Source of the DNA: Kaiparowitsia implicata GSE-PSE-MK54-09C
GTDB taxonomy: Bacteria > Cyanobacteriota > Cyanobacteriia > Elainellales > Elainellaceae
Assembly (NCBI GenBank): GCA_019359435.1
Contig: JAHHHI010000075.1
Coordinates: 1-64,000, forward strand
Direction: 5' to 3'
Length of the DNA stretch: 64,000 nt
In this document: positions 1 to 64,000 of the stretch, in pieces
Numbering within the stretch: position 1 is the first letter of the stretch
How the letters are laid out: each line of letters opens with the position of its first letter
The notes under the pieces: generated by a model
Told to the model about the DNA's origin: nothing
Database searches by the model: none
The model's input: only the letters and a program-made list of their open reading frames with translations
Translations under genes and position numbers: made by a program

Positions 1-62
1 TCACCGCCCTTAAAGGCTTCGATTGCTTTTTGGCGCAGGTCGTTACTGTAAGGAGCAGGCAT
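1..62 (-). CDS. IS630-family transposase, N-terminal fragment cut by window edge
   Basis: Reading leftward from an ATG at 62-60, the frame gives MPAPYSNDLRQKAIEAFKGG and then leaves the window. This is the typical opening of cyanobacterial IS630-type (Tc1/mariner-related) transposases, whose first segment is a DNA-binding helix-turn-helix that recognises the element's inverted repeats. Only 20 residues are visible, so it is unknown whether the gene is intact. The terminal inverted repeat should lie between 63 and about 200, but none was identified. Confidence 0.7.
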   Translation of the reverse strand, partial: MPAPYSNDLRQKAIEAFKGG

Positions 63-283
63 AGTTGTATCTCAACGCTTCTTTCCTCCTACAATAACGT
101 CCTAATCTGCCTCAGTAGTGCCATAATAGAACAAACAAGCCTGAATGTGGGCGCGGTGGGCGTCACATCCAGGCTGGCGGCAGGATTGAGAGCATGGGCT
201 AATGGGGCTGGATGTTGAGATTCCAGGTTTCTTGAGATAGCCGACGGAGTAGTCGCTTTGGTGTAGGTATGGCGATCGCCCCC

Positions 284-1489
284 TTATTTCGGCAGATTGT
301 ACTGTCCGACAATGCGCTTCGCAAATTCAGGGATATGTTGCGCCAGCTTATTGGGATAGTTGCGCTTCACATATAAATAGTTGCGGGTGAAGTGAGAATC
401 GATGGAAAAGCGGGCGTATTCCAAACCCTTGGGGCCAATTTTTTCGATGACTACACCCATCAGCTTTGCCGCCCACATCGGCAGCGTCACGCCCTTATCA
501 TATGCAGGGATGCTCTGTTGAACTGCATTGTGGCGATCGCCCTGCGACATCACCGGCTGCGTTTCTAGCTGATCTTGCACCAGATCCAGCATTTCTTGCC
601 CCGTCTCGTTTCGCACCACGAGCCATTGCCAGCCAAACGGAGCCCCCATATAGCCCACCACCAGATCGGCTAAGGAATTGACATAGTCAAAACAGCTCAT
701 ACAGGAAGGTGCAAACACATTCTTGAGCTGGTTTGTCTTGAGCCCAAAAAAGGGCACGGTTTCTGTCGAGCCGTCTTCGTGCTTAAAGTGAACGCGAAAA
801 TCCTGCATGAACTCGTAATACACCACCGTCTCGGGCGATCGGCTGGTGGTATCGAGGAATGTTTGAAGACCAGCGCGGGTCACATTATCCACACAGGGGG
901 TGCCCAGCACATAGAGCTTTTCTAGCCCCAGTTGGGCTTGCACCGCGCGCAACGCCTGAATCTGACAGCCCACGCCGATCACCAGCAGGCGTTTCATGCC
1001 AGATTGCTCAATTTGCTCTAGCACTGATAAATTGGGCGACAAGGTGGGCTTGTTGACCCGTGCTGCCAAAATGTCTTCGGGCGTTCTCGCGATCACGGGC
1101 ATCGGCTGAAAGCGATCGCTCTCCGTATTCTGCACGCAGACGACGCCTTCCACGAGCCCCCGATTCAGCATCTCAATGGCAATACTGCTGACAATACCCG
1201 TCCACTGTGCCCCTTCAATCGGCTGGGTTTTGCGGGCGGCCATCATCGTGTTGTGGACGCCGAAGTAGAGATCATCGTCCCGCTCTAAATCACGACTGCG
1301 GCCATGGGCCTGTTCTTCCAATTCAGGAATCTGCTGGTTGATGAATGCACAGGCTTCTTTGACATAGTGCACATAGTAGGTATCGCAGAGCCCACATTCA
1401 CTGCATAGCTCTTTGGCAGGGCGACGACTTCCAGGCTTGAGGGCTTTGGCTTTTTTATGCTGAGGCGAATTGGGAGAAACAGCAGTCAT
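284..1489 (-). CDS. bciB: Ferredoxin-dependent 3,8-divinyl (proto)chlorophyllide a 8-vinyl reductase (BciB/Slr1923 type)
   Basis: This 401-residue protein belongs to the FrhB/F420-hydrogenase beta-subunit superfamily. It has the N-terminal CSECGLC motif (Cys29, 32, 35) and a later APSCMSCFDY motif that together supply iron-sulfur ligands. Length and sequence match cyanobacterial Slr1923-type proteins. These reduce the 8-vinyl group of divinyl chlorophyllide with reduced ferredoxin, a late step of chlorophyll a synthesis. The plant paralogue, 7-hydroxymethyl chlorophyll a reductase, is a relative, but the vinyl reductase role is the established one in cyanobacteria. The gene appears monocistronic, with its start ATG at 1489 and no close partner in the same direction. 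Confidence 0.85.
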   Translation of the reverse strand: MTAVSPNSPQHKKAKALKPGSRRPAKELCSECGLCDTYYVHYVKEACAFINQQIPELEEQAHGRSRDLERDDDLYFGVHNTMMAARKTQPIEGAQWTGIVSSIAIEMLNRGLVEGVVCVQNTESDRFQPMPVIARTPEDILAARVNKPTLSPNLSVLEQIEQSGMKRLLVIGVGCQIQALRAVQAQLGLEKLYVLGTPCVDNVTRAGLQTFLDTTSRSPETVVYYEFMQDFRVHFKHEDGSTETVPFFGLKTNQLKNVFAPSCMSCFDYVNSLADLVVGYMGAPFGWQWLVVRNETGQEMLDLVQDQLETQPVMSQGDRHNAVQQSIPAYDKGVTLPMWAAKLMGVVIEKIGPKGLEYARFSIDSHFTRNYLYVKRNYPNKLAQHIPEFAKRIVGQYNLPK

Positions 1490-1571
1490 TGGAAAAAGAG
1501 GTAGAGAACGCGTCTTTTCTCACAATACCGCAGTGCGGCGGAGTAAACCGCACGAGGACAGCCCCACCCCG

Positions 1572-2507
1572 CTAGCCTAAATCCAGGCTGATCAAAATTT
1601 GATTAATGGCGGATACATAGGCATGGGCAAACGAATGCATCATATTGATGTGGGCTGCACTGGTTTCAAAATAGCGGCGATCGCACATCACCGTAATCAT
1701 TGCCTCCGCCTCTGCCGCTGCACCTCCCACTGTTGGCGGCACGCTAAAATCCACCATTCGCCGGACGGGAAGCTCTAGACACGCATCTACACACCGATCA
1801 ATGGTGCGATAGATCGCGTCGCAGGGGGTTGCGCCAGCCGCCGACTCCTGAAAACAGCCGCCCTCGCGAGTGCCAAGGCACACGGTCGCCGTACATTCCA
1901 GCCCACTGTGCACTTCTAGCTCACGTAGGTGAAACATCGGCTGAGCCGGGGGCGATACCTGGAGCGATACCTGGGGCAACTCTTGCTGACTCATCTCGCG
2001 AATAAAAGCCGACAGCCCATAAATGGCAATGCTCGATAAAATTGCCTCATTTTCGTCGGCCAAGAGGGTCTCAGTTGAGCGATTAAAGTACCCATATTTC
2101 TGAACCGTTTGACGACCTCGCGCGCTTTCGGTGAACTGATAGGCTTCCCAGGTCACAATCACATCCAACGGGGCCACAAACGCACAAGCCAACCGCAAGG
2201 CATCGTTGAAATTTAACTTAAACTGTCCGGCAAACTCCAGCAGATCCTCTGTAATCGGTAGCGTATGGATCTTAGACTCCATCACTTGGTAAATCGCTTG
2301 GCACTCGGCACTGCCTCCCAATTGATACACGCGCCAAAAGGTAAACGCTTGGTCAAAATCGGACTGCAGCATATACCACCGAACCGACAGAGCCGCTAAT
2401 CGTCGAAGCCATTCTGTGCAATAGTCCGAGTTGTCTGGGTTACGCGACAAGGCGTTTTGAAAGATGTTTGGCGTAATTAAGGCGGAGATGCAAGAGCGCT
2501 GACTCAT
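1572..2507 (-). CDS. Degenerate PIN-like domain fused to a LeuA-type allosteric (regulatory) domain
   Basis: This is a 311-residue protein from the ATG at 2507; a GTG at 2531 would add eight residues. Residues about 5-125 read as a PIN fold: an N-terminal strand and turn (LITPNIF where VapC proteins have DTNVL), helices, then NFNDALRLACA with Asp102 and VIVTWEAYQF where PIN proteins have VTRDKDF. The first acidic residue is Thr12 and the last is Gln124, so RNase activity is doubtful. Residues 191-311 match the C-terminal leucine-sensing dimer domain of 2-isopropylmalate synthase: the VHSG and TATV strands, AAGATPCDAIYRTIDR, and the final helix AHAYVSAINQIL. No LeuA catalytic barrel is present. 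It lies 86 bp downstream of an RHH gene in a toxin-antitoxin-like order. Role inferred: a metabolite-responsive partner of the RHH protein, not a classical toxin. Confidence 0.75.
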   Translation of the reverse strand: MSQRSCISALITPNIFQNALSRNPDNSDYCTEWLRRLAALSVRWYMLQSDFDQAFTFWRVYQLGGSAECQAIYQVMESKIHTLPITEDLLEFAGQFKLNFNDALRLACAFVAPLDVIVTWEAYQFTESARGRQTVQKYGYFNRSTETLLADENEAILSSIAIYGLSAFIREMSQQELPQVSLQVSPPAQPMFHLRELEVHSGLECTATVCLGTREGGCFQESAAGATPCDAIYRTIDRCVDACLELPVRRMVDFSVPPTVGGAAAEAEAMITVMCDRRYFETSAAHINMMHSFAHAYVSAINQILISLDLG

Positions 2508-2593
2508 AGAGAAGAGAGGTGAATAAACCACGGGGGAGCAACCTCTTCGTTCGCCACTGTTTGATATGAACCAGCACCCAGACAGGAGTGCAG

Positions 2594-3019
2594 TTATCGC
2601 TCTGACCCGGCATTGGTTGCAGATTGCGCAGAGGGAGCGGTGTCATCGGCAATTTTCTCCATCTGCGCCAACCGGGTTTCTAGCTTTTCTAGCTTGTTGA
2701 CCAGATAACGCCCCAACTCCTCAAACGATGAGGTAGGCGCTGGTGCCGGAGGTGCCAACAGGGCATATAGCGGCGTGGGGGATGGAGAAGGGTAGGTACT
2801 GCGCTCGTGCTTCAGATCTTGAACTTGCTGGGCCAACGTGCTCACCAGCTTGTCGAGATCTGAGGTGGATGAAGAAAGCTTGCCAGGCTCTTGCGGCTCT
2901 TGCCGCAGTCGTCGGCATACCAGCTCAGTCAACGAAATACCGTCGTGATCAGCCTGGTCTCGGAGGGATTCAATCAGATCTTCGGGCAGTCGAAAGCTGA
3001 TCAACTTCTTATTACTCAT
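2594..3019 (-). CDS. Ribbon-helix-helix (CopG/Arc-type) DNA-binding protein with coiled C-terminus
   Basis: This 141-residue protein starts at the ATG at 3019, which directly precedes the conserved RHH core MSNKKLISFRLPEDLIESL; an upstream in-frame start would add an unconserved tail. The beta strand KLISFRLPE followed by two helices (DLIESLRDQADHDG, SLTELVCRRLRQ) is a standard RHH operator-binding domain. The middle (about 55-105) is polar and proline-rich. The region 105-135 has heptad-like leucines (LGRYLVNKLEKLETRLAQMEKI) and probably oligomerises or binds the partner. It is the first gene of a two-gene unit with the PIN/LeuA fusion, as an antitoxin or autorepressor would be. The operator is likely within 3020-3140. 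Confidence 0.75.
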   Translation of the reverse strand: MSNKKLISFRLPEDLIESLRDQADHDGISLTELVCRRLRQEPQEPGKLSSSTSDLDKLVSTLAQQVQDLKHERSTYPSPSPTPLYALLAPPAPAPTSSFEELGRYLVNKLEKLETRLAQMEKIADDTAPSAQSATNAGSER

Positions 3020-3446
3020 AACACCACGCCGTTGTCGTCTCACGTTAGGGACATGTGCTGAATTCCACTTGCACATGACTACCTAATGTATATCAAAAGT
3101 CTTTCATCTGTCTACTCCTTTACAGAAACTTGTCATATATTTGATAGTCCTTGTTTGTAAGATAACAAATCTTTTTGGTTTTGCAAGCAAGAACTCTGCA
3201 TGTATAGAATTCCGTAACCCCCAGCAAGAGAAACCTGTGCAGCACATGACAGTTGAGGGTAGAAGTGGCGCGAAGAGGGTCGAGGCCAGTCCGAAATCCG
3301 CATGTATCTATTTTGTATATACGGTTTTGTATTACATCTCATTTCTTTTTTGAATTAATTGTGATACAAGATGGATATGCCTGTGCTGTGAGAGATGACG
3401 GTTCTATGTGTGCTCGCCCTCGCCTCTATTGTGGAGAGTTAATCCA
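3020..3446. promoter_or_regulatory. Divergent AT-rich promoter region between the RHH pair and a membrane-protein gene
   Basis: This spacer of about 430 bp between divergent genes is clearly AT-richer than its surroundings. It contains TATCAAA near 3088 and its complement TTTGATA near 3138, a spaced inverted repeat that could form part of an RHH operator. This is weak evidence. On the plus strand, GGAGAG at 3433-3438 is the ribosome-binding site for the ATG at 3447. No terminator-like hairpin was seen. Confidence 0.35.
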
Positions 3447-4379
3447 ATGCCACGCCCTAACCCTAATCACCCCCCGCATGATCTGACGATGATCGCCTGG
3501 CTGGCTGCCATCTATACATTGGCGGTCTCTGGAATTAGCCTAGCGCTCGTGATTAATCACTACATTGGGCAAGAAATCGCAAACCTAGAGAACTTCCTGG
3601 AATTACTTAATGATCATAAGCAGGACGGTCTGTATGACGAGTGTATTAGTGCGGCAGATCGATTTCTGGAATTTCCCAACTCTGTGCAGAATGGGCATGG
3701 CCGGGTACTGACTGCACGGGCTCAGTGTTTGCAACGGCAACAGGCTGAACAGCGCCAGCAGGAAGCAGCGCAGATTGACCAAGCTTGGCCTGAACTGATG
3801 CAGATCGTCAATAACGGTGAATTAGAACGGGCGATCGTCCGGATGGATGCGCTGGCCCCTAATCGCCACCACCAAACTTTCACCGAATACCGCGATCGCC
3901 TGTGTGAGCAGATTGCCGGGTTAGCCCAGCGGGAATATTGGCAAGATTCGCCACGGTATCTTAACGATGCAACCTATCTGGCGAATGCTGTCTCACAGTA
4001 TTGCAGCAGCTACTCATCTGTCATACAACTGAAGGGGCGGTGGTCGTTAGAGTTTGAGACGAATCAGCGACTCCTAGAGGCTGCGGATCAGGCTCTTAGA
4101 GGGCGCAATCCCAATGCTGCGGCTGATGCTCTGGCGCGAATCTCGGATCACCCCTACTGGCAGACGCAGGCAAGGCCATATCTGGCGTATCAGCGGGCTG
4201 TAGAGTATCTGCAAACTCGTGAGTTTCAAAATGCGATCGCCCATGCCCAAGGCCTACCAGACGAATATCCCTGGCACGACCGCAAAGTTCAACTCATCAG
4301 CGAAGCAACCAGTCAGGTGCGGAGCCGCACCCTCTGCGAGCGGGTGACGTTTGGGGCATGGCCGGGCTGTTATGACTAA
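3447..4379 (+). CDS. Single-pass membrane-anchored protein of unknown function
   Basis: This 310-residue protein starts at the ATG at 3447, eight bases after GGAGAG; an earlier in-frame start lacks such a site. A short Pro/Asn-rich N-terminus is followed by one hydrophobic helix (IAWLAAIYTLAVSGISLALVI, about residues 15-35). The rest is a long soluble domain rich in Gln, Glu, Ala and Arg, with several repeated alpha-hairpin-like stretches (for example RLLEAADQALRGRNPNAAADALARI). It looks like an irregular tetratricopeptide-type solenoid of the kind many cyanobacterial proteins carry after a membrane anchor. No catalytic motif was recognised. It runs divergently from the RHH pair and converges on cobN. 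Function unknown. Confidence 0.7.
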   Translation: MPRPNPNHPPHDLTMIAWLAAIYTLAVSGISLALVINHYIGQEIANLENFLELLNDHKQDGLYDECISAADRFLEFPNSVQNGHGRVLTARAQCLQRQQAEQRQQEAAQIDQAWPELMQIVNNGELERAIVRMDALAPNRHHQTFTEYRDRLCEQIAGLAQREYWQDSPRYLNDATYLANAVSQYCSSYSSVIQLKGRWSLEFETNQRLLEAADQALRGRNPNAAADALARISDHPYWQTQARPYLAYQRAVEYLQTREFQNAIAHAQGLPDEYPWHDRKVQLISEATSQVRSRTLCERVTFGAWPGCYD

Positions 4380-4406
4380 GGCGCTTTCTTAAAAACGTCA
4401 GTTCGA

Positions 4407-7400
4407 CTAGGGTTCTGCCACGGCGATCGGGCGCTGTTCGATGGTATGGTCTGCTTCTAGGAAGAGATCTTGGAGTTGGTTCAACAATGCGGCGGGGGCT
4501 GTGGCCCAGAGGCCGCGCTGATGCGCTTCGAGCAGGCGCTCGGCCATATCGCGCAGGGCCCAGGGGTTGGCCTGCTGCAAAAATGCCTGCACCGTGGGGT
4601 CGAGCAGATAGGCCTGGGTGACCCCTTCATACATAAAGTCGGCTACGCAGTGGGTGGTGGCGTCATAGGCAAAGAGGAAATCGAGGGTGGCCGCCATCTC
4701 AAACGCGCCCTTATAGCCGTGGCGCATGGCTCCGGCGATCCACTTGGGGTTCACCACGCGCGAGCGGTAGACCCGCGCAAGTTCGTCTTGGAGCGATCGC
4801 ACCTTGGGCTGAGCGGTCTGGGCATTGTCGCCAAAGTAAAGCTGGGGTGCTTGACCAGCAGAGGCTTTGACTGCCGCTGCCATGCCGCCCTGAAACTGGT
4901 AGTAATCATCAGAATCTAGCAAATCATGCTCGCGGTTATCTTGGTTTTGCAGCACAATCTGCATGTGCGCTAGCCGCTGATCAAACGCTTCAGGCGCGGG
5001 CTGACCCTCGGCGTTGCGGCCATAGGCGTAGGCGCTCCAGTTGATATACGCCTGCGCCAGATCTGCCTCGGTGTCCCATTGTTGAGATTCGATGAGCCCT
5101 TGCAGCCCTGCGCCATAGGCACCCGGCTTCGAGCCAAAGATGCGGTAGAGCGATCGCCGGGCGGCATCCTCCATCGCTAGCCCCTGCGCCTGCCACTGAG
5201 CCTGCTCTTGGGCGGCCCGCGACGCTAAGGGATTTTGCTCCGGGGGTTCATCCAATGCCGCCACTGCGGCCACGGCACTGTCAAACAAGTCAATCAAATT
5301 GGGAAAGGCATCGCGGAAAAACCCCGAAATCCGCAGCGTCACATCCACTCGCGGGCGTCCTACAATCGACAGCGGCAGAATTTCAAAATCCACCACCCGC
5401 CGCGACACGCCATCCCACACGGGGCGCACTCCCAGCAGCGCCAGAGCTTCGGCTATATCGTCGCCGCCGGTTCGCATCATAGAAGTGCCCCACACCGACA
5501 GCCCCAGGGTTGTGGGATACTCGCCCTGCTCTTGGGTATAGCGCTCTACGAGAACTTCCGCCGCCTTGCGCCCCAAGTCCCACGCAACTTCGGTGGGAAT
5601 GGCGCGAATGTCTACCGAGTAGAAATTGCGTCCCGTTGGCAACACGTCGGGCCGTCCCCGAGTGGGCGCACCCGACGCCCCGCTGGGCACATAGCCGCCG
5701 TTTAGCCCGTGGAGCAGGTTAGCAAGCTCTTGATCGGTTTGGCGCAGTGCAGGCAGGAGGCGATCGCCCACCCACACCAACTCTTGCTGGGTGGCGGGGC
5801 CAATCTCTGGCCCATCCGCTACCGGATTGCTAGGCTGCATCACGTGCTCCATCAGGGCGGCGGCGTAGTGTTCTAGCACTTCTATCACATCCCCCATAAT
5901 GCGGCAGGGCTGAAGCCAGCCGTGCAGGTGGGGATACGCGGCTGGGTCAAACGCAGCGCCCAACTCTGCCGTTAGTGGATCCAGATCCAACTGCCAATCT
6001 TGGGCGATCGCCCGGGTGAGTCCGAGTCGCTGAGGGCTGGGGTTGCGGGCGATCGCCACGAGCAGATCTCGCAGTTGCCGCCCCGCCGGGCAGCGCCCCA
6101 GAATATGCAACCCATCGCGAATCTGCGCCTCCTTTAGCTCACACAGATAGCCATCTGCCTGCTGCAACACTTGACTAAGGCTTTCGCCATCCGGCAGCAG
6201 ATCGGTCAGCCCCAGGTCGTGCAGCAAGCTCTCCTGCGAAATCAGGGCCGACAGCCGCTCAGTGACCGCGGGCAGGCGCACTGGGTCGAGGGTTTGCGCC
6301 TCGTAATATTCATCAATCAGTCCTTCGAGCTGGTGCAAGTTGCCATAGAGTTCGGCGCGGGTCATGGGCGGCGTCAGGTGGTCGAGAATCACCGCTTGAG
6401 CGCGGCGCTTTGCCTGAGCGCCTTCCCCCGGATCGTTGACAATAAAGGGATAAAAATGGGGCAGTGGCCCCAGCGCCACCTCGGGATAGCAGGTGTCTGA
6501 CAGCGCCACACTCTTCCCCGGCAACCATTCCAAATTGCCATGCTTGCCCACATGCACCACCGCCTGCGCCCCAAACTGCCGCCGCACCCAGCAATAGAAC
6601 GCGAGATAGTCGTGCGTTGGCGCTAAGTCAGGCGCATGGTAGTTAAGCGTGGGGTCGCGGTCGTAGCCCCGCGCTGGTTGAATGCCCACAAACACATGCT
6701 CCAACTGAATGCCGGGAATAGAGAATGCGTGCGCAGGCGGGTTGCCCCAGCGAGCCTCGATGCCCTGCCGCACCGCAGCGGGAAGCTGCTGCCAAAAGTC
6801 GTGGTAGTCCCCTGCGGATAGTGTCTGATGTGCAGGACGAATCGCGCTTTCAGGGTCATTGGTGATGCCCGCCGTGAGGCGCTGCATCAGCGCCAAATCG
6901 GTGCTCGGAATCTCGGGAACAGCATAGCCCGCCTGCTGCAAGGCCATGAGCAGGGCAATGCAGCTTTGGGGTGTATCTAGCCCCACCCCATTCGCAAGGC
7001 GACCATCCCGGTTGGGGTAGTTTGCCAGAACTAGCGCCACGCGACGCTGGGACGGCGGGGTGCGGCGCAGGGCCACCCAGTTGGCGGCAAGGTCTGCGAC
7101 AAATTGCAGGCGATCGCCCATCGGCTCATACACCACCACGTCGGTTTGCAGGTGCTCATTCTGAGTCTGCACCGCCTTAAAGGACACCGCACGGGTGATG
7201 ATTCGTCCATCTACCTCCGGCAGCGCTACGTTCATCGCCATGTCTCGCGGCGTGAGCCCCTGGGTGCTCGCGGCCCATTGCTCCTGGGTGCCGCCGCTGC
7301 AAATCACCTGAAACACTGGAACGTTGAGGGTTTCCCATAGATCAACGTGAGGCGCGTCGGCATCTAAGCTGGCAAGGGCAAAGCTGGTGGTGTTGAGTAG

Positions 7401-8195
7401 TACATCAAACGGCGGGTAGGTCAGTAGTTCCTGCTGCACCGCTGGGTCTTTCAGGGATGACACAAAAATGGGAACCGGTGCTAACCCTCGCTGGGTGAGT
7501 GCGGCGCACAGTCCATCAATCACGGCGGTGTTGCCCGCCAGGTAGTGAGCACGGTAGAACAAAATGCCGACAGCGGGGCGGTGGGGGGCATCGGCCTGAG
7601 TCGCGGTCGCTGGGAGGTTGGCCGTATCCTCCCCTCCTGCCAGCTCGGGATGATATTGCCCGATGCGCGGTACGGGCAGCGGCGGCAGGCTGTCGTAGGT
7701 TGCCCCCAAATAGCGAGTGGCTAGGGACGTTAATAGATTGCGGTAATTGTCGATGCCGCCTTCTAGGCAATAGCGCCACACGCGGTTGACCTCTGCCAAC
7801 GGCGCAGTGGAGTGGCTCATCAGGTTAGGGTCGGGGCGATCGTCCCCCGGCAGCACCATGAGCGTGGCCCCGGTGTGCTGCACGGTTTCTTCTACCCGTT
7901 CTAGCCCATAGGCCCAATAGGCGCGACCGCCAATCAGCCGCACCAGCACCACCCGAGCCTGACTGATCACCTCCTCCACATAGGTGTCGATGGTGAGCTG
8001 CTGTTGCAATTGCAGCAGATTCACGACCCGCACCGCAGGAAAGCCATCCGGCAGGCGCGTGACTGCGGTTGCCAGGGTTTGAATGTCGGTATCTGCCGCC
8101 GTGATGATCACGATGGGCGCGGGGTCTTGCTCAACAAAAATCACCCCGTCGGCGCTGGGGTTCCAGCCGCCGGGAATCGTGGCGAGACGGTGCAT
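4407..8195 (-). CDS. cobN: Cobaltochelatase subunit CobN
   Basis: This 1262-residue protein has the full CobN length. CobN is the large porphyrin-binding subunit that inserts cobalt into the corrin ring during cobalamin synthesis, related to magnesium chelatase ChlH. Family landmarks include HVGKHGNLEWLPGK, YPFIVNDPGEGAQAKRRAQA, ALLGVRPVWD, RVDVTLRISGFFRDAFPN and NPKWIAGAMRHGYKGAFEMA. CobN is distinguished from ChlH by its N-terminus and these segments. No cobS or cobT lies nearby; in cyanobacteria the ATPase partners are probably shared with magnesium chelatase (family knowledge, not shown here). It is divergent from cobB across a 144-bp spacer, so the two cobalamin genes may share control. 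The GTTCGACTAG tail at its stop overlaps a fragment of the dispersed CGTCAGTTCG repeat. Confidence 0.93.
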   Translation of the reverse strand: MHRLATIPGGWNPSADGVIFVEQDPAPIVIITAADTDIQTLATAVTRLPDGFPAVRVVNLLQLQQQLTIDTYVEEVISQARVVLVRLIGGRAYWAYGLERVEETVQHTGATLMVLPGDDRPDPNLMSHSTAPLAEVNRVWRYCLEGGIDNYRNLLTSLATRYLGATYDSLPPLPVPRIGQYHPELAGGEDTANLPATATQADAPHRPAVGILFYRAHYLAGNTAVIDGLCAALTQRGLAPVPIFVSSLKDPAVQQELLTYPPFDVLLNTTSFALASLDADAPHVDLWETLNVPVFQVICSGGTQEQWAASTQGLTPRDMAMNVALPEVDGRIITRAVSFKAVQTQNEHLQTDVVVYEPMGDRLQFVADLAANWVALRRTPPSQRRVALVLANYPNRDGRLANGVGLDTPQSCIALLMALQQAGYAVPEIPSTDLALMQRLTAGITNDPESAIRPAHQTLSAGDYHDFWQQLPAAVRQGIEARWGNPPAHAFSIPGIQLEHVFVGIQPARGYDRDPTLNYHAPDLAPTHDYLAFYCWVRRQFGAQAVVHVGKHGNLEWLPGKSVALSDTCYPEVALGPLPHFYPFIVNDPGEGAQAKRRAQAVILDHLTPPMTRAELYGNLHQLEGLIDEYYEAQTLDPVRLPAVTERLSALISQESLLHDLGLTDLLPDGESLSQVLQQADGYLCELKEAQIRDGLHILGRCPAGRQLRDLLVAIARNPSPQRLGLTRAIAQDWQLDLDPLTAELGAAFDPAAYPHLHGWLQPCRIMGDVIEVLEHYAAALMEHVMQPSNPVADGPEIGPATQQELVWVGDRLLPALRQTDQELANLLHGLNGGYVPSGASGAPTRGRPDVLPTGRNFYSVDIRAIPTEVAWDLGRKAAEVLVERYTQEQGEYPTTLGLSVWGTSMMRTGGDDIAEALALLGVRPVWDGVSRRVVDFEILPLSIVGRPRVDVTLRISGFFRDAFPNLIDLFDSAVAAVAALDEPPEQNPLASRAAQEQAQWQAQGLAMEDAARRSLYRIFGSKPGAYGAGLQGLIESQQWDTEADLAQAYINWSAYAYGRNAEGQPAPEAFDQRLAHMQIVLQNQDNREHDLLDSDDYYQFQGGMAAAVKASAGQAPQLYFGDNAQTAQPKVRSLQDELARVYRSRVVNPKWIAGAMRHGYKGAFEMAATLDFLFAYDATTHCVADFMYEGVTQAYLLDPTVQAFLQQANPWALRDMAERLLEAHQRGLWATAPAALLNQLQDLFLEADHTIEQRPIAVAEP

Positions 8196-8339
8196 AGGGG
8201 TTCTAGATTGCGTCTATAGTGAGGAACAGAGGATGGAGTCTGGCATGATCCTTGGGGGCTAATGCGGTACCGAATCCATCCCCAAGCTATTACGGATGGA
8301 TGGCTCTAAACGGCAGTATCGCGGTCTTTACTATAGGGC

Positions 8340-9773
8340 ATGGGCATTGTCATTGCAGGGGAGCGCAGCGGCGCAGGGAAGACGACGGTAACGCTGGCGC
8401 TGCTGGCGGCGTTGCGGCAGCACCGTGCACAGGTGCAGTCCTTTAAGGTGGGGCCGGACTATATTGACCCGATGTTTCACACCCGAGTCACGGGACGAGC
8501 CTGCCGCAATTTAGATCCGGTTTTGACGTCGGAACGCTATGTGCAGCAGTGCTTTGCCCGCCACAATCAGGATGCCGACTACACCCTGGTTGAAGGGGTG
8601 ATGGGGCTATTTGACGGAGCTTCGCGGGTGGATGACGTGGGCAGCACGGCCCATGTGGCGCGGTTGCTCGATCTCCCCGTGGTGTTGATTTTGAATTGCA
8701 GCAGCCTGTCGCGCTCGGTGGCGGCGATCGCCCATGGCTACCGCACGCTCGACCCTCGCCTGCGGTTTGCCGGGCTGGTGCTGAATCAGGTAGGGAGCGA
8801 TCGCCATCTCGATCTCCTGCAATCGGCATTGGAACCGCTGGGGTTGCCAATTTTAGGTTTGCTGCGGCGAGAGGGGGCGATCGCCATTCCCGACCGCCAC
8901 TTGGGCCTCATCCCCACGGGAGAACTGCCCCACCTCGAGCCGCTGATCGATCGCTTGGCCCAGTTGGGAAACACCTGCTTTGATTGGGATGCGCTGTTGC
9001 CTCTGTTAACCCCAACAGCCGCAGACCGACAGATTCGCAATACAACCCTGATGGGATCGGGGATGAATGGAATGCGATCGCACACGACCCACGACTCCCC
9101 CTCACGGCTCCCCGCTGCTCGCATTGCGATCGCCCAAGATGCCGCCTTCAACTTTTATTACGCGGATAATCTGGATCTGTTGCATGAGTTGGGGGCGGAA
9201 CTCCTACCTTGGAGTCCTCTGCGGGATGGGGCATTACCCCAGGGGACGCAGGGACTGTACTTTGGCGGGGGGTTTCCTGAGGTGTTTGCGGCAGAGCTAG
9301 CAGAAAATCATTCAGCGAGGCAAGTTGTGCGCACTGCCGTGCGTGCAGGCATGCCCACCTATGCAGAATGTGGTGGCTTGATGTATCTGTGTGAGAGCAT
9401 TGTGGATTTTGAGCAGCAGCGGCATCCCATGGTAGGGGCACTACCAACGACTGCCACCATGGGCAAACGGCTGACGCTGGGCTACCGACAGGCGATCGCC
9501 TACCTCGACAGTCCCTTAGTGAAAACGGGCGATCGCCTCTGGGGGCATGAATTTCACCGCTCTACGCTAGATGCTGTACCGGATGCGCCGCTGTTTACCC
9601 TTCAGAGCTATGATGGGCAGCCCTTGGGCGCTGAGGGCTGGCAGCAGCAGCAGGTGCATGGGTCTTATGTGCATGTGCATTGGGGCGATCGCCCCGACCT
9701 ACCGCAGCGGTTCCTCAACCACTGCGCCCACTATCAACCTGTCTCCATCTCAGTTAACGTCAGTTTGGGTTAA
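8340..9773 (+). CDS. cobB: Cobyrinate a,c-diamide synthase (CobB/CbiA)
   Basis: This 477-residue enzyme amidates the a and c side chains of cobyrinate or hydrogenobyrinate using glutamine and ATP. The N-terminal dethiobiotin-synthetase-like ATPase carries the P-loop [12 protein letters not shown] and the signature [13 protein letters not shown]. Then come [11 protein letters not shown] and a C-terminal class I glutamine amidotransferase domain: [10 protein letters not shown], nucleophile Cys in [11 protein letters not shown], and GHEFHRS. The start ATG at 8340 begins directly at the conserved strand [11 protein letters not shown]. Its last codons (VSLG, stop) come from a 45-bp repeat at 9758-9802, which also ends the convergent hydrolase gene. 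Whether the substrate contains cobalt (CbiA) or not (CobB) cannot be read from sequence alone; a CobN next door favours late insertion. Confidence 0.93.
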
Positions 9774-9802
9774 GAGGGTTTGAGCGTATCCCGAACTCAG
9801 GT
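9758..9802. repeat. Short (45-bp) copy of the CGTCAGTTYGGG palindromic element
   Basis: The sequence starts CGTCAGTTTGGGTTAAG and ends with the near-complement CCCGAACTCAGGT, so the two ends form an imperfect inverted repeat. It matches the long 121-bp copy at 40071-40191 except that the 76-bp palindromic core is absent; the join falls exactly at an AGGGTTT heptamer that is duplicated in the long copy. Both convergent genes terminate inside it: cobB at TAA 9771-9773 and the hydrolase at 9760-9762. No clear target duplication flanks this copy. Confidence 0.75.
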
Positions 9803-10491
9803 TCAGCTGCATTAAGCACGCACTGCTGGTGCAATGCCGCTAGCACATTGGCGGCGGGAGCCGTCCATCCCACAATGCCGCTCTGTGCCCGCATCATCTC
9901 CAGCGTTGCCTGCTTAAACTCAGGAAAATAGCTCTCCGTGCAGTCGTCTACCATCAGGCATTCATAGCCCCGATCATTGGCCTCGCGCATGGTCGTCTGC
10001 ACGCAGACTTCTGTAGTCACACCAGTCATCAGCAGATGCGTGATGCCCTTGTCTTGCAAAATCTCAGCTAGCGGCGTGGCATAAAATGCACCCTTGCCCG
10101 GTTTGTAAATCACCGTCTCATGGGGCAGAGGCGCGAGCTGTGGGATGATCCCGTTGCCAGGCTCATCCTTCACCAAAATGCGACCCATGGGGCCGCGATC
10201 GCCAATCTTCAGGTCATTCTTGCCCCGGTGCAGCTTCGACTCAGAACAATCTGACAAATCTGGCTGATGGCATTCAACCGTGTGGATGACGAGAAGCCCT
10301 CGCGAGCGAAACTCGGCCAATAGCTGCTGTAGCGCGGGCACAATTGCCTGCAATCGCATGACATCATTGCCCAGCGCATCCCCAAATCCACCGGGCTCCA
10401 AAAAATCGCGCTGCATGTCGATAATTACCAACGCTAGGTGGTGCAAGTCATCCGGCAACGCATAGTCGTAGGGCAGAGCAGAAATATTCAT
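9760..10491 (-). CDS. Isochorismatase-fold cysteine amidohydrolase (biuret/triuret hydrolase-like), paralogue 2
   Basis: This 243-residue cysteine hydrolase has the Asp-Lys-Cys triad of the family: Asp in [10 protein letters not shown], Lys in [11 protein letters not shown], and Cys in [20 protein letters not shown]. It is clearly paralogous to the gene at 15397-16083 but more divergent ([20 protein letters not shown]). Relatives hydrolyse amide bonds in biuret, triuret or ureidoacrylate to release ammonia. The substrate here is not determinable. It lies downstream of the ABC transporter cluster in the same direction, separated from it by a convergent-to-divergent four-helix-bundle gene, so it may have its own promoter. 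Its C-terminal residues [12 protein letters not shown] are encoded by the repeat at 9758-9802 and are probably not ancestral. Confidence 0.8.
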
Positions 10492-10577
10492 CGGTGAAAG
10501 CTCAAGACGAAGGGCTAAAACACAGCGGCAGATGGGAACGCTAAAACAGAGATTTTTTGAGAGCTGAGCAGCATTCT

Positions 10578-10949
10578 ATGCAGAGTGATTTGAAGCAGCG
10601 GACGAAAGCGTTTGCGCTCCGCATTATTCGGGTGTATGGGGCGCTGCCCTCTTCTAACCAAGCGGCTCAGGTGATTGGCAAGCGCCTGTTGCACAGTGGA
10701 ACAGCGATTGGGGTTCACTATAGAGACGCAAGCCGAAGCCGAAATCGAATTGAGTGCATCAACAAGCTAAAGGCGGGCTTAGATGACTTAGAAGCAACCG
10801 CATACTGGCTAGAGTTACTGATCGAATCAGACCTAATCGAAGCTGCTCAACTCCACAAACTGCTCAAAGAAATTGATGAGTTAGCGGTTGTCTTTAACAC
10901 ATATATTCAACGCGCTAAAGGTCAAGCTAAACAGCCAGCACCGCGCTAG
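10578..10949 (+). CDS. Four-helix-bundle protein (23S rRNA intervening-sequence protein / Avd-like family)
   Basis: This 123-residue all-helical protein matches the four helix bundle family first seen in 23S rRNA intervening sequences and related to the Avd accessory protein of diversity-generating retroelements. Recognisable segments are RTKAFALRIIRVYGALP, AAQVIGKRLLHSGTAIGVHYRDASRSR and INKLKAGLDDLEATAYWLELL. The conserved basic face is thought to bind nucleic acid. The ATG at 10578 fits the family N-terminus; a TTG 21 bases upstream is less likely. The gene runs against the flanking minus-strand cluster and separates hydrolase 2 from the transporter ATPase, which suggests insertion. No reverse transcriptase or variable repeat is nearby. 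Biological role unknown. Confidence 0.85.
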   Translation: MQSDLKQRTKAFALRIIRVYGALPSSNQAAQVIGKRLLHSGTAIGVHYRDASRSRNRIECINKLKAGLDDLEATAYWLELLIESDLIEAAQLHKLLKEIDELAVVFNTYIQRAKGQAKQPAPR

Positions 10950-10974
10950 CCTATGCGTCTATCTGGGGTTCTTG

Positions 10975-12522
10975 CTAATGGCCTGCCATACTGCGACCAA
11001 TCGTGGCAAAATCCGCATCGGCGATCGCACTTTCATACACAAACTTTCCTTCACTAAGCACAATAATCCGATCTGAAAGCTTCAACAACTCATCTAAATC
11101 TTCGCTCACCAACAGCACCGCAACGCCGCGATTTCGAGCGTCTACAATTTGAGTGTGAATAAAGTCTACCGCGTTGAAATCTAAGCCAAAGCAAGGGTTC
11201 GCCGCAATCAATAAATTGATGTGATCTTCTGATAACTCTCGTGCCAGCACCGTTCGCTGCACATTCCCCCCCGAGAGATTGCCAACAGGGGTATCGGGCG
11301 AGGGCGTCTTAACTGAAAACTGATCAATTAAGCTGACCGCAGCACGTCGAATTGCATTCAACAGCAATAGAGTTCCCTTTGACTGGGGCGGTTTATCAAA
11401 CGTTCGCAGCGCCATGTTTTCAGCCACGCTCATATGCGGCACACAGGCGTTCCGCAGGGGTTCTTCTGGGAGTGCAAAGACTTTGTGCCTTGCCATCTCC
11501 AATCGCGTTGCTCCATAGGGCTCGCCATTCACCCGAATGGTGCCTCCGGTGGGCTGCCGCTGGCCCGCCAGCACTTCTACAAGCTCTCGCTGGCCATTCC
11601 CCGAAATACCCGCAATCCCTACGATTTCTCCGCTATGCACCGTTAGATTTACACTGCACACCGCTTCTACCCCATTGTCTTTGTCGGCCTGAAGGTTCTG
11701 CACCTCAAGCACTGGAGCCGGATCGCCGTGAACTGTTTTATTGACTGGGGTGGGGTCTTTTTTCTCACCCATCATCATTTCGGCCATGTCCGCAATGGTC
11801 AAGTCTTGAACTCGCCCTACCCCAGCAAACTTGCCCTTGCGCAGGATTGTCACCTCATCAACAAAGGCCATAACCTCTCGGAATTTGTGTGAGATCATCA
11901 GCACGCTCAAGCTCCCAGCCGTCACCTGCTCGCGCAGCAGCCCCAGCACTTCATCGGCTTCAGCCGGGGTGAGCACCGATGTCGGCTCATCCAAAATCAA
12001 AATGCGCGTGTTGAGATAAAGCTGCTTGAGGATTTCCAGCTTTTGCTTTTGCCCAGCGGCAAGTTGGGCAATGGGAATATCGAGTGGCACCTGAAACGGC
12101 GAACGGCTCATAAACGCCTGAAGCCCTTCCATTTCGGCCTTCCAGTTGATAATTTGGGCGCTGTCGTAGCGAGAGAGCACCAGATTCTCGGCAACAGTCA
12201 TGGCGGGCACCGAGGTAAAGTGCTGGTATACCATGCCAATCCCATAGCGGTGGGCATCGCGGGGGTTGTCAATCTGCACGGCCTGACCATCCACGCGAAT
12301 TTCGCCCTTGGTGGGGGCATAAAATCCCATGACGCATTTCACCAACGTGCTTTTTCCGGCCCCGTTTTCACCGAGGAGTGCGTGAAAGGTGCCGGGTTTG
12401 AGCTTCAATGATACGTTGTCTAAAGCGACTAAGCTGCCAAATTGCTTGGTCATTCCCACAACCTCAAGCTCGTGAGGACGGTTGAGGATTTCGGCAATAC
12501 GGGTTTCAATTGCAGTTGTCAT
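10975..12522 (-). CDS. ABC transporter double ATPase, nucleoside/BMP-type (NupA/YufO-like)
   Basis: This 515-residue protein has two fused ATP-binding cassettes, as in sugar and nucleoside (BMP family) importers. Cassette 1 has Walker A GENGAGKST, Q-loop VYQHFTSVPAMT and Walker B ILILDEPTSVLTP. The canonical LSGGQ is replaced by LAAGQKQK, as is usual in this family. Cassette 2 has the degenerate Walker A GISGNGQRE, signature LSGGNVQR and an atypical Walker B region (LLIAANPCFGLD), also normal for NupA-like proteins. It should power the permeases at 17191-18132 and 18200-19309 with the binding protein at 19398-20579, although a second transporter's genes lie between. It is the last transport gene of the cluster. 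Confidence 0.88.
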   Translation of the reverse strand: MTTAIETRIAEILNRPHELEVVGMTKQFGSLVALDNVSLKLKPGTFHALLGENGAGKSTLVKCVMGFYAPTKGEIRVDGQAVQIDNPRDAHRYGIGMVYQHFTSVPAMTVAENLVLSRYDSAQIINWKAEMEGLQAFMSRSPFQVPLDIPIAQLAAGQKQKLEILKQLYLNTRILILDEPTSVLTPAEADEVLGLLREQVTAGSLSVLMISHKFREVMAFVDEVTILRKGKFAGVGRVQDLTIADMAEMMMGEKKDPTPVNKTVHGDPAPVLEVQNLQADKDNGVEAVCSVNLTVHSGEIVGIAGISGNGQRELVEVLAGQRQPTGGTIRVNGEPYGATRLEMARHKVFALPEEPLRNACVPHMSVAENMALRTFDKPPQSKGTLLLLNAIRRAAVSLIDQFSVKTPSPDTPVGNLSGGNVQRTVLARELSEDHINLLIAANPCFGLDFNAVDFIHTQIVDARNRGVAVLLVSEDLDELLKLSDRIIVLSEGKFVYESAIADADFATIGRSMAGH

Positions 12523-12673
12523 GGGTTGATGAGGTGTAGATGAGAACGGAAGGAAAGCAAGCAGGGTTTAGGCGAACTTAGACTCTCTGTTCCCGTCTGG
12601 GAGAGGAGTTTAAGGTGTATGTGGAAAGTGGCTTATTTAAAGCTGACAACGATAAGATGCTCCCGATAAGATC

Positions 12674-13477
12674 CTATTTACCACTCCAGTGAATCACGCG
12701 TTTTTCAAACACGAGGAAAAGCATGTTTAACGCGTAACCGAGAAGCCCTGTAATCAAGATGGAGGCGTACATATCCTTCACGTTGAGCACTTGCTGGGCA
12801 TCAATAATGCGCTTCCCCAACCCTTGGTTGGTGCCGATAAACATCTCTGCCACAATGACGATCACCAGCGCAATGCTGATTCCACTTCTCAGCCCAATAA
12901 AGGTTTGCGGCATGCTTTCCCACAGCAGAACATCTCGAAAGGTTTGCCAGCGGTTGGCGCCCATTACCTTAGCGGCTAAGATGCGCGATCGCTTGGCATT
13001 AATCACCCCATAGGCGCTATTGAATAGGATCAATAACAGAGCGCTGAATGCCGCAATGATCACTTTGGAGAAGTCAGACACCCCAAAGAATAGAATGAAC
13101 ATAGGAATGAGAGCACTCGCTGGTGTTGATCGAAAAAAATCAATCAAAAACTCAACGCTGCGATACAAACGTTCAGAACTGCCTAATGCAACTCCTAGGG
13201 GCACGCCAATGACGGCGGCGATGATGAAGGCTTCGAAGGTGCGGAGGACAGTTGCTCCAAAGTCTGTCAACATGTTGCCGGTAACAGTGGCTGATACCAG
13301 TTGCACTAAGGTGTCGAATGGGGTGGGTAAGAGAACTTGATTCACCCAGCCGGATACCGCAATCAACCACCACACGGCAAACAGCAGCACGACGCCCAAT
13401 AGCGGCAATAGTCGATCAACCCAGATGCTAAGGGAGCCGATGGAGAGAGAGGGCGATCGCCCCGTTTGTATAATCAT
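12674..13477 (-). CDS. ABC transporter permease, SsuC/ThiX/TauC-like
   Basis: This 267-residue integral membrane protein has about six hydrophobic helices and the binding-protein-dependent transport (BPD_transp_1) EAA-like loop, here KVMGANRWQTFRDVLLWESMPQTFIGLRSGI. Further family marks are FRSTPASALIPMF and EMFIGTNQGLGKRI. It is the permease of the importer formed with the ATPase at 13474-14265, whose last four bases overlap its start (translational coupling), and with the NMT1-like binding protein at 14351-15382. Members of this group import sulfonates, taurine, nitrate, thiamine-pyrimidine precursors and other small organic molecules. The specificity here is inferred only from the amide-hydrolase neighbours. 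Confidence 0.88.
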   Translation of the reverse strand: MIIQTGRSPSLSIGSLSIWVDRLLPLLGVVLLFAVWWLIAVSGWVNQVLLPTPFDTLVQLVSATVTGNMLTDFGATVLRTFEAFIIAAVIGVPLGVALGSSERLYRSVEFLIDFFRSTPASALIPMFILFFGVSDFSKVIIAAFSALLLILFNSAYGVINAKRSRILAAKVMGANRWQTFRDVLLWESMPQTFIGLRSGISIALVIVIVAEMFIGTNQGLGKRIIDAQQVLNVKDMYASILITGLLGYALNMLFLVFEKRVIHWSGK

Positions 13478-14265
13478 TTCCGCATCTCCTCCTGAAAGAT
13501 ATCCAGACAGTGGCGACTGACGCTGATGAACTCAGGCGACGAGAGCGTATCGGGGGTGCGTGGTCGGGGGGCATCAAAGGGAACGCGGGCCACCAAGTGG
13601 GTGGGGCGCTTGCTCAGCAGCAAGACCGTATCCGCGAGATACACTGCTTCTTCTAGGTTGTGCACCACCATCAGCATGGGCAGGTTTGCGGTCATAAAAA
13701 TTTCTTGGAGCTTGTCGCGCACAAACAGAGTGGTTTCAAAGTCCAACGCTGAAAATGGCTCATCTAAAAACAGCACCTCGGGGTCAGCCACCAGCGCCCG
13801 CAAAATCGAAATTAGCTGCTGCTGCCCACCGGAAAAGCTATAGGGATAGCGTTTGAGATCGAGCCGAATGTTGAAGGTTTCGATCAGCTGTTCGACGCGA
13901 TCGCGACAGTCTCGCTGGCTCATTCCCTTTACCTTAAGCGGATAGGCAATGTTGTCAAACGCGCTCATCCAGGGAAATAGAGAGTCGCGGTAGTTTTGAA
14001 ACACATAGCCAATGCGCGATCGTCGCATGGGTTTGCCGTTAATCAAAATCGTGCCCCGGTCAAAGGGAATGAGTCCGCTGATCATATTGATCAGCGTTGA
14101 TTTACCACAGCCATTGGGCCCAAAAATAGACACAAACTGGTGGTTCGGCAGCGTTAAATCAAAATCCTCATACAGCACCTGTCCACTAAAGGATTTGCAC
14201 AACCCCTCAATTTGGACACAGGCATCGGGTGGCGCAATTCGGGTGTGGGCATTAACCTCAACCAT
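13474..14265 (-). CDS. ABC transporter ATPase, SsuB/TauB/NrtD-like
   Basis: This 263-residue single cassette has Walker A GPNGCGKST, Q-loop FQNYRDSLFPWM, signature FSGGQQQ, Walker B EVLFLDEPFSALD and switch His in MVVHNLEEAVYLAD. The FPW after the Q-loop and the Phe-Ser-Ala-Leu-Asp D-loop are typical of the nitrate/sulfonate/taurine subfamily. It overlaps the start of the permease gene by 4 bp and follows the binding-protein gene after 85 bp, so the three form one transporter operon within the larger cluster. Confidence 0.9.
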   Translation of the reverse strand: MVEVNAHTRIAPPDACVQIEGLCKSFSGQVLYEDFDLTLPNHQFVSIFGPNGCGKSTLINMISGLIPFDRGTILINGKPMRRSRIGYVFQNYRDSLFPWMSAFDNIAYPLKVKGMSQRDCRDRVEQLIETFNIRLDLKRYPYSFSGGQQQLISILRALVADPEVLFLDEPFSALDFETTLFVRDKLQEIFMTANLPMLMVVHNLEEAVYLADTVLLLSKRPTHLVARVPFDAPRPRTPDTLSSPEFISVSRHCLDIFQEEMRK

Positions 14266-14350
14266 AAAACCTCTGAAAAAAACACAATGGGCAGCGACCC
14301 TAAAGCCGTCACTCTGCTTCGCGAAATTTGGATACAGACAGACTCGTGCG

Positions 14351-15382
14351 CTAGGCAGGCTTGTAAATTAGTGCGGCCACATCAACGGGTTTAGAGAACA
14401 CCTCTGACTCGGTCATGAAGTCAAAAAAGGCCTGGAAATACTCCACATCTTCGGGTGTGAACTCATCAAACATGGTGTAACCGACTAAGGGGACTTTATC
14501 CACTAGATCCCCCTCAATGGCGGTGTAGCCCACCAGATATTGGCGCGTTTCATCGGGATTAGCGCGAATGTCTGCGATCGCCCGACGATAGGCTTCCGCA
14601 TAGGTTTTGGCTGCTTCGGGATAGGCATCGATGAACTGAGTAGAAAGGGTGGCCGAGCCGCCAAACCAGGGTGCTTTTGAGTCGCCCAAAATGTAGGTCG
14701 ACACCACGCCATTTTCTAAAATGCGAGTCAGGCCATTCATTTCGCCAACGGTGCCCGTGGGCTCTAGGGTATAGGCTGCGTCAATCTGCCCCGATTCCAG
14801 CGCGGCAACATGCTGGCGAATTTCGAGCTGCTGCACCTCGATCCCGTCGATCCCGTTTGCCTTCAGCACTGCTTCGGCAATGACCTTGTTTTGGGCACCG
14901 GGGCCGCTAGCCACGCGCTTGCCCGCTAAATCGGCAATGGATTGAATGGGGCTATCCTTCGCCACAATGAACTGCTCAAGCTTGAGGTCAACATTGCTGG
15001 GGTTGGCCGCCAAGATTTTGAACAAGCCGGGAGAGGCGATTTCTGCCAATCCCAAGGCTCCCGACGCGGTGCCATTGCCAGAGCCCTGCAACCGACCCGC
15101 AATAATGCCTTCTGCAACCTGTTGAGCCGAGGCAAATTTCACCGCCTCTACGTCCAAGCCTGCGTCCTTAAAGTAGCCTTTTTCAACGGCCATAAATAAC
15201 GGCAACCCCGCCGCAACAGGCCAAAACCCAATCGAAATTTTGCCGGGATCGGCTCCGCCTGCATCCGCTGTGGCTACGCCTGCCTGGGTTGTATCGCTCG
15301 ATGAGCTGACACACCCGTGGAGGGTGGCGGCGATCGCCGCTCCTGCACCAAATTCCAAAAATCGACGACGACGAATAGTCAT
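14351..15382 (-). CDS. NMT1/SsuA-like ABC substrate-binding lipoprotein
   Basis: This 343-residue protein opens with MTIRRRRFLEFGAGAA, a twin-arginine-type signal, followed by LHGC, a lipobox. It should therefore be exported, probably folded, and anchored as a lipoprotein. The mature part carries the NMT1/THI5-like periplasmic-binding fold: ISIGFWPVAAGLPLFMAVEKGYFKDAGLDVE, IADLAGKRVASG and AALESGQIDAAYTLEPTGTVG. The family binds sulfonates, nitrate, riboflavin, or pyrimidine and other heterocyclic nitrogen compounds. AAGGAT lies just upstream of its ATG. It sits 14 bp after the biuret-hydrolase-like gene, linking uptake by this system to amide hydrolysis. The ligand is unknown. Confidence 0.87.
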   Translation of the reverse strand: MTIRRRRFLEFGAGAAIAATLHGCVSSSSDTTQAGVATADAGGADPGKISIGFWPVAAGLPLFMAVEKGYFKDAGLDVEAVKFASAQQVAEGIIAGRLQGSGNGTASGALGLAEIASPGLFKILAANPSNVDLKLEQFIVAKDSPIQSIADLAGKRVASGPGAQNKVIAEAVLKANGIDGIEVQQLEIRQHVAALESGQIDAAYTLEPTGTVGEMNGLTRILENGVVSTYILGDSKAPWFGGSATLSTQFIDAYPEAAKTYAEAYRRAIADIRANPDETRQYLVGYTAIEGDLVDKVPLVGYTMFDEFTPEDVEYFQAFFDFMTESEVFSKPVDVAALIYKPA

Positions 15383-15396
15383 AGATTTATCCTTAT

Positions 15397-16083
15397 TTAT
15401 CCTTCTGAAATAGCTTCAATAAACGCGTACGAATCAGCCACAGCACCAAACACACCGCCCTGCATTTTCACCATTTTGAGTGCTGCCAGGTGATTGCTGT
15501 AGTCAGTCGCCCCGGTGCAGTCTGAAAGCAACAAACATTCATAGCCGCGATCGTTGGCGTCGCGCATGGTTGTGTGAACACACACATCCGTGGTGATACC
15601 AGCGAGAACGATATTCTGAACGCCCTTGCGCATGAGAACGAGATCCAAATCGGTGGCATAGAAGGAGCCTTTGCCGGGCTTGTCAATCACCACTTCATCC
15701 GGTAACGGGGCAAGCTCGGGAATGATGTCCCAGCCGGGTTCACCCCGCACCAAGATCTTGCCGCAGGGGCCAGGGTCACCAATGCCCGCCCCAATCTGGC
15801 GCGATCGCCAGCGTTTGTTTTCGGGTAAGTCAGACAGATCGGGCCGATGCCCCTCGCGGGTATGCATGACGTGATAACCCTCTGCCCGCGCCACAGACAG
15901 CACCTTGGAAATAGGCTCAATGGGCGATCGGGTCAGCGACAGGTCATAGCCCATACAGTCCACATAGCCGCCCGTGCCGCAAAAATCGGTCTGCATGTCG
16001 ATGATCAGCAGCGCCGTATTCTCAGGCCGCAGGTCGCCGTTATAGGGATAGGGATAGGGGTCCGCCTCGACAAATCGCCCCAT
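15397..16083 (-). CDS. biuH: Biuret hydrolase-like isochorismatase-family amidohydrolase
   Basis: This 228-residue cysteine hydrolase closely resembles rhizobial biuret amidohydrolase along its whole length: [71 protein letters not shown] and [12 protein letters not shown]. The catalytic Asp (IDMQTDF), Lys ([12 protein letters not shown]) and Cys ([20 protein letters not shown]) are all present. The Gln in KMQGG corresponds, as far as I recall, to the glutamine that contacts biuret. BiuH converts biuret to carboxyurea/allophanate and ammonia. GGAGG precedes its ATG and overlaps the end of the formamidase gene, which stops 2 bp upstream, so the two are co-translated. No allophanate hydrolase lies in the window. 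The symbol is by similarity; triuret or another carbamoyl amide is possible. Confidence 0.75.
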
Positions 16084-16085
16084 GA

Positions 16086-17117
16086 CTAACCTCCGATTTG
16101 GGTTGAAATATTGGTCAGCCGTTCTTGCCCGCGATAGTCGCGCGTCGGAGCAGGAAAGCCACAGCTCGTGCCGTCTTGATGGATCACCTCATCCTCCCAG
16201 GGCAGCCGATAGTTGCCCGCTACCAAGTCCTGCATATAGGTATAGGGGCAATCTTGCGCGCCGCCTTTGACGGCGACATAGCCGCGATGCCCAAATTGGT
16301 AAATGTTGTTCTCTACGCTCCAGTGGTTGCGGGCTTCGCGCACCAGGTCAGGCCGCAGTTCCGCCGTGATAATCTCATCAGGGCGGTGACTGCCCATGAC
16401 TAGCGGCGTGCCGTCAAAGTTCACAAACATCCCCTCGCCCATCGAGTCGAAGGTGCCATCGCTGCCGCACATGCAGACCGATGCGGTATAAATCAGATTG
16501 CAAAAAGCGTTGGTCTGATTGGTGATTTGCCAACTGTGGCGAATGGGGGCCGTGTAGCCTGCGGTTCGGATCATGATATCTGCCCCCTTATAGGCGCATT
16601 CCCGCGCCATTTCAGGAAACATGCCATCGTGGCAGATGATGAGTGCGAGCTTGCTGCCGTTGGGCCCATCGCAAACGGGGATGCCCAAGTTCCCCGGTTC
16701 CCACGGCTCTACAGGCACCCACGGGTGCAGCTTGCGATAGTACAGCCGCAGATCGCCGTGGTCATCTAGAATGATGCCGCTGTTGTAGGGGTTGCCATCG
16801 GGGTTGAATTCCATAATGGAAAAACAGCCCCAAATGTGGTTGTCGCGGCAAGCCTGACTAAATGCCGCCACCTCTGGCCCATCCAGCCGACACATAATGT
16901 CGGGATTGGTATCCATCGACAGACCATGCAGCGAATATTCAGGAAACACCACCAGATCCATCGTGGGCATGTTGCGTCGGGCCTTGGCGACCATGTCGCA
17001 AATGCGTTGAGTTTGCGTTGCCACGTCGTTGGGCGTGACCACGATGGGCAGTTGCAGCTGCACCATCCCGAGCACGACCCCATTGGGGGATTTGTTTAAG
17101 CCGCCCAGTCCAGACAT
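16086..17117 (-). CDS. amiF: Formamidase / aliphatic amidase of the nitrilase superfamily
   Basis: This 343-residue protein matches AmiF-type formamidases from the first residues ([20 protein letters not shown]) to the last. The nitrilase triad is complete: Glu in [16 protein letters not shown], Lys in [20 protein letters not shown] and Cys in [15 protein letters not shown]. Conserved [14 protein letters not shown] and [17 protein letters not shown] follow. The enzyme hydrolyses formamide to formate and ammonia in the cytoplasm. A good ribosome-binding site (GAGGAG) supports the ATG at 17117. It lies between the BMP-type permease genes and the biuret-hydrolase-like gene, so ammonia release from imported compounds is the probable purpose. 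Confidence 0.88.
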
Positions 17118-17190
17118 TGCGTTTCTCCTCGTCGTTATTCTTGAACTAGCTTTAAAGCTGATGCGCTAATCGTGACTTGAAGCGCGGTTC

Positions 17191-18132
17191 TTACGCTCGA
17201 CCTTGGCTGTCAGTGCCGAGAGCGCCTGGTGCGCCCACGAGCGATCGCCGTGGCGAGCAGGTGACCACCATAATGAACAGCGTCAGAATATAGGGTGCGG
17301 CGTTGAACAGGTAGTAGCCTTCGCGAATGCCGACCGACTGCAGGGCTGGCCCTAGAGATTGGGCACCGCCAAAGAGCAACGAGGCCCAGAGGCAGGCCAT
17401 GGGGTTCCAGCGGGCAAAAATCACCAGCGCTACGGCCATCAGCCCTTGTCCGCTAGAGATGCGCTCAGTCCACACACCGGGATAGTAGAGAGACAGCGCC
17501 GCACCGCCGATGCCTGCCAAGAAGCTGCCTGCCATAATGCTGAGCATTCGCACTTTAAAGATGGAAACGCCCATGGCGCGTGCGGCTTCGGGACTGTCGC
17601 CCACGGCGCGGATGAACAGGCCCCAGCGGGTAGAGCGGAAAAACCACTGCATGAGGGGGGCGATCGCCAGCCCTAGTAAAAATAGCGGACTGATTTGCAG
17701 CGCCGCCTGCACGGCGGGCGCCATGCCGCTCGAGGCCAGGTTAATCGTGGGCAGTTGGGTGGCCGACGGTTGAATAAACGGCTTGCCCAAGAAGAACGCC
17801 AGACCGCTGCCAAAAATAATCATGGCAATGCCCACCGCCACATCATTTACCCGAGGCTGCTGCGACAGCCAGCCGTGAATGGCTCCCAGCACCGCCCCTG
17901 ACAGCCCCGCCGCCAGAACGCCAAACCAAGGCGACCCCGTCAGGTAGGACACACCGTAAGCACTCATTGCCCCCATCAGCAGCGTGCCTTCCAATCCCAG
18001 GTTGATTTTGCCGCTCTTTTCCGTTAAGCACTCACCCAAGCTCACAAATAAGAATGGCGTGCCGCCTCGCATGGTTCCTGCGGCGATCGCCAAGGGAACC
18101 CCCCACCAACCCAACGCTTCTGTTGCCATCAT
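17191..18132 (-). CDS. ABC transporter permease, nucleoside/BMP-type (NupC/YufQ-like)
   Basis: This 313-residue polytopic membrane protein is of the BPD_transp_2 family. It shows the family pattern GGTPFLFVSLGECLTEKSGKINLGLEGTLLMGAMSAYG at the N-terminus, VNDVAVGIAMIIFGSGLAFFLG, and the cytoplasmic coupling segment RAVGDSPEAARAMGVSIFKVRMLSIMAGSFLAGIGGAALSL. Such proteins pair with a second permease and a double ATPase to import nucleosides or nucleobases. The gene is preceded by its partner permease and followed by the formamidase gene. Confidence 0.88.
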   Translation of the reverse strand: MMATEALGWWGVPLAIAAGTMRGGTPFLFVSLGECLTEKSGKINLGLEGTLLMGAMSAYGVSYLTGSPWFGVLAAGLSGAVLGAIHGWLSQQPRVNDVAVGIAMIIFGSGLAFFLGKPFIQPSATQLPTINLASSGMAPAVQAALQISPLFLLGLAIAPLMQWFFRSTRWGLFIRAVGDSPEAARAMGVSIFKVRMLSIMAGSFLAGIGGAALSLYYPGVWTERISSGQGLMAVALVIFARWNPMACLWASLLFGGAQSLGPALQSVGIREGYYLFNAAPYILTLFIMVVTCSPRRSLVGAPGALGTDSQGRA

Positions 18133-18199
18133 TCACGCCTCTTAAACTGTTTAGCCATTCACTGTTTAGCTATGTACTGCGAGCAGTCAGCTAGTCGCG

Positions 18200-19309
18200 T
18201 TACCCCGTGACCACAGGCTCTTGCCCTGGACTAGGCGGCGGTGAGGGAGAGGATGTAATCGTGGGCTTTTCTTTGAAAAACGGCAGTTTTCCATAGAGCG
18301 AGTCGCTAAACAGCACCACCAAAAAGACAAGCCCTTCAAACACCAAGACAGTGGCATCGGGCAACGCAAAGCTGCGCTGCAAGGTGCCGCCGCTCGCCAA
18401 AATGCCGCCCACTAGCAGCGAGATCAAAATGGCCGCTAGGGGATTGTGGTGCGCCGCAAAGGCCACCATGATGCCGCCATAGCCATAGCCCACATTCAGC
18501 GACTCATTGGCGACACCCTGCACAGCCGCGACTTCCACCATGCCAGCTAACCCTGCACAAGAACCAGCTAAAAAGCAGACAATTACCGTGAGTTTGCCGA
18601 CGGGTAGTCCGGCCACCCGCGCGGCCCGAATGTTGCCACCAGCCACCCGAGCCGAGAAGCCAAAGGTCGTTCGTTGAATTAAGAAATACGCAATCACGCA
18701 GGCAATCACGCCGTAGAGCAGCCCCCAGTGCACCCGCGTTCCGGGGATGCTGCTCAGCATATTCACATCGGCTAAGGGAAACGTAGAGGGCTTGTTGAGG
18801 GAACTGGGATCTTTCATCGGCCCACCCACCAAATGATTGAGGAGGGCGATCGCAATATAGTTCAACAACAAACTGCTGATGGTTTCATTCACTGCGCGAT
18901 AGTGCCGCAGCCATCCGGCTGCACCAATCCAAATGCCGCCCGCAATCATTCCGGCGATCGCCATCCCCACCTGCACCATCAGCGGCGGCACCGAGGTGCC
19001 CAGCGTTAGCCCTGTGGCAACAGCGGCTAGCCCCCCAATGACCAGCGCCCCTTCATTGCCAATAATCACTAACCCCAACCGAGCAGGCAACGCAGTGCAG
19101 AGACCGCTCAGCATTAAGGGAGCCGCTCGAATTAGCGTATTTTGGAAGGTGCTCCATTGACCAAACCCAGCCCGCCAAATGGCGCCATACACCGCCAGGG
19201 GATTGGCTCCCGATAGGCCACAAAACACCCCAAACAGCACCAGCGATGCAACCAACGCCCCAAACGGAATGAACAACGATTCCAGTTTTCTACGCCAAGA
19301 CGCCGACAT
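18200..19309 (-). CDS. ABC transporter permease, nucleoside/BMP-type (NupB/YufP-like)
   Basis: This 369-residue second permease of the BMP-type importer has about eight to ten hydrophobic helices. Family landmarks are GFGQWSTFQNTLIRAAPLMLSGLCTALPARLGLVIIGNEGALVIGG, NETISSLLLNYIAIALLNHLVGGPMKDPS and VAGGNIRAARVAGLPVGKLTVIVCFLAGSCAGLAGMVEVA. It lies 88 bp downstream of the binding-protein gene and 67 bp upstream of the other permease, in standard operon order. The C-terminal tail is Pro/Ser-rich and cytoplasmic. Confidence 0.88.
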   Translation of the reverse strand: MSASWRRKLESLFIPFGALVASLVLFGVFCGLSGANPLAVYGAIWRAGFGQWSTFQNTLIRAAPLMLSGLCTALPARLGLVIIGNEGALVIGGLAAVATGLTLGTSVPPLMVQVGMAIAGMIAGGIWIGAAGWLRHYRAVNETISSLLLNYIAIALLNHLVGGPMKDPSSLNKPSTFPLADVNMLSSIPGTRVHWGLLYGVIACVIAYFLIQRTTFGFSARVAGGNIRAARVAGLPVGKLTVIVCFLAGSCAGLAGMVEVAAVQGVANESLNVGYGYGGIMVAFAAHHNPLAAILISLLVGGILASGGTLQRSFALPDATVLVFEGLVFLVVLFSDSLYGKLPFFKEKPTITSSPSPPPSPGQEPVVTG

Positions 19310-19397
19310 ATTGAGCCCCTAGTGAAGAGATAGGTGAAGGATGTAGATCAAGCCGAGACAGGATTACAGGATTAGCAGAACACTTGCCCTGTGCGCC

Positions 19398-20579
19398 CTA
19401 GCTGCCAATGGAACCAATCACGCCCTCGACCAGATAGTTCATTTGCTCTAGCTTTACGTCTTGCTGCTTCAGCGATTCGCTGGGGGCCACCGCCACACCG
19501 CCATTGTTGTCTTTAATTTCGCCGTCGTAGATCACCATGCTGCCATCCATAAATTGGGCGATCGCCGCATCGGCAGCTGCTTTCGCCTCATCGCTGACAG
19601 CGGCTCCATAGGCTGACATTTTGCAGAATTGCTCTCTTAACCCACCGCGCAGCATATGGGGAATGCTGCCATCCATTAGACTCTTGCCTTCGCTAATATC
19701 AGTAACCAATTTGGTATAGAACGACGACCAATCCCACTCAGCCCCGGTCAAATAGCCATTGGGAGCCAGCGACAACTGATCCGCGTGATACCCCGTGCAC
19801 ATGATGCCGCGCCGCTCTGCGGTTTCCATCACAATCTTGGGGCTGTCTACATGGCAGGTCACCACTTCAATGCCCTGATCGGCCATGCTGTTGACGGCTT
19901 CGGCTTCTTTGATGGGTTCGGCCCAGTCGCCCGTAAACACCACTTGGGTGGTCGCCTCAGGGCGAACGCTGCGCGCCCCCAGCATGAAACTGTTGATGTT
20001 GCGAAGCACCGAGGGAATGGGCTTGGCAGCGACAAACCCGAGCCGACCTGCATTTGCCGTCATCGCCGCGACAATGCCCGAGACATATTGCGCTTCATCG
20101 ATATAGCCGTTGTAGCTGCCCACATTGTTGGGATGCACGCCCTCTTGGTAGAGCCCTCCGGCATGGAAGAACTGCACATCGGGATACTCTTCTGCCAGGC
20201 TCAACACATGCGGGTCGTAATACCCAAACGAAGTGGGGAACAGCACGTTGGCCCCATCAATGTCGATCATGCCCCGCATGGATTCGACCACGGCGGTGGT
20301 TTCGGGCACGCTGGCTTCTTCAATCAGTTTGACGCTGCTAAATGCTCCGCTCATCGCGGCAGCGCCTTCGGCGTGAGCTTGGTTCCAGCCAAAGTCATCC
20401 TTTGGCCCCACATAGATAAACCCAATGGTGAGGCCGTCGGCTCCGCCACCCGCAGCTGCACCATTGGAAGCAGGGCTACAGCCGGTTCCCAGTTTGGCGG
20501 TTAGCCCGAAAGCGGTAGTGGCCAACATGCCTCGAATGACCTGACGCCGAGACAGATTTAAGTATCGTTTGCTGCTCAT
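19398..20579 (-). CDS. BMP-family ABC substrate-binding lipoprotein
   Basis: This 393-residue protein starts at the ATG at 20579, which follows GAGGAA; a TTG 15 bases upstream is rejected. The N-terminus LSRRQVIRGMLATTAFGL resembles a twin-arginine signal, and LGTGCS is a lipobox. The BMP/PnrA domain shows GFIYVGPKDDFGWNQAHAEGA, NVLFPTSFGYYDPHVLSLAEEYPDVQFFHAGG, GYIDEAQYVSGIVAAM and GYHADQLSLAP. The family binds nucleosides, purines and related heterocycles; AtzT, a relative, binds hydroxylated triazine and pyrimidine rings. It is the first gene of the long minus-strand cluster. Confidence 0.88.
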   Translation of the reverse strand: MSSKRYLNLSRRQVIRGMLATTAFGLTAKLGTGCSPASNGAAAGGGADGLTIGFIYVGPKDDFGWNQAHAEGAAAMSGAFSSVKLIEEASVPETTAVVESMRGMIDIDGANVLFPTSFGYYDPHVLSLAEEYPDVQFFHAGGLYQEGVHPNNVGSYNGYIDEAQYVSGIVAAMTANAGRLGFVAAKPIPSVLRNINSFMLGARSVRPEATTQVVFTGDWAEPIKEAEAVNSMADQGIEVVTCHVDSPKIVMETAERRGIMCTGYHADQLSLAPNGYLTGAEWDWSSFYTKLVTDISEGKSLMDGSIPHMLRGGLREQFCKMSAYGAAVSDEAKAAADAAIAQFMDGSMVIYDGEIKDNNGGVAVAPSESLKQQDVKLEQMNYLVEGVIGSIGS

Positions 20580-21140
20580 GTGAGTTCCTCGCAATATCCC
20601 TGTTGGGGCAGTTAGTGATCAGTGAGTGGTAGCAGTTGTGGATAGTAGCGGGCAGTAGCGGGCAGTAATGGGCAGATAGCCGGGCTCTAGGGCGAACCAG
20701 CGGGCGGCATGAATCGCTGCGCCTAGATGCCTACACTCCACTTGAGACGCTGAAGCGATTGGATGGAATGGAGCTCATGCAGTCGTGCTGGGAGATTGAG
20801 TAAGAGCCTATCAGGCTGGGCTGATTTGCGGAGTGGAAAAAGGTGTGGGGAAAGTTCGGTGTTGAACCGGGTGGGCGATCGCCCTTACGTCGCCTCGATC
20901 CCTAATTGTTCTCTTCGCTACAAAATTGGGTCTAAAACTGATTGAAAATGCAATCTCATCCGATAAATTGAAATTAAATTTAGATTCATCAAACCTCTGA
21001 GGGATGCGGTTAGAGCCTGACTTGCTCGACCGGAAAGTCAAAATTGTCTTCTCTGAACCCTTTACCGCTGGGGCGGTTGCTCTTTTTTTTCACCTTTGTC
21101 GAACTGCGCGGTTCCCAATACCCCTATGTTTTAGTCGTGT
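20580..21140. promoter_or_regulatory. Divergent intergenic region upstream of the transport cluster and the STAND gene
   Basis: This non-coding spacer of about 560 bp must hold the promoters of the minus-strand transport cluster and the plus-strand WD40 gene. It contains a 10-bp tandem repeat, AGTAGCGGGC twice plus AGTAATGGGC, at 20644-20673. No canonical NtcA box (GTA-N8-TAC) was found. An AT-rich stretch at about 20920-21000 and a T-run at 21081-21090 are the only other marked features. Confidence 0.4.
20644..20673. repeat. 10-bp direct repeat upstream of the BMP-type transport genes
   Basis: AGTAGCGGGC occurs twice in tandem, followed by AGTAATGGGC. It lies 65-94 bp upstream of the binding-protein start codon, so it could be an array of regulator sites or simple slippage; nothing distinguishes these. 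Confidence 0.6.
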
Positions 21141-24100
21141 ATGCTAAGCCCCGATGATGCGCTGGGACTAGTCGAACAGGCGCTGGCCGAGGGTGGCAGT
21201 AGCGGACTGAACGCGCTGCAGTCCACTATATTTCGGCAAGTTTGGGGCGATCGCCCCTACCAAGACATTGCCCGCTCGGTTGGGTATGAGCTGGGGTATG
21301 TGAAGCAGGTGGGGTCTGATTTGTGGCAGTTGCTCTCTCAGGTCTTGGGAGAAAAAGTCACCAAGCGGAATCTGCGGGATGCGCTCAGTCGGCACAGCCA
21401 AGGCCGGGTTGCTAGAGACGGCCCTCCAGAGATTCTAGGGGTGCAGGCCGCTCCGGTGGCGTTGCCCCTGCCTCGCTGTGACTGGGGCGAGGCTCCCGAT
21501 GTGGCCCTATTCTACGGACGCAGTGAAGAACTGGCGCGGCTCAACGGCTGGATCTTGGCAGACGGCTGTCGCTTGGTGGGGATATTTGGCATGGGGGGCA
21601 TTGGCAAGACCGCCCTGTCGGTAAAGCTGGCCCATCAGCTCCAGCCACATTTTGAGGTTGTGGTCTGGCGCTCTCTTCGCAATGGCCCATCGGTGCGGGA
21701 GGTGCTGAAGGATCTGGTGCAGGTCTTGCAGCCGCCTGACGCAGTCCGCGAAGGCAACGCCGTTTCGTCAGATCGGTTGCTGCGATCGCTCCTGTCTAGG
21801 CTGCGGCAGTCGCGCTGTTTGATCGTGCTCGACAACGTGGAATCGGTGATGCAATCGGGCGATCGCGCGGGCACCTACCAACAGGGCTATGAAGGCTATG
21901 GTCAACTGTTTCACAGCCTGGGCGACACGGTTCACGCCAGCGCCATTGTCGTGACCAGTCGAGAAAAACCCCAAGAAATCGCCTGCCAAGAAGGCATCAC
22001 CGGCCCCATTCGCTCGCTCCGGTTAGAGGGACTGCCCACCCCAGCCGTGCGATCGCTATTTGAAACCAAGGGAGACTTTGCGGGACTCCCGACAGATTGG
22101 CAGTTCCTGGTTAACCACTATGCGGGCAATCCCCTCGCGCTAAAAATGGTGGCCCCCGTCATTCAAGACTTATTTGCAGGGCAGATCGGCCCCTTCGTCG
22201 ATGTGCTCTCTCAGGGGGCATCGGTCTTTGGCGATGTGAGAGATCTCTTGGCCCGCCAAGTGGATCGGCTATCGCGGATTGAGCGTCAGATCATACTCTG
22301 GCTTGCTGTTCACCGTGAGCCCATTACCTTAACTCAGCTTCGGGCTCACTGGGTGGGGCCCCCCGTCTTGGGCGATGTGATTGAAGCGTTGACCTCTCTA
22401 GAGCGGCGATCGCTCATTGAGCGTGACAGCAAGCGGCTCACCTCCAGCCAAAGCACCCGTTTCTCGCTCCAGCCTGTGGTGATGGAGTATATAAGCGACT
22501 GGTTTATCGATCAGATGAGTCGGGCGATTCAGGCGGCTCCCACCGCTGAAGACAGCCTCATCCACAGCCATCCGCTAATTTTGGCCCAAGCTAAAGATTA
22601 TGTTCGCGACATCCAAACCCGGCTGATGCTTCAATCGGTGTTGCACAAGCTGCTAGAGCACAACGGCCAACCCGGTCTAGAGGCTCGTCTCAAGCAGCAT
22701 TTGGACTGCTGGCGGCAGCAGGCCGTCAAAAGCTATGCCAGTGGCACCGTGCTCAACCTGCTTCAACAGTTAGAAATACCGCTACAGGGGTGGGATTTTT
22801 CTCGCCTCACCGTCTGGCAAGCCTATCTGCAGGATGGCCCGCTGCAGGGCGCTAATTTTGCCCATGCTGACTTGTCTCGTTCCGTCTTCAAAGATACGTT
22901 TAGCCAAGTGTTGTCCATTGCCTTTAGCCCCGATGGTGAACTCTTGGCGGCGAGCGATGTCAGCTACGAAATTCACCTGTGGCGGGTGAGCGATGCGCAA
23001 CCCCTGCTGACGCTGCGTGCTCAAGATGGCTGGTGCTGGTCGGTTGCCATTAGTCCAGATAACCAGATTCTGGCGAGCAGCGCCAACGGCACTATTGATC
23101 TGTGGGATCTAAAGACGGGGCATCCCCGTGGCAGTCTGCGGGCATCGTCGAGCCGGGTGTTTTCCTTAGCGTTTAGCCCTGATGGGCAATGGCTGGCCAG
23201 TGGATGTGAAGACCATCGAATTTGCGTATGGTCGATGCGCACCCGCAAATTGGCGCATTGCTTGACAGGGCATCACAATGAGGTGCGCTCCGTAGCATTT
23301 TCTCCCCAGGGGTATTCCAAAGCGGGGACGGGGACTCACGACCATCAACTGGCGAGTGGGAGCCAAGATGGCACCATTCGAGTGTGGCGCGTAGCCACTG
23401 GCGATTGTGTGCGGATAGAGGCCGAGTCTCCGGTTTGGTCTGTTGCCTTTAGCCCCGATGGGCAAACCTTGGTGAGTGGGCACCACGATGGCACAGTTGG
23501 GGTGTGGGATATTGCCACCCGTCTACGCGTGCGATCGCTCGTTGGGCATACGCAGCAGGTGCGATCGGTGGCATTTCGTCCTGATGGGCGAATAATTGCC
23601 AGCGGCAGCGATGACCAGTCTATTCGCCTGTGGAATTGGCAAACAGGGACGGTGAATTGGGTCTTTAGTGGGCACAGCAGCTGGATCTCAAACGTCGCAT
23701 TTAGCCCAGATGGACGGACACTCGCCAGCAGTAGCGAAGACCAATCGGTTCGCCTTTGGGATAGTCAGACGAATCAGGCCCTTAAGGTGCTGCGCGGGCA
23801 CAACAACGGCGTGTGGTCGGTGTGCTTGCATCCCACAGGCCGATATTTAGTCAGCGGGGGCCAAGATCGGCAGGTGCGGCTGTGGCCCATTGCCCATCCA
23901 GCGACCCATCCTATGGCTCAGCCCAACGCCTTAATGGGTCATCGGGGCTGGGTGTTTGCCGTTGCCGTGAGTCCAGATGGGCAATGGATTGCCAGCGGTG
24001 GCGAAGATGCGTCGGTGCGGTTGTGGCACAGCGCCACCGGAGAGTTGGCAGAGGCCTGGTCAGACCATACCCACGAGGTGTGGGCGGTGGCGTTTTGCCC

Positions 24101-24860
24101 TCAGCGCGACCTCGTGGTGAGCGGCAGCTTAGATCGAACGGTGCGCCTTTGGTCTCTCTCAACCCGCACCTGCCAGGGCGTTTTGACAGGGCACGACAGC
24201 GGAATTTGGGCACTGGCGGTGAGTCCCGATGGCCGCCGCATTGCCAGCGGGAGTCAAGATCAAACGGTGTGTCTTTGGGATGTGGACACCCAAACGTGTT
24301 TTCAGCGGCTTCCCTGCGAGGGCAGTTGGGTGCGGGGATTGGCCTTTAGCCCTGATGGTCGCTATCTATCAGTGGGTGGCTCGGATGGGCTGGTCATTCT
24401 GTGGGATCTCAAGATGGGACAGCGCACGGTGATTGGCACCCATTCCAGCTTGGTGCTAGCAGTGGCCTTTAGCCCCGATGGCCGCTGGCTCGCCAGCTGT
24501 GGCGGAGACACCACCATCAAGCTGTGGAATCTAGAGCAGCAGCGCTGCCACCAAACCTTGACGGGCCATGACAAATGGGTGCGCTATGTCACGTTTAGTG
24601 GCGATGGTCGTCAGTTAATTAGCTGTAGTCAAGATGAAACGATCAAGATCTGGGAGAATGCCGCTCCTGACGGGATGGCCTTCTGTCTGCAAAAAACGCT
24701 GCGAATGCCCCGCCCTTACGAAGGCATGAACATTCTGGGCGTCACAGGGTTAACCGATGCCCAGAAAACGGCGCTGATGGACTTGGGGGCTGTTGAAGGC
24801 CAAGATGACCCCGTAGGCAGAGCGATCGCCCTGTTACCCCCCGAGACCTATCCTGCCTAG
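21141..24860 (+). CDS. STAND NTPase with N-terminal vMAP-type domain, NB-ARC and WD40 repeats
   Basis: This 1239-residue NLR-like protein has an N-terminal helical domain (about 1-85) of the kind found on cyanobacterial vWA/MoxR-associated and WD40 STAND proteins ([47 protein letters not shown]). The NB-ARC ATPase (about 125-460) has P-loop GMGGIGKT near residue 150 and Walker [11 protein letters not shown] pentapeptide-like stretch ([16 protein letters not shown]) leads into about 14 WD40 repeats (residues about 590-1180), each with a variant of [14 protein letters not shown]. The C-terminus [28 protein letters not shown] is a conserved cap in such proteins. These are thought to be signal-sensing oligomerising switches, some of them defensive. 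No obvious effector enzyme is fused. Confidence 0.9.
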
Positions 24861-25140
24861 ATTTGCTGAGACTTCCTGCATTGATTAGAGGCGATCGCAT
24901 GATGTAACGCCAACCTTTAGCCTGCCAATATGAAGTCGGCTTTGGTGTGGGTGAGCTTGCCCTTTCGAGTCAAGCCAATCGCAAACTAAATGCTCCAAAA
25001 TCTTTCTGCGATAGTACCCAAACTGCAAACAATCTTCGTTCCAGATGTAGGGATTATCTGCCCCTGCCAACGAATAATGCACCGAGCATATAGGCTCGCC
25101 AACGAATTGCCCAGAAACACTTTTCTAGCAATCTTTCCCT

Positions 25141-25165
25141 GAGGTGTTTCGACAAGAAACACCTC
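25141..25165. repeat. Perfect 10-bp hairpin
   Basis: GAGGTGTTTC and GAAACACCTC are separated by the five bases GACAA. No T-run follows on either strand, so it is not a standard terminator. It may be a small REP-type palindrome or a processing signal. Confidence 0.6.
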
Positions 25166-25439
25166 GCCAGAGCAGCCTAGCCCGAGTCTTTCTGATTTAG
25201 TTGCGGCTGTAGGCCACCCATACAGTTCTCAAATCTCAACGGTGAGCAAAAAATAATCTGAAGAGAATTTCTCCATCCTGGAGACTCAGCTGACTAATAA
25301 CGTCCAATGCAGGGCATAGAGCGCTAGTCAGTAGACTTTTCTTCTATCGTGCAGACTGCTAAGTTTCCATAAAGCGATTCAGGATAGAGAAACCGGATGC
25401 AGTTTCTAAACCCTGTGCATGAGCGGGTTAAAACATAAA

Positions 25440-25466
25440 GGGAGTCGCTGCGTTGCAGCGACTCCC
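25440..25466 (-). terminator. Rho-independent terminator of amt
   Basis: A perfect 12-bp stem (GGGAGTCGCTGC and its complement) closes a 3-base loop. Read in the amt direction it is followed by TTTATGTTTT. It lies 50 bp past the amt stop codon, the expected place. Confidence 0.85.
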
Positions 25467-25515
25467 CTAAGCGGATCAAGCCAGATTGAAGCTAACTAAT
25501 AAGGCAAACCCTCGG

Positions 25516-27093
25516 TTAGTAGTTTGTTCCAGCCACACCCGTAGACGCCACACCAGATACACCCGCAGGTGCACCCGTCGCGTCTTTCACAAAGCCAGCA
25601 TAGGCTTCCATGCCATGCTCACCAATGTCTAGACCCATCAGCTCTTCTTCTGCCGACACGCGAATGCCCAGTAGAGCCTTAAGTGTTAGCCAGAAAATAG
25701 AGGAAAGAACAACAATGATGAGACCTACAAGCATGGTGCCCAAGAACTGAATCACCACAGGGCCAAAATCGCCTGTAATCAAGCTACTGTCAGGACCACC
25801 GCCCTCACCGTAAATCCCAGCATTGGGACCAGCGGCAAAGATACCCACAGCAATCGTTCCCCAAATCCCATTAACAAGGTGAACCGAAACAGCACCTACA
25901 GGGTCGTCGATTCTGATCTTGTCAAAGAAGCCAACAGCAAACACGACTAAGATTCCACCAATCAGTCCGATGATGGCAGAGGAACCCGCCGATACCCAAG
26001 CACAGGGGGCAGTGATTGCCACCAAACCGGCCAGAATCCCGTTGATTGTCATCGACAAGTCAGGCTTACCCAGCAGCACCCAAGCAGTGATGGTTGCCGC
26101 CACACCACCAAAAGCTGCAGCAATGTTTGTGGTCAAGAAGATATGCGAAATTGCATCGCCATCCCCCACACCCATGGTTGAACCAGGGTTGAAACCAAAC
26201 CAGCCTAACCAGAGAATTAAACAGCCCAGCGTTGCAATAGACATGTTATGTCCAGGCAGCGCATTGGGAGAACCATCTTCGTTGTACTTGCCAATTCGGG
26301 GGCCCAAGAAGGCAGCACCCATCAGAGCAGCCCAACCGCCGACAGCATGCACTGTGGTTGAACCAGCGAAGTCCCAGAAGCCAGCTGAGCCGAGCAAACC
26401 ACCACCCCAAATCATGTGACCGGTAATGGGGTACGCAATCCCTACTAAAAGCAGGCTGAAGATGATGAAGTCAACAAACTTGACGCGCTCAGCCACTGCA
26501 CCAGACACGATAGTAGCAGCAGTACCAGCAAACACTAGTTGGAAGAAGAACTTTGCTGCTAGGGGAACACCCGTCCAGCTAATGGAACCGTAAACGCCCT
26601 CATAGGCATCTATAGCAGGGCTATTGTCTGCACCCGACAAAAAGAATAGACCCTGAGTGCCAAAGAAGGGGTTGCCGTCACCAAACATTAGGCCCCAACC
26701 AATAAACCAGTAGGCGATTGTAGACAGGGCGAACACAACCAGGTTTTTTGCCAGGATGTTAACGGCATTCTTTTGGCGGCAGAAGCCGGTTTCTAACATG
26801 CCGAAGCCAGCGTTCATAAAGAACACGAGGGCTCCAGAAATCAGCACATACATCGTGTCAAGGCCAACTTGTAGCTCAGACACTGCGTCTTCTATGGCAT
26901 CTTGAGCAAAGGCAGCGCTGCCCGTAGAAGCCAGCAGAATCAGGACGACGACGGGGATACAAGCCTGCCATGCAGGAGACAGCGACTGGGGAGATTTGAG
27001 CTTCTGGAGGACTCCCTGCAGACCAGCCACAGCATCATGCACGTCCATGTGCGATCGCCGTTTGGCTCTCTTTCTCAAAACTAATTTAGACAT
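25516..27093 (-). CDS. amt1: Ammonium transporter Amt
   Basis: This 525-residue protein starts at the ATG at 27093, which follows GAGGAAC; upstream in-frame codons are rejected. A basic N-terminus leads to a hydrophobic signal-like segment ending [10 protein letters not shown], a likely signal-peptidase site. Eleven Amt helices follow. Family marks are [22 protein letters not shown], the ammonium-site region LFFLSGAD, and the twin pore histidines in [25 protein letters not shown] and [11 protein letters not shown]. It forms trimers in the plasma membrane that take up ammonium at low external concentration. Control by the nitrogen regulator NtcA is indicated by the exact GTA-N8-TAC box at 27370-27383. 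It lies beyond a long spacer from the regulatory pair at 28228-30352. Confidence 0.93.
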
Positions 27094-27369
27094 TGATTGA
27101 CGTTCCTCGTTACACAAAACAGCAGACGACAAATGTGAAGAGACAAATGAACTAATTCGTAGGAAACCAACAAAATAGCAGCCAAACAAGCAGCAATGAT
27201 ACCGAATCTCTGCGTAAGAAGAGAGCTCAGCTCAGCCTATCAGGGTTTGAACTATGCACAGAACCCGAAGTGATTTCGCGAACCTGCACCTAGCGAACAA
27301 TACCTGCGGACTGGTATCGAATTACTATCGAATTACTACAGATTCCACCAAGGTACAGGCTTGAAATCT

Positions 27370-27383
27370 GTATATTAGAATAC
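27370..27383. promoter_or_regulatory. NtcA-binding site, exact GTA-N8-TAC
   Basis: GTATATTAGAATAC matches the NtcA consensus exactly. Toward amt (minus strand), TGGAAT lies 22 nt downstream, a one-mismatch match to the TAN3T -10 element at the spacing of NtcA class II promoters. Toward the plus strand, TAATTT lies 21 nt downstream and fits TAN3T exactly. The site may therefore fire in either or both directions. Amt genes are established NtcA targets. Confidence 0.8.
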
Positions 27384-27589
27384 ATGTTTACGTTTTGAGA
27401 GAATTAATTTTCTTGAAACTCTTGCGGGGTAAGGGTTTTAGAAACTTAAGGAAAACCCAAGCAATAGCCTTTCAAACAGCAAAAAGCCCCATGTCGTATC
27501 GAGCGCATTGTATACAGAAAACAAGTACTAGGTTGTTGAGCCATCAGATTTGGCGATCGCCATGTGCCGTTTTGACAGCAGCCACTGAC

Positions 27590-27626
27590 AAAGCGATGAA
27601 GAATGCATCGCTCTCTTCATCGCTTT
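27590..27626. repeat. Perfect 13-bp hairpin in the amt upstream region
   Basis: AAAGCGATGAAGA pairs with TCTTCATCGCTTT across an 11-base loop. It is followed by AGAAGAGC on the plus strand, so there is no T-run. It may be the 3' end of a transcript started at the plus-facing NtcA promoter about 180 bp upstream, but this is speculative. Confidence 0.55.
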
Positions 27627-27933
27627 AGAAGAGCAGAAAGAAAAATCGCAACCCTGACACAGTAGAACGATTCGCCTAGGTTGCATGTATAGGAGTCGCG
27701 TATAAAACTATCACCCAATTCTGAGCACCGCACGTGCAACTGTTGAGTTGATTAGGGCAAGTAGTTTTTGTTTATGGAATTCTTGCGTTGGAAGGCTTCC
27801 ATAAACAATATCAATGGTGCTCCAAGCGCTTCATGGATAAACTGAGGCTTTACTTTGCTTTTTCGTGTGTTTGGCGTATGAAAAAAACATGCACTGTGGA
27901 ATACTGCATTAATCCTAAGATCAGTTACTGAAG

Positions 27934-27984
27934 CGTGAGTTTGATAGCGTTGTTTCAGTACCGTTACACTGGGCTGAAACAATG
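27934..27984. repeat. Hairpin-family repeat, copy A
   Basis: The flank CGTGAGTTTGATA is followed by the stem GCGTTGTTTCAG, a 15-base loop and the stem CTGAAACAATGT. It shares the flank and stem with the copies at 37362, 39413 and 46679. Confidence 0.65.
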
Positions 27985-28066
27985 TCAAGCTGCTCTACCC
28001 GTGTCGTAGGCAGAACGGTTTAAGGAATTTGCCGAACTGACGCTAACGGAAGTTCCGACCATAGCA

Positions 28067-28197
28067 CTAGGGGCTGTCATCAATTAGCCTCTGATATCCG
28101 AGAAATCAATAGTCACAGCCCCTAGCCTGGTTTTTGGGTCGGGCGTGGCAACGCTCATAGCGTAAGGCGTTTGGTTGGAATTGATGACATGCCCTAG
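28067..28197. mobile_element. TA-flanked MITE, copy 1 (131 bp)
   Basis: The terminal inverted repeats CTAGGGGCTGTCATCAATT and, on the other strand, CTAGGGCATGTCATCAATT match at 17 of 19 positions. The TA inside the outer CTAG would be the target duplication typical of IS630/Tc1-type transposition. The interior has the shared segment CACAGCCCCTAGCCTGG and GGCGTGGCAACGCT. There is no coding capacity. Related copies are at 34295-34422, 51538-51666 and 51665-51792. Confidence 0.8.
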
Positions 28198-28227
28198 GAT
28201 GGGTTGATTATAAAGATATCCTGAAAG

Positions 28228-28671
28228 CTAGCTGTAGATATCAGGAACGGGTTCTTTTTTAGGAAGAGTTGCTTCTAGTCGCAAGCAGTTGCGTCCGTTG
28301 ACTTGCAGCCGATATTCAACTTTGTCCATTAGCCGATTTAGGATCAGCCATCCATAGCCTCCTTCTTGGCAATCGTCGGGGGCTGGTGGCAAGTAGGTTG
28401 AGAGATCATATCCGTTGCCATGATCCCAAATTTCTAGATGGACATCGCGTTCATACAGTTCCACCCGAATCAGCACGGGCAGATTCGGACGATCGCGGTG
28501 AGCGTGGCGCACCACGTTGGAATAGGCTTCGACCAGCACGAGCCGGAGGCGGTTTGCCTGACGTTGCCAATCCACCTCTTCACCCAGTTCTAGTTCGAGG
28601 GAGCTCAGGAGCCAGGTCTCGACCACGGTGAGAAATTTGAGATCACTGGGTACGTGCAGTTCGGTTCTCAT
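28228..28671 (-). CDS. RsbW-like anti-sigma/serine kinase (HATPase_c_2)
   Basis: This 147-residue protein starts at the ATG at 28671, just after the stop of the upstream phosphatase gene; GGAGG overlaps that stop region. It has the GHKL ATPase N-box (RLVLVEAYSNVVRHAHRD) and the G1 motif LEIWDHGNGYDLS, with GGYGWLILNRLMDKVEY as the lid and G2 region. Such proteins phosphorylate anti-sigma antagonists or bind sigma factors in partner-switching pathways. Its pairing with a SpoIIE-type phosphatase at 28676-30352 strongly supports a partner-switching module. No STAS antagonist lies in the window. Confidence 0.88.
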   Translation of the reverse strand: MRTELHVPSDLKFLTVVETWLLSSLELELGEEVDWQRQANRLRLVLVEAYSNVVRHAHRDRPNLPVLIRVELYERDVHLEIWDHGNGYDLSTYLPPAPDDCQEGGYGWLILNRLMDKVEYRLQVNGRNCLRLEATLPKKEPVPDIYS

Positions 28672-28675
28672 TTGA

Positions 28676-30352
28676 CTAAAAAACCTCCAGGGCAAGAATG
28701 GTCTGGTCGTCTTCTTGAATGGCATTGTGGGTTTGCACGTGAGATAGCACCGCTGGTAGATCGAGCTGGGACTGTTGCTTCAAAATCTGCCAGAGGCCGC
28801 TCTGGTGCAGCATTTGTGACGGAGGGCGATCGCCTTCAGTTGGTTCCACAGTGGCTTCGGTAATGCCGTCACTCGTTAGCAAAAACACATCCCCTGGTGC
28901 CATCGTGGTTTCTGCTGCATCCACCGTCCACTGAGGCAGAATGCCCAGCGGCACTCCACGAGCTTTGAGGTATGTGGGGTCTGGGTGCTCTGCGGCCTGA
29001 GACCAAATCAGCGGATAAACATGGCCTGCGTTAGCGTAGGCCATGCGACGGGTATGGGGCGAATAGCGCGCTAGCACCATGGTGATGAAGCAGTTGCTGC
29101 TCACCAAGTCCTCCATCAAACCGCTATTGAGATTGTGCATAATCTCGTGGGGCTCAGGCGGGGTTTCGTAGGCCAACTCGCGTCGCAGCACGGAAATAGC
29201 GCTTGCCATAAACAGGGCTGCGGGTACCCCTTTGCCGGACACATCCCCTACGGCGAGCCACACATCTCCTTGGGAATGCACAAACACTTCAAAGAAGTCG
29301 CCGCCGACTTCACGGGCAGTGTGACAATAAGCCTGAATCCGTCCGTAGTCGAGGGTTGGCATCTCTTGGCGCAGCAGATTCATCTGAATTTGGCGCGCCA
29401 CGGCTAGCTCGGCTTGCATTTGCTCAGTCTGCTGCTGGATGCGCTGGTAGAGCTTGGCTTGCGACAGCGCCAGAGCAGCCTGTTCTATAACTCCTTCAAT
29501 GAGCTGAGTATCTTCGGCAGACCAACCTGGGCGATCGCCCCGATGATAGAGCCCCAGCAACGCCAGCGTGTCTTGCTGGTAGCAGAGGGGCACTAGCAAC
29601 TGCCCATAGGTTGACGCCGTATCCCCCAACTCCCCAGGGGGAATGTAGTAGGCTTGGCGCTCGGCGATCAGCGTATCGAGCAACCCTGGTTTGTCTTCAG
29701 CAGCCAAGATCGGCAGCGTCGTCCCATTTTGATCAGCAGTCTTTGAGTAGAGGTAGGCCTCTGGCAAGAGCTGATAAGCGCCCGCAGCTCGCTCAACCGG
29801 GCGCAGCGTGCCATAGTCAGCGTTAAAGGTGTGCCCCAGGGTGCTCACAATGGTTTGAAGCATGCCACGATAGTCGAGCGATTCACGAATGGCCGTTGTG
29901 ACGGCATTGAACATTGACTCGCGGCGTAGGGCTCGATTGAGTTCGTGAGTTCTGTCCTTCAGCACCCGATAGGTTTCGGCGGCTTGCATGACCACCGTCT
30001 TGAGCTGCTCTGGATTCCACGGCTTGGTGATGTATTTGAAAACTTTGCCGCTGTTGATCGCGTCTACCAGATCTTCAACATCGGTATATCCGGTCAGCAA
30101 AATCCGAATCGTATCAGGAAACTGTTGTGCTGCCTGACTCAGAAATTCGGTGCCGCTCATTTTGGGCATCCGCTGATCAGAGATGATGATGCCCATCTCG
30201 CCCTCTTGCTGGAGGATTTGCAGCGCTGCTAAGGCACTCTCAGCTTTAAACACGTAAAAGTCGCGACGGAAGGTGCGATAGAGCAAATCTAGGTTGTCGG
30301 CTTCGTCGTCAACAACCATGAGGCGAAGTTTGCGGTCAATGACGGCGGTCAT
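28676..30352 (-). CDS. Response-regulator/GAF/PP2C (SpoIIE, RsbU-like) phosphatase
   Basis: This 558-residue protein has three domains. The first is a receiver (about 1-130), with acidic pocket MVVDDEADN, phospho-acceptor Asp in IIISDQRMP, LLTGYTD and Lys in YITKPWNPEQL. The second is a GAF-like domain (about 150-300). A coiled linker (YQRIQQQTEQMQAELAVARQIQMNLL) leads to the third, a PP2C SpoIIE phosphatase (about 330-558) with the metal motifs EVGGDFFEV, GDVSGKGVPAALFMA and LLTSDGITEA. It dephosphorylates a partner protein, normally a STAS anti-anti-sigma factor, in response to phosphorylation and GAF ligand. It is co-transcribed with the RsbW-like kinase, which starts 5 bp past its stop. 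Confidence 0.92.
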   Translation of the reverse strand: MTAVIDRKLRLMVVDDEADNLDLLYRTFRRDFYVFKAESALAALQILQQEGEMGIIISDQRMPKMSGTEFLSQAAQQFPDTIRILLTGYTDVEDLVDAINSGKVFKYITKPWNPEQLKTVVMQAAETYRVLKDRTHELNRALRRESMFNAVTTAIRESLDYRGMLQTIVSTLGHTFNADYGTLRPVERAAGAYQLLPEAYLYSKTADQNGTTLPILAAEDKPGLLDTLIAERQAYYIPPGELGDTASTYGQLLVPLCYQQDTLALLGLYHRGDRPGWSAEDTQLIEGVIEQAALALSQAKLYQRIQQQTEQMQAELAVARQIQMNLLRQEMPTLDYGRIQAYCHTAREVGGDFFEVFVHSQGDVWLAVGDVSGKGVPAALFMASAISVLRRELAYETPPEPHEIMHNLNSGLMEDLVSSNCFITMVLARYSPHTRRMAYANAGHVYPLIWSQAAEHPDPTYLKARGVPLGILPQWTVDAAETTMAPGDVFLLTSDGITEATVEPTEGDRPPSQMLHQSGLWQILKQQSQLDLPAVLSHVQTHNAIQEDDQTILALEVF

Positions 30353-30783
30353 CTCTGTACTCCGAAGATCTAAACCCGCACGTGCGGCTCAACAGGGAAA
30401 AATTAGCGCGATCGCCCTTTAGTCACTATCACCAGACGTAGATGATAGGGCTTCATTCAATGCAGAACAGAAGCAGCAATCCGTTGCAAAATAGGTAGAG
30501 ATAAGCATCAGGCTGCGCTGCGCCCAACCCAATATACGCCCATGCTTTCGTATGAGCATACCCATAGAGGGGCGATCGCTAACAATTGCCTCTCTTCTAC
30601 AGCTGCTGCTTTAGGTTTTCTGATGTTTTCTGCGACAACCGTAATAGAACGGCCGATGAAGGGGATAATTTAAACTCGCAAGATCCTCGCCAAAATCCTC
30701 CCAGGCGTCATACCCATTAGACCCTGTGCTTCAAAACCCGCCGTTTGAAGCCTAACGCTCACCCGATAGGATGTTGATTTGCT
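30353..30783. other. Divergent promoter region between the phosphatase and ilvE
   Basis: This non-coding stretch of about 430 bp separates divergent genes. Neither a convincing terminator nor a recognised regulator site was found; short AT-rich stretches near 30590-30670 could hold the ilvE promoter. Confidence 0.35.
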
Positions 30784-31698
30784 ATGCAAAACTTTTTGTC
30801 TATTGCCTATTTCAAAAACCAGTTTGTGCCCTTTGCAGAGGCAAATGTTTCTATCGCGACGCACGCCCTGCACTACGGAACGGGAGCATTTGGCGGCATG
30901 CGAGGTCTCCCCGATCCGCAAAATCCCAATCAAATCCTGCTGTTTCGGCTCGATCGCCACTGCCAACGCCTCAGCAGCAGTGCTCGTTTCATGCATTACG
31001 ACCTGCCCGCTGACAAAATTCAGCAGGTCATTGTTGACTTTGTAAAGAAGAACAGCCCCGCAACCTCGTTTTACATTCGCCCCTTTGTGTATACCTCTGA
31101 CCTGGGTATTTCTCCCCGATTGCACAATGTGGAGAAAGACTTTTTTGTCTATGGGTTAGAGCTGGGCGACTACCTTTCTCCTGATGGGGTGAGCTGCCGG
31201 TTTAGTTCGTGGTATCGCCAAGAAGACCGGAGTCTGCCCCTACGAGGCAAAATTAGCGGAGCCTATATCACCTCGTCACTTGCCAAAACTGAGGCTGTAG
31301 AGTCAGGGTTTGATGAGGCAATTTTGATGAATTCCCAGGGCAAGGTGAGCGAAGCCTCAGGAATGAATATTTTTGTGGTTCGCAATGGGCGACTGATTAC
31401 GCCATCCTTTGATCAAGATATTTTGGAAGGGATTACGCGAGATAGTGTGCTGACGCTAGCGCGAGACTTGGGAATTCCCGTAGAAGAGCGAGCGGTCGAT
31501 AAGTCTGAATTGTTCATTGCCGATGAGGTGTTTCTTAGCGGCACCGCAGCGCGCATTACCCCCATCAAACGCATTGAAAACTATAGGTATGGCACGGATC
31601 GCCCGGTAACCGACACGCTCCGCGATGCCCTGACTACAATTACCGAAAACCGCGATTCTCGCTATCAAGACTGGGTGTTTACGGTGCCTTTGGATTAG
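30784..31698 (+). CDS. ilvE: Branched-chain amino-acid aminotransferase (class IV)
   Basis: This 304-residue PLP enzyme of fold type IV catalyses the last step of leucine, isoleucine and valine synthesis by transferring the amino group from glutamate. Family marks are THALHYGTGAFGGMRG, FRLDRHCQRLSSSARFM, the PLP lysine in LRGKISGAYITSSLAK, GFDEAILMNSQGKVSEASGMNIFVV, EGITRDSVLTLARDLGI and ADEVFLSGTAARITPI. A small RHH-like gene begins 4 bp after its stop and is probably in the same transcript. A D-amino-acid transaminase or ADC lyase is less likely given the substrate-loop match to IlvE. Confidence 0.9.
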   Translation: MQNFLSIAYFKNQFVPFAEANVSIATHALHYGTGAFGGMRGLPDPQNPNQILLFRLDRHCQRLSSSARFMHYDLPADKIQQVIVDFVKKNSPATSFYIRPFVYTSDLGISPRLHNVEKDFFVYGLELGDYLSPDGVSCRFSSWYRQEDRSLPLRGKISGAYITSSLAKTEAVESGFDEAILMNSQGKVSEASGMNIFVVRNGRLITPSFDQDILEGITRDSVLTLARDLGIPVEERAVDKSELFIADEVFLSGTAARITPIKRIENYRYGTDRPVTDTLRDALTTITENRDSRYQDWVFTVPLD

Positions 31699-31702
31699 AG
31701 CC

Positions 31703-32026
31703 ATGCATGAGTTTGTCGCAATTTCGGGTGAGATCCCAGCGGAGTGGTATGCCCAGCTAGAGGCGATCGCCCAGTCTACTCACCAAACGACGGATGATGT
31801 GGTGAAGGAGGCGATCGCCCTTTACCTTAGCCGCCACGCAGTCGCAGCCCCCTCTATGTCTGCCTCGGCAGGCGTCACCTATGCCGACTTAGAATCTGAA
31901 CCCGATGAGGTGCTGCTAGACTTTTTGGAGCCGAGCCATCCTCCGACCCTCTCCGCGCCAAATCCCTACCCAGACTCATACGGGGATGAAGACGAGCCGG
32001 ACGAAATTTTGCCTGACTTTCTATAG
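31703..32026 (+). CDS. Small protein with RHH-like N-terminus and duplicated acidic C-terminal motif
   Basis: This 107-residue protein immediately follows ilvE. Residues about 8-45 (ISGEIPAEWYAQLEAIAQ, TTDDVVKEAIALYLSRHA) resemble the ribbon-helix-helix fold of CopG/VapB-type proteins. The C-terminal half is acidic and proline-rich, and holds two copies of a short motif, EPDEVLLDFLEP and DEPDEILPDFL, the second at the very C-terminus. No toxin partner gene is adjacent. It could be an orphan antitoxin-like regulator or a protein-interaction tail carrier. Confidence 0.6.
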   Translation: MHEFVAISGEIPAEWYAQLEAIAQSTHQTTDDVVKEAIALYLSRHAVAAPSMSASAGVTYADLESEPDEVLLDFLEPSHPPTLSAPNPYPDSYGDEDEPDEILPDFL

Positions 32027-32532
32027 CGGGCTTCTGCAAAGCGCCCAACACTCTATTAGTGAGCGGTGAACCGGCCCTTAAAGCAGGGATGCCGCTGCAT
32101 GGCGTGTTGTTGCAGGCCGCTCCCAATTGGGCCTTCACCGAGCCATATCCATTCCCTGTGAGAGCAAGACAGATATCTCCTTCGATGCTGCTCAGTCGAA
32201 GCCAGCATGCTGGGTGAACTGAAGCGTAGAGACGTGACATCAACCGCCTCCAACTATTGCAATTGATTCTTAATAAAGATACAGTATGCCCATCCCTGAA
32301 TTTGTGGGCCAGTTGTAGGGCCAGTTGTAGGGCGCGACGCTAGCACAATGGGCTAATGTCGCGCCAACTTAAACTGCACAACGTGCATGAAGTCTCTGAG
32401 TTAAGTGCGTGTTAGAGCACACAAATTTGGGCTGCTTAAAATTAGGCAAATTCGTGAATTCAAAAAATAGGCACACATTTTCGCGTGGCCTATTTTCTCA
32501 GGCAAACACTAATAATTCTCACTTGGTGCGAT
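32027..32532. other. 500-bp non-coding region with short repeats
   Basis: Between the small RHH-like gene and the imelysin-like gene there is a 12-bp tandem repeat, GGGCCAGTTGTA at 32306-32329. It is followed directly by an inverted repeat whose arms GGCGCGAC (32331-32338) and GTCGCGCC (32358-32365) flank imperfectly paired bases. The promoter of the next gene should lie at about 32400-32520. Confidence 0.45.
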
Positions 32533-33417
32533 ATGAAAACTGCCATTCGATCTCTGCTATTGGGTCTTGCTGCGGCTCTATGTATCATCGGGACGACCTT
32601 GTACCCCTTGCCAGACGCCACCGCTCAGTCAAAGGCACCTCCGACTGTGGCTCAAGCAGGGGATGATATCTATACGGCGTCTGTTGAAATGGGACTGGAC
32701 TACTTTAGAGCGCAAGCGGCAGACCAGTTGCCCCTCGTACAAACCCTGTTGTCTGTCTTGCAAGAGGGCGATTTGGACGCGGCCAAAATGGCCTACATTG
32801 CAGCACGACCGCCCTACGAGCGAATTGAGGTGCTAGCGGGTAGCTTTGAACAAGAAGATTCTGATATTGATGCGCGTCCCTATGCCTTTGACGAGGGAGA
32901 AGCCTCTCCTGAATTTGTGGGCTTTCATCGCATCGAAGCGCTGCTGTTTCGCGATGGAGATGTGACGGCGGCTGTGCCCTATGCCGAGGGATTGATTGCT
33001 AGTGTGGAATCGCTGATCGACCAGCTCAATACGCCCGCGAACTTTAGCGCAGCGCTTAACTTTGAAGGCATCATAGCCCTGGCAACTGAAGTCCCTGCCA
33101 AGAAAATTTCTAGTGAAGAAGAAACGTGGTCGGATCAGAGCCTGTTGATTTTTCAGAATAACTGGATTGGGATCTATAGCCAGGTTAAGCCATTTGAGTC
33201 TTTTTTAGGCGCGGATGTGATGGCTGAAATTGATGCGGCTTACGCGGCCTGTATGGCGTCGATTGAGCCGTTTTATGTCGATGATTCATCTGTGCCGGCT
33301 CCCTACAGCACGGTGACGATGGCTCAGCGCAAACTGATTAGTGATGCGGGGTATCAGCTTAGAGATGCGGTTGTGCGGGCTGCGGAGTCGTTGGGATTGG
33401 CTGAAGCTGGCGTCTAG
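32533..33417 (+). CDS. Imelysin/EfeO-like (M75) exported iron-uptake protein
   Basis: This 294-residue protein starts at the ATG at 32533, where a signal peptide begins (KTAIRSLLLGLAAALCIIGTTL, cleavage near ATAQ). The mature part is an alpha-helical imelysin domain related to EfeO/EfeM. It has ARPPYERIEVLAGSF, the metal-binding motif GFHRIEALLF (HxxE) and a second helical repeat with AALNFEGIIALATEVPAKKISSEEE. EfeO-like proteins bind periplasmic iron and deliver it to a permease, but no efeU or efeB homologue is beside it, so it may serve another transporter. The conserved acidic positions (SEEE, DSDIDARP) support metal binding. Confidence 0.82.
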   Translation: MKTAIRSLLLGLAAALCIIGTTLYPLPDATAQSKAPPTVAQAGDDIYTASVEMGLDYFRAQAADQLPLVQTLLSVLQEGDLDAAKMAYIAARPPYERIEVLAGSFEQEDSDIDARPYAFDEGEASPEFVGFHRIEALLFRDGDVTAAVPYAEGLIASVESLIDQLNTPANFSAALNFEGIIALATEVPAKKISSEEETWSDQSLLIFQNNWIGIYSQVKPFESFLGADVMAEIDAAYAACMASIEPFYVDDSSVPAPYSTVTMAQRKLISDAGYQLRDAVVRAAESLGLAEAGV

Positions 33418-33434
33418 CGTGGGGGGCGATCGCT

Positions 33435-33992
33435 CTATTCTGGGTGCGATCGCCCTGCATCGACCTCATACCCCAGCACAAGGTTGCCGCCAAAGTACGT
33501 GAGCCAGGTAAACACCACTAGCCCATGCACCACAGCCGGAGGATAGATGGACCCGGTGCCCCAATACAGCCCAGTGCAAAGGATGCCTAATAGTGCGGTG
33601 AGCAGCAAAAAAATGGGCGAGCAAAAGGTGGGATACGCGCGGCGATAGAGCGTTAGCGCATTCAGCGGATGGGCCGCAATGTAAACCACTAGGCTGGTCA
33701 CGATCCACACCCATCGGACTGCGGGAGAGACCGGTTCTGTAGGGTGGGGGATGAGCAAGACGCGGTAGGCCAATTCCTCTAGCAATGCCGGGGCAATCAT
33801 GCTGGTGAGGAGGGCGCTGATCACGGTGGCGGCGGGGCGACGCTGCCACGTGGGGCGCAGCAGCTTACCCCAAAACCCAAGTGGTAGGGCGATCGCCCCA
33901 AACAGAATCGATGATCCCACTGTCCACCACCACTCTCCCCCGGTTGGCAGGGTGCTAAATGCTTCAATAATTCTCAACCATAGTATAGACAT
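33435..33992 (-). CDS. CPBP-family intramembrane glutamic endopeptidase
   Basis: This 185-residue membrane protein has about six hydrophobic segments. The active-site motif EExxxR appears as LLEELAYRVLL, followed by an APHPLNAL-like helix (IAAHPLNALTLYRRA) and the second conserved histidine in SIYPPAVVHGLVVFTW. This is the Abi/CPBP (type II CAAX prenyl protease-like) family. In bacteria these proteins process membrane peptides or act in bacteriocin immunity; the substrate is unknown here. It converges on the imelysin-like gene. Confidence 0.85.
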   Translation of the reverse strand: MSILWLRIIEAFSTLPTGGEWWWTVGSSILFGAIALPLGFWGKLLRPTWQRRPAATVISALLTSMIAPALLEELAYRVLLIPHPTEPVSPAVRWVWIVTSLVVYIAAHPLNALTLYRRAYPTFCSPIFLLLTALLGILCTGLYWGTGSIYPPAVVHGLVVFTWLTYFGGNLVLGYEVDAGRSHPE

Positions 33993-34013
33993 TATGCCAA
34001 TTGCGGCCTGAAC

Positions 34014-34280
34014 CTACCGGATTTTTACCATGCTGACGCAGCGTTGGTCGGCCCTAAAATTACAGGGCTTAGATGGCCCGTTCACAGAGCTCACAGAATG
34101 GGGCGATCGCCCAAGACACTGCGTCGGCTGTCGTAGGGATGTGGGCTCTGCCTCATCATTGCGAGTGCGAGTTTGCCGCCAGACCAGCAACGCTGACAGC
34201 AGGGCGAGCAGCGCAAATAGGGCAGGGTGAAACTTGCGGCGGCGGCGGCGCAGTGGGTGTGTGGGTCTAGGTTGAGGCAT
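34014..34280 (-). CDS. Possible small single-pass membrane protein
   Basis: This 88-codon frame has a strongly basic start (PTHPLRRRRRKFHP), a hydrophobic helix (ALFALLALLSALLVW) and a polar tail. GAAGGAGA lies directly before the ATG, closer than ideal. MITE copy 2 begins 15 bp upstream of the start codon and would separate the gene from its original promoter. No homologue is recognised, and the tail composition is unusual, so this may be a spurious frame. Confidence 0.35.
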   Translation of the reverse strand: MPQPRPTHPLRRRRRKFHPALFALLALLSALLVWRQTRTRNDEAEPTSLRQPTQCLGRSPHSVSSVNGPSKPCNFRADQRCVSMVKIR

Positions 34281-34294
34281 TCTCCTTCTCAGTG

Positions 34295-34422
34295 CTAGGG
34301 GCTGTAATCAATTAGCCTCTGATGGCCCAAAATCAACGGTCACAGCCCCTAGCCCGGTTTTTGGGCGGGCGTGGCAACGCTCCAGCATAAGGCTTTTGGT
34401 CAGAATTGATGACACGCTCTAG
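34295..34422. mobile_element. TA-flanked MITE, copy 2 (128 bp)
   Basis: Same orientation and ends as copy 1: CTAGGGGCTGTAATCAATT on the left and, on the other strand, CTAGAGCGTGTCATCAATT on the right. The internal TCACAGCCCCTAGCCCGG and GGCGTGGCAACGCT segments are conserved. It lies just upstream of the small frame at 34014-34280. Confidence 0.8.
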
Positions 34423-34647
34423 ATCTATGGTCTGACAGCCGTGATCGCGGCATTGTTTAGAATCTGGAGCAAGGCTTCTCTCACCCACGCAGGTATCCAC
34501 CAATGCAGGCAGCAACCAATGCAGGCAGCAACCTGTGTATCAATATTTCTGAACCGCACGCTACAAACACTATGCTACGGTCGCTTGGCAAATTGGGATA
34601 AGGCGAATGGCGCTTAATTGAATTTTAGGAGTCTCGCTAAGAAGCGG

Positions 34648-35028
34648 CTATAGGTATTCGTGCAAAAAGCCAAAGGGATCATCTTCCCAGCAGGGTTCAG
34701 GGAAGCACTGCTGCAGTTGAGACTGGATGTCAGCGGCGATCGCCCCCATATCTTCATCCGCAAACCAAGCAGAGAGTGCAGCCACGTCGCGATCGCGCAG
34801 GGGCATCAGGGGTGCAGCGCCACTGTATTGACCGACGTAATCGGTTAGGAAGAAAGAGCGCTGCCGTGTGGGCTGCGGGGCGATCGCCCGCCAAGAGTTT
34901 TGCGGCTGCACCAGGGGAGGAGGAAACTCAGCCTGTACCGACTGAGTTTCCTGCACTTTGGCGCTAAACGCCAGCAGTTCTAGCAGCGATGCATCCGTCT
35001 GGGGAGGTGTAGGAAGCGTATATGTCAT
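34648..35028 (-). CDS. Small conserved-looking cyanobacterial protein, function unknown
   Basis: This 126-residue protein starts at the ATG at 35028 (MTYTLPTPPQTDASLLELLAFSAKV); a 12-codon longer version has a less plausible start. The central segment (RQRSFFLTDYVGQYSGAAPLMPLRDRDVAALSAWFADEDMGAIAADI) and the acidic aromatic C-terminus (EPCWEDDPFGFLHEYL) look conserved and folded. There is no signal peptide or membrane helix. It may be expressed with lipB upstream (200 bp away), but nothing else hints at a role. Confidence 0.6.
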   Translation of the reverse strand: MTYTLPTPPQTDASLLELLAFSAKVQETQSVQAEFPPPLVQPQNSWRAIAPQPTRQRSFFLTDYVGQYSGAAPLMPLRDRDVAALSAWFADEDMGAIAADIQSQLQQCFPEPCWEDDPFGFLHEYL

Positions 35029-35231
35029 AGCGTAAACCCAGAGAGGATAGGCGAACCCAGTCACGCTGAATAATGCACGTCAAACAAATGACTAGAGGGA
35101 ATCTGTAGGTGTGCTGCAAGCCCAGCCTTTGCCACTTAAGCAACTGCCACTCAGCAGTTGCCGCAAGGTCTGCGTAAATTCCGAGCCGTCAGGAATTTAT
35201 ATAGCATACGAAAAATTGCGGAATTTGGCGA

Positions 35232-35942
35232 CTAAGGTTTACCCTGCAAGCCAAGTGATTCTACCCAAGAGTCAGTTGTGGCGGGAGACAGGTCAACCTG
35301 CATGACTTCGGCAAAAGCCGCAGTGACCAGCGGACGCACTGCCTCCACAGAGATCTGAGGCACAAACTGAGCCAAACTGCCCACTGGCTTATCCACAATG
35401 CCGCAGGGCACAATGTGCTGAAACCCGCTCATATCAGGGCATACATTTAAAGCAAACCCGTGCATGGTGATCCAACGGCTGGCTTTGATGCCAATGGCGG
35501 CGATTTTGTGACCCTCGACCCACACCCCAGTCAGACCGGGAATGCGATCGCCCTGAAGACCCAGCGGGGCGATCGCCCGAATGATGACGTCTTCTAACTG
35601 CCGCAGATACCAGTGCAAATCCTGCTGATAATGCCGCAGGTCAAGAATGGGGTAGCCCACCAACTGCCCCGGACAGTGATACGTCACTTCTCCACCCCGC
35701 TCTACCCGACAAACCTCAACAGGCGATGCAGCGGGGTCAAACTTCAAAAACTCTACACTGGCTCCCTGTCCCAGGGTATAGACTGGCGGATGCTCCAGCA
35801 ACGCCAACACATCCACCTGGTTCGGATTCTCCTTTTTCTGCGCAACCCTCGCCTGCTGCCACTCCCATGCGACCGCATAAGGAATGACATCGTGGATATA
35901 AAGCTGACAAGGCCGAAGGGCGCGAGACGTTAGCACAAGCAA
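35232..35942 (-). CDS. lipB: Octanoyl-[acyl-carrier-protein]:protein N-octanoyltransferase LipB
   Basis: This 236-residue enzyme attaches octanoate from acyl carrier protein to lipoyl domains, the first step of lipoate assembly for pyruvate dehydrogenase and glycine cleavage. Family marks are [67 protein letters not shown] (catalytic Lys in GIKAS) and the catalytic Cys in FQHIVPCGI. The protein is complete, with a typical length. The first codons come 6 bp before an unrelated spacer and no operon partner is evident. Confidence 0.93.
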
Positions 35943-36365
35943 TTAATGCAGAATGATCTTGAACGCAGAGCTTTGAGGCAGCGGGTCTAACGTAGCACCC
36001 CCGTAGAAAACTATATCGGGGCCTGACGGACGTTGCTGAACGCAGGTCTGATTTGCTCCTCGCTTACCCGTGAAACCTGGGGGTAGCCGGAATCTTGAAG
36101 CTTACTAAAATTGGGGGATTTCAGAGAGCGATGCGGGGGTGTCGGATTTATGAACTCATTCCTGAATTCAACCCTGAATTCAACGATGCCAACTGAAGTA
36201 CTGAAGGATAAAATTTACCGCCTGCTTAACACTGTCTAGTAGAAAGAAGCTGAGAAATTGAGGCTTTATCTAAGGCCTTATTAATATGCAGGCTGGGCCT
36301 AAAGTTTTAGTTAAAATTTAAGATCTAATTTAGGTGTTTCAGGTTGCCCATGGGTAACCAATAGG
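35943..36365. other. Non-coding region upstream of the small membrane gene and lrtA
   Basis: This stretch of about 420 bp separates divergent genes and is AT-rich toward 36230-36340, the probable promoter zone for 36366-37251. A GAATTCAACCCTGAATTCAACG direct duplication of about 12 bp occurs near 36164-36186. No known riboregulator was recognised. Confidence 0.35.
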
Positions 36366-36551
36366 ATGCGTAGATTGACTATATTTTGCAATGGCGTGAT
36401 AACTTTGGGAGCGATCGCTCATCATATCCTAGCAGAAGCTCACACTCTCTCATTTGGCGAAATGCTGATGTCATCAGTGTTTTTCGCAGTTCTATTAGCG
36501 TTATATGAGTGGATTAATCAAGATTTGTCACAGGATGCAAAACATTTTTAA
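36366..36551 (+). CDS. Small hydrophobic membrane protein upstream of lrtA
   Basis: This 61-residue protein has two hydrophobic stretches, ITLGAIAHHILAEA and MLMSSVFFAVLLALYEWI, and ends with DLSQDAKHF. The helices, charged ends and sensible composition suggest a real small membrane protein, but there is no recognised family. It ends 67 bp before lrtA and may share its transcript. Confidence 0.5.
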   Translation: MRRLTIFCNGVITLGAIAHHILAEAHTLSFGEMLMSSVFFAVLLALYEWINQDLSQDAKHF

Positions 36552-36618
36552 CCATCGGGTCGTCCAGGATACAAGGTGCTAGGGTGAGAATATATCCACC
36601 TTAAGGGGAGGAGCTTAT

Positions 36619-37251
36619 ATGAAGCTTGTTATCCAGGGCAAAAACATCGAAATCACTGACGCGATTCGCGACTATGTGCGTCAAAAGATCGAAAAGGCTG
36701 TGAATCACTTTCAGCATTTGACCACAGAAGTTGATGTGCATCTGTCGGTTGCCCGCAACCCTCGGATAAGCCCTAGACAAACGGCTGAAGTCACCGTATA
36801 TGCCAACGGTGCCATTGTACGCGCAGAAGAAAGCAGCGAGAACCTATACGCCAGCATTGACTTGGTTGCTGATAAAATCACTCGCCAGCTTCGCAAATTC
36901 AAAGAAAAACGGCAGAAGAATCATACGCCCGTCCGCACTACCGAAGTCCTCGAACCACAGACTGTAGATTCTCCATTACTGGGAAATCGCACTCCACAAT
37001 TGCCGCCAGAAGTGGTTCGCACCAAGTACTTCGCGATGCCGCCTATGGCAGTCGAAGAAGCGCTTGAACATCTGGATCTGGTTGGTCACGACTTTTTTGT
37101 TTTCCGCAATGTAGACAGCGGCGAGATCAACGTGATTTATGAGCGAAATCATGGGGGATATGGGGTAATCCAGCCGCGTCCCGCCACCAATGGGCATGGC
37201 AGCCACCACAGCCGCAACGAGATTTCGACCTCTGGGCTGCCGCTGCAATAA
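36619..37251 (+). CDS. lrtA: Long-form ribosome hibernation promoting factor / light-repressed protein LrtA
   Basis: This 210-residue protein begins [31 protein letters not shown], the N-terminal HPF/YfiA fold that binds the 30S decoding centre. A basic linker follows, then the C-terminal dimerisation domain typical of long HPF ([55 protein letters not shown]) that joins two ribosomes into 100S particles. GGAGGAG precedes the ATG. In other cyanobacteria the gene is repressed by light and its mRNA leader matters; the 67-bp spacer and upstream small gene may play that part here. A strong terminator follows at 37313-37360. Confidence 0.93.
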
Positions 37252-37271
37252 ACCCGGCTCTGCTCCAATAC

Positions 37272-37300
37272 ATGGCCTAGGACAAACTGTCTTAGGCCAT
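37272..37300. repeat. 13-bp hairpin after lrtA
   Basis: ATGGCCTAGGACA pairs with TGTCTTAGGCCAT around a 3-base loop, with one G-T wobble. No T-run follows. It lies between the lrtA stop and the terminator and may stabilise the 3' end. Confidence 0.6.
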
Positions 37301-37312
37301 ATACAATCGGGT

Positions 37313-37360
37313 GCAATCGGGACTGCATTCCTAAAGGGCGCAGTCCCGATTGCTGTTTTA
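37313..37360 (+). terminator. Rho-independent terminator of lrtA
   Basis: A perfect 14-bp stem, GCAATCGGGACTGC with GCAGTCCCGATTGC, has a 13-base loop and is followed by TGTTTTAA. It sits 60-110 bp after the lrtA stop. Confidence 0.85.
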
Positions 37361-37361
37361 A

Positions 37362-37386
37362 CGTGAGTTCAACAGCGTTGTTTCGA
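37362..37386. repeat. Hairpin-family repeat, copy B (truncated)
   Basis: CGTGAGTTCAACAGCGTTGTTTCGA carries the flank and first stem arm of the family but no second arm. It begins right after the lrtA terminator. Confidence 0.5.
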
Positions 37387-37583
37387 CCTTATGCTGCGGG
37401 TGGGATTTTCGGCGTTGCTTAGCGCAGGGATGATTTGCCCCCCAACACCCTACTAACCCGAACTGACGCTGATTAGGTTTTCTCCCGTTGGAAGGCGTGG
37501 CGCGGTGGCAGAGCCTGTTCGAAGGACAAACGGTATTGCTTAGCCCTTCATAGGCTGCGGGTACATTCCAACCCGCAGAGCCC

Positions 37584-39227
37584 TTAGCTAAGCTGCACGA
37601 CGGGTTGGTTGGTGAGTAGGGTGTCGCCAGTGAACAGATCTTCGACGGTGATGCGGAGAAAGCGATCGCCATCAACCGTAAACAGCACCTTAATGCGATC
37701 GCTGCCAGGTTGACCGGGTGGCGATAATTGAGCAATGCTGCGGGCATCGTCGCGGTCGTTGAGAGGTTTAACAAGGGGCTTGCCGCTGCTGCTGCTGCGC
37801 GTGATCAGACGATCGCCCTCAAAAAACACTTCTGTTCGCTGGGTTTCTATCCCCAGTTCTCCTAATACCAGCTCTATGCTGGGCTGATTTTCTAACGACG
37901 CTCCCAAAATCAGCTCTGCGGGCTTCTCCATCGGATAGGGCTGTCCCTCGTTGACGATGGGATGCCACGCATGGCAAGCGTTGCGTCGATCCCAATAGCG
38001 GACACCGTAGCTATGGTAAAGATAGTCCTTCACCTGCATGCCTTGGCTCAGTTGCAATGCTCCGTGGGCGATCGCCTCAAACGGTCTGTCAGAGCGCACC
38101 TTCTCTGACGGAAACTGCTGCCGCACCCACTGCTGCACAGCAGGAATCTGCGAGGTGCCCCCCACCAACAGCACAGCGTCGATATCGTCAGCCTCTAGCC
38201 CCTTGCGCTTGGCCTGCTGCAACACCTGCTGCAATGATGCATCCAACTGTTGAAAAAAGCCCTGTTCTTGCAGTAACAATTGCAGGCGATCGCGACTCAT
38301 GGATAGATCAATGCTGTCCAACGTTTCGTCATCAAAATAGGCTTCGGTAGCCTCTGTCTGGTGCGAAAGCTGAATCTTAAGCCGCTCGGCCAATCGCAGC
38401 AGCAATGGCGACGCCATCACCCCTTGCTGACGAACGGCCTCGTCGACGATCCACTGATCGATATCCGAGCCCCCTAGCATGCGCCCCGCCTTTGCCAGCA
38501 CCCGCGCCACTCGGGGCTGCTGCGCCGATTCCTTTAGGGTTTGCACGCCCCACTTCAGCAAAAAGCCTAGCGGTTTTGTGCCCCCGACGGGTCGCTCTAA
38601 CTGCACCAGCGACCAATCCAGTGTGCCGCCGCCAAAATCTAGCACCAGCAGGGTACTGCCCGGCGCCATGCCATAGCCTAGCGCCGCCGCAGTGGGTTCA
38701 TCCAGCAGCCGCACCTGCTCAATGGCCAGCGACTCACACACCTGCGCCAGCCACAGCCGATAGGCTTCAAAACTGTCTACAGGGACGGTGATCACCAGAG
38801 ATTGCAGGGTTGGGTCTTGCCGCAGTAGTTGCTGTAGCACGGTTGCCAAAAACCACGCCCCGACCTGCTCAAAATTAACCGTGCGCCCGTCTAGCTCAGG
38901 CAAAAAGCCCAACACCTCGGCCCCAATGCCCCGCTTTATGGTCTGAAAGAACCGCGCATCTTGCCGAACATCTAGCCCGCGATCGCGCACTGATTGCCCC
39001 ACCATGACAGTTCCTGCTGCTGCATCCTGCACGTAAACGAGGCTGGGAATGAGCGGTGGATTCTGCGCCAGCGCTAGCGCTAAGCCAGGTAGTGCGATGG
39101 TTTCGGGCTGCTGCGTGGCCGCATTCCAGCGGCTGATGACGGTGTTGCTCGTGCCAAAGTCAATCGCGTACATTAAACCCAACGGATATCGGGGATCAAG
39201 GACTAAGGGTATAGATGCAGTCTGCAT
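37584..39227 (-). CDS. Hsp70-family (DnaK-like) protein with shortened C-terminus
   Basis: This 547-residue protein has an actin-like Hsp70 ATPase domain: phosphate 1 MYAIDFGTSNTVISRW, connect region RLLDEPTAAALGYG, phosphate 2 LVLDFGGGTLDWSLVQL and adenosine motif AVLLVGGTSQIPAVQQW. The substrate-binding part is shorter and unlike DnaK: it has KPAELILGASLENQPSIELVLGELG, a beta-domain-like segment, and no EEVD-type tail. Relatives are widespread in cyanobacteria besides the true DnaKs. The start may instead be the internal ATG at 39173 (MYAIDFGT), which gives the usual N-terminus of these proteins; neither has a strong ribosome-binding site. It is probably a client-specific chaperone. Confidence 0.85.
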   Translation of the reverse strand: MQTASIPLVLDPRYPLGLMYAIDFGTSNTVISRWNAATQQPETIALPGLALALAQNPPLIPSLVYVQDAAAGTVMVGQSVRDRGLDVRQDARFFQTIKRGIGAEVLGFLPELDGRTVNFEQVGAWFLATVLQQLLRQDPTLQSLVITVPVDSFEAYRLWLAQVCESLAIEQVRLLDEPTAAALGYGMAPGSTLLVLDFGGGTLDWSLVQLERPVGGTKPLGFLLKWGVQTLKESAQQPRVARVLAKAGRMLGGSDIDQWIVDEAVRQQGVMASPLLLRLAERLKIQLSHQTEATEAYFDDETLDSIDLSMSRDRLQLLLQEQGFFQQLDASLQQVLQQAKRKGLEADDIDAVLLVGGTSQIPAVQQWVRQQFPSEKVRSDRPFEAIAHGALQLSQGMQVKDYLYHSYGVRYWDRRNACHAWHPIVNEGQPYPMEKPAELILGASLENQPSIELVLGELGIETQRTEVFFEGDRLITRSSSSGKPLVKPLNDRDDARSIAQLSPPGQPGSDRIKVLFTVDGDRFLRITVEDLFTGDTLLTNQPVVQLS

Positions 39228-39412
39228 TTCATCCCATTAGTACCAATCTAGAACCACCCGTCAGCGGTGTCTAGCAGCAGCCAGATGCAGAAGCACCGTT
39301 CTCTCAGATGGCCCAATCAACCGCCTACCCCTCCATATCATCAGCAACAAGAGTGGAAACCTGAAATTTCCGTCAGTTCAGCATCAGTTCGGCAAAGATA
39401 TAAAACCATTTT

Positions 39413-39464
39413 GCGTTGTTTCAGCCCTGCACTGCGGAGCTGAAACAACGCTATTGAACTCACG
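39413..39464. repeat. Hairpin-family repeat, copy C
   Basis: The stem GCGTTGTTTCAG and its exact complement CTGAAACAACGC flank a 15-base loop, with the conserved flank CGTGAGTTCAATA on the minus strand. It abuts the stop codon of the helicase pseudogene at 39465. Confidence 0.7.
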
Positions 39465-40296
39465 TCAATCCTCAGATTTTGCCTGATAAGCAACGTCATC
39501 CAAAAACTCAGAAGCGGGATCAACTCCACTCACCAGCAGGTCATCCCGTGCCCTAGTCAGCGCCACATACAGCAAATGACGCTCTGTGTTGTATACCTCT
39601 TCTAAATCAGACTCATCCACTACGCTCTCGATCCGCTCCTGCTGGGGAATGACTTCATTATCACAGGCCATCACCACCACCGCTCGGAACTCTAGCCCCT
39701 TGGCTAGATGCATAGTGCTGACGGCGATCCGGCTAGGCGCACAGGCCATGTGGTCATCTAGCTCGACAGGCACCGCTCCTGCTGCTTCGATCGCCGCGAT
39801 CGCCCTCAGCTAGAAAGGGCGATCGCGCACAAACACCCTAATCTCTTCCGGCTGTAGGCCCAACGTTAGCTGGTTCGCGATCCACTCGCCAACCGACGCA
39901 ATTTCATCGTCTGGGCTATCGTGAATCTCCACTGCTGGGGCAAAGCAGCAAGCTGCTTTTAGTTCGGTGAACAATGATGTGGATATCCTTGGTAGCGCTG
40001 ACCGACCAAAAGTCGGGGTCTTTGGCGCGATCGAGTTTGTGAAATCGCAGTCCTGGATTCGCTGGATTAACGTCAGTTCGGGTTAAGAGGGTTTTGGGGC
40101 ATCGCGCGACGCGCGATGCCCCAAAACCCTTAATGTGCCGTGCGCGACGCGCACGGCACATTAAGGGTTTGAGCTTATCCCGAACTCAGGTTGGATTAAG
40201 TTGTAGGTCAAAGGCGGTGGTTTTGGCAGCTTTTTGCTCTTAGCTGGTGAGTTTAGTCAGGCTATCGGTGAATGTGTCTGCAATGCGGAATTCCAT
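39465..40296 (-). pseudogene. Decayed UvrD-family helicase with RelE-like N-terminal region
   Basis: Minus-strand translation from the ATG at 40296 gives MEFRIADTFTDSLTKLTS, an in-frame TAA at 40240-40242, then EQKAAKTTAFDLQLNP. The frame is split there by an inserted element (40071-40191) and resumes ANPGLRFHKLDRAKDPDFWSV and KDIHIIVHRTKSSLLLC. This N-terminal part resembles the RelE-like segment in front of some UvrD-family helicases. It then jumps to the helicase C-terminal end (VEIHDSPDDEIASVGEWIANQ, a stop near 39810, then AVSTMHLAKGLEFRAVVVM and ERHLLYVALTRARDDLLVSG, motifs V and VI of UvrD_C). Most of the motor is deleted. It is non-functional: two nonsense codons, an insertion and a large internal deletion. 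Confidence 0.8.
40063..40199. mobile_element. 121-bp palindromic insertion element with 8-bp target duplication
   Basis: The element occupies 40071-40191, flanked on both sides by TGGATTAA (40063-40070 and 40192-40199), an 8-bp target duplication; removing it and one repeat restores the interrupted pseudogene frame. Its ends are CGTCAGTTCGGGTTAAG and, on the other strand, ACCTGAGTTCGGGATAAG. Inside are two large perfect palindromes, 40088-40130 (43 bp, centre A at 40109) and 40124-40170 (47 bp, centre A at 40147), which share AAACCCT. They would form mutually exclusive hairpins. A copy without the core lies at 9758-9802. No protein is encoded, so it must be moved in trans. Confidence 0.85.
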
Positions 40297-40462
40297 CAGT
40301 CTTTGACTTCGGCTAGGGTATCGGCTTCGTGGAAAACTTGGGTTAGAGCAGGCTTGTCAGCGGCGATGATGGCGTCGGGGAGATGCTTGTGATTAGGGAA
40401 CGTAGACAAGTCAGGGAAGTGAGGGGTGCTGATGAGGTGTATTCGACAATTTGTTTACGCAC
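40296..40462 (-). pseudogene. Small frameshifted gene upstream of the helicase remnant
   Basis: A GTG at 40462 preceded by AAAGGAGATTTTCC opens MRKQIVEYTSS. The likely continuation is in another frame (HFPDLSTFPNHKHLPDAIIAADKPALTQVFHEADTLAEVKD), whose TGA overlaps the helicase start ATG. The protein-like second half and tight coupling suggest a former small partner gene in an operon with the helicase. The family is not recognised. Confidence 0.5.
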
Positions 40463-40580
40463 GGAAAATCTCCTTTTCGTGAGGATAGAAGCTGAGATTA
40501 GCAGGCAGCAAATAGTATTCGCAGCGATCGCCAGCCCTTTCTACAACAGCCCGTCGCATCAATTCCGAAATGTAGGTCAC
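40455..40580 (-). pseudogene. Truncated HNH endonuclease N-terminus
   Basis: The GTG at 40580 opens MTYISELMRRAVVERAGDRCEYYLLPANLSFYPHE, the opening of cyanobacterial HNH nucleases, in which RCEYC supplies a zinc-binding Cys (here the second Cys is Tyr) and FYPHEIDH begins the HNH motif. The frame then diverges and stops after about 41 codons, so the catalytic HNH core is missing. Its start overlaps the stop of the preceding gene. Confidence 0.75.
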
Positions 40581-40930
40581 GCGGATGCCTCTGCGGTCAA
40601 ATAAGGCAAGTTCCCAGCTTTTAGCAGGGTGATCAGATGCTCAATCCGCTCATACTCATCCAGTTCTTGGGATTCTTCGGGGGTGAGGGTGCCGTCGTCG
40701 CTACGGTTAAGGAGGTAGCGCAGTCGGGCTTACATATCTAGAGTGGGGCAAAAGACTGCAACCTGATCAGGGGTTTGCTGACTGGTTAAAAAGTTGAGAA
40801 TGTAGCGGTAAACCTGGGCAGAGAGCAAGTCAGGCTGGAGGCATCGGCGCAGGAGTTCCGGTAACTGATCGCGAATTGGATTTAGCCGTTCCATCAGGTC
40901 GTCTGGAATTTCGATGGTGAGTGTAGCCAT
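40577..40930 (-). pseudogene. Small conserved cyanobacterial protein interrupted by one nonsense codon
   Basis: From the ATG at 40930: MATLTIEIPDDLMERLNPIRDQLPELLRRCL ... CPTLDM, then TAA at 40730-40732, and in the same frame ARLRYLLNRSDDGTLTPEESQELDEYERIEHLITLLKAG and a stop at 40577. The 118-codon total frame is continuous apart from the TAA, which is one base change from CAA (Gln). The protein resembles the small antitoxin-like proteins that often precede HNH nuclease genes in cyanobacteria. It probably died recently. Confidence 0.75.
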
Positions 40931-40996
40931 AAGAATTTTCAAGCGTAAATATATTTTACTGTTCAACCTTAGCCTGATTATTTTGGGGCGATCGCG

Positions 40997-41377
40997 CTAG
41001 TAGAACGCAGACCTAAGAATGGGAAAGGCCACTCCTTTGTGGACAATACCCAGCATCAGGATATTGAAGTGGACGGTGCCGAAGCTCCAATTCGTGCGGT
41101 CTAGGCTCAACGTCCAGGGCTGTGGGATCTGACTCCAACTCACCACGGCTCGCGCAATGGCATCGAAATCTACGGCAAAGCCTCGGAAAAAGCGGGTCAG
41201 ACGTTTGTGGCTGGAGGCACTCTGAGCCCGGTTGGCAAAGACTGAGGCGAGCTTCTCTAAGTTGACGGTTTCCACTCGAAACAACGCCACCAGGAACAGC
41301 GCCAGGAAGGTTAGTCGGGCTCCATGCCAGGGCAGATGGGGTCGCAGTGCCGCTTGAATTCGGGTAATCTCGTTCAT
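40997..41377 (-). mobile_element. IS4-family transposase, N-terminal remnant
   Basis: The 126-residue frame reads RIQAALRPHLPWHGARLTFLALFLVALFRVETVNLEKLA, then SSHKRLTRFFRGFAVDFDAIARAVV and WTLSLDRTNWSFGTVHFNILMLGIVHKGVAFPI, with the first catalytic Asp in LDRTNW. It stops soon after, so the second and third acidic residues of the DDE triad are absent. It is a truncated, inactive insertion-sequence fragment. Element ends were not located. Confidence 0.8.
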
Positions 41378-41472
41378 GAGGGGGGGGATGCTAGAGGTGT
41401 GGTAATTTCTAGCTCACCTCCTCTCCCCTCACCTTGTCAAATGCCCGTCAGCCTAGCTTTCTGCTCTCTTCA

Positions 41473-41745
41473 TCATTTTTTGTCCTGGTACCTTGGTTCA
41501 CTACTATCTTTTTCGTGCTGCTTCTCAAGCGTTGCGATTTTAACTTGAGCCTGTTCGTGCAGCGGCCTATAAGCAGTCCCCTCACCTGCTCCAGCTTCAT
41601 AACCAGCCTCATAACGGCTATTCCAACTGATTACGACAACAGCTAGACAAGCTAAGCCCAAAAGGCTAATTGTGCGCCATTTTGGGGATACATCAGAAAA
41701 TAAGCTCAACCATCGATTTTTTTGTTGCTGCTCGCTCACGTTCAT
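41473..41745 (-). CDS. Small single-pass membrane protein, unknown
   Basis: This 90-residue frame has a polar N-terminus (MNVSEQQQKNRWLSLFSDVSPKWR), a hydrophobic helix (TISLLGLACLAVVVISW), and a hydrophilic tail with EAGYEAGAGEGTAY and charged, coiled-coil-like HEQAQVKIATLEKQHEKD. It could be real, but it sits among pseudogenes, and no family or strong ribosome-binding site supports it. Confidence 0.45.
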   Translation of the reverse strand: MNVSEQQQKNRWLSLFSDVSPKWRTISLLGLACLAVVVISWNSRYEAGYEAGAGEGTAYRPLHEQAQVKIATLEKQHEKDSSEPRYQDKK

Positions 41746-41767
41746 CTAGATGCCTCGCCTAAAATTT

Positions 41768-42205
41768 TCAATCTATGCTGAAGACGTTCATCACTTCGTC
41801 GCCCAGGTGGTTGATGACCTTGACGGCGATTCGGCCAGATTTGGGTTTGGCGAATGGACGTGAGGTATCACTGTATAAGGATTCCCAAGCTTCTTCATCA
41901 ATCTCGGCTTTGAGGGTTGTTTTTAGGGATTTGTAGGGATCGCTAGCTCCCAGGAAGTAGGCGTGGCGGACGAAGAAGCCCTCTTCGTTGTAGTCGGTAT
42001 CGATGAACCAGCAGGCGATTTCGTCGGCATTGCTAGAGCGGACTTTACCAGATTGGGGATGGAAGACATCGACGCCGTGAATTTTTACTTGGATTCTGCC
42101 ATCGTCTGTGGGAGTGATGTCAATGTCTGGCTCACCAAAGATGACGAACAGGTTGCCCGCCTCGGTGTTTTTGAGCGTGTCGGCCCGTACTAGGCCGCAT
42201 CCCTG
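41768..42205 (-). pseudogene. C-terminal fragment of a site-specific DNA methyltransferase
   Basis: The minus strand encodes LVRADTLKNTEAGNLFVIFGEPDIDI, then VFHPQSGKVRSSNADEIACWFIDTDYNEEGFFVRHAYFLGASDPYKSLK and SGRIAVKVINHLGDEVMNVFSID before a stop at 41768. This is the characteristic C-terminal tail of adenine-specific DNA methyltransferases of the type III/COG2189 kind. No start codon or catalytic DPPY domain lies upstream; the frame closes near 42205. It is the 3' relic of a lost restriction-modification gene. Confidence 0.75.
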
Positions 42206-42252
42206 TGCTCAAAGCCCTATTGATGAATCTGATGAATCTCCCAAGTCCCCAC

Positions 42253-44361
42253 CTATGAATCCCCTGCCCCTGCGCCTGAACCAATGGGCTCATCCTCTGC
42301 GGGGTTCTCTGGAGGGCTCTCGGGTGCAGGCGTTGTGGTCACTTGGTCTGCGGCTAAGTTCACGGTGTACTCAATCGGGGTGTCCACATTGGATACCACG
42401 ACTACTTCATAAAAGCCTGACTGGGGCAGTTCTCTAGACCATTGGGTTTCAGGTGAGTCTTCGAGCAGTACGGGTCGATCTTGTGTGGGCACCGGGAGGT
42501 AAAGCGATAGCAGCGTCGATTGCGGTGGGGCTTGCACATTGAGCCGAAACAGTTGCCCTTGCGACAGCTCGGCAATATAGACCTTGCCTGCGCCTGGCGG
42601 CAGGGTGCCGTTGACGGCTGTGCTGAATTCGCTTTGGGGAATTTGCACCTGCTCTAGGCGATCGCCCGATTGCAGTGCCCGCAACTGGTCAAGGGCGATC
42701 GCCTGCCACACCTGCCCAATCGGCAAGTCAATAAATTCCTCGCCGCGCCATTCTGGAAACAGGTAGAAGAACCGCCCATCGGCCAAGTCATTGAGCGCTC
42801 GGCTACTGACATTGAGTTGGTTAACCTCACTGCGCCATCCCTGGCGATCGCTCGTGGTGAAGCCCCCCAATCGGCGGCGTGACTCGGCACTTAAATGTTG
42901 CTCAAATAGGTCTAGCCATTCCACGGCGATCGCGTCCCACATCTCACGCCACGTGGCATCTTCTGGCCCTAGGCTGAGGCTACGCCCGCCTAACTCAGGA
43001 TGCTGCCGATGAAAAGTGCTGTCGGTCAACCGCACCAAAAACGGAGAGGGCACACCCAACTGCTCCCGCCGGACGCGAATGTTCTCTTTGCGGGCCTGTT
43101 CTTCGGGTGAGTAGGGCGTGCTGGGCTGCTCTTCTACCCGATCCTCTGCTGCGGGTAGCCACCAATCGCGGGTGAGCCAAGCTCCGGTGCCGACCGAGCC
43201 GAGCACCAACGCCACCAGCAAGAGCGTCAAAATGCCAGAGCCATCGCCACGGGGTTTGGCAGGTTTGGCCGATGAAGCCGGTGTCACAGCCGCCGCCGGG
43301 TAGGCAACTGTTCCCATCTGGGATGGAGGTGGAGCCATGGGCGATCGCGCAACGGCCTGGGTGACATCCGTCTGAGGGGGCGACTTGGCATAGGCTGATG
43401 CGGGAGAGTGCGGGGAAGCAATGGGCGGCACGGTGCGATAGGTGTCGAGATGTTGGAGCGATCGCAGCACCTCGGTCGCCGACTGATAGCGAGCCAGCGC
43501 ATGGTTCGACAGCATCCGCTGCAGAATTCGTTGAAATTCAGGACTCACCGTGATGGACGCTTGCCAGTTGGAGGCCAAGTCTGCCGGGTCACGCCCGGTC
43601 AGCAGCGCCAGCGCCGTCATGGCTAGTGCATACAAATCACTATGGGGAAACACCCGCCCGTCCTGCAACTGTTCGTCAGGTGCATAGCCAACCTTGCCGA
43701 CCCGTGTTAGATACGCCACCTCTGCCGGGGGTGCGCCGGACTTAGCCGCTGCCGCAATTACTTTGATCCCCCCAAAGTCAATCAGCACCGGCAGGTGATC
43801 CGCAGCGCGCAGAATCAAATTATCGGGTGAAATATCGCGGTGAATCACGCCCCGGCTGTGGATGTACTCCAGCACCGGCAGCAGGTGGGCCATCATCTGC
43901 ACCACCTCGACCTCGGCAAACACTTGCCCCGTCTCTTGGCGCTCATTGAGCAACTGCTGATAGGTGGGGCCCTCCACATAGTCCTGCACCAAAAACAGCC
44001 GAGGTTGCTGCTCAAAAGTGGTACGAAACAGCTCGCGGAAGCGGGGAATTTGGGGATGTTGGAGTTGATAAAGCGCCCCTGCTTCCCGCTCAAATAGCTC
44101 CTCGGCCTTTTGCAGTGCGGGCTCTTCCCGCACCTGCGGGGCAAACTCCTTCAGCACGCATCGTTCTTGAAAGCGCGTCAGATCTTCGGCTAGATAGGTG
44201 CGCCCAAACCCCCCAGCCCCCAGCTGACGCAGGATTTGGTAGCGCTGTTCTAGCAGTTGATCCGTTCCAGAGGATTCGGCTTGAATTTGCTCGCCGCATA
44301 GGTAGCAAAAGTGGCTCCCTGCTACGTTTTGGTGCCCCTTGCTGCAATAAAGTGACGACAT
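42253..44361 (-). CDS. Membrane Ser/Thr protein kinase with N-terminal four-Cys zinc motif
   Basis: In this 702-residue protein, residues 1-25 carry CSKGHQNVAGSHFCYLCGE, a zinc-ribbon-like four-Cys motif found before many cyanobacterial kinases. The Hanks kinase domain (about 40-300) has glycine loop LGAGGFGRTYLAED, Lys in CVLKEF, catalytic loop HRDISPDN and DFG as LIDFGG. The HRD loop has Ser in place of the usual Leu-Lys, which is normal in this subgroup. A Pro/Ala-rich juxtamembrane region, one membrane helix (GILTLLLVALVLGSVGTGAWL, about residue 380) and an extracytoplasmic domain with PEWRGEEFIDLPIGQVWQAIALDQLRALQSGDRLEQ follow. It may sense envelope signals. It is adjacent to the decayed island. 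Confidence 0.9.
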   Translation of the reverse strand: MSSLYCSKGHQNVAGSHFCYLCGEQIQAESSGTDQLLEQRYQILRQLGAGGFGRTYLAEDLTRFQERCVLKEFAPQVREEPALQKAEELFEREAGALYQLQHPQIPRFRELFRTTFEQQPRLFLVQDYVEGPTYQQLLNERQETGQVFAEVEVVQMMAHLLPVLEYIHSRGVIHRDISPDNLILRAADHLPVLIDFGGIKVIAAAAKSGAPPAEVAYLTRVGKVGYAPDEQLQDGRVFPHSDLYALAMTALALLTGRDPADLASNWQASITVSPEFQRILQRMLSNHALARYQSATEVLRSLQHLDTYRTVPPIASPHSPASAYAKSPPQTDVTQAVARSPMAPPPSQMGTVAYPAAAVTPASSAKPAKPRGDGSGILTLLLVALVLGSVGTGAWLTRDWWLPAAEDRVEEQPSTPYSPEEQARKENIRVRREQLGVPSPFLVRLTDSTFHRQHPELGGRSLSLGPEDATWREMWDAIAVEWLDLFEQHLSAESRRRLGGFTTSDRQGWRSEVNQLNVSSRALNDLADGRFFYLFPEWRGEEFIDLPIGQVWQAIALDQLRALQSGDRLEQVQIPQSEFSTAVNGTLPPGAGKVYIAELSQGQLFRLNVQAPPQSTLLSLYLPVPTQDRPVLLEDSPETQWSRELPQSGFYEVVVVSNVDTPIEYTVNLAADQVTTTPAPESPPENPAEDEPIGSGAGAGDS

Positions 44362-44492
44362 GCGTTATACCAATCTTTCCGAATCTTTCTGAACTCAGCC
44401 GATCCAAATAGAACTGCGGCTAGAGGGTCTGCTTAAGTGGGTGCGCCCGTTCACGTAAGGGCGTTTGGTGGGGAGGGTTTGGGGAATGGGCG

Positions 44493-45758
44493 TTAATAAG
44501 GGCGATAGTTTCGACGGCGCAGCAAAAACTCGGGGATGTCGTGCAGGGTAAAGCGCGCAGCAGGGCTATCCCCCTGCGATTGAAGGTCTTCGCCCTCAAT
44601 CAGGGTGGCAAATTCCACCACGGCCAACAGTTCTGAAAACAGCGCACTAAGGGCGGGATTGCTCTGCTCGTTGGCGAGGATATAGAGTTGGGTTTCTTCT
44701 AGCAGCTCGCGTAGGTGGGCGATTTGGCGCTGGCTGGTCAGATACTGGTCTTTCCAATGTTGAATCGCCGCTTCGTATTCGGTAGATTGCTGCGCTTGCT
44801 GAAAGACTTGCTCTTGTAGGTCGAGGGTTTGCTGTTCTAGCTCGTTAGAGCGGTGGCGGTGGCGATCGCCCTCGGTTTGCACTTCGTGACATCTGTGCTG
44901 CCACATCGACTGAAGCCGCAACTGCCGCGCCAGCTCAATTTCTAGTTCTTCAACTTTAATCTGGGCTTTGGCAAGGTCGTGGCCTAGGGTGGCGATCGCC
45001 GGATTATGCTGAGCGCGCCATCGGGGCTTGGTGCTGCCAGGAGTGTGGCCGAGGGCGATCGCCTCAGCATTGGGATGAGGGGTGTCTGCGAGCTGGGCTT
45101 CTAACTCTGCAATGCGGCTGTCATTAAGGCTGAGGGCAATGGAGAGGTTCTGCACCTGCTGCTGTGCGGTTTCGAGCAGCCCTTGCAGCCGACTGGCAAG
45201 CTCTTGGGCCTGCTGGGCCTCTTGCTCTAGCTCGGTCATGCGGTGTTGATTTGCCGTGAGCGCCGCTTGCAGCGCTTGAACTTGGCTGTCGAGGTGAAAC
45301 GCACCAGGGCCGGGTGAGTTGAGCGATGGATGGGGGCGGGTATCGGGGTGCAGCGTGTGCTGCATCAAGGAACGGCTGCGATCGCGCACTTCGATCAAAT
45401 GGGCGTCGATTACCTGCTGCTGCTGCTTGATCCGCAAGCGCAGACGGGCGATCGCCTGCTGTTGCACGCAGGCAAATTTCTCAGTCGCCGCCAGCTGTGA
45501 CTCCAGCATCCCCTGCTCTTGCACTTTTAGGCGCATTTCTTCTAGGCAAGAGAGGGCTTGATCGAGCGCTTGCTCTAAGTGGTGAATGCGCGTTGTGCGA
45601 TGGCGATCTTGGCTGCGCAGCAGCTCAACTTCGGTTGCTAGCGAAGCGCCCTCATCTGAGGCCGAATGCGGCACCAGCGGGCTGCTATGCTCACGGCTAC
45701 CGTCTGTTTCCCCAGGCGGCATCGTCGAAAATACAGGGGTCGGTTCCAGATGAGACAC
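44493..45758 (-). CDS. Long coiled-coil protein, unknown function
   Basis: In this 421-residue protein most of residues 40-390 are predicted heptad coiled coil, very rich in Gln, Glu, Leu and Ala (HHLEQALDQALSCLEEMRLKVQEQ, QLEEETQL-like runs). It is broken by a Pro/Gly-rich hinge (PDTRPHPSLNSPGPGAF) near 140. The C-terminus holds a compact, more hydrophobic segment (LFSELLAVVEFATLIEGEDLQ, FLLRRRNYRPY). Cyanobacteria carry such proteins near kinases and in cell-shape or polar-organisation roles; none is proven here. It is 130 bp downstream of the kinase operon start region, in the same direction as the gene at 45840. Confidence 0.75.
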   Translation of the reverse strand: MSHLEPTPVFSTMPPGETDGSREHSSPLVPHSASDEGASLATEVELLRSQDRHRTTRIHHLEQALDQALSCLEEMRLKVQEQGMLESQLAATEKFACVQQQAIARLRLRIKQQQQVIDAHLIEVRDRSRSLMQHTLHPDTRPHPSLNSPGPGAFHLDSQVQALQAALTANQHRMTELEQEAQQAQELASRLQGLLETAQQQVQNLSIALSLNDSRIAELEAQLADTPHPNAEAIALGHTPGSTKPRWRAQHNPAIATLGHDLAKAQIKVEELEIELARQLRLQSMWQHRCHEVQTEGDRHRHRSNELEQQTLDLQEQVFQQAQQSTEYEAAIQHWKDQYLTSQRQIAHLRELLEETQLYILANEQSNPALSALFSELLAVVEFATLIEGEDLQSQGDSPAARFTLHDIPEFLLRRRNYRPY

Positions 45759-45839
45759 ACAGAGCCTCCCGCGTTGCTGCTTTTGTTCAGTCTACAGGAT
45801 GTATTCCCCAGGCGGGGAGATGAATGCTACGGAACCTCG

Positions 45840-46154
45840 CTAGAGGCTAGACGTATCAGAAATCACCTCAGGGATCGCGTCGGGGCTAGGTTTGGCATCG
45901 CCATTAAGGTCGCTGCCATTGGGATCACTGCTGTTATTCAGTGCCCAGCGATAGTCAATGGGAATGCGGGCGCGATCGCAACTTTGCTCCAGATGTTTCT
46001 GCTGCGACAGCGCCTTTCGCAGGGTAATGATTAGCTCATGCACCAGCTCTCGCTGCTGAGGATGGGACGCTACTGCAAAGGTTGTTTGCCGCTCAAGTAG
46101 CTGGAGCAGCAGTTCGTAATGAATATGCGACGGAAGTGGGATTGGGGGGTTCAT
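45840..46154 (-). CDS. Small conserved cyanobacterial protein (DUF5340-like)
   Basis: This 104-residue protein, from the ATG at 46154, has a helical core LPSHIHYELLLQLLERQTTFAV, HPQQRELVHELIITLRKALSQQKHLEQSCDRARIPIDYRWALN, followed by a Ser/Asp-rich tail. I recall this as the small cyanobacterial DUF5340 family, with moderate certainty. It lies 80 bp upstream of the coiled-coil gene and is probably in the same transcript. Function unknown. Confidence 0.65.
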   Translation of the reverse strand: MNPPIPLPSHIHYELLLQLLERQTTFAVASHPQQRELVHELIITLRKALSQQKHLEQSCDRARIPIDYRWALNNSSDPNGSDLNGDAKPSPDAIPEVISDTSSL

Positions 46155-46758
46155 AAACACTCAGCCAACAGGGTAGACAGAGACCTGTAACGTAGCGGCA
46201 GCAAGCCAAAATCGGCAAGTCACGTAAACGGGCGATCGCCGCTCATTCGCTGACTGACCTGGTTCGATTAAGGGGTGCTCCTCACTTATGATGCGCGTTA
46301 TTTGAAGATAGTGCTTGCAACTGACTCACGAAAGCCGCAGCAGCGCTCATCACAATGAGGAAGCCGGGGGCAGGGTAAAAGGCCAAACGCCCTGGTTTAT
46401 GAGGGATTTAGTCTATCAAGTGAGTTCTATTGCGACTAGCGTAACCGTTGGATTAAGCTGTGCCATTATTGTGGTGAAACTGCTGCACAATCAGGGTTTC
46501 ATCACAATAAAAATTAAATCGGCGCTTTCATCGCGATGGCTTTGGGATCAGAGCGTTTAGACGCAGCGGCAGCCTTTGTTTGCATTTCACTATATTCACA
46601 GATTTCTCTGGCGAAAAGCATGACGGCTTGGGCCTATATTAAATCTTCATCCGAGCGTCAGTTTAATGGCACGAGTTTCCGCCATTGCAGCCCCGCAACG
46701 CAGGGCTGCAATGGCGCTATCGAATTCTCATTCATCCGAATCATCTGCTTAACTGGGG
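46155..46758. other. 600-bp non-coding interval
   Basis: This lies between ackA (3' end) and the small DUF gene (5' end). It contains hairpin copy D at 46679-46732 and little else. An 81-codon plus frame at 46315-46560 includes one hydrophobic stretch (SSIATSVTVGLSCAIIVVKLL) but has no ribosome-binding site or family match; it is not called. Confidence 0.4.
46679..46732. repeat. Hairpin-family repeat, copy D (covarying stem)
   Basis: A perfect 13-bp stem, GCCATTGCAGCCC with GGGCTGCAATGGC, has a 9-base loop. On the minus strand the flank is ATGAGAATTCGATAGCG, matching the other copies. Relative to copy C the stem differs at several positions, but always in both arms, so pairing is kept. Confidence 0.7.
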
Positions 46759-47976
46759 TCAACTGTGGGCCAGATGCCAGCAATCCTGGGCGATCGCCCA
46801 ATCTTCTTGAGTATGAATTGCCAAAATTCGCACAGCGGAGTCCGACGTGGCAATGTCAATGTCGTGGGGCGATCGCACATTCTTGACCGCATCCACCGCT
46901 AGTCCTAAAAACTCAAACCCCTGACAGGCTGACGCGCGCAGAGCCGGTGCGTTTTCCCCGATTCCCGCTGTGAAGACGAGCGCATCTAACCCGCCCAGGC
47001 TGGGCAGCATGGCCCCAATGTGGAACCGCAAGCGGTATAGGTAGACCTCTAAGGCGAGCTGGGCACGGTCATTGCCCTGGGCGATCGCCCGATCGATCTG
47101 GCGCATATCGGCAGACACTCCCGAGAGTCCTGCCATCCCCGATTCTTTGTTAAGCAGCCGATCGAGGTCATCGGCAGACTGCCCATGCTGGCGCATCAGG
47201 TGAATCAAAATGCTGGGATCAATGGAGCCCGAGCGGGTGCCCATCATCAGCCCTTCGAGCGGGGTAAATCCCATGGTTGTGTTGACGCATTCTCCGCCCT
47301 TTACCGCAGAGAGGGACGCGCCATTGCCCAAATGACAGATGATTAGCCGCAGCGACTGGGGAGCACGCCCCAGCAGTTGCGCCGCCCGCTGGGCGCAGTA
47401 GCGGTGGCTAATGCCGTGGAAGCCGTAGCGCTGCACGCCCTTTTCATACCATTCATAGGGGATGGGATAGACGGTAGCGGCTTGGGGCAGTGTTGCGTGA
47501 AAGGCTGTGTCAAACACGGCAACTTGGGGCACATTGCCCAATGCTTGCTCAATGGCCTCAATGCCCTGCAAATTGGCGGGATTGTGGATGGGGGCAAACA
47601 TGGAGAGGCGGGCGATCGCCCCCTTTACGTCCTCCGTGACTCGCACGCTGTCGCGATACTCGGTGCCGCCATGCACCACGCGATGCCCGACTATCTCAAT
47701 TTCAGCAGGCTTTGCTATCACTGCGGTTTCTCCCATCCACAGGGTTTTGAGCAACCGCTCTACCGCATCCGAGCGCGGCTCGCCGGGGACAGACTCTTGC
47801 AGCGATGCCCCGTGACGGGTGGACACAGCGATCTCGGCAGCGTCTGCCTGCGCCGTCCAGTCCACCGATCCCCTCCACAGCGGTGCCGGTGCTGCCGCTG
47901 GCAACGCATCCGCTGGCAGGTCATAGAGACAACTCTTTTGGCTGCTAGAGCCCGCATTCATCACCAGAATTTTCAT
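46759..47976 (-). CDS. ackA: Acetate kinase
   Basis: This 405-residue enzyme interconverts acetate plus ATP and acetyl phosphate. It starts at the ATG at 47976 (MKILVMNAGSSSQKSCLYDL), the invariant N-terminus, although an open frame extends 50 codons further upstream. Family marks are VGHRVVHGGTEYRDSV, VAVFDTAFHATLPQAATVYPIPYEWY, RYGFHGISHRYCAQ, LIICHLGNGASLSAVKGG, DTTMGFTPLEGLMMGTRSG-like NTTMGF, and LDALVFTAGIGENAPALR. It is transcribed after the large AAA/ferredoxin gene with a gap of about 120 bp, so the two may be co-expressed. No phosphotransacetylase is nearby. Confidence 0.93.
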   Translation of the reverse strand: MKILVMNAGSSSQKSCLYDLPADALPAAAPAPLWRGSVDWTAQADAAEIAVSTRHGASLQESVPGEPRSDAVERLLKTLWMGETAVIAKPAEIEIVGHRVVHGGTEYRDSVRVTEDVKGAIARLSMFAPIHNPANLQGIEAIEQALGNVPQVAVFDTAFHATLPQAATVYPIPYEWYEKGVQRYGFHGISHRYCAQRAAQLLGRAPQSLRLIICHLGNGASLSAVKGGECVNTTMGFTPLEGLMMGTRSGSIDPSILIHLMRQHGQSADDLDRLLNKESGMAGLSGVSADMRQIDRAIAQGNDRAQLALEVYLYRLRFHIGAMLPSLGGLDALVFTAGIGENAPALRASACQGFEFLGLAVDAVKNVRSPHDIDIATSDSAVRILAIHTQEDWAIAQDCWHLAHS

Positions 47977-48095
47977 GGGATAGTCCAATCGGCAAGGGTC
48001 AGGGTGTGAATAGATGTATCTAATAGATTTATTGACCAATCTATAAATCGAGGGTGATGGCAACTGGGTCAGAGTAAAGGAGCGGGACGACAGCT

Positions 48096-50684
48096 TTACA
48101 CACCCACCACCAATTGCCAAATCCACACGGCTAGCCCCAGCGTGGCTATATGCTGCGGTAGCAGATGCAAAAAGGGTTGCCGAGCAATTTTTTGGGTGAG
48201 AACCACGCTGAGCCCCACACCCAGCACAATCAACACGCCTTGCAAAAAGGCGATGACGGCAGGATGTGCGATCGCCACCAGCGTCTCGCCCCCGCTCATG
48301 CCCACGGTCGCCAGAGAGACAGGCACCACCCGCCCCATCTCGGTCAGCCCCAACCGCAGGTAGTGGGCCAAGTTGCAGGTGAGCACGATGGGCAGATAGC
48401 CATAGGCTAGCTCCACCAGCCGCCGAGGTCGCGGAGAAACAAGGCGGAGCACTGCATGGGCAAGCAGGGCGATCGCCCCGGGAATAAGCAGGGCGATCGC
48501 CCCCAAACCCAGATGCCAGCCGCTATTCCCCAGTGCTGCCACCATGGCACGATGAGCCGCATCGGGATCAAGCCCTGCCACCGTGCCCCATCCACCCTGG
48601 GCTAGCACCTCTGGCAGGCGATGCAGCACCACTGCTCCCCACAGCAAAAACAGAAGGCACACCTCGGCTGCGGTCGGTTTGTGAGTCGTCCAGAGTTCAA
48701 TGCCAGGGGGGCGAAGGTTGAGCTCGACCGATCGATGGGGGCAGGCTTTGAGGCAGGTCATGCAGAGCACGCAGTCGCGATTGTCTTGTAGCTGCGCTGG
48801 ATGGGAATAAATCGGACAGCCGTTTGTCTCCTGCCCTTCGCCTTTTTCTGGCCCGCCCTTATAGCACTGGTAGGTGGTGCAGCTCGCGGAACAAATGCCC
48901 TGCTGCGCCCGCAGCTCTAGCATCGACAGCTTGGCGAATAGGCCATTCATGCCACCGATCGGGCAGAGATAGCGGCACCAAAATCGTCGCTCAAACAGCA
49001 GCGAGAAGATGACTGCTCCAGCGGTGATCAGCAGCAACAGGCAGCCCGAGAGGTAGGCGGTGTTCTCCAGATTCCACACCTCTTCCCAGAGCAAAATTAG
49101 GGTGAATAAGCCAAACAAAAACCAGCCGCCGATCTGCTCTGCTTCTCGACGGGGCCAGGGCAAGAGCTGACGCGGCCACACCTTCAGCGAAAGCCGCTGC
49201 GCCAGTTCGCCATAGATCATAAAGGGGCACACGGCGCACCAGATGCGTCCTAAAAATAAATACACGGCTAGCCCCAGCGGCCACCACCAGGCCCAAAACA
49301 GATTCAGGGCAATGTTGCGATCGCGGCTTTGAGGCCCCAGCATCAGCACCGCTACCACAACCGCAAAGCCCCCGAGCACCAGCCCATAGTTGATGCGGTC
49401 GGGCCACCAGGGGCTGCGCAAGAATCGCCGCAGCCAGGGATAGCCATTCAGCACATTGAACCGAAACCGCCGATTTTTGCTAGACCCGCTGGACCAAAAC
49501 ACCTCTTCGGTCAAATCAGGCGAGCCGTTGGACTGAATGATGGCCCGTTCTACAAGACTTTCTAACTCTGAGAGATTGCCAGGAAAGTCGTAGCTTTGCA
49601 GCCGCCGCAGGGCCTCGGGGGTGAGCTGGGGGCGCGTGATGCCTTTGCCTTTGCAGTAGAGGTTGATGTAGTAGTTTGCCTGGGTGTCGATGTCGCCCTT
49701 TCGCACCCGCAGCGGCGGCACTTTGATCACATGCCCTGATTTGCACTGCCGCTCGTAGTCGGGCAGGGTGCGCTCTGTGGTCAGAATAATGCGGGCCTCG
49801 CTGGTGCGGGCCTCTGGCGGCGGCTCTCCCTCGCGGGCGATGGGGCTATATTCCCCCGTGTCGATCAGGTGCAATAGCTTAGGCTTGAGGGCGGCGGGAA
49901 TGTCTTCTGCATTGTTCAACAGCAGGGTGCCGGTGCCCAGCCAGTTCAGCAGCCCTGGCTTGCCGCCAACGCGCCCAAACAGGTCGCTGCCGTTGGGCTG
50001 GAGCATGTCGCCGTTGAGCTTGATCATGGGCTGTTTGCGATCGCCCCCGCCAAAGTGAATCAGCGCTGCGGCATTGTCTTTGCCCAATCCCGGCTCTCCA
50101 AAAATCATCACCGGCTGGCGATCTTGGGATGCTTTTTTAATCGCCTGCCGCAGCCGCACGGCATAGCGACTGCTGCCGACGATCCCCCGTCTCACGCGCG
50201 CGACTAAGTAAGGCCGCAGCGCAGTTTGGCGCTCTTGCTCAAAAGCGAGTTGAGCGGTGACATCGCTCAGTTCGTCTGCCAGTTGCTGCGACACGCTGCG
50301 CCCTAGGGCGGGGTAGCGATCGGCCAACTCTAGCAGGCGATCGCGCGGCACCGTCCACAGCTCACTCTCGCAGAGGGTGACGGCAGTGCGCTCTGCATGA
50401 CGATCGAGCAGCACGTCTTTGAAATAGAGTAATGACCCCGGCAGCAGGCTCAGCACATCGGCAGCGCTATTAGGGCGGGTGCGATAGCTCTCAATGCGGC
50501 CTGATTTGAGAATGTAGAAGGCAGGTGGGGGGGTATCTTCTAGGGCTAGGCGGCGGTTTTCGGGCACTGTTTCGATCTGGATTTCGGCGGCGATCGCCCC
50601 CAGAGCCTCCGCTGCTTGGTCTCCCAGCATCTCTCCTAACTCGGTATGCTGCTGCAACCATGCCGCCCGATCCGCGTTGTCCAT
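48096..50684 (-). CDS. cNMP-binding / sigma-54-activator-like AAA / NapH-type polyferredoxin membrane fusion
   Basis: This 862-residue multi-domain protein begins with a cyclic-nucleotide-binding-type beta-barrel (about 35-140: PPPAFYILKSGRIESYRTRP, SLLYFKDVLLDRHAERTAVTLCESELW). An AAA region like NtrC activators follows (about 165-400), with P-loop GEPGLGKD and PGNLSELESLVERAII. The GAFTGA sigma-54 loop is missing (GSDLFGRVGGKPGLLNWL), and Walker B reads LLLNNAED instead of hFLDEIGD, so ATP hydrolysis is doubtful. From about 445 it is a multi-pass membrane protein of NapH/NosR type, with CAVCPF and CRYLCPIGG, then Cys clusters CSASCTTYQC and CVLCMTCLKACPH for iron-sulfur centres, and more helices. 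Cyanobacteria lack sigma-54, so a redox or second-messenger-sensing role, not transcription activation, is likely. Confidence 0.88.
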   Translation of the reverse strand: MDNADRAAWLQQHTELGEMLGDQAAEALGAIAAEIQIETVPENRRLALEDTPPPAFYILKSGRIESYRTRPNSAADVLSLLPGSLLYFKDVLLDRHAERTAVTLCESELWTVPRDRLLELADRYPALGRSVSQQLADELSDVTAQLAFEQERQTALRPYLVARVRRGIVGSSRYAVRLRQAIKKASQDRQPVMIFGEPGLGKDNAAALIHFGGGDRKQPMIKLNGDMLQPNGSDLFGRVGGKPGLLNWLGTGTLLLNNAEDIPAALKPKLLHLIDTGEYSPIAREGEPPPEARTSEARIILTTERTLPDYERQCKSGHVIKVPPLRVRKGDIDTQANYYINLYCKGKGITRPQLTPEALRRLQSYDFPGNLSELESLVERAIIQSNGSPDLTEEVFWSSGSSKNRRFRFNVLNGYPWLRRFLRSPWWPDRINYGLVLGGFAVVVAVLMLGPQSRDRNIALNLFWAWWWPLGLAVYLFLGRIWCAVCPFMIYGELAQRLSLKVWPRQLLPWPRREAEQIGGWFLFGLFTLILLWEEVWNLENTAYLSGCLLLLITAGAVIFSLLFERRFWCRYLCPIGGMNGLFAKLSMLELRAQQGICSASCTTYQCYKGGPEKGEGQETNGCPIYSHPAQLQDNRDCVLCMTCLKACPHRSVELNLRPPGIELWTTHKPTAAEVCLLFLLWGAVVLHRLPEVLAQGGWGTVAGLDPDAAHRAMVAALGNSGWHLGLGAIALLIPGAIALLAHAVLRLVSPRPRRLVELAYGYLPIVLTCNLAHYLRLGLTEMGRVVPVSLATVGMSGGETLVAIAHPAVIAFLQGVLIVLGVGLSVVLTQKIARQPFLHLLPQHIATLGLAVWIWQLVVGV

Positions 50685-50960
50685 GCCCGTTCTCCTGCAA
50701 TGCCCATCCTATGCCTCAAGGGTATCAAGCAGTTCTAGAGCAACGGGTGCTAAGCCCCAAGTTCTTACAAAACGTGAACTTTGGGATGCGGCAGAGAGGC
50801 ACTAGAAGAGAGGGAAAATTCGGGATGAACGTTACAGGCTGTGATACTGAGGGCACGTGATGCCAAAAAGGGGCGATCGCCCTAAGCCAGAAGAGCAGGG
50901 GCGATCGCCCCTTTCTGAGATTGAGTCCATGATTCTTTACTGAACTGATGTGTTATTTCG

Positions 50961-51055
50961 TTGACGATTAGCGCGCTATCAAGTTAAACCAGGTATGTTT
51001 CGATGAGTGCTTGAACTACAAGTGACCTAGGCGTTTGTTTGGGTCGCTTTTTTTA
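50961..51055 (+). ncRNA. Candidate small RNA ending at an intrinsic terminator
   Basis: TTGACG at 50961-50966 with TTAAAC 17 bp later could act as a promoter. A hairpin at 51021-51048 (AGTGACC with GGTCGCT) runs into TTTTTTTA at 51048-51055. No open frame with a start signal lies between, and the nearest plus gene begins 120 bp beyond. The small RNA family Yfr1 (core ACUCCUCACAC) is not matched. Confidence 0.3.
51021..51055 (+). terminator. Intrinsic terminator upstream of the ArsR gene
   Basis: A 7-bp stem (AGTGACC/GGTCGCT, one T-G wobble) with a 14-base loop is followed by seven T residues. It cannot belong to the divergent minus-strand gene, so it implies a short plus-strand transcript or read-through control. 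Confidence 0.6.
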
Positions 51056-51174
51056 TTATGTTTTTATTCTGTGAGCAACCTGTGGGCAAATAAGTTCACT
51101 ACTCTATCTCTACTAACGACTTGACTGATACTATCTAGGGATCTGATACTGCCATTTTTTGGGACTGAATCACG

Positions 51175-51540
51175 ATGACCGCTACAGAGTCTGTTCCCCT
51201 AGAAGTTATTCAGCAGGTTGCGGAGTACTTTGGCGTGCTGAGCGAACCCACCCGTCTGCGATTGCTCAACGTGCTGCGCGATGGGGAAAAGTGCGTCCAA
51301 GACTTGGTAGAAGCCACCTCAACCAGCCAGGCCAATGTGTCGAAGCATCTCAAGGTGATGCTGCAAGCCGGGATTCTTCAACGCCGCACGGAGGGCACCT
51401 CGGCCTATTATCGAGTGGCCGATGAGCTGATTTTTGAATTGTGCAATTTGGTGTGCGATCGCTTGGCGACTCGCATTGAGCAACAGGCTCAACATTTTCG
51501 CGCGTTTAGCTTGGCAAACAATTTGGCGAATAAGCCCTAG
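51175..51540 (+). CDS. ArsR-family winged-helix transcriptional regulator
   Basis: This 121-residue protein has the ArsR/SmtB fold: VAEYFGVLSEPTRLRLLNVLRDGEKCVQDLVEATSTSQANVSKHLKVMLQAGILQRRTEGTSAYYRVAD. Cys at about residue 41 (GEKCVQDL) lies where thiol-sensing and metal-sensing members use cysteine, and FELCNLVCDRL adds two more near the C-terminus, so redox or metal sensing is possible. The usual ELCVCD metal motif is not present. The stop codon TAG at 51538-51540 is provided by the TA of the adjoining MITE, so the original C-terminus may have been altered. No target gene is adjacent downstream on the plus strand. Confidence 0.88.
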   Translation: MTATESVPLEVIQQVAEYFGVLSEPTRLRLLNVLRDGEKCVQDLVEATSTSQANVSKHLKVMLQAGILQRRTEGTSAYYRVADELIFELCNLVCDRLATRIEQQAQHFRAFSLANNLANKP

Positions 51541-51666
51541 GGCGTGTCATCAAGTCCAACCAAACGTCTTCTGCTATGAGCGTTGCCACGCCCGACCCAA
51601 AAACCAGGCTAGGGGCTGTGACTATTGATTTCTGGGATATCAGAGGCTAATTGATGACAGCCCCTA
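51538..51666. mobile_element. TA-flanked MITE, copy 3 (head of a tandem pair)
   Basis: Inverted relative to copies 1 and 2. It begins TAGGGCGTGTCATCAAG and ends TAATTGATGACAGCCCCTA. The first TA is inside the stop codon of the ArsR gene. The last TA is shared with copy 4. Confidence 0.8.
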
Positions 51667-51792
51667 AGGCGTGCCATCAAGTCTGGCTAAAATCCTGATT
51701 CCATCTGCGTTGCCACGCCCGACCCAAACACAGGCTAGAGGCTGTAACCGCTGATTCTGGGGCAATCAGCGGTTAATTGATAACAGCCCCTA
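51665..51792. mobile_element. TA-flanked MITE, copy 4 (tail of a tandem pair)
   Basis: Same orientation as copy 3, beginning TAAGGCGTGCCATCAAG and ending TTGATAACAGCCCCTA. About 75-80% identical by eye to copy 3, including GTTGCCACGCCCGACCCAAA. The adjoining copies share one TA. Confidence 0.8.
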
Positions 51793-51805
51793 GAGCAGGC
51801 GTCAC

Positions 51806-53425
51806 TTAAGCCCGCACAAGCTGCCACAGAAAACCCTGCTCTAGCACAGGCTGAAGGCGATAGCCGGGCTGTCGGTCGATGGCTTGAACAAGATCCTGAT
51901 CAGGATTGACCACAAAGATTTGATAGGCATCGAAGGGAAGGCTCTCTAACGGCAGGCGATCTTGGTAGAGATAGGCCGCAGTTTCGGACGGCAGGGTATG
52001 GCTTAGGGCCATCAGCCGAATGGGGTTGTTGCTCACCACCAGCGGTGTTTCAGCTTGCTGAATCAGGGCCGCCATCTCGTGCTGATAGTAGCTGCTATAT
52101 TTGTGCCACCACGTCGAGGCTTGCGCACTCACGCTGCATGACACAATGCCCAATGCGGCCAGTGTGATGAGCGCGGTGCACCAGAGCGATCGCCCACCGC
52201 CCCCACCCGACTCTAACTTGTGAGCAAAGAGCCGGGCGATCGCCAACTGCACCCCCAGCAGACACGGAATCAAAAACCGCCCGATCGTCGAGCGTTGCCC
52301 GCCTAGGATTAAATCTGGGAGCAGCAGCAATAGCCCCGTCACGGCCATCAGCGTCAGCACAAACCACCACGCGGCTCGGTCTGTAGGTGTGGCGCGGTGC
52401 TGCTGCCACAGGTGCCAGGGGGCATAGACCGAGAGCAGCGCAATGGCTCCACAAATCCACAGCGCCGGGCTGGTGAGCCCTAGCCGCAGGTCGCCATCCC
52501 CCAGCACGTCGAAGAGTTGACGGCGATCGCTCACCTGAGCGTCAAAAAACGGCATCGCCAGATTGATCAGCCAGCGCTGCGCCAGCACCTCGGGGGGAAT
52601 GCGCCGCGTCGTAAACCCTGCGGAGCGCAAAAACCCCGGACTGGTTAGCAGCCACGGTAAAAAGGCCGCCACGCCAGCCGCGACCGCCCAGCGGTAGCGC
52701 TGCACCGGTTTGCAGACGGCCCCCCACCGCCAGCGATGGGCGATCGCCAGGTATAGCCCATGCCCAATCGTGACAAAAAAAGCAAAGAGGTGGACGTAAA
52801 GCCCCAGCGCCACCGTGATGCTGTAGCCCACCCAGTCCGCGCTGCGATTGCCCCGAGCCGCCCGCAGCAGCAGCCAACTCGACCCCAGCATCAGCACCGT
52901 CAACAGGCTATAGGAGCGTGCTTCTTGGGCATAGAGCACATGATAGGGCGACACCGCCATCAGCCCGATGGCGATCCCCGTGGTGAGAGGCGATCGCCAA
53001 AGGGCCCACGCCACGCCGCCCATCAGCGGCAGCGCCAGCACCCCCAGCACCGCCGAGAGCGATCGCACCCCCGCTGGGGAACCGCCTACCCACCGCGCCC
53101 AGCCCCAAACCATCGAAAAATAAAGCGGCGGGTGCACATCATCCCGTCGCAACCCGTCGATGGTTTTGCTGAGGGAACCTCCTGCTGCAGGACGCTGGGC
53201 CTGCTGTAGTTCGCCAATGGCAAAGGGGCGATCGCCCCAGCGGTCTCGAATTTCTGGCCGGGTCATGCTGGCGACATGCATCGAGGTATACACCTCGTCA
53301 TACCAGTAGACTTTATGCCCGAGATGATAAAACCGCAGCCCAATCCCCACAATCACCAGCAGTATCCCAACCCATAGCCAGCGGGTCAGGTGTGTCTTTT
53401 GAGTTTGAACCAGCGGGTGGATCAT
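51806..53425 (-). CDS. GT-C-type glycosyltransferase (GT39/ArnT-like) membrane protein
   Basis: This 539-residue protein has about eleven hydrophobic helices. The N-terminal loop carries YWYDEVYTSMHVA, the acidic catalytic-type motif of PMT/ArnT/GT83 transferases, followed by DDVHPPLYFSMVWGWARWVG. VSPYHVLYAQEARSYSLL is the well-conserved second motif. Such enzymes move sugars from polyprenyl-phosphate donors to lipids or proteins in the periplasmic leaflet. Its start overlaps the end of the upstream membrane gene by 4 bp (ATGA), so the two are translationally coupled and probably work together. Confidence 0.85.
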   Translation of the reverse strand: MIHPLVQTQKTHLTRWLWVGILLVIVGIGLRFYHLGHKVYWYDEVYTSMHVASMTRPEIRDRWGDRPFAIGELQQAQRPAAGGSLSKTIDGLRRDDVHPPLYFSMVWGWARWVGGSPAGVRSLSAVLGVLALPLMGGVAWALWRSPLTTGIAIGLMAVSPYHVLYAQEARSYSLLTVLMLGSSWLLLRAARGNRSADWVGYSITVALGLYVHLFAFFVTIGHGLYLAIAHRWRWGAVCKPVQRYRWAVAAGVAAFLPWLLTSPGFLRSAGFTTRRIPPEVLAQRWLINLAMPFFDAQVSDRRQLFDVLGDGDLRLGLTSPALWICGAIALLSVYAPWHLWQQHRATPTDRAAWWFVLTLMAVTGLLLLLPDLILGGQRSTIGRFLIPCLLGVQLAIARLFAHKLESGGGGGRSLWCTALITLAALGIVSCSVSAQASTWWHKYSSYYQHEMAALIQQAETPLVVSNNPIRLMALSHTLPSETAAYLYQDRLPLESLPFDAYQIFVVNPDQDLVQAIDRQPGYRLQPVLEQGFLWQLVRA

Positions 53426-55227
53426 GGCGCGTCCAGCGGCTCTACTAGGCAGGGCGCATCAAGCAGCACGACTGCGTCAGCATCTACGACGGTGCAGCCC
53501 TCCATCCGGCGCAGCAGCACCGGCAGGTCTCCGGCGGCGATGCTGTCTTGCGCGCGGCTAGCAACGCCTGGATACTGTCGGAATACACTGGCCGTTTCCA
53601 AATAGCCCTCTGTTTCAAAATCCCGATCGACTAGCCAATAATCCACGCCATACTCCTCTACAACCTGCCGCAATGGGCCAATTCCAGGGCTATATTGCGC
53701 TCGGATGACAGCCGTCAGGCGATCGCTCACCGCTGCAAAATAGCCTTGGTGATAGGGCAAGATATAGCCCTGCCCGCCCACCAACACAGGCCGTTGGGTA
53801 AAGGTGGGCAAGTTGTTGACCTCTGGCGACAGCGACGCCGTCACCGTGTCCTTCGGCTGCTGCGCCAAGAATTCATAGACTCGGGGATATCGGCCAAAGA
53901 CATAGTTGTGATGGGGAAACGGCTCTTCACGCGAGTCGGTGCCGTAGGGATGCAGCAGCAGCAGCGCCCCCAGCACGGCAATGCTGCTATAGGACAGGAG
54001 CGATCGCCCCACCCCATCCGCAGAACTCAGCCGCTCTAGCCAATGCAAGAAGCGATCAACCAAGAGGGCGATCGCTACCCCCGCCGCCAGCGCTGCCAGT
54101 ATCCGAAAGCTATGCTCGGTATAGCGATTGGGCAAATGCAGCCGAAACAGCAGCCCGTGAGCCACAAAAAATAACCCCAACGAAATGACGAAGCAGTGCG
54201 CGAGGGACGTGATGGCGGGCGTCATTCGCTGCACAAGGGGAAACCACCGCCGCTGCCACAGCAGCACCGGCAACCCCAACACCGCCAGCCACGCCTGTGG
54301 ATAGAGATGGGGTGCCGCACACCATTCCGTGGGCAACAGGCCGCTGCGCTGGCTGCACACCCAAAACTCGTCATACCAAAAATCTTGATGCCACGGCACT
54401 CCCGTCTGCATCACAAAGAACCGAGACCATCCACCCCGCGCCATCGCTGGAATCTGCTGGGCCTCAGCCGCCGAAATGACCGGCCCATAGGGTGACGAAA
54501 CGAGGGCGTAGGGAAGCAGCAGCAGCACCGCTACCGCTAGCCCGATGATGCAAAACCGCCGCTCTTTTGCATCGGCCCACTGCAGGCGGTTCCCTCGAAT
54601 TTGCACCAGCATTAGCCCCAGCATGCCCGCCTGCACCAAAAACACCTGGGGATAAAACAGCGCTTGCAGCGCCATTGTTAGGATGCAGGGATAGAGCGAT
54701 CGCCGCATCAAAAAGTACAAAAATGCGGGCAACAGCACATAGACAAACGCGACAGGAGTTGCCGAAACTACGTCATCGCGAATCCAAAAGCCCTGATTGG
54801 CAAGCACCGCCGCCGCAAAGCCCGCGATGGGAGACGGCAGCACCTGCATCGCTGCCATAAAAACAAAGAACGTGCCCCCCAGCGCCAACAGCAGCGGCAA
54901 TAGCTTGCTCAACACCACTGGATCTAGCCCAAACTGGGCAAACAGCCAGTACAGCATTCGATAGCCCAGCGGAGCCACCGATTCAAAGTAGTCGGTCGTC
55001 AGGTCGTTGGGATAAAGGGTCGGGTCGAGAAACCGCCGCATCCAATACACATGCTGCCGCGCATCGTCTTGAATCACATAGGCATGGCTAAACGCTGTCA
55101 CCAGCACTGGCACGCTATAGAGCAACGACACCAGCGAGCTTAACCCTAGCCACAGCCACACCTGAGCCTGCGTAGGCGCTTGGCGAAGCAACCGCTGCAT
55201 CTGAGACACAATCATCACATCCCCCAA
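53422..55227 (-). CDS. Large polytopic membrane protein, GT-C-like
   Basis: This 601-residue protein has about twelve hydrophobic helices. The first extracytoplasmic loop contains SHAYVIQDDARQHVYWMRRFLDPTLYPNDLTTDYF, with an acidic pair placed like the GT-C catalytic loop. The C-terminal soluble region (about 470-601: ASLSPEVNNLPTFTQRPVLVGGQGYILPYH, EEYGVDYWLVDRDF) resembles the periplasmic tail of oligosaccharyl- or mannosyl-transferase-like proteins. No donor-specific motif was recognised. It is coupled to the GT39-like gene downstream. An ATG four codons in (MIVSQMQ) is an alternative start. Confidence 0.75.
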   Translation of the reverse strand: MGDVMIVSQMQRLLRQAPTQAQVWLWLGLSSLVSLLYSVPVLVTAFSHAYVIQDDARQHVYWMRRFLDPTLYPNDLTTDYFESVAPLGYRMLYWLFAQFGLDPVVLSKLLPLLLALGGTFFVFMAAMQVLPSPIAGFAAAVLANQGFWIRDDVVSATPVAFVYVLLPAFLYFLMRRSLYPCILTMALQALFYPQVFLVQAGMLGLMLVQIRGNRLQWADAKERRFCIIGLAVAVLLLLPYALVSSPYGPVISAAEAQQIPAMARGGWSRFFVMQTGVPWHQDFWYDEFWVCSQRSGLLPTEWCAAPHLYPQAWLAVLGLPVLLWQRRWFPLVQRMTPAITSLAHCFVISLGLFFVAHGLLFRLHLPNRYTEHSFRILAALAAGVAIALLVDRFLHWLERLSSADGVGRSLLSYSSIAVLGALLLLHPYGTDSREEPFPHHNYVFGRYPRVYEFLAQQPKDTVTASLSPEVNNLPTFTQRPVLVGGQGYILPYHQGYFAAVSDRLTAVIRAQYSPGIGPLRQVVEEYGVDYWLVDRDFETEGYLETASVFRQYPGVASRAQDSIAAGDLPVLLRRMEGCTVVDADAVVLLDAPCLVEPLDAP

Positions 55228-55709
55228 CGCTTATGCCAATTCAAAAAATTGGGTATTGACCCTCGGGTGTGGCAACGCGCTTAGAGAAGGCATTGCCCCA
55301 CCCCATCCATAGCCATTAGCATCCATAGCCCCCAGCAGTAATCGCTAATGCTGAGCAAGAGTATCAGCCTAGTCCCAAATGGCGCAAGTTCAGCGAACAA
55401 GCTATGGGGGCTTAGGGCAATTTCCGTCAAAGAAACCTCCCTATCACTCAGCAGTTATGCGGTGGGGACGTTGAAGCAGCCAAGCCAACGGTGTTAATTC
55501 AAAAACTTAAACGCAAAGATGTTGCCCACAGGGCATTGTTTCTAATCTTGAATATCTAAATTCTCTGATGATTCACGATTTGATGATGCAAGGTAGCAGC
55601 TTATGAATGCGCCGCTTACTCCCCACGTGAGTGAGTCGTGAAGCCTTTTTATATGAAGATCTCACAGACTCAGATCATCGCTTGGGTGTATAGAATTGCC
55701 TACCTGTGG
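55228..55709. other. Non-coding interval of about 480 bp
   Basis: This lies between the prk-like gene's 3' end and the membrane-protein gene's 5' end. GTGTGGCAACGCGCTTAGAGAAGGC at about 55268-55292 resembles the MITE interior and may be a decayed copy. Nothing else is supported. Confidence 0.35.
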
Positions 55710-56651
55710 TTATTGATGAATCTTGGCAGCTTTCAGAACATGATAGGTAATCAGCAGCTGCGTGAGCGCCAGTGGGTAACTCTGTAGCGTTTCGCCCGTT
55801 GTGCCAATCAGCTTGCCGATGATGGGGTTTCCTTCAAGGCTGCAAAACTTGCCGAGGTAGGGGACTTCATTGCAGAGCATTCGCTCTAGCTCGATCACCT
55901 GTTCGGCGGTGGCATGGGCATCGACTTCGAGCACATCTACCGGCTTGCCCATATCTCGGTCTAGCTCTAGCCGTACTGCCGAAGCTAGCTGCCCCGTTTT
56001 GGGGCCAAGGAGGTCGCTAAATTCTGGATGGGGAATGGTGGGACGCAGCACGAGTCGTACGTTAAGCAGCAGTTCGTCTTGGTCGGATTGTTCCCCTGGT
56101 GGATAGAAGGACACGATAACATCTGCCCACTGCCGCTGTGGGCGAATAAAGTCCTCTGAATCGGACTCGCGTTTCTTTAGTTGCTCGCGAACTTCGGCTT
56201 CACTATAGCCCCGCTTTCGGGTATCCCGGTTAATCTTCCAAGAGGCTCTGAGTGTCTCTGGTGGTGCTAAGTACACTTTGACGTCGTAGTTGTCACGCAT
56301 GCCCCGAGTAGAGTAGCCTAACAGTCCTTCTACGATCACAAATTTGGCGGGTTTTATATACTCTGGTGGGTCGAATGCGCCTGTGGTGTGGTTGTAGATG
56401 GGTTTGAGGATGGGCTGCCCAGTGCGCAGCAACGTGAGATGCTGCTGAATGATGTCGAGATAGTTACAGTCTGGGTTTAGGGCCGAAATGCCCATTTCTG
56501 CACGCTGCTGGCGATCGTAGCGATGATAGTCATCGGTGCAAATGATGGTTACATCGTCGCTTCCCAATACTTGGGCAATACCCCGAGTGAGTGTGGTTTT
56601 TCCGGCAGCGCTATCGCCAACAATGCCAAGGATAATTGGGCGTTCCGTCAT
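55710..56651 (-). CDS. prk: Phosphoribulokinase/uridine kinase-family protein, divergent from Calvin-cycle PRK
   Basis: This 313-residue protein starts at the ATG at 56651 after GGAGG; 28 upstream in-frame codons are rejected. It has P-loop GDSAAGKTTL, ICTDDYHRYDRQQRAEMGISALNPDCNYLD, KPIYNHTTGAFDPPEYIKPAKFVIVEGLLGY, and RDTRKRGYSEAEVREQLKKRESDSEDFIRPQRQWADVIVSF, all PRK-family landmarks. Unlike the usual cyanobacterial PRK it lacks the P-loop cysteine (Ala in its place) that forms the light-regulated disulfide with the Cys of the CxDDYH motif. The C-terminal third also differs. It may be a second, thioredoxin/CP12-insensitive PRK or act on another substrate. The symbol is by family only. Confidence 0.8.
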   Translation of the reverse strand: MTERPIILGIVGDSAAGKTTLTRGIAQVLGSDDVTIICTDDYHRYDRQQRAEMGISALNPDCNYLDIIQQHLTLLRTGQPILKPIYNHTTGAFDPPEYIKPAKFVIVEGLLGYSTRGMRDNYDVKVYLAPPETLRASWKINRDTRKRGYSEAEVREQLKKRESDSEDFIRPQRQWADVIVSFYPPGEQSDQDELLLNVRLVLRPTIPHPEFSDLLGPKTGQLASAVRLELDRDMGKPVDVLEVDAHATAEQVIELERMLCNEVPYLGKFCSLEGNPIIGKLIGTTGETLQSYPLALTQLLITYHVLKAAKIHQ

Positions 56652-57159
56652 GGAGCCTCCTAAGGGGTGCGGGTGGTGATTTGCAGGTGAAGATGGCACG
56701 AGCTGTGTTGCGCCCCCACACCATCTTTGAGCCAACTCTACGAACTGATGCAGGGCTACTTTTCACTAGATCATCTCTTTGAGAATTGTCTCTTTAGGAG
56801 GGCGCTCTCGCTATTCAAAACAGAAGGCTGAACCCGCACTCAAAATTGGGATGTGGGAGGTCTTTGTTTTGAATGCAAGAGTTCTCGTTGAGAGGGCCTA
56901 TAAACAGCAGCCAATGCTGACAATTTGAGAAATGGCACCACGATGACAGGGCTGAAGGGGCTGTAGTGAGCCTGCGAGCACCAAAACCAACGCCCCAATC
57001 GTGAGTTTTCATTATCAGTTTCAACGGGCATCCTGACAACTGGGTATTTTGTCGGGTGTTCGCGCTGGCTGAGCCTGGGCGGATAGGGAGGTGGGCGATC
57101 GCCCATATCCGCCTAAACATATGAGCCTGCTGAACCTAGCCCACCACCCGAGGCTGGAT
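56652..57159. other. Non-coding interval of about 500 bp
   Basis: Upstream of prk and downstream of the basic HTH gene. No repeat family member, terminator with a clear T-run or protein-like frame was identified. Confidence 0.35.
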
Positions 57160-57642
57160 CTAGCTAGATTTCTTACGCCCTCGGGACATTGCCGTGCGCG
57201 TTGTCTTTGAGGAAGGAGCTGTGGGCTGTGGGCTGGGGGGTGTTTTGGCAGAGCGATCGCTAGATTTGATGGCAGCACTGGTTCGTCTTGCACGACGCGG
57301 GGTTGTGGAAGCGTTGCTGTCCGCTGGAGTGCCAGACCCAGCGCTGACGTGGCCGGATTGACTGCGGCTATCTGCCCGAGTTTTGGCGAGGTATCGCTTG
57401 AGCGATGACACGCTGATGCGAATCTCTTGATCAGCTAAAAACGTTGCGATTTCATCATGGCTATAGCCTCGGTCAAGAGCCGCGTTAATCGGCTCTCTCA
57501 GCAGATCGATGGCTTCGCGGAGTGACCAATGCTCTTTTGGCTTTTTGGGCAATTGCTCTAGCAAAGAATCGGCTTGAGATATGGCTGATTCATCTACCAG
57601 TGCAGAGCCAGATGGGCGTTTGGGGGAAGACGGTTTCGCCAT
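57160..57642 (-). CDS. Small basic HTH protein with disordered Ser/Thr/Lys-rich tail
   Basis: This 160-residue protein starts at the ATG at 57642 (MAKPSSPKRPSGSALVDE). Residues about 40-90 form a helical domain (HWSLREAIDLLREPINAALDRGYSHDEIATFLADQEIRISVSSLKRYLAKTR) whose end looks like a helix-turn-helix: GYSHDEIATFL and SVSSLKRYL. The remaining 70 residues are Arg, Lys, Ser, Thr and Pro rich (TTPRRARRTSAAIKSSDRSAKTP), like histone H1-type or nucleic-acid-binding tails. Similar HTH segments occur in plasmid and mobilisation proteins and in cyanobacterial unknowns. Role unknown, possibly DNA binding. Confidence 0.65.
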   Translation of the reverse strand: MAKPSSPKRPSGSALVDESAISQADSLLEQLPKKPKEHWSLREAIDLLREPINAALDRGYSHDEIATFLADQEIRISVSSLKRYLAKTRADSRSQSGHVSAGSGTPADSNASTTPRRARRTSAAIKSSDRSAKTPPSPQPTAPSSKTTRTAMSRGRKKSS

Positions 57643-58253
57643 AGGTTTATAAATTTCCTCATGAATGACGGTGTGAATCACGTTTGAAGCCAGACATTGA
57701 TCAGAGCCAAGCATCCCAACCGGCGATCTCTGGTGTGGTGTGGCGTCAGCTTCATCTATACAAAACCGTTTAACTGTATAAGTCTTGCTAGTGTATCGCC
57801 CTTGGTTTGGGCTGCGTTAATTTGCACATATATTTTTTCATCTAGTTTTCGCGTTGATTCATTTTTGGCTCGGCTCAGCTGGGTAAGCTTTTGCTCTTGA
57901 CAGCAATACTTCACACCAGAGAGGCCGCTATCATTACAGTCAGAGCCACAGTCAGAGCCTTAGGGATATAGCCACAGTTACTTCCAAAGGGCTCGCGGCG
58001 CTAGAGCAAGAGTTAGAGCCTCTAAAGGCTTAGACGCTTAAAGGAGTCACTTGCCGTCGTCCTGTAAATCCATTCCAAGCGTCCTTTCAGTAACGTGGGC
58101 ATACTGTTAAATAACACCCTTAAATCAGATTCTTCGGGAATTAAGACAGCATCGTTTCTCACAATCCTTCCTCAGATTCAACTTTTCCTCGAATTCACGT
58201 CCGAATTACGCATCATTAATTCAACACGCAATTCCATTGCAACTGCTGCGGTT
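57643..58253. other. Divergent non-coding region upstream of the GGDEF/EAL gene
   Basis: About 610 bp. It contains a 12-bp tandem repeat, CAGTCAGAGCCA then CAGTCAGAGCCT, at 57937-57960. The frame of the GGDEF/EAL gene extends 53 codons upstream to a GTG at 58095, but that segment is polar and low in conservation and is treated as leader. Confidence 0.4.
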
Positions 58254-61200
58254 ATGGCAAAACAGCCACTCTTTTCTCGTGAACAGATCGACCCAGAGGA
58301 TTGGCAAAATACACCAGAGCCTATTCAGCGATTGGTGGAGTCTCTCATTGCAGGCGCAACACGATCGGAAACTGAGCGTCATCTGGGTCAGTTTCTGGAT
58401 GCTACCCCGATTGGGATTGCGGTACACAATGCAGCCGGGCAGCTCACCTACTTCAACCAAACGGGGCGATCGCTCCTTGGCCTTGAGCCCCCGCCCCATC
58501 TCACCGTTCAGCAATTCTCTGAGTTCTTTCTGATTTATCAAGAAGGGACTCAGCAGCTGTATCCCATAGACGCATTACCGGGTGTGCGCGCGTTAGCAGG
58601 GGAAGCCACCTGGGCGGATGATTTAGAACTGCGCCACGGTGACTGGGTGATGCCGCTAGAGGTCTGGGCCACGCCAATTTTTGATGATCAGGGTCAGGTG
58701 GCCTACGCAATCACAGCATTTCAGGATATCAGTGACAGAAAGCGAGTTGAAGCTGAGGGCAAGCGCCGTGAGTTAGAACGGCAGACGGTAGAAAACACGC
58801 TGCTCAAAAGTGAGCAACGCTACCGTCAGGTGATTCAGGCGCAGACAGACTTAATCTTGCGATCGCTCCCAGATACCACCATTACGTTTGCCAACCAGGC
58901 CCTATGTCGAGCGCTCGGTCGCGAATTGGCCGACGTATTGGGAATGCAGTGGTGCAGTTTCGTTCCACCAGACGAAGTCAAGGCGATTCATCGCAAGATT
59001 GCAGCCCTCACCCCCAATGCCCCAATTTTTGAAAACATCAATCAAGACTACCGTGCGAACAACCAAGTGGGCTGGACGCAGTGGGTCAACTTGGGTATTT
59101 TTGATGGGTCGCAGCTGATCGAAATTCAGTCAGTGGGGCGAGACATCACGGAATTAAAGCAGAAAATTCTGCGCGAGCAAGCGCTCAATCGGGTCTTTCA
59201 GGCCATCCATAACTCGCTCGATCTAGACACTATTTTTGCGACGGCCACGGCAGAAACTGTGCAACTTCTCGGGTCTGTGAACTGCTACGTGGTGCAATAT
59301 CTGCCCAACCTGGGCGTGTGGCGGTATGTGGCTGAATCTCAGGCCGAATCTCAGGCCGAATCTCAGGCTGAAGAATCTCCGAGTGAAGCCAATCACCCCA
59401 CCCTGATTGGCTTCGAGATTGCGGATGCGGCGAACCCCTTTGCGACTCAGCTGAAGCAGCTTAAATCGGTTCGTATCGAAGATACATCGATTTTGCAAGA
59501 TGTGATTAATCAAGCCGTCGCCCAAACGATTCCTGGAGCGTGGTTGCTGATTCCATTAACAGTTGACGGCAAGCTGTGGGGCGCATTTACGCTACTCGTG
59601 CGAGAGCAATTTTCGATCTGGCACGATGACCAAGTTGAACTGGCGCAGGCCGTTGCAACGCAATTAGAAGTCGCCATTCAACAAGCCAAGCTTTATCAAC
59701 AGGCCCAGCTTGACCTCGCAGAACGCCGTCAGGTCGAAATTGCCCTGCGAGACAGTAAGGCTCGATTTCATCACATGGCGGCGAATGTGCCGGGTGCCAT
59801 TTTTCGCTATTTGCTGCGCCCGGATGGAACTGACTCGTTGCTCTATATGAGTTCGGGGTGTTATCGACTTTGGGAAGTTGGGGCTCAAGAGGTGCTTGCG
59901 GATGTGTCTGTGCTTTGGCAGATGGTTCATCCAGAGGATGTGCCTGCAATGCAGGCTTCGGTGCTCGAGTCGGCCCAAACGCTGATGCCTTGGCTTCATG
60001 CATGGCGGATCACAACGCCATCTGGGCAGAAAAAATGGCTAGAAGCGGCAGGAAGTCCGACTCTGCAGCCGAATGGCGACGTGATCTGGGATACGCTGGT
60101 CTTGGATGTGAGCGATCGCAAGCAGGCCGAAGCTGAACGCAAACAGGCCGAAGCGGCCTTGAAGCAGAGTGAACAGCGGTTTCGGAGCCTGTTTGAAGAA
60201 ACCCCCAATATTGCAGTTCAAGGCTATAACACTCAACGTCGGGTAATTTATTGGAACCAGGTGAGTGAGCGGCTGTATGGCTACACCAAATCCGAGGCGC
60301 TGGGTCAAACGCTGGAAGATCTCATTATTCCGCCTGAGATGCGAGAGGAGGTGGTTGCGGGCGTGCAGCGCTGGATCACAGAAGGGCAAGCTATCCCTGC
60401 AGATGAATTGAGTCTCATGCGAAAGGGTGGCTCTAGAGTGGCGGTGTATTCTAGCCACATCATGCTGGTGAATACGGCGGGTGAGCAAGAAATCTATTGT
60501 GTGGATATTGACCTGAGCGATCGCAAGCAGGCTGAAGATGCGGTGCGCGCCAGCGAAACGCGCTATCGCTTGCTAGCTGAAAATAGCAACGATCTGATTT
60601 GTCTGCATGATTTGGAAGGGCATTATCTCTATGTCAGCCCATCGTGTGAACCGCTGCTGGGGTATCGGTACGATGAAATGCTCGGACAAAATGCCTATCG
60701 CTTCTTTCATCCTGACGATTGCGATCGCATTCAGCAGGAATCACATCTAGCGGCGATTAGCGGCAAACCCATGCCAGTCACCTATCGCATCCGCCATAAG
60801 TCGGGGCGCTATCTCTGGTTTGAAACCTTGACTAAGCCGATCGTGGATGCGGCAGGTCAACCGATGCGTCTGCAAACGACCTCTCGAGATGTGACTGAGC
60901 GGGTTAAGGCACAACATCAGCTAAAGCACGATGCGCTGCATGACGCACTGACAGGGTTGCCCAATCGCCATTTGTTGATGGAGCGATTGGAATTAGCGAT
61001 GAATCGGGTTCAGCGCTCTAGCCGCTATCGATTTTCAGTCTTATTTCTTGACCTCGATCGATTTAAAGTCATCAACGATAGTTTGGGGCATTTAGCTGGG
61101 GATCAACTCTTGATTGCGATCGCCCAAACGCTCAAAGCCACGCTCCGCAACCTGGATGTGGTGGCTCGTTTGGGCGGCGATGAATTTGTGATTTTGCTTG

Positions 61201-62252
61201 AAGATGTGGAGGATATTCAAGAAGCTGTTCGGGCTGCAGAACGGCTGCTTGAGGCATTGCAAGCTCCCCGTATGATCGAAGGTCGAGACGTGTATACAAC
61301 AGCGAGTATCGGCATCGTGTTGGGCACGTCAGACTATACTCAAGCGTCTCATCTGTTGCGGGATGCAGATATTGCCATGTATCGCGCCAAGCAAAAGGGC
61401 AAAGCCCGATACGAAATCTTTGATGCTGAGATGCACACGCAAGCACTGCATCGCCTCCACCTAGAAAATGACCTGCGTCACGCCATTAAACATCAGGAAT
61501 TTGTGTTGCACTATCAGCCCATTGTCGCCCTGAGCACGGGGCTGTTGGTGGGGTTTGAAGCCTTGATCCGCTGGCAGCATCCCACGCAAGGGTTAAAGGC
61601 TCCAGCCGTTTTTATTGCGATCGCAGAAGAAACAGGGCTGATTACAAAGTTAGATTACTGGGCACTTCGGACAGCGTGCCGTCAACTGGCTGCATGGCGG
61701 ACTAACTTTCCAACTCTGTCTGCTGTGAGGGTGAGTGTAAACCTCTCGGCACAAGACCTGCAACGTACTGATCTGCTTGAAGAAGTAGATCGAATCCTCA
61801 CTCAAACTGGATTGCCTGGGCATTGCCTGACGTTAGAAATTACTGAAAGTATGTTGATTGAGGATGTTGAATCTACAATCCAAACGCTGAGGCAGTTAAA
61901 GGAACGGGATATTCAGATCAGCATTGACGATTTTGGGACGGGGTATTCATCGTTGAATTATCTGCATCGGCTACCCGTTGATAATCTAAAAGTTGATCGC
62001 GAATTTGTGAACCAAATTCAAACGGGCCAACGCAACCATCAGATTGTTGAAACCATTATGGCTCTGAGCAATCAGCTAGAACTGAGTGCGATCGCCGAAG
62101 GCATTGAAACCCCGCAACAACTAGATCGACTGTGCCGCTTGGGCTATAAGTTGGGTCAAGGCTATTTATTTTCTAGACCATTGAGTCAAGACGCGATAGA
62201 AGCCCTGCTCGCCACTCACACGACCCAGTACTTTCTGCCGAGCGAACGCTGA
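58254..62252 (+). CDS. PAS/GAF sensor diguanylate cyclase/phosphodiesterase (GGDEF-EAL)
   Basis: This 1332-residue protein starts at the ATG at 58254 (MAKQPLFSREQIDPEDW). In order it has a PAS (about 45-165), a second PAS (about 185-300), a GAF (about 315-485), three more PAS domains (about 500-890) joined by repeated ERKQAEA-type coiled linkers, a GGDEF domain with intact RLGGDEFVIL near residue 974, and an EAL domain with GFEALIRW near 1100 and the downstream catalytic set ETGLI, VSVNLSAQ, IDDFGTGYSSLNYL and KVDREFV. Both enzymatic halves look active, so it could make and break cyclic di-GMP. Within the GAF is a low-complexity ESQA repeat encoded by near-identical 12-bp units at about 59336-59371. 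It precedes clpB with no coupling. Confidence 0.9.
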   Translation: MAKQPLFSREQIDPEDWQNTPEPIQRLVESLIAGATRSETERHLGQFLDATPIGIAVHNAAGQLTYFNQTGRSLLGLEPPPHLTVQQFSEFFLIYQEGTQQLYPIDALPGVRALAGEATWADDLELRHGDWVMPLEVWATPIFDDQGQVAYAITAFQDISDRKRVEAEGKRRELERQTVENTLLKSEQRYRQVIQAQTDLILRSLPDTTITFANQALCRALGRELADVLGMQWCSFVPPDEVKAIHRKIAALTPNAPIFENINQDYRANNQVGWTQWVNLGIFDGSQLIEIQSVGRDITELKQKILREQALNRVFQAIHNSLDLDTIFATATAETVQLLGSVNCYVVQYLPNLGVWRYVAESQAESQAESQAEESPSEANHPTLIGFEIADAANPFATQLKQLKSVRIEDTSILQDVINQAVAQTIPGAWLLIPLTVDGKLWGAFTLLVREQFSIWHDDQVELAQAVATQLEVAIQQAKLYQQAQLDLAERRQVEIALRDSKARFHHMAANVPGAIFRYLLRPDGTDSLLYMSSGCYRLWEVGAQEVLADVSVLWQMVHPEDVPAMQASVLESAQTLMPWLHAWRITTPSGQKKWLEAAGSPTLQPNGDVIWDTLVLDVSDRKQAEAERKQAEAALKQSEQRFRSLFEETPNIAVQGYNTQRRVIYWNQVSERLYGYTKSEALGQTLEDLIIPPEMREEVVAGVQRWITEGQAIPADELSLMRKGGSRVAVYSSHIMLVNTAGEQEIYCVDIDLSDRKQAEDAVRASETRYRLLAENSNDLICLHDLEGHYLYVSPSCEPLLGYRYDEMLGQNAYRFFHPDDCDRIQQESHLAAISGKPMPVTYRIRHKSGRYLWFETLTKPIVDAAGQPMRLQTTSRDVTERVKAQHQLKHDALHDALTGLPNRHLLMERLELAMNRVQRSSRYRFSVLFLDLDRFKVINDSLGHLAGDQLLIAIAQTLKATLRNLDVVARLGGDEFVILLEDVEDIQEAVRAAERLLEALQAPRMIEGRDVYTTASIGIVLGTSDYTQASHLLRDADIAMYRAKQKGKARYEIFDAEMHTQALHRLHLENDLRHAIKHQEFVLHYQPIVALSTGLLVGFEALIRWQHPTQGLKAPAVFIAIAEETGLITKLDYWALRTACRQLAAWRTNFPTLSAVRVSVNLSAQDLQRTDLLEEVDRILTQTGLPGHCLTLEITESMLIEDVESTIQTLRQLKERDIQISIDDFGTGYSSLNYLHRLPVDNLKVDREFVNQIQTGQRNHQIVETIMALSNQLELSAIAEGIETPQQLDRLCRLGYKLGQGYLFSRPLSQDAIEALLATHTTQYFLPSER

Positions 62253-62609
62253 AGAGATTTTGGGGAGGGCGTTACCGACTAGGTGCTCCATCGCATTTGG
62301 GAGTTATTGCAGGTGGAATCTACAGCTATGGCGCTGCGATCGTGAGGTTGCATCGGCTGCAATTGGTAGGCTGCGATCGGTACTGTGAAGGGGCAGAGTC
62401 GCGACTTGGGGCGGGCATCTCTCCGCTAGAAGGCGAAAACACCGACCTCCGCTCGACCCGCATCGTCTCTAGAATAAGGACAGACGAAATACAGATGAAT
62501 CTAAGCGCAACGCTAAGATTCGGTCATCTTAACTCAGTCCTATAGCGGTTCCTATTCAGTCAACCTTAAATCGAAATCATTCCAGAATTACCTCTACAGT
62601 TCTACGGCA
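62253..62609. promoter_or_regulatory. Region upstream of clpB
   Basis: About 360 bp between two plus-strand genes. No CIRCE-type inverted repeat (TTAGCACTC-N9-GAGTGCTAA) is present. The 62500-62600 stretch is AT-richer and is the likely promoter zone. Confidence 0.4.
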
Positions 62610-64000
62610 ATGCAACCCAATAACCCAAATCAATTTACCGAAAAAGCCTGGGAGGCGATCGCCCGCACCCCTGACATGGCTAAGCAAGCCCAGCATCAGC
62701 AGATTGAACCCGAACACCTGATGCGATCGCTGCTTGACCAAGACGATGGGTTGGTGATTAGCATCTTTAACCGAGCAGAGGTGAACGTGCCCCGAGTGCG
62801 CGAGTATACCGAAGCCGCCATCGCGCGGCAGCCCAAAGTCTCTGGCAGCGGCAACACTGTGTATCTAGGACGCGCCCTGGATACGCTGCTTGATCGGGCA
62901 GATGAGTTTCGCAAAGAGTTCCGCGATGACTATATTTCTATCGAACATTTGCTGCTGGCTTATACCAGAGATGATCGGTTCGGCAAGGGACTTTTCAAAG
63001 AACTGAAGCTCGACGAAGACACGCTAAAGCGGGTGGTGAAGCAAGTGCGCGGCAATCAAACAGTGACGGATCAAAATCCTGAAGGCAAGTACGAAGCCTT
63101 AGAGAAATATGGCCGCGACCTCACCGCAATGGCCCGCTTGGGCAAACTGGACCCGGTGATCGGGCGCGATGACGAGATTCGCCGCACTATCCAAATTCTC
63201 TCGCGGCGCACCAAGAATAATCCGGTGCTGATTGGGGAACCCGGTGTAGGCAAAACGGCGATCGCCGAAGGGCTGGCTCAGCGCATCGTCAAAGGCGATG
63301 TGCCCGAATCCCTTAAAGATCGCAAGCTGATTGCGCTAGATATGGGGGCGCTGATTGCCGGTGCTAAGTATCGCGGTGAGTTTGAAGAGCGGCTGAAAGC
63401 CGTGCTAAAGGAAGTGACCGAATCCAACGGCACCATCATTCTCTTTATTGACGAGATTCACACCGTGGTTGGGGCCGGGGCCAGTCAGGGGTCGATGGAT
63501 GCAGGCAACCTGCTCAAGCCGATGCTGGCGCGGGGCGAACTGCGCTGCATTGGCGCAACGACGCTGGATGAGTATCGCAAATACATCGAGAAGGATGCGG
63601 CGCTAGAGCGGCGCTTCCAGCAGGTGTATGTGGATCAGCCCTCGGTCGAAGATACTGTGTCCATTTTGCGGGGACTGAAGGATCGCTACGAAACCCACCA
63701 TAACGTCAAGATTGCGGACAACTCTCTGGTGGCGGCGGCCATGCTGTCAAATCGCTACATTAGCGATCGCTTCTTGCCTGACAAAGCCATTGATTTGGTG
63801 GATGAAGCCGCTGCCAAGCTGAAGATGGAAGTCACCTCTAAGCCCGAAGAGCTGGATGAGGTGGATCGCAAAATTCTGCAAATCGAGATGGAGCGACTGT
63901 CGCTGCAAAAGGAAACCGATATGGCCTCGCGCGATCGCCTCGATAAACTCGATCGCGAATTGGCCGATCTCAAAGAAACCCAGACCGCACTCAATGCGCA
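62610..64000 (+). CDS. clpB: ATP-dependent disaggregase ClpB, 3' end beyond window
   Basis: The frame from the ATG at 62610 stays open to the window end (463 codons). It begins with the Clp N domain ([37 protein letters not shown]), then AAA-1 with Walker [16 protein letters not shown] near residue 210, [27 protein letters not shown], and Walker [27 protein letters not shown]. Arginine-finger region [12 protein letters not shown] follows, then the start of the middle coiled-coil domain ([16 protein letters not shown]), which distinguishes ClpB from ClpA and ClpC. The enzyme works with DnaK to rescue aggregated proteins. Confidence 0.95.

Follow-up and report, generated by a model that had tools for sequence, protein, structure and literature searches.

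The window analysed here is a 64,000-nucleotide stretch of contig JAHHHI010000075.1 from the cyanobacterium Kaiparowitsia implicata GSE-PSE-MK54-09C. Its left end carries a gene for a ribbon-helix-helix (RHH) protein, followed at a distance of 86 bp by one for a protein (PIN-LeuA) that joins a PIN-fold half to a LeuA_dimer domain, while a gene for a TPR-like membrane protein diverges from the pair (Table 1). An earlier reading of this DNA from the letters alone (the sequence-only reading) had given the coordinates and frames of both paired genes correctly, as re-reading the window confirmed. The other side of the pair is adjoined by a gene (284-1489, minus strand) for a FrhB_FdhB-type coenzyme F420 hydrogenase beta-subunit family protein; the relatives that were read do not keep this gene next to the pair.

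Table 1. Positions in the window of the paired genes, the domains of PIN-LeuA, the candidate operator sites and the divergent gene.
Feature	Position	Strand	Basis and remarks
PIN-LeuA_dimer fusion gene	1572..2507	-	311 aa from ATG; alternative GTG at 2531 gives 319 aa
LeuA_dimer domain without a catalytic barrel (residues 190-309)	1581..1940	-	Pfam PF08502 and fold match
PIN-fold half, residues 5-178	1974..2495	-	AlphaFold2 pLDDT 87.5; VapC matches; profile link to PIN_3 proteins
RHH (ribbon-helix-helix) protein gene	2594..3019	-	141 aa; weak Arc-like repressor, VapB and CopG_antitoxin matches
Single putative half-site TGTATATC	3088..3095	+	Repeat consensus match only
Putative operator, two 11-bp repeats TGTATCTATTT-TGTATATACGG	3303..3324	+	Repeat analysis of the RHH upstream region
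Divergent membrane-anchored TPR-like protein gene	3447..4379	+	310 aa

Of 390 genomes sampled from the class, 18 have full-length relatives of the window protein (type A), as does Zarconia; the copy at locus L075 is divergent. A contig scan with the window protein alone gave no match, and the relatives were recovered with a family profile; those that can be named belong to Leptolyngbyaceae MAGs, Leptolyngbya strains, Phormidium tenue FACHB-886 and Zarconia navalis LEGE 11467. When the RHH protein served as the query, a second group (type B) came to light in nine genomes, with an identical order of RHH, PIN and LeuA_dimer (loci L122, L124, L125, L127-L130, L132 and L133). An RHH gene lies directly upstream of PIN-LeuA at all 19 type-A and all nine type-B loci, so that both the VapBC-like order proposed earlier (RHH first, PIN second) and the conservation of the pair hold across the family, and the genes downstream of the type-A pair differ between families. 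An unrooted tree has types A and B together on the same side of a branch supported at 93/90, and all matches of a profile scan across 84,980 species of bacteria and archaea lay in cyanobacteria.

Both the PIN and the LeuA halves are under purifying selection; whole-gene pairs in which dS is not saturated give dN of 0.06-0.16 against dS of 0.6-2.1. This constraint rules out a decaying pseudogene for the family, despite single broken copies. Frameshifted copies of PIN-LeuA are present at L074 and L130, and at L073 (5128-6505) the C-terminus is cut by a transposase-like ORF, as judged by eye. A phage origin was rejected, as viral contigs yielded zero relatives of the family and the fold comparison gave no viral protein that clearly matched over its full length; spread by plasmids was likewise rejected, the plasmid search having returned a LeuA-type match alone, as was a role as a defence system, for which PADLOC gave no match of note.

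The RHH protein has its ribbon-helix-helix at the N-terminus and a coiled-coil-like C-terminal part with a conserved TPLYALL stretch, and profile searches give weak yet consistent matches to CopG_antitoxin, VapB and Arc-like repressors. It is present as a single copy in its own genome, and 17 of its 18 best homologues (E<1e-18) adjoin a PIN-LeuA gene. RHH relatives that have no such neighbour occur at L123 (3026-3313), L126, L131 and L134-L137, and those at L123 and L126 have a common downstream gene of the MNAAEQA... family.

Searched by itself against Pfam, the window protein has no PIN profile match. However, four PIN-LeuA relatives reach the PIN_3 profile weakly, and a profile of the N-terminal halves of the family retrieves ordinary PIN proteins of 140-155 aa (E 1e-11 to 1e-8), which Pfam assigns to PIN_3. 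An AlphaFold2 model of type A, built from 18 family members and zero ordinary PIN sequences, resembles VapC4 of P. horikoshii over residues 4-180 (Z 11.0, VIA-align) as well as Klebsiella, Shigella and other VapC proteins, and contains an inserted beta-hairpin at residues 140-164. The type-B model, which is good in the PIN half only, matches VapC there with Z 13.7. Sequence searches of the PDB gave nothing relevant for the type-A query and profile, and a single weak match to a citramalate synthase (LiCMS, E 0.77) for type B. Taken together, the PIN_3 profile link and the VapC-matching model indicate that the N-terminal half of the window protein is a PIN fold, which substantiates the PIN-like domain claimed earlier.

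The catalytic positions of this fold were read from an alignment of 15 type-A and eight type-B members with canonical PIN_3 relatives. In type A, acid 1 (the strand-1 Asp) is replaced by threonine in all 15 proteins (Thr12), and the acid 2 site of VapC, placed at position 53 by the helix start in the AlphaFold2 model, is non-acidic, and most canonical relatives have Asn there. Acid 3 is kept as Asp102 in 14 of 15 (Asn in L076), and acid 4 as Glu121 in all 15, within TWE where the canonical proteins have TRD. Two more canonical Asp residues are replaced, by Asn18 (15/15) and Asn99 (14/15). Asn14, Gln17, Asp50, Arg105 and Thr119 are invariant, and the invariant polar cluster of type A comprises T12, N14, Q17, N18, D50, R105, T119 and E121. 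Type B retains acid 1 (Asp in 8/8), but acids 3 and 4 are gone from every member (0/8 each), so that neither type has the full set of conserved acidic catalytic residues of the VapBC PIN domain. The sequence-only reading had correctly recognised the replacement at Thr12 and the retention of Asp102, but its choice of Gln124 as an acid position fails, the alignment pointing to Glu121, and its statement that most acidic catalytic residues are lost was too strong for the window protein, in which the site is altered and acid 1 replaced. At the sequence level, the nuclease site is altered in type A and dismantled in type B, and an RNase toxin function is therefore not expected for the PIN-LeuA protein. 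The two groups would thus have had the nuclease disarmed at different positions while retaining fold, fusion and partner.

For the C-terminal half, LeuA_dimer (PF08502) scores 47.6-49.8 bits against a cut-off of 24.9, with the Pfam match at residues 173-305 (47.6 bits), and the NCBIfam matches of the window protein are to the C-termini of 2-isopropylmalate synthases (IPMS) only. The best fold match of residues 190-309 is 3f6h, the isoleucine-bound regulatory domain of the Leptospira citramalate synthase (LiCMS; Z 16.2, with 2.2 A across 116 residues); against LeuA of M. tuberculosis, Z is about 12. Pfam and NCBIfam gave no DRE-TIM barrel (HMGL-like) match in the window protein, whose N-terminal half is PIN. 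The claim of a LeuA dimer domain without its barrel (put at 191-311) therefore stands, with PF08502 above its cut-off and a fold Z of 16.2. A chance or false match is ruled out by the cut-off passed, the fold Z of 16 and more than 20 members; the domain is present in 15 of 16 type-A proteins scanned and in all eight of type B. Since two full-length LeuA-type enzymes are encoded elsewhere in the host genome, the barrel-less copy represents an additional use of the domain. The sequence-only reading had also named three findings that would tell against it, namely the lack of a PIN fold, a better match of the C-terminal half to another family and the lack of a conserved RHH neighbour; instead, a PIN fold was matched, LeuA_dimer scored best and the neighbour was kept.

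VapBC complexes bind operators and autoregulate (PMC4803016), and operator-like repeats upstream, a VapBC trait, have a counterpart here at the sequence level in TGTATATC-type repeats at 11 and 22 bp, which are enriched relative to shuffles and controls. The sequences TGTATATC or GATATACA are present in the RHH upstreams of 15 of 18 type-A loci, against 0.3 expected. The spacing of GTAT-repeats peaks sharply at 11 bp, which occurs in 11 of 18 type-A upstreams (shuffles 0.25) and 4 of 9 type-B upstreams (shuffles 0.07), compared with 1 of 91 control upstreams. Type-B upstreams also have them at 22 bp (6/9) and at 9 and 13 bp (3/9 each), these loci not being independent because most come from one genus. 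In the window, the two repeats of the putative operator double as an imperfect inverted repeat with a 5-bp spacer, and near-perfect inverted forms exist at some loci, such as TTTTGTATATACAATATATATACAAAA at L071; the single half-site overlaps a weak promoter-like site on the minus strand (3085-3114, a consensus match only). Across 18 whole genomes the exact two-repeat pattern has ten matches, seven of them in this intergenic region and three elsewhere with no obvious common theme, a rarity that rules out a global regulon. A longer inverted pattern has zero matches in the window's own genome. The repeats would thus be the expected trace of an RHH repressor acting locally on the divergent promoter. 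In another genome (G326), L177 carries at about position 1519 a perfect TGTATTTCAAA-TGTATTTC repeat just 3' of an ORF resembling a transporter; this place is remote from the pair, and the repeat may be an extra target or due to chance.

Among 60 genomes, the divergent TPR-like protein has its three best matches in the window itself and in two relatives (30-33% identity), each encoded divergently from the pair; matches in the other 57 relatives are weaker, with E of 6e-12 or above. The gene is probably co-regulated with the pair as a second target. What occupies the divergent position depends on the lineage: some have a TPR protein, others a small membrane protein with a Cys motif; among type-B loci, several have the latter and L122 has a TPR-like protein. 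The small divergent membrane proteins at L073 (2875-3246, minus strand) and L070 (5904-6149, plus strand) have a Cys-rich N-terminus, MKCPY...C...EYCRVCGEWRY, and face the pair within one family of cyanobacteria.

We consider the chances about even that the pair is a VapBC-derived toxin-antitoxin module turned into a ligand-responsive transcription switch. It is called VapBC-derived, and not a member of VapBC, because the catalytic residues of that system are not conserved. In such a switch, the RHH protein would bind the TGTATATC-type repeat array (11/22-bp spacing) between its own gene and the divergent membrane-protein gene, as the conserved repeats suggest, and would control both its own operon and the divergent gene. 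By analogy with VapBC, the PIN fold would grip the C-terminal tail of the RHH protein. The LeuA_dimer domain, as its fold implies, would dimerise and form at the interface a pocket that may accommodate a small acid. Occupancy of this pocket would alter the way in which RHH dimers on the repeats are bridged by the PIN-LeuA dimer, a form of ligand-controlled conditional cooperativity in which the disarmed PIN-LeuA dimer would serve as the co-regulator of the RHH protein. More tentatively, and at somewhat less than an even chance, the pair may represent a new class of gene switch, in which a disarmed VapC-like toxin and the allosteric domain of an enzyme together form a ligand-sensing RHH co-regulator in cyanobacteria, its targets being its own operon and a divergent gene for a membrane protein. 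Several features run counter to a switch: Asp102, Glu121 and the invariant polar cluster of type A resemble a working site more closely than they do a bare scaffold, the type-A pocket departs from that of IPMS, L076 has no LeuA half, and the divergent gene varies by lineage.

The pocket bears most directly on ligand sensing. In IPMS and CMS, the leucine carboxylate is held by helix N-termini with the GxGP and G...TD motifs. With the IPMS motifs taken as corresponding, type A retains G225, P228, D230, A231, A296 and Y297, and is changed at three IPMS-invariant positions (G227 to Ser/Thr, G282 lost, D288 to Asn), which makes leucine itself doubtful as the type-A ligand; judged from these residues, leucine is an uncertain ligand for the window protein. 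A branched-chain amino acid or a similar acid may nevertheless tune the PIN-LeuA protein. The changed positions would also fit an RHH autorepressor with a pseudo-PIN corepressor, in which LeuA_dimer is a structural dimeriser only and no ligand is involved. The same is true of L076 (genome G018, 4072-4626, minus strand), a type-A relative of 184 aa with Asn at 102 that has no LeuA half; as the RHH and PIN genes are kept there, the sensor is dispensable in L076. However, type B retains GxGPVDA and G...D of the IPMS pocket, and the LeuA half is constrained as much as the PIN half, so we regard a corepressor without sensing as unlikely.

Asp102, Glu121 and the invariant polar pocket of type A, together with the VapBC gene order and fold, could instead indicate that the PIN half has remained an RNase, now with a changed Thr/Asp/Glu site, whose activity LeuA couples to amino-acid supply and which the RHH protein counteracts as antitoxin. 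Loss of one acid is expected to inactivate a PIN nuclease; here, acid 1 is Thr in all 15 type-A proteins, acids 3 and 4 are gone in type B and L076 has Asn102, making such a ligand-gated toxin quite unlikely. Least probable is a metabolic enzyme resembling the PIN-fold cyclodehydratase RohQ, with feedback regulation through LeuA and transcriptional control by the RHH protein. The RohQ fold matches and the invariant polar cluster of type A speak for it, but the RohQ structures match the models (Z 8.3 for type A, 11.0 for type B) no better than VapC does, the polar cluster of type A is missing in type B, and the RHH partner is constant where biosynthetic neighbours are not.

If the ligand-responsive switch is correct, a toxin-antitoxin pair has become a metabolite-controlled transcription switch through a disarmed toxin and a grafted allosteric domain of amino-acid biosynthesis. 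The roles of degenerate PIN proteins and of LeuA_dimer sensing outside an enzyme would become testable, and types A and B, which lost different acids and kept the partner, the fusion and the repeat type, would offer a natural experiment on the need for the PIN fold. The earlier statement that no described system has this architecture agrees with a search of 5.4 million open-access papers (subscription journals lay outside its scope), in which no description of a PIN-LeuA fusion was found.

Among known systems, VapBC modules with an RHH antitoxin, such as FitAB, have in common with the pair an RHH gene followed by a PIN-fold gene and repeats upstream, and PIN_3-type relatives exist in the same phylum. 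In contrast to VapBC, the acids here are replaced or lost, the C-terminal part of the RHH protein is longer, a LeuA_dimer domain is added to the second protein, and the operator-like repeats also face a divergent gene. The regulatory domain of IPMS and citramalate synthase (PF08502; 3f6h, 3fig) has the same fold (Z 16.2 to LiCMS) and the GxGP-helix and AY-helix motifs, whereas here the DRE-TIM barrel is missing, the type-A pocket is partly changed and the domain is fused to PIN. Lrp, ArgR and MetJ are amino-acid-responsive repressors in which a small molecule controls DNA binding, and MetJ is also an RHH protein. The logic proposed for the pair would be alike; however, its sensor and DNA-binding parts would reside on two proteins, with the sensor carried by the VapC-like one.
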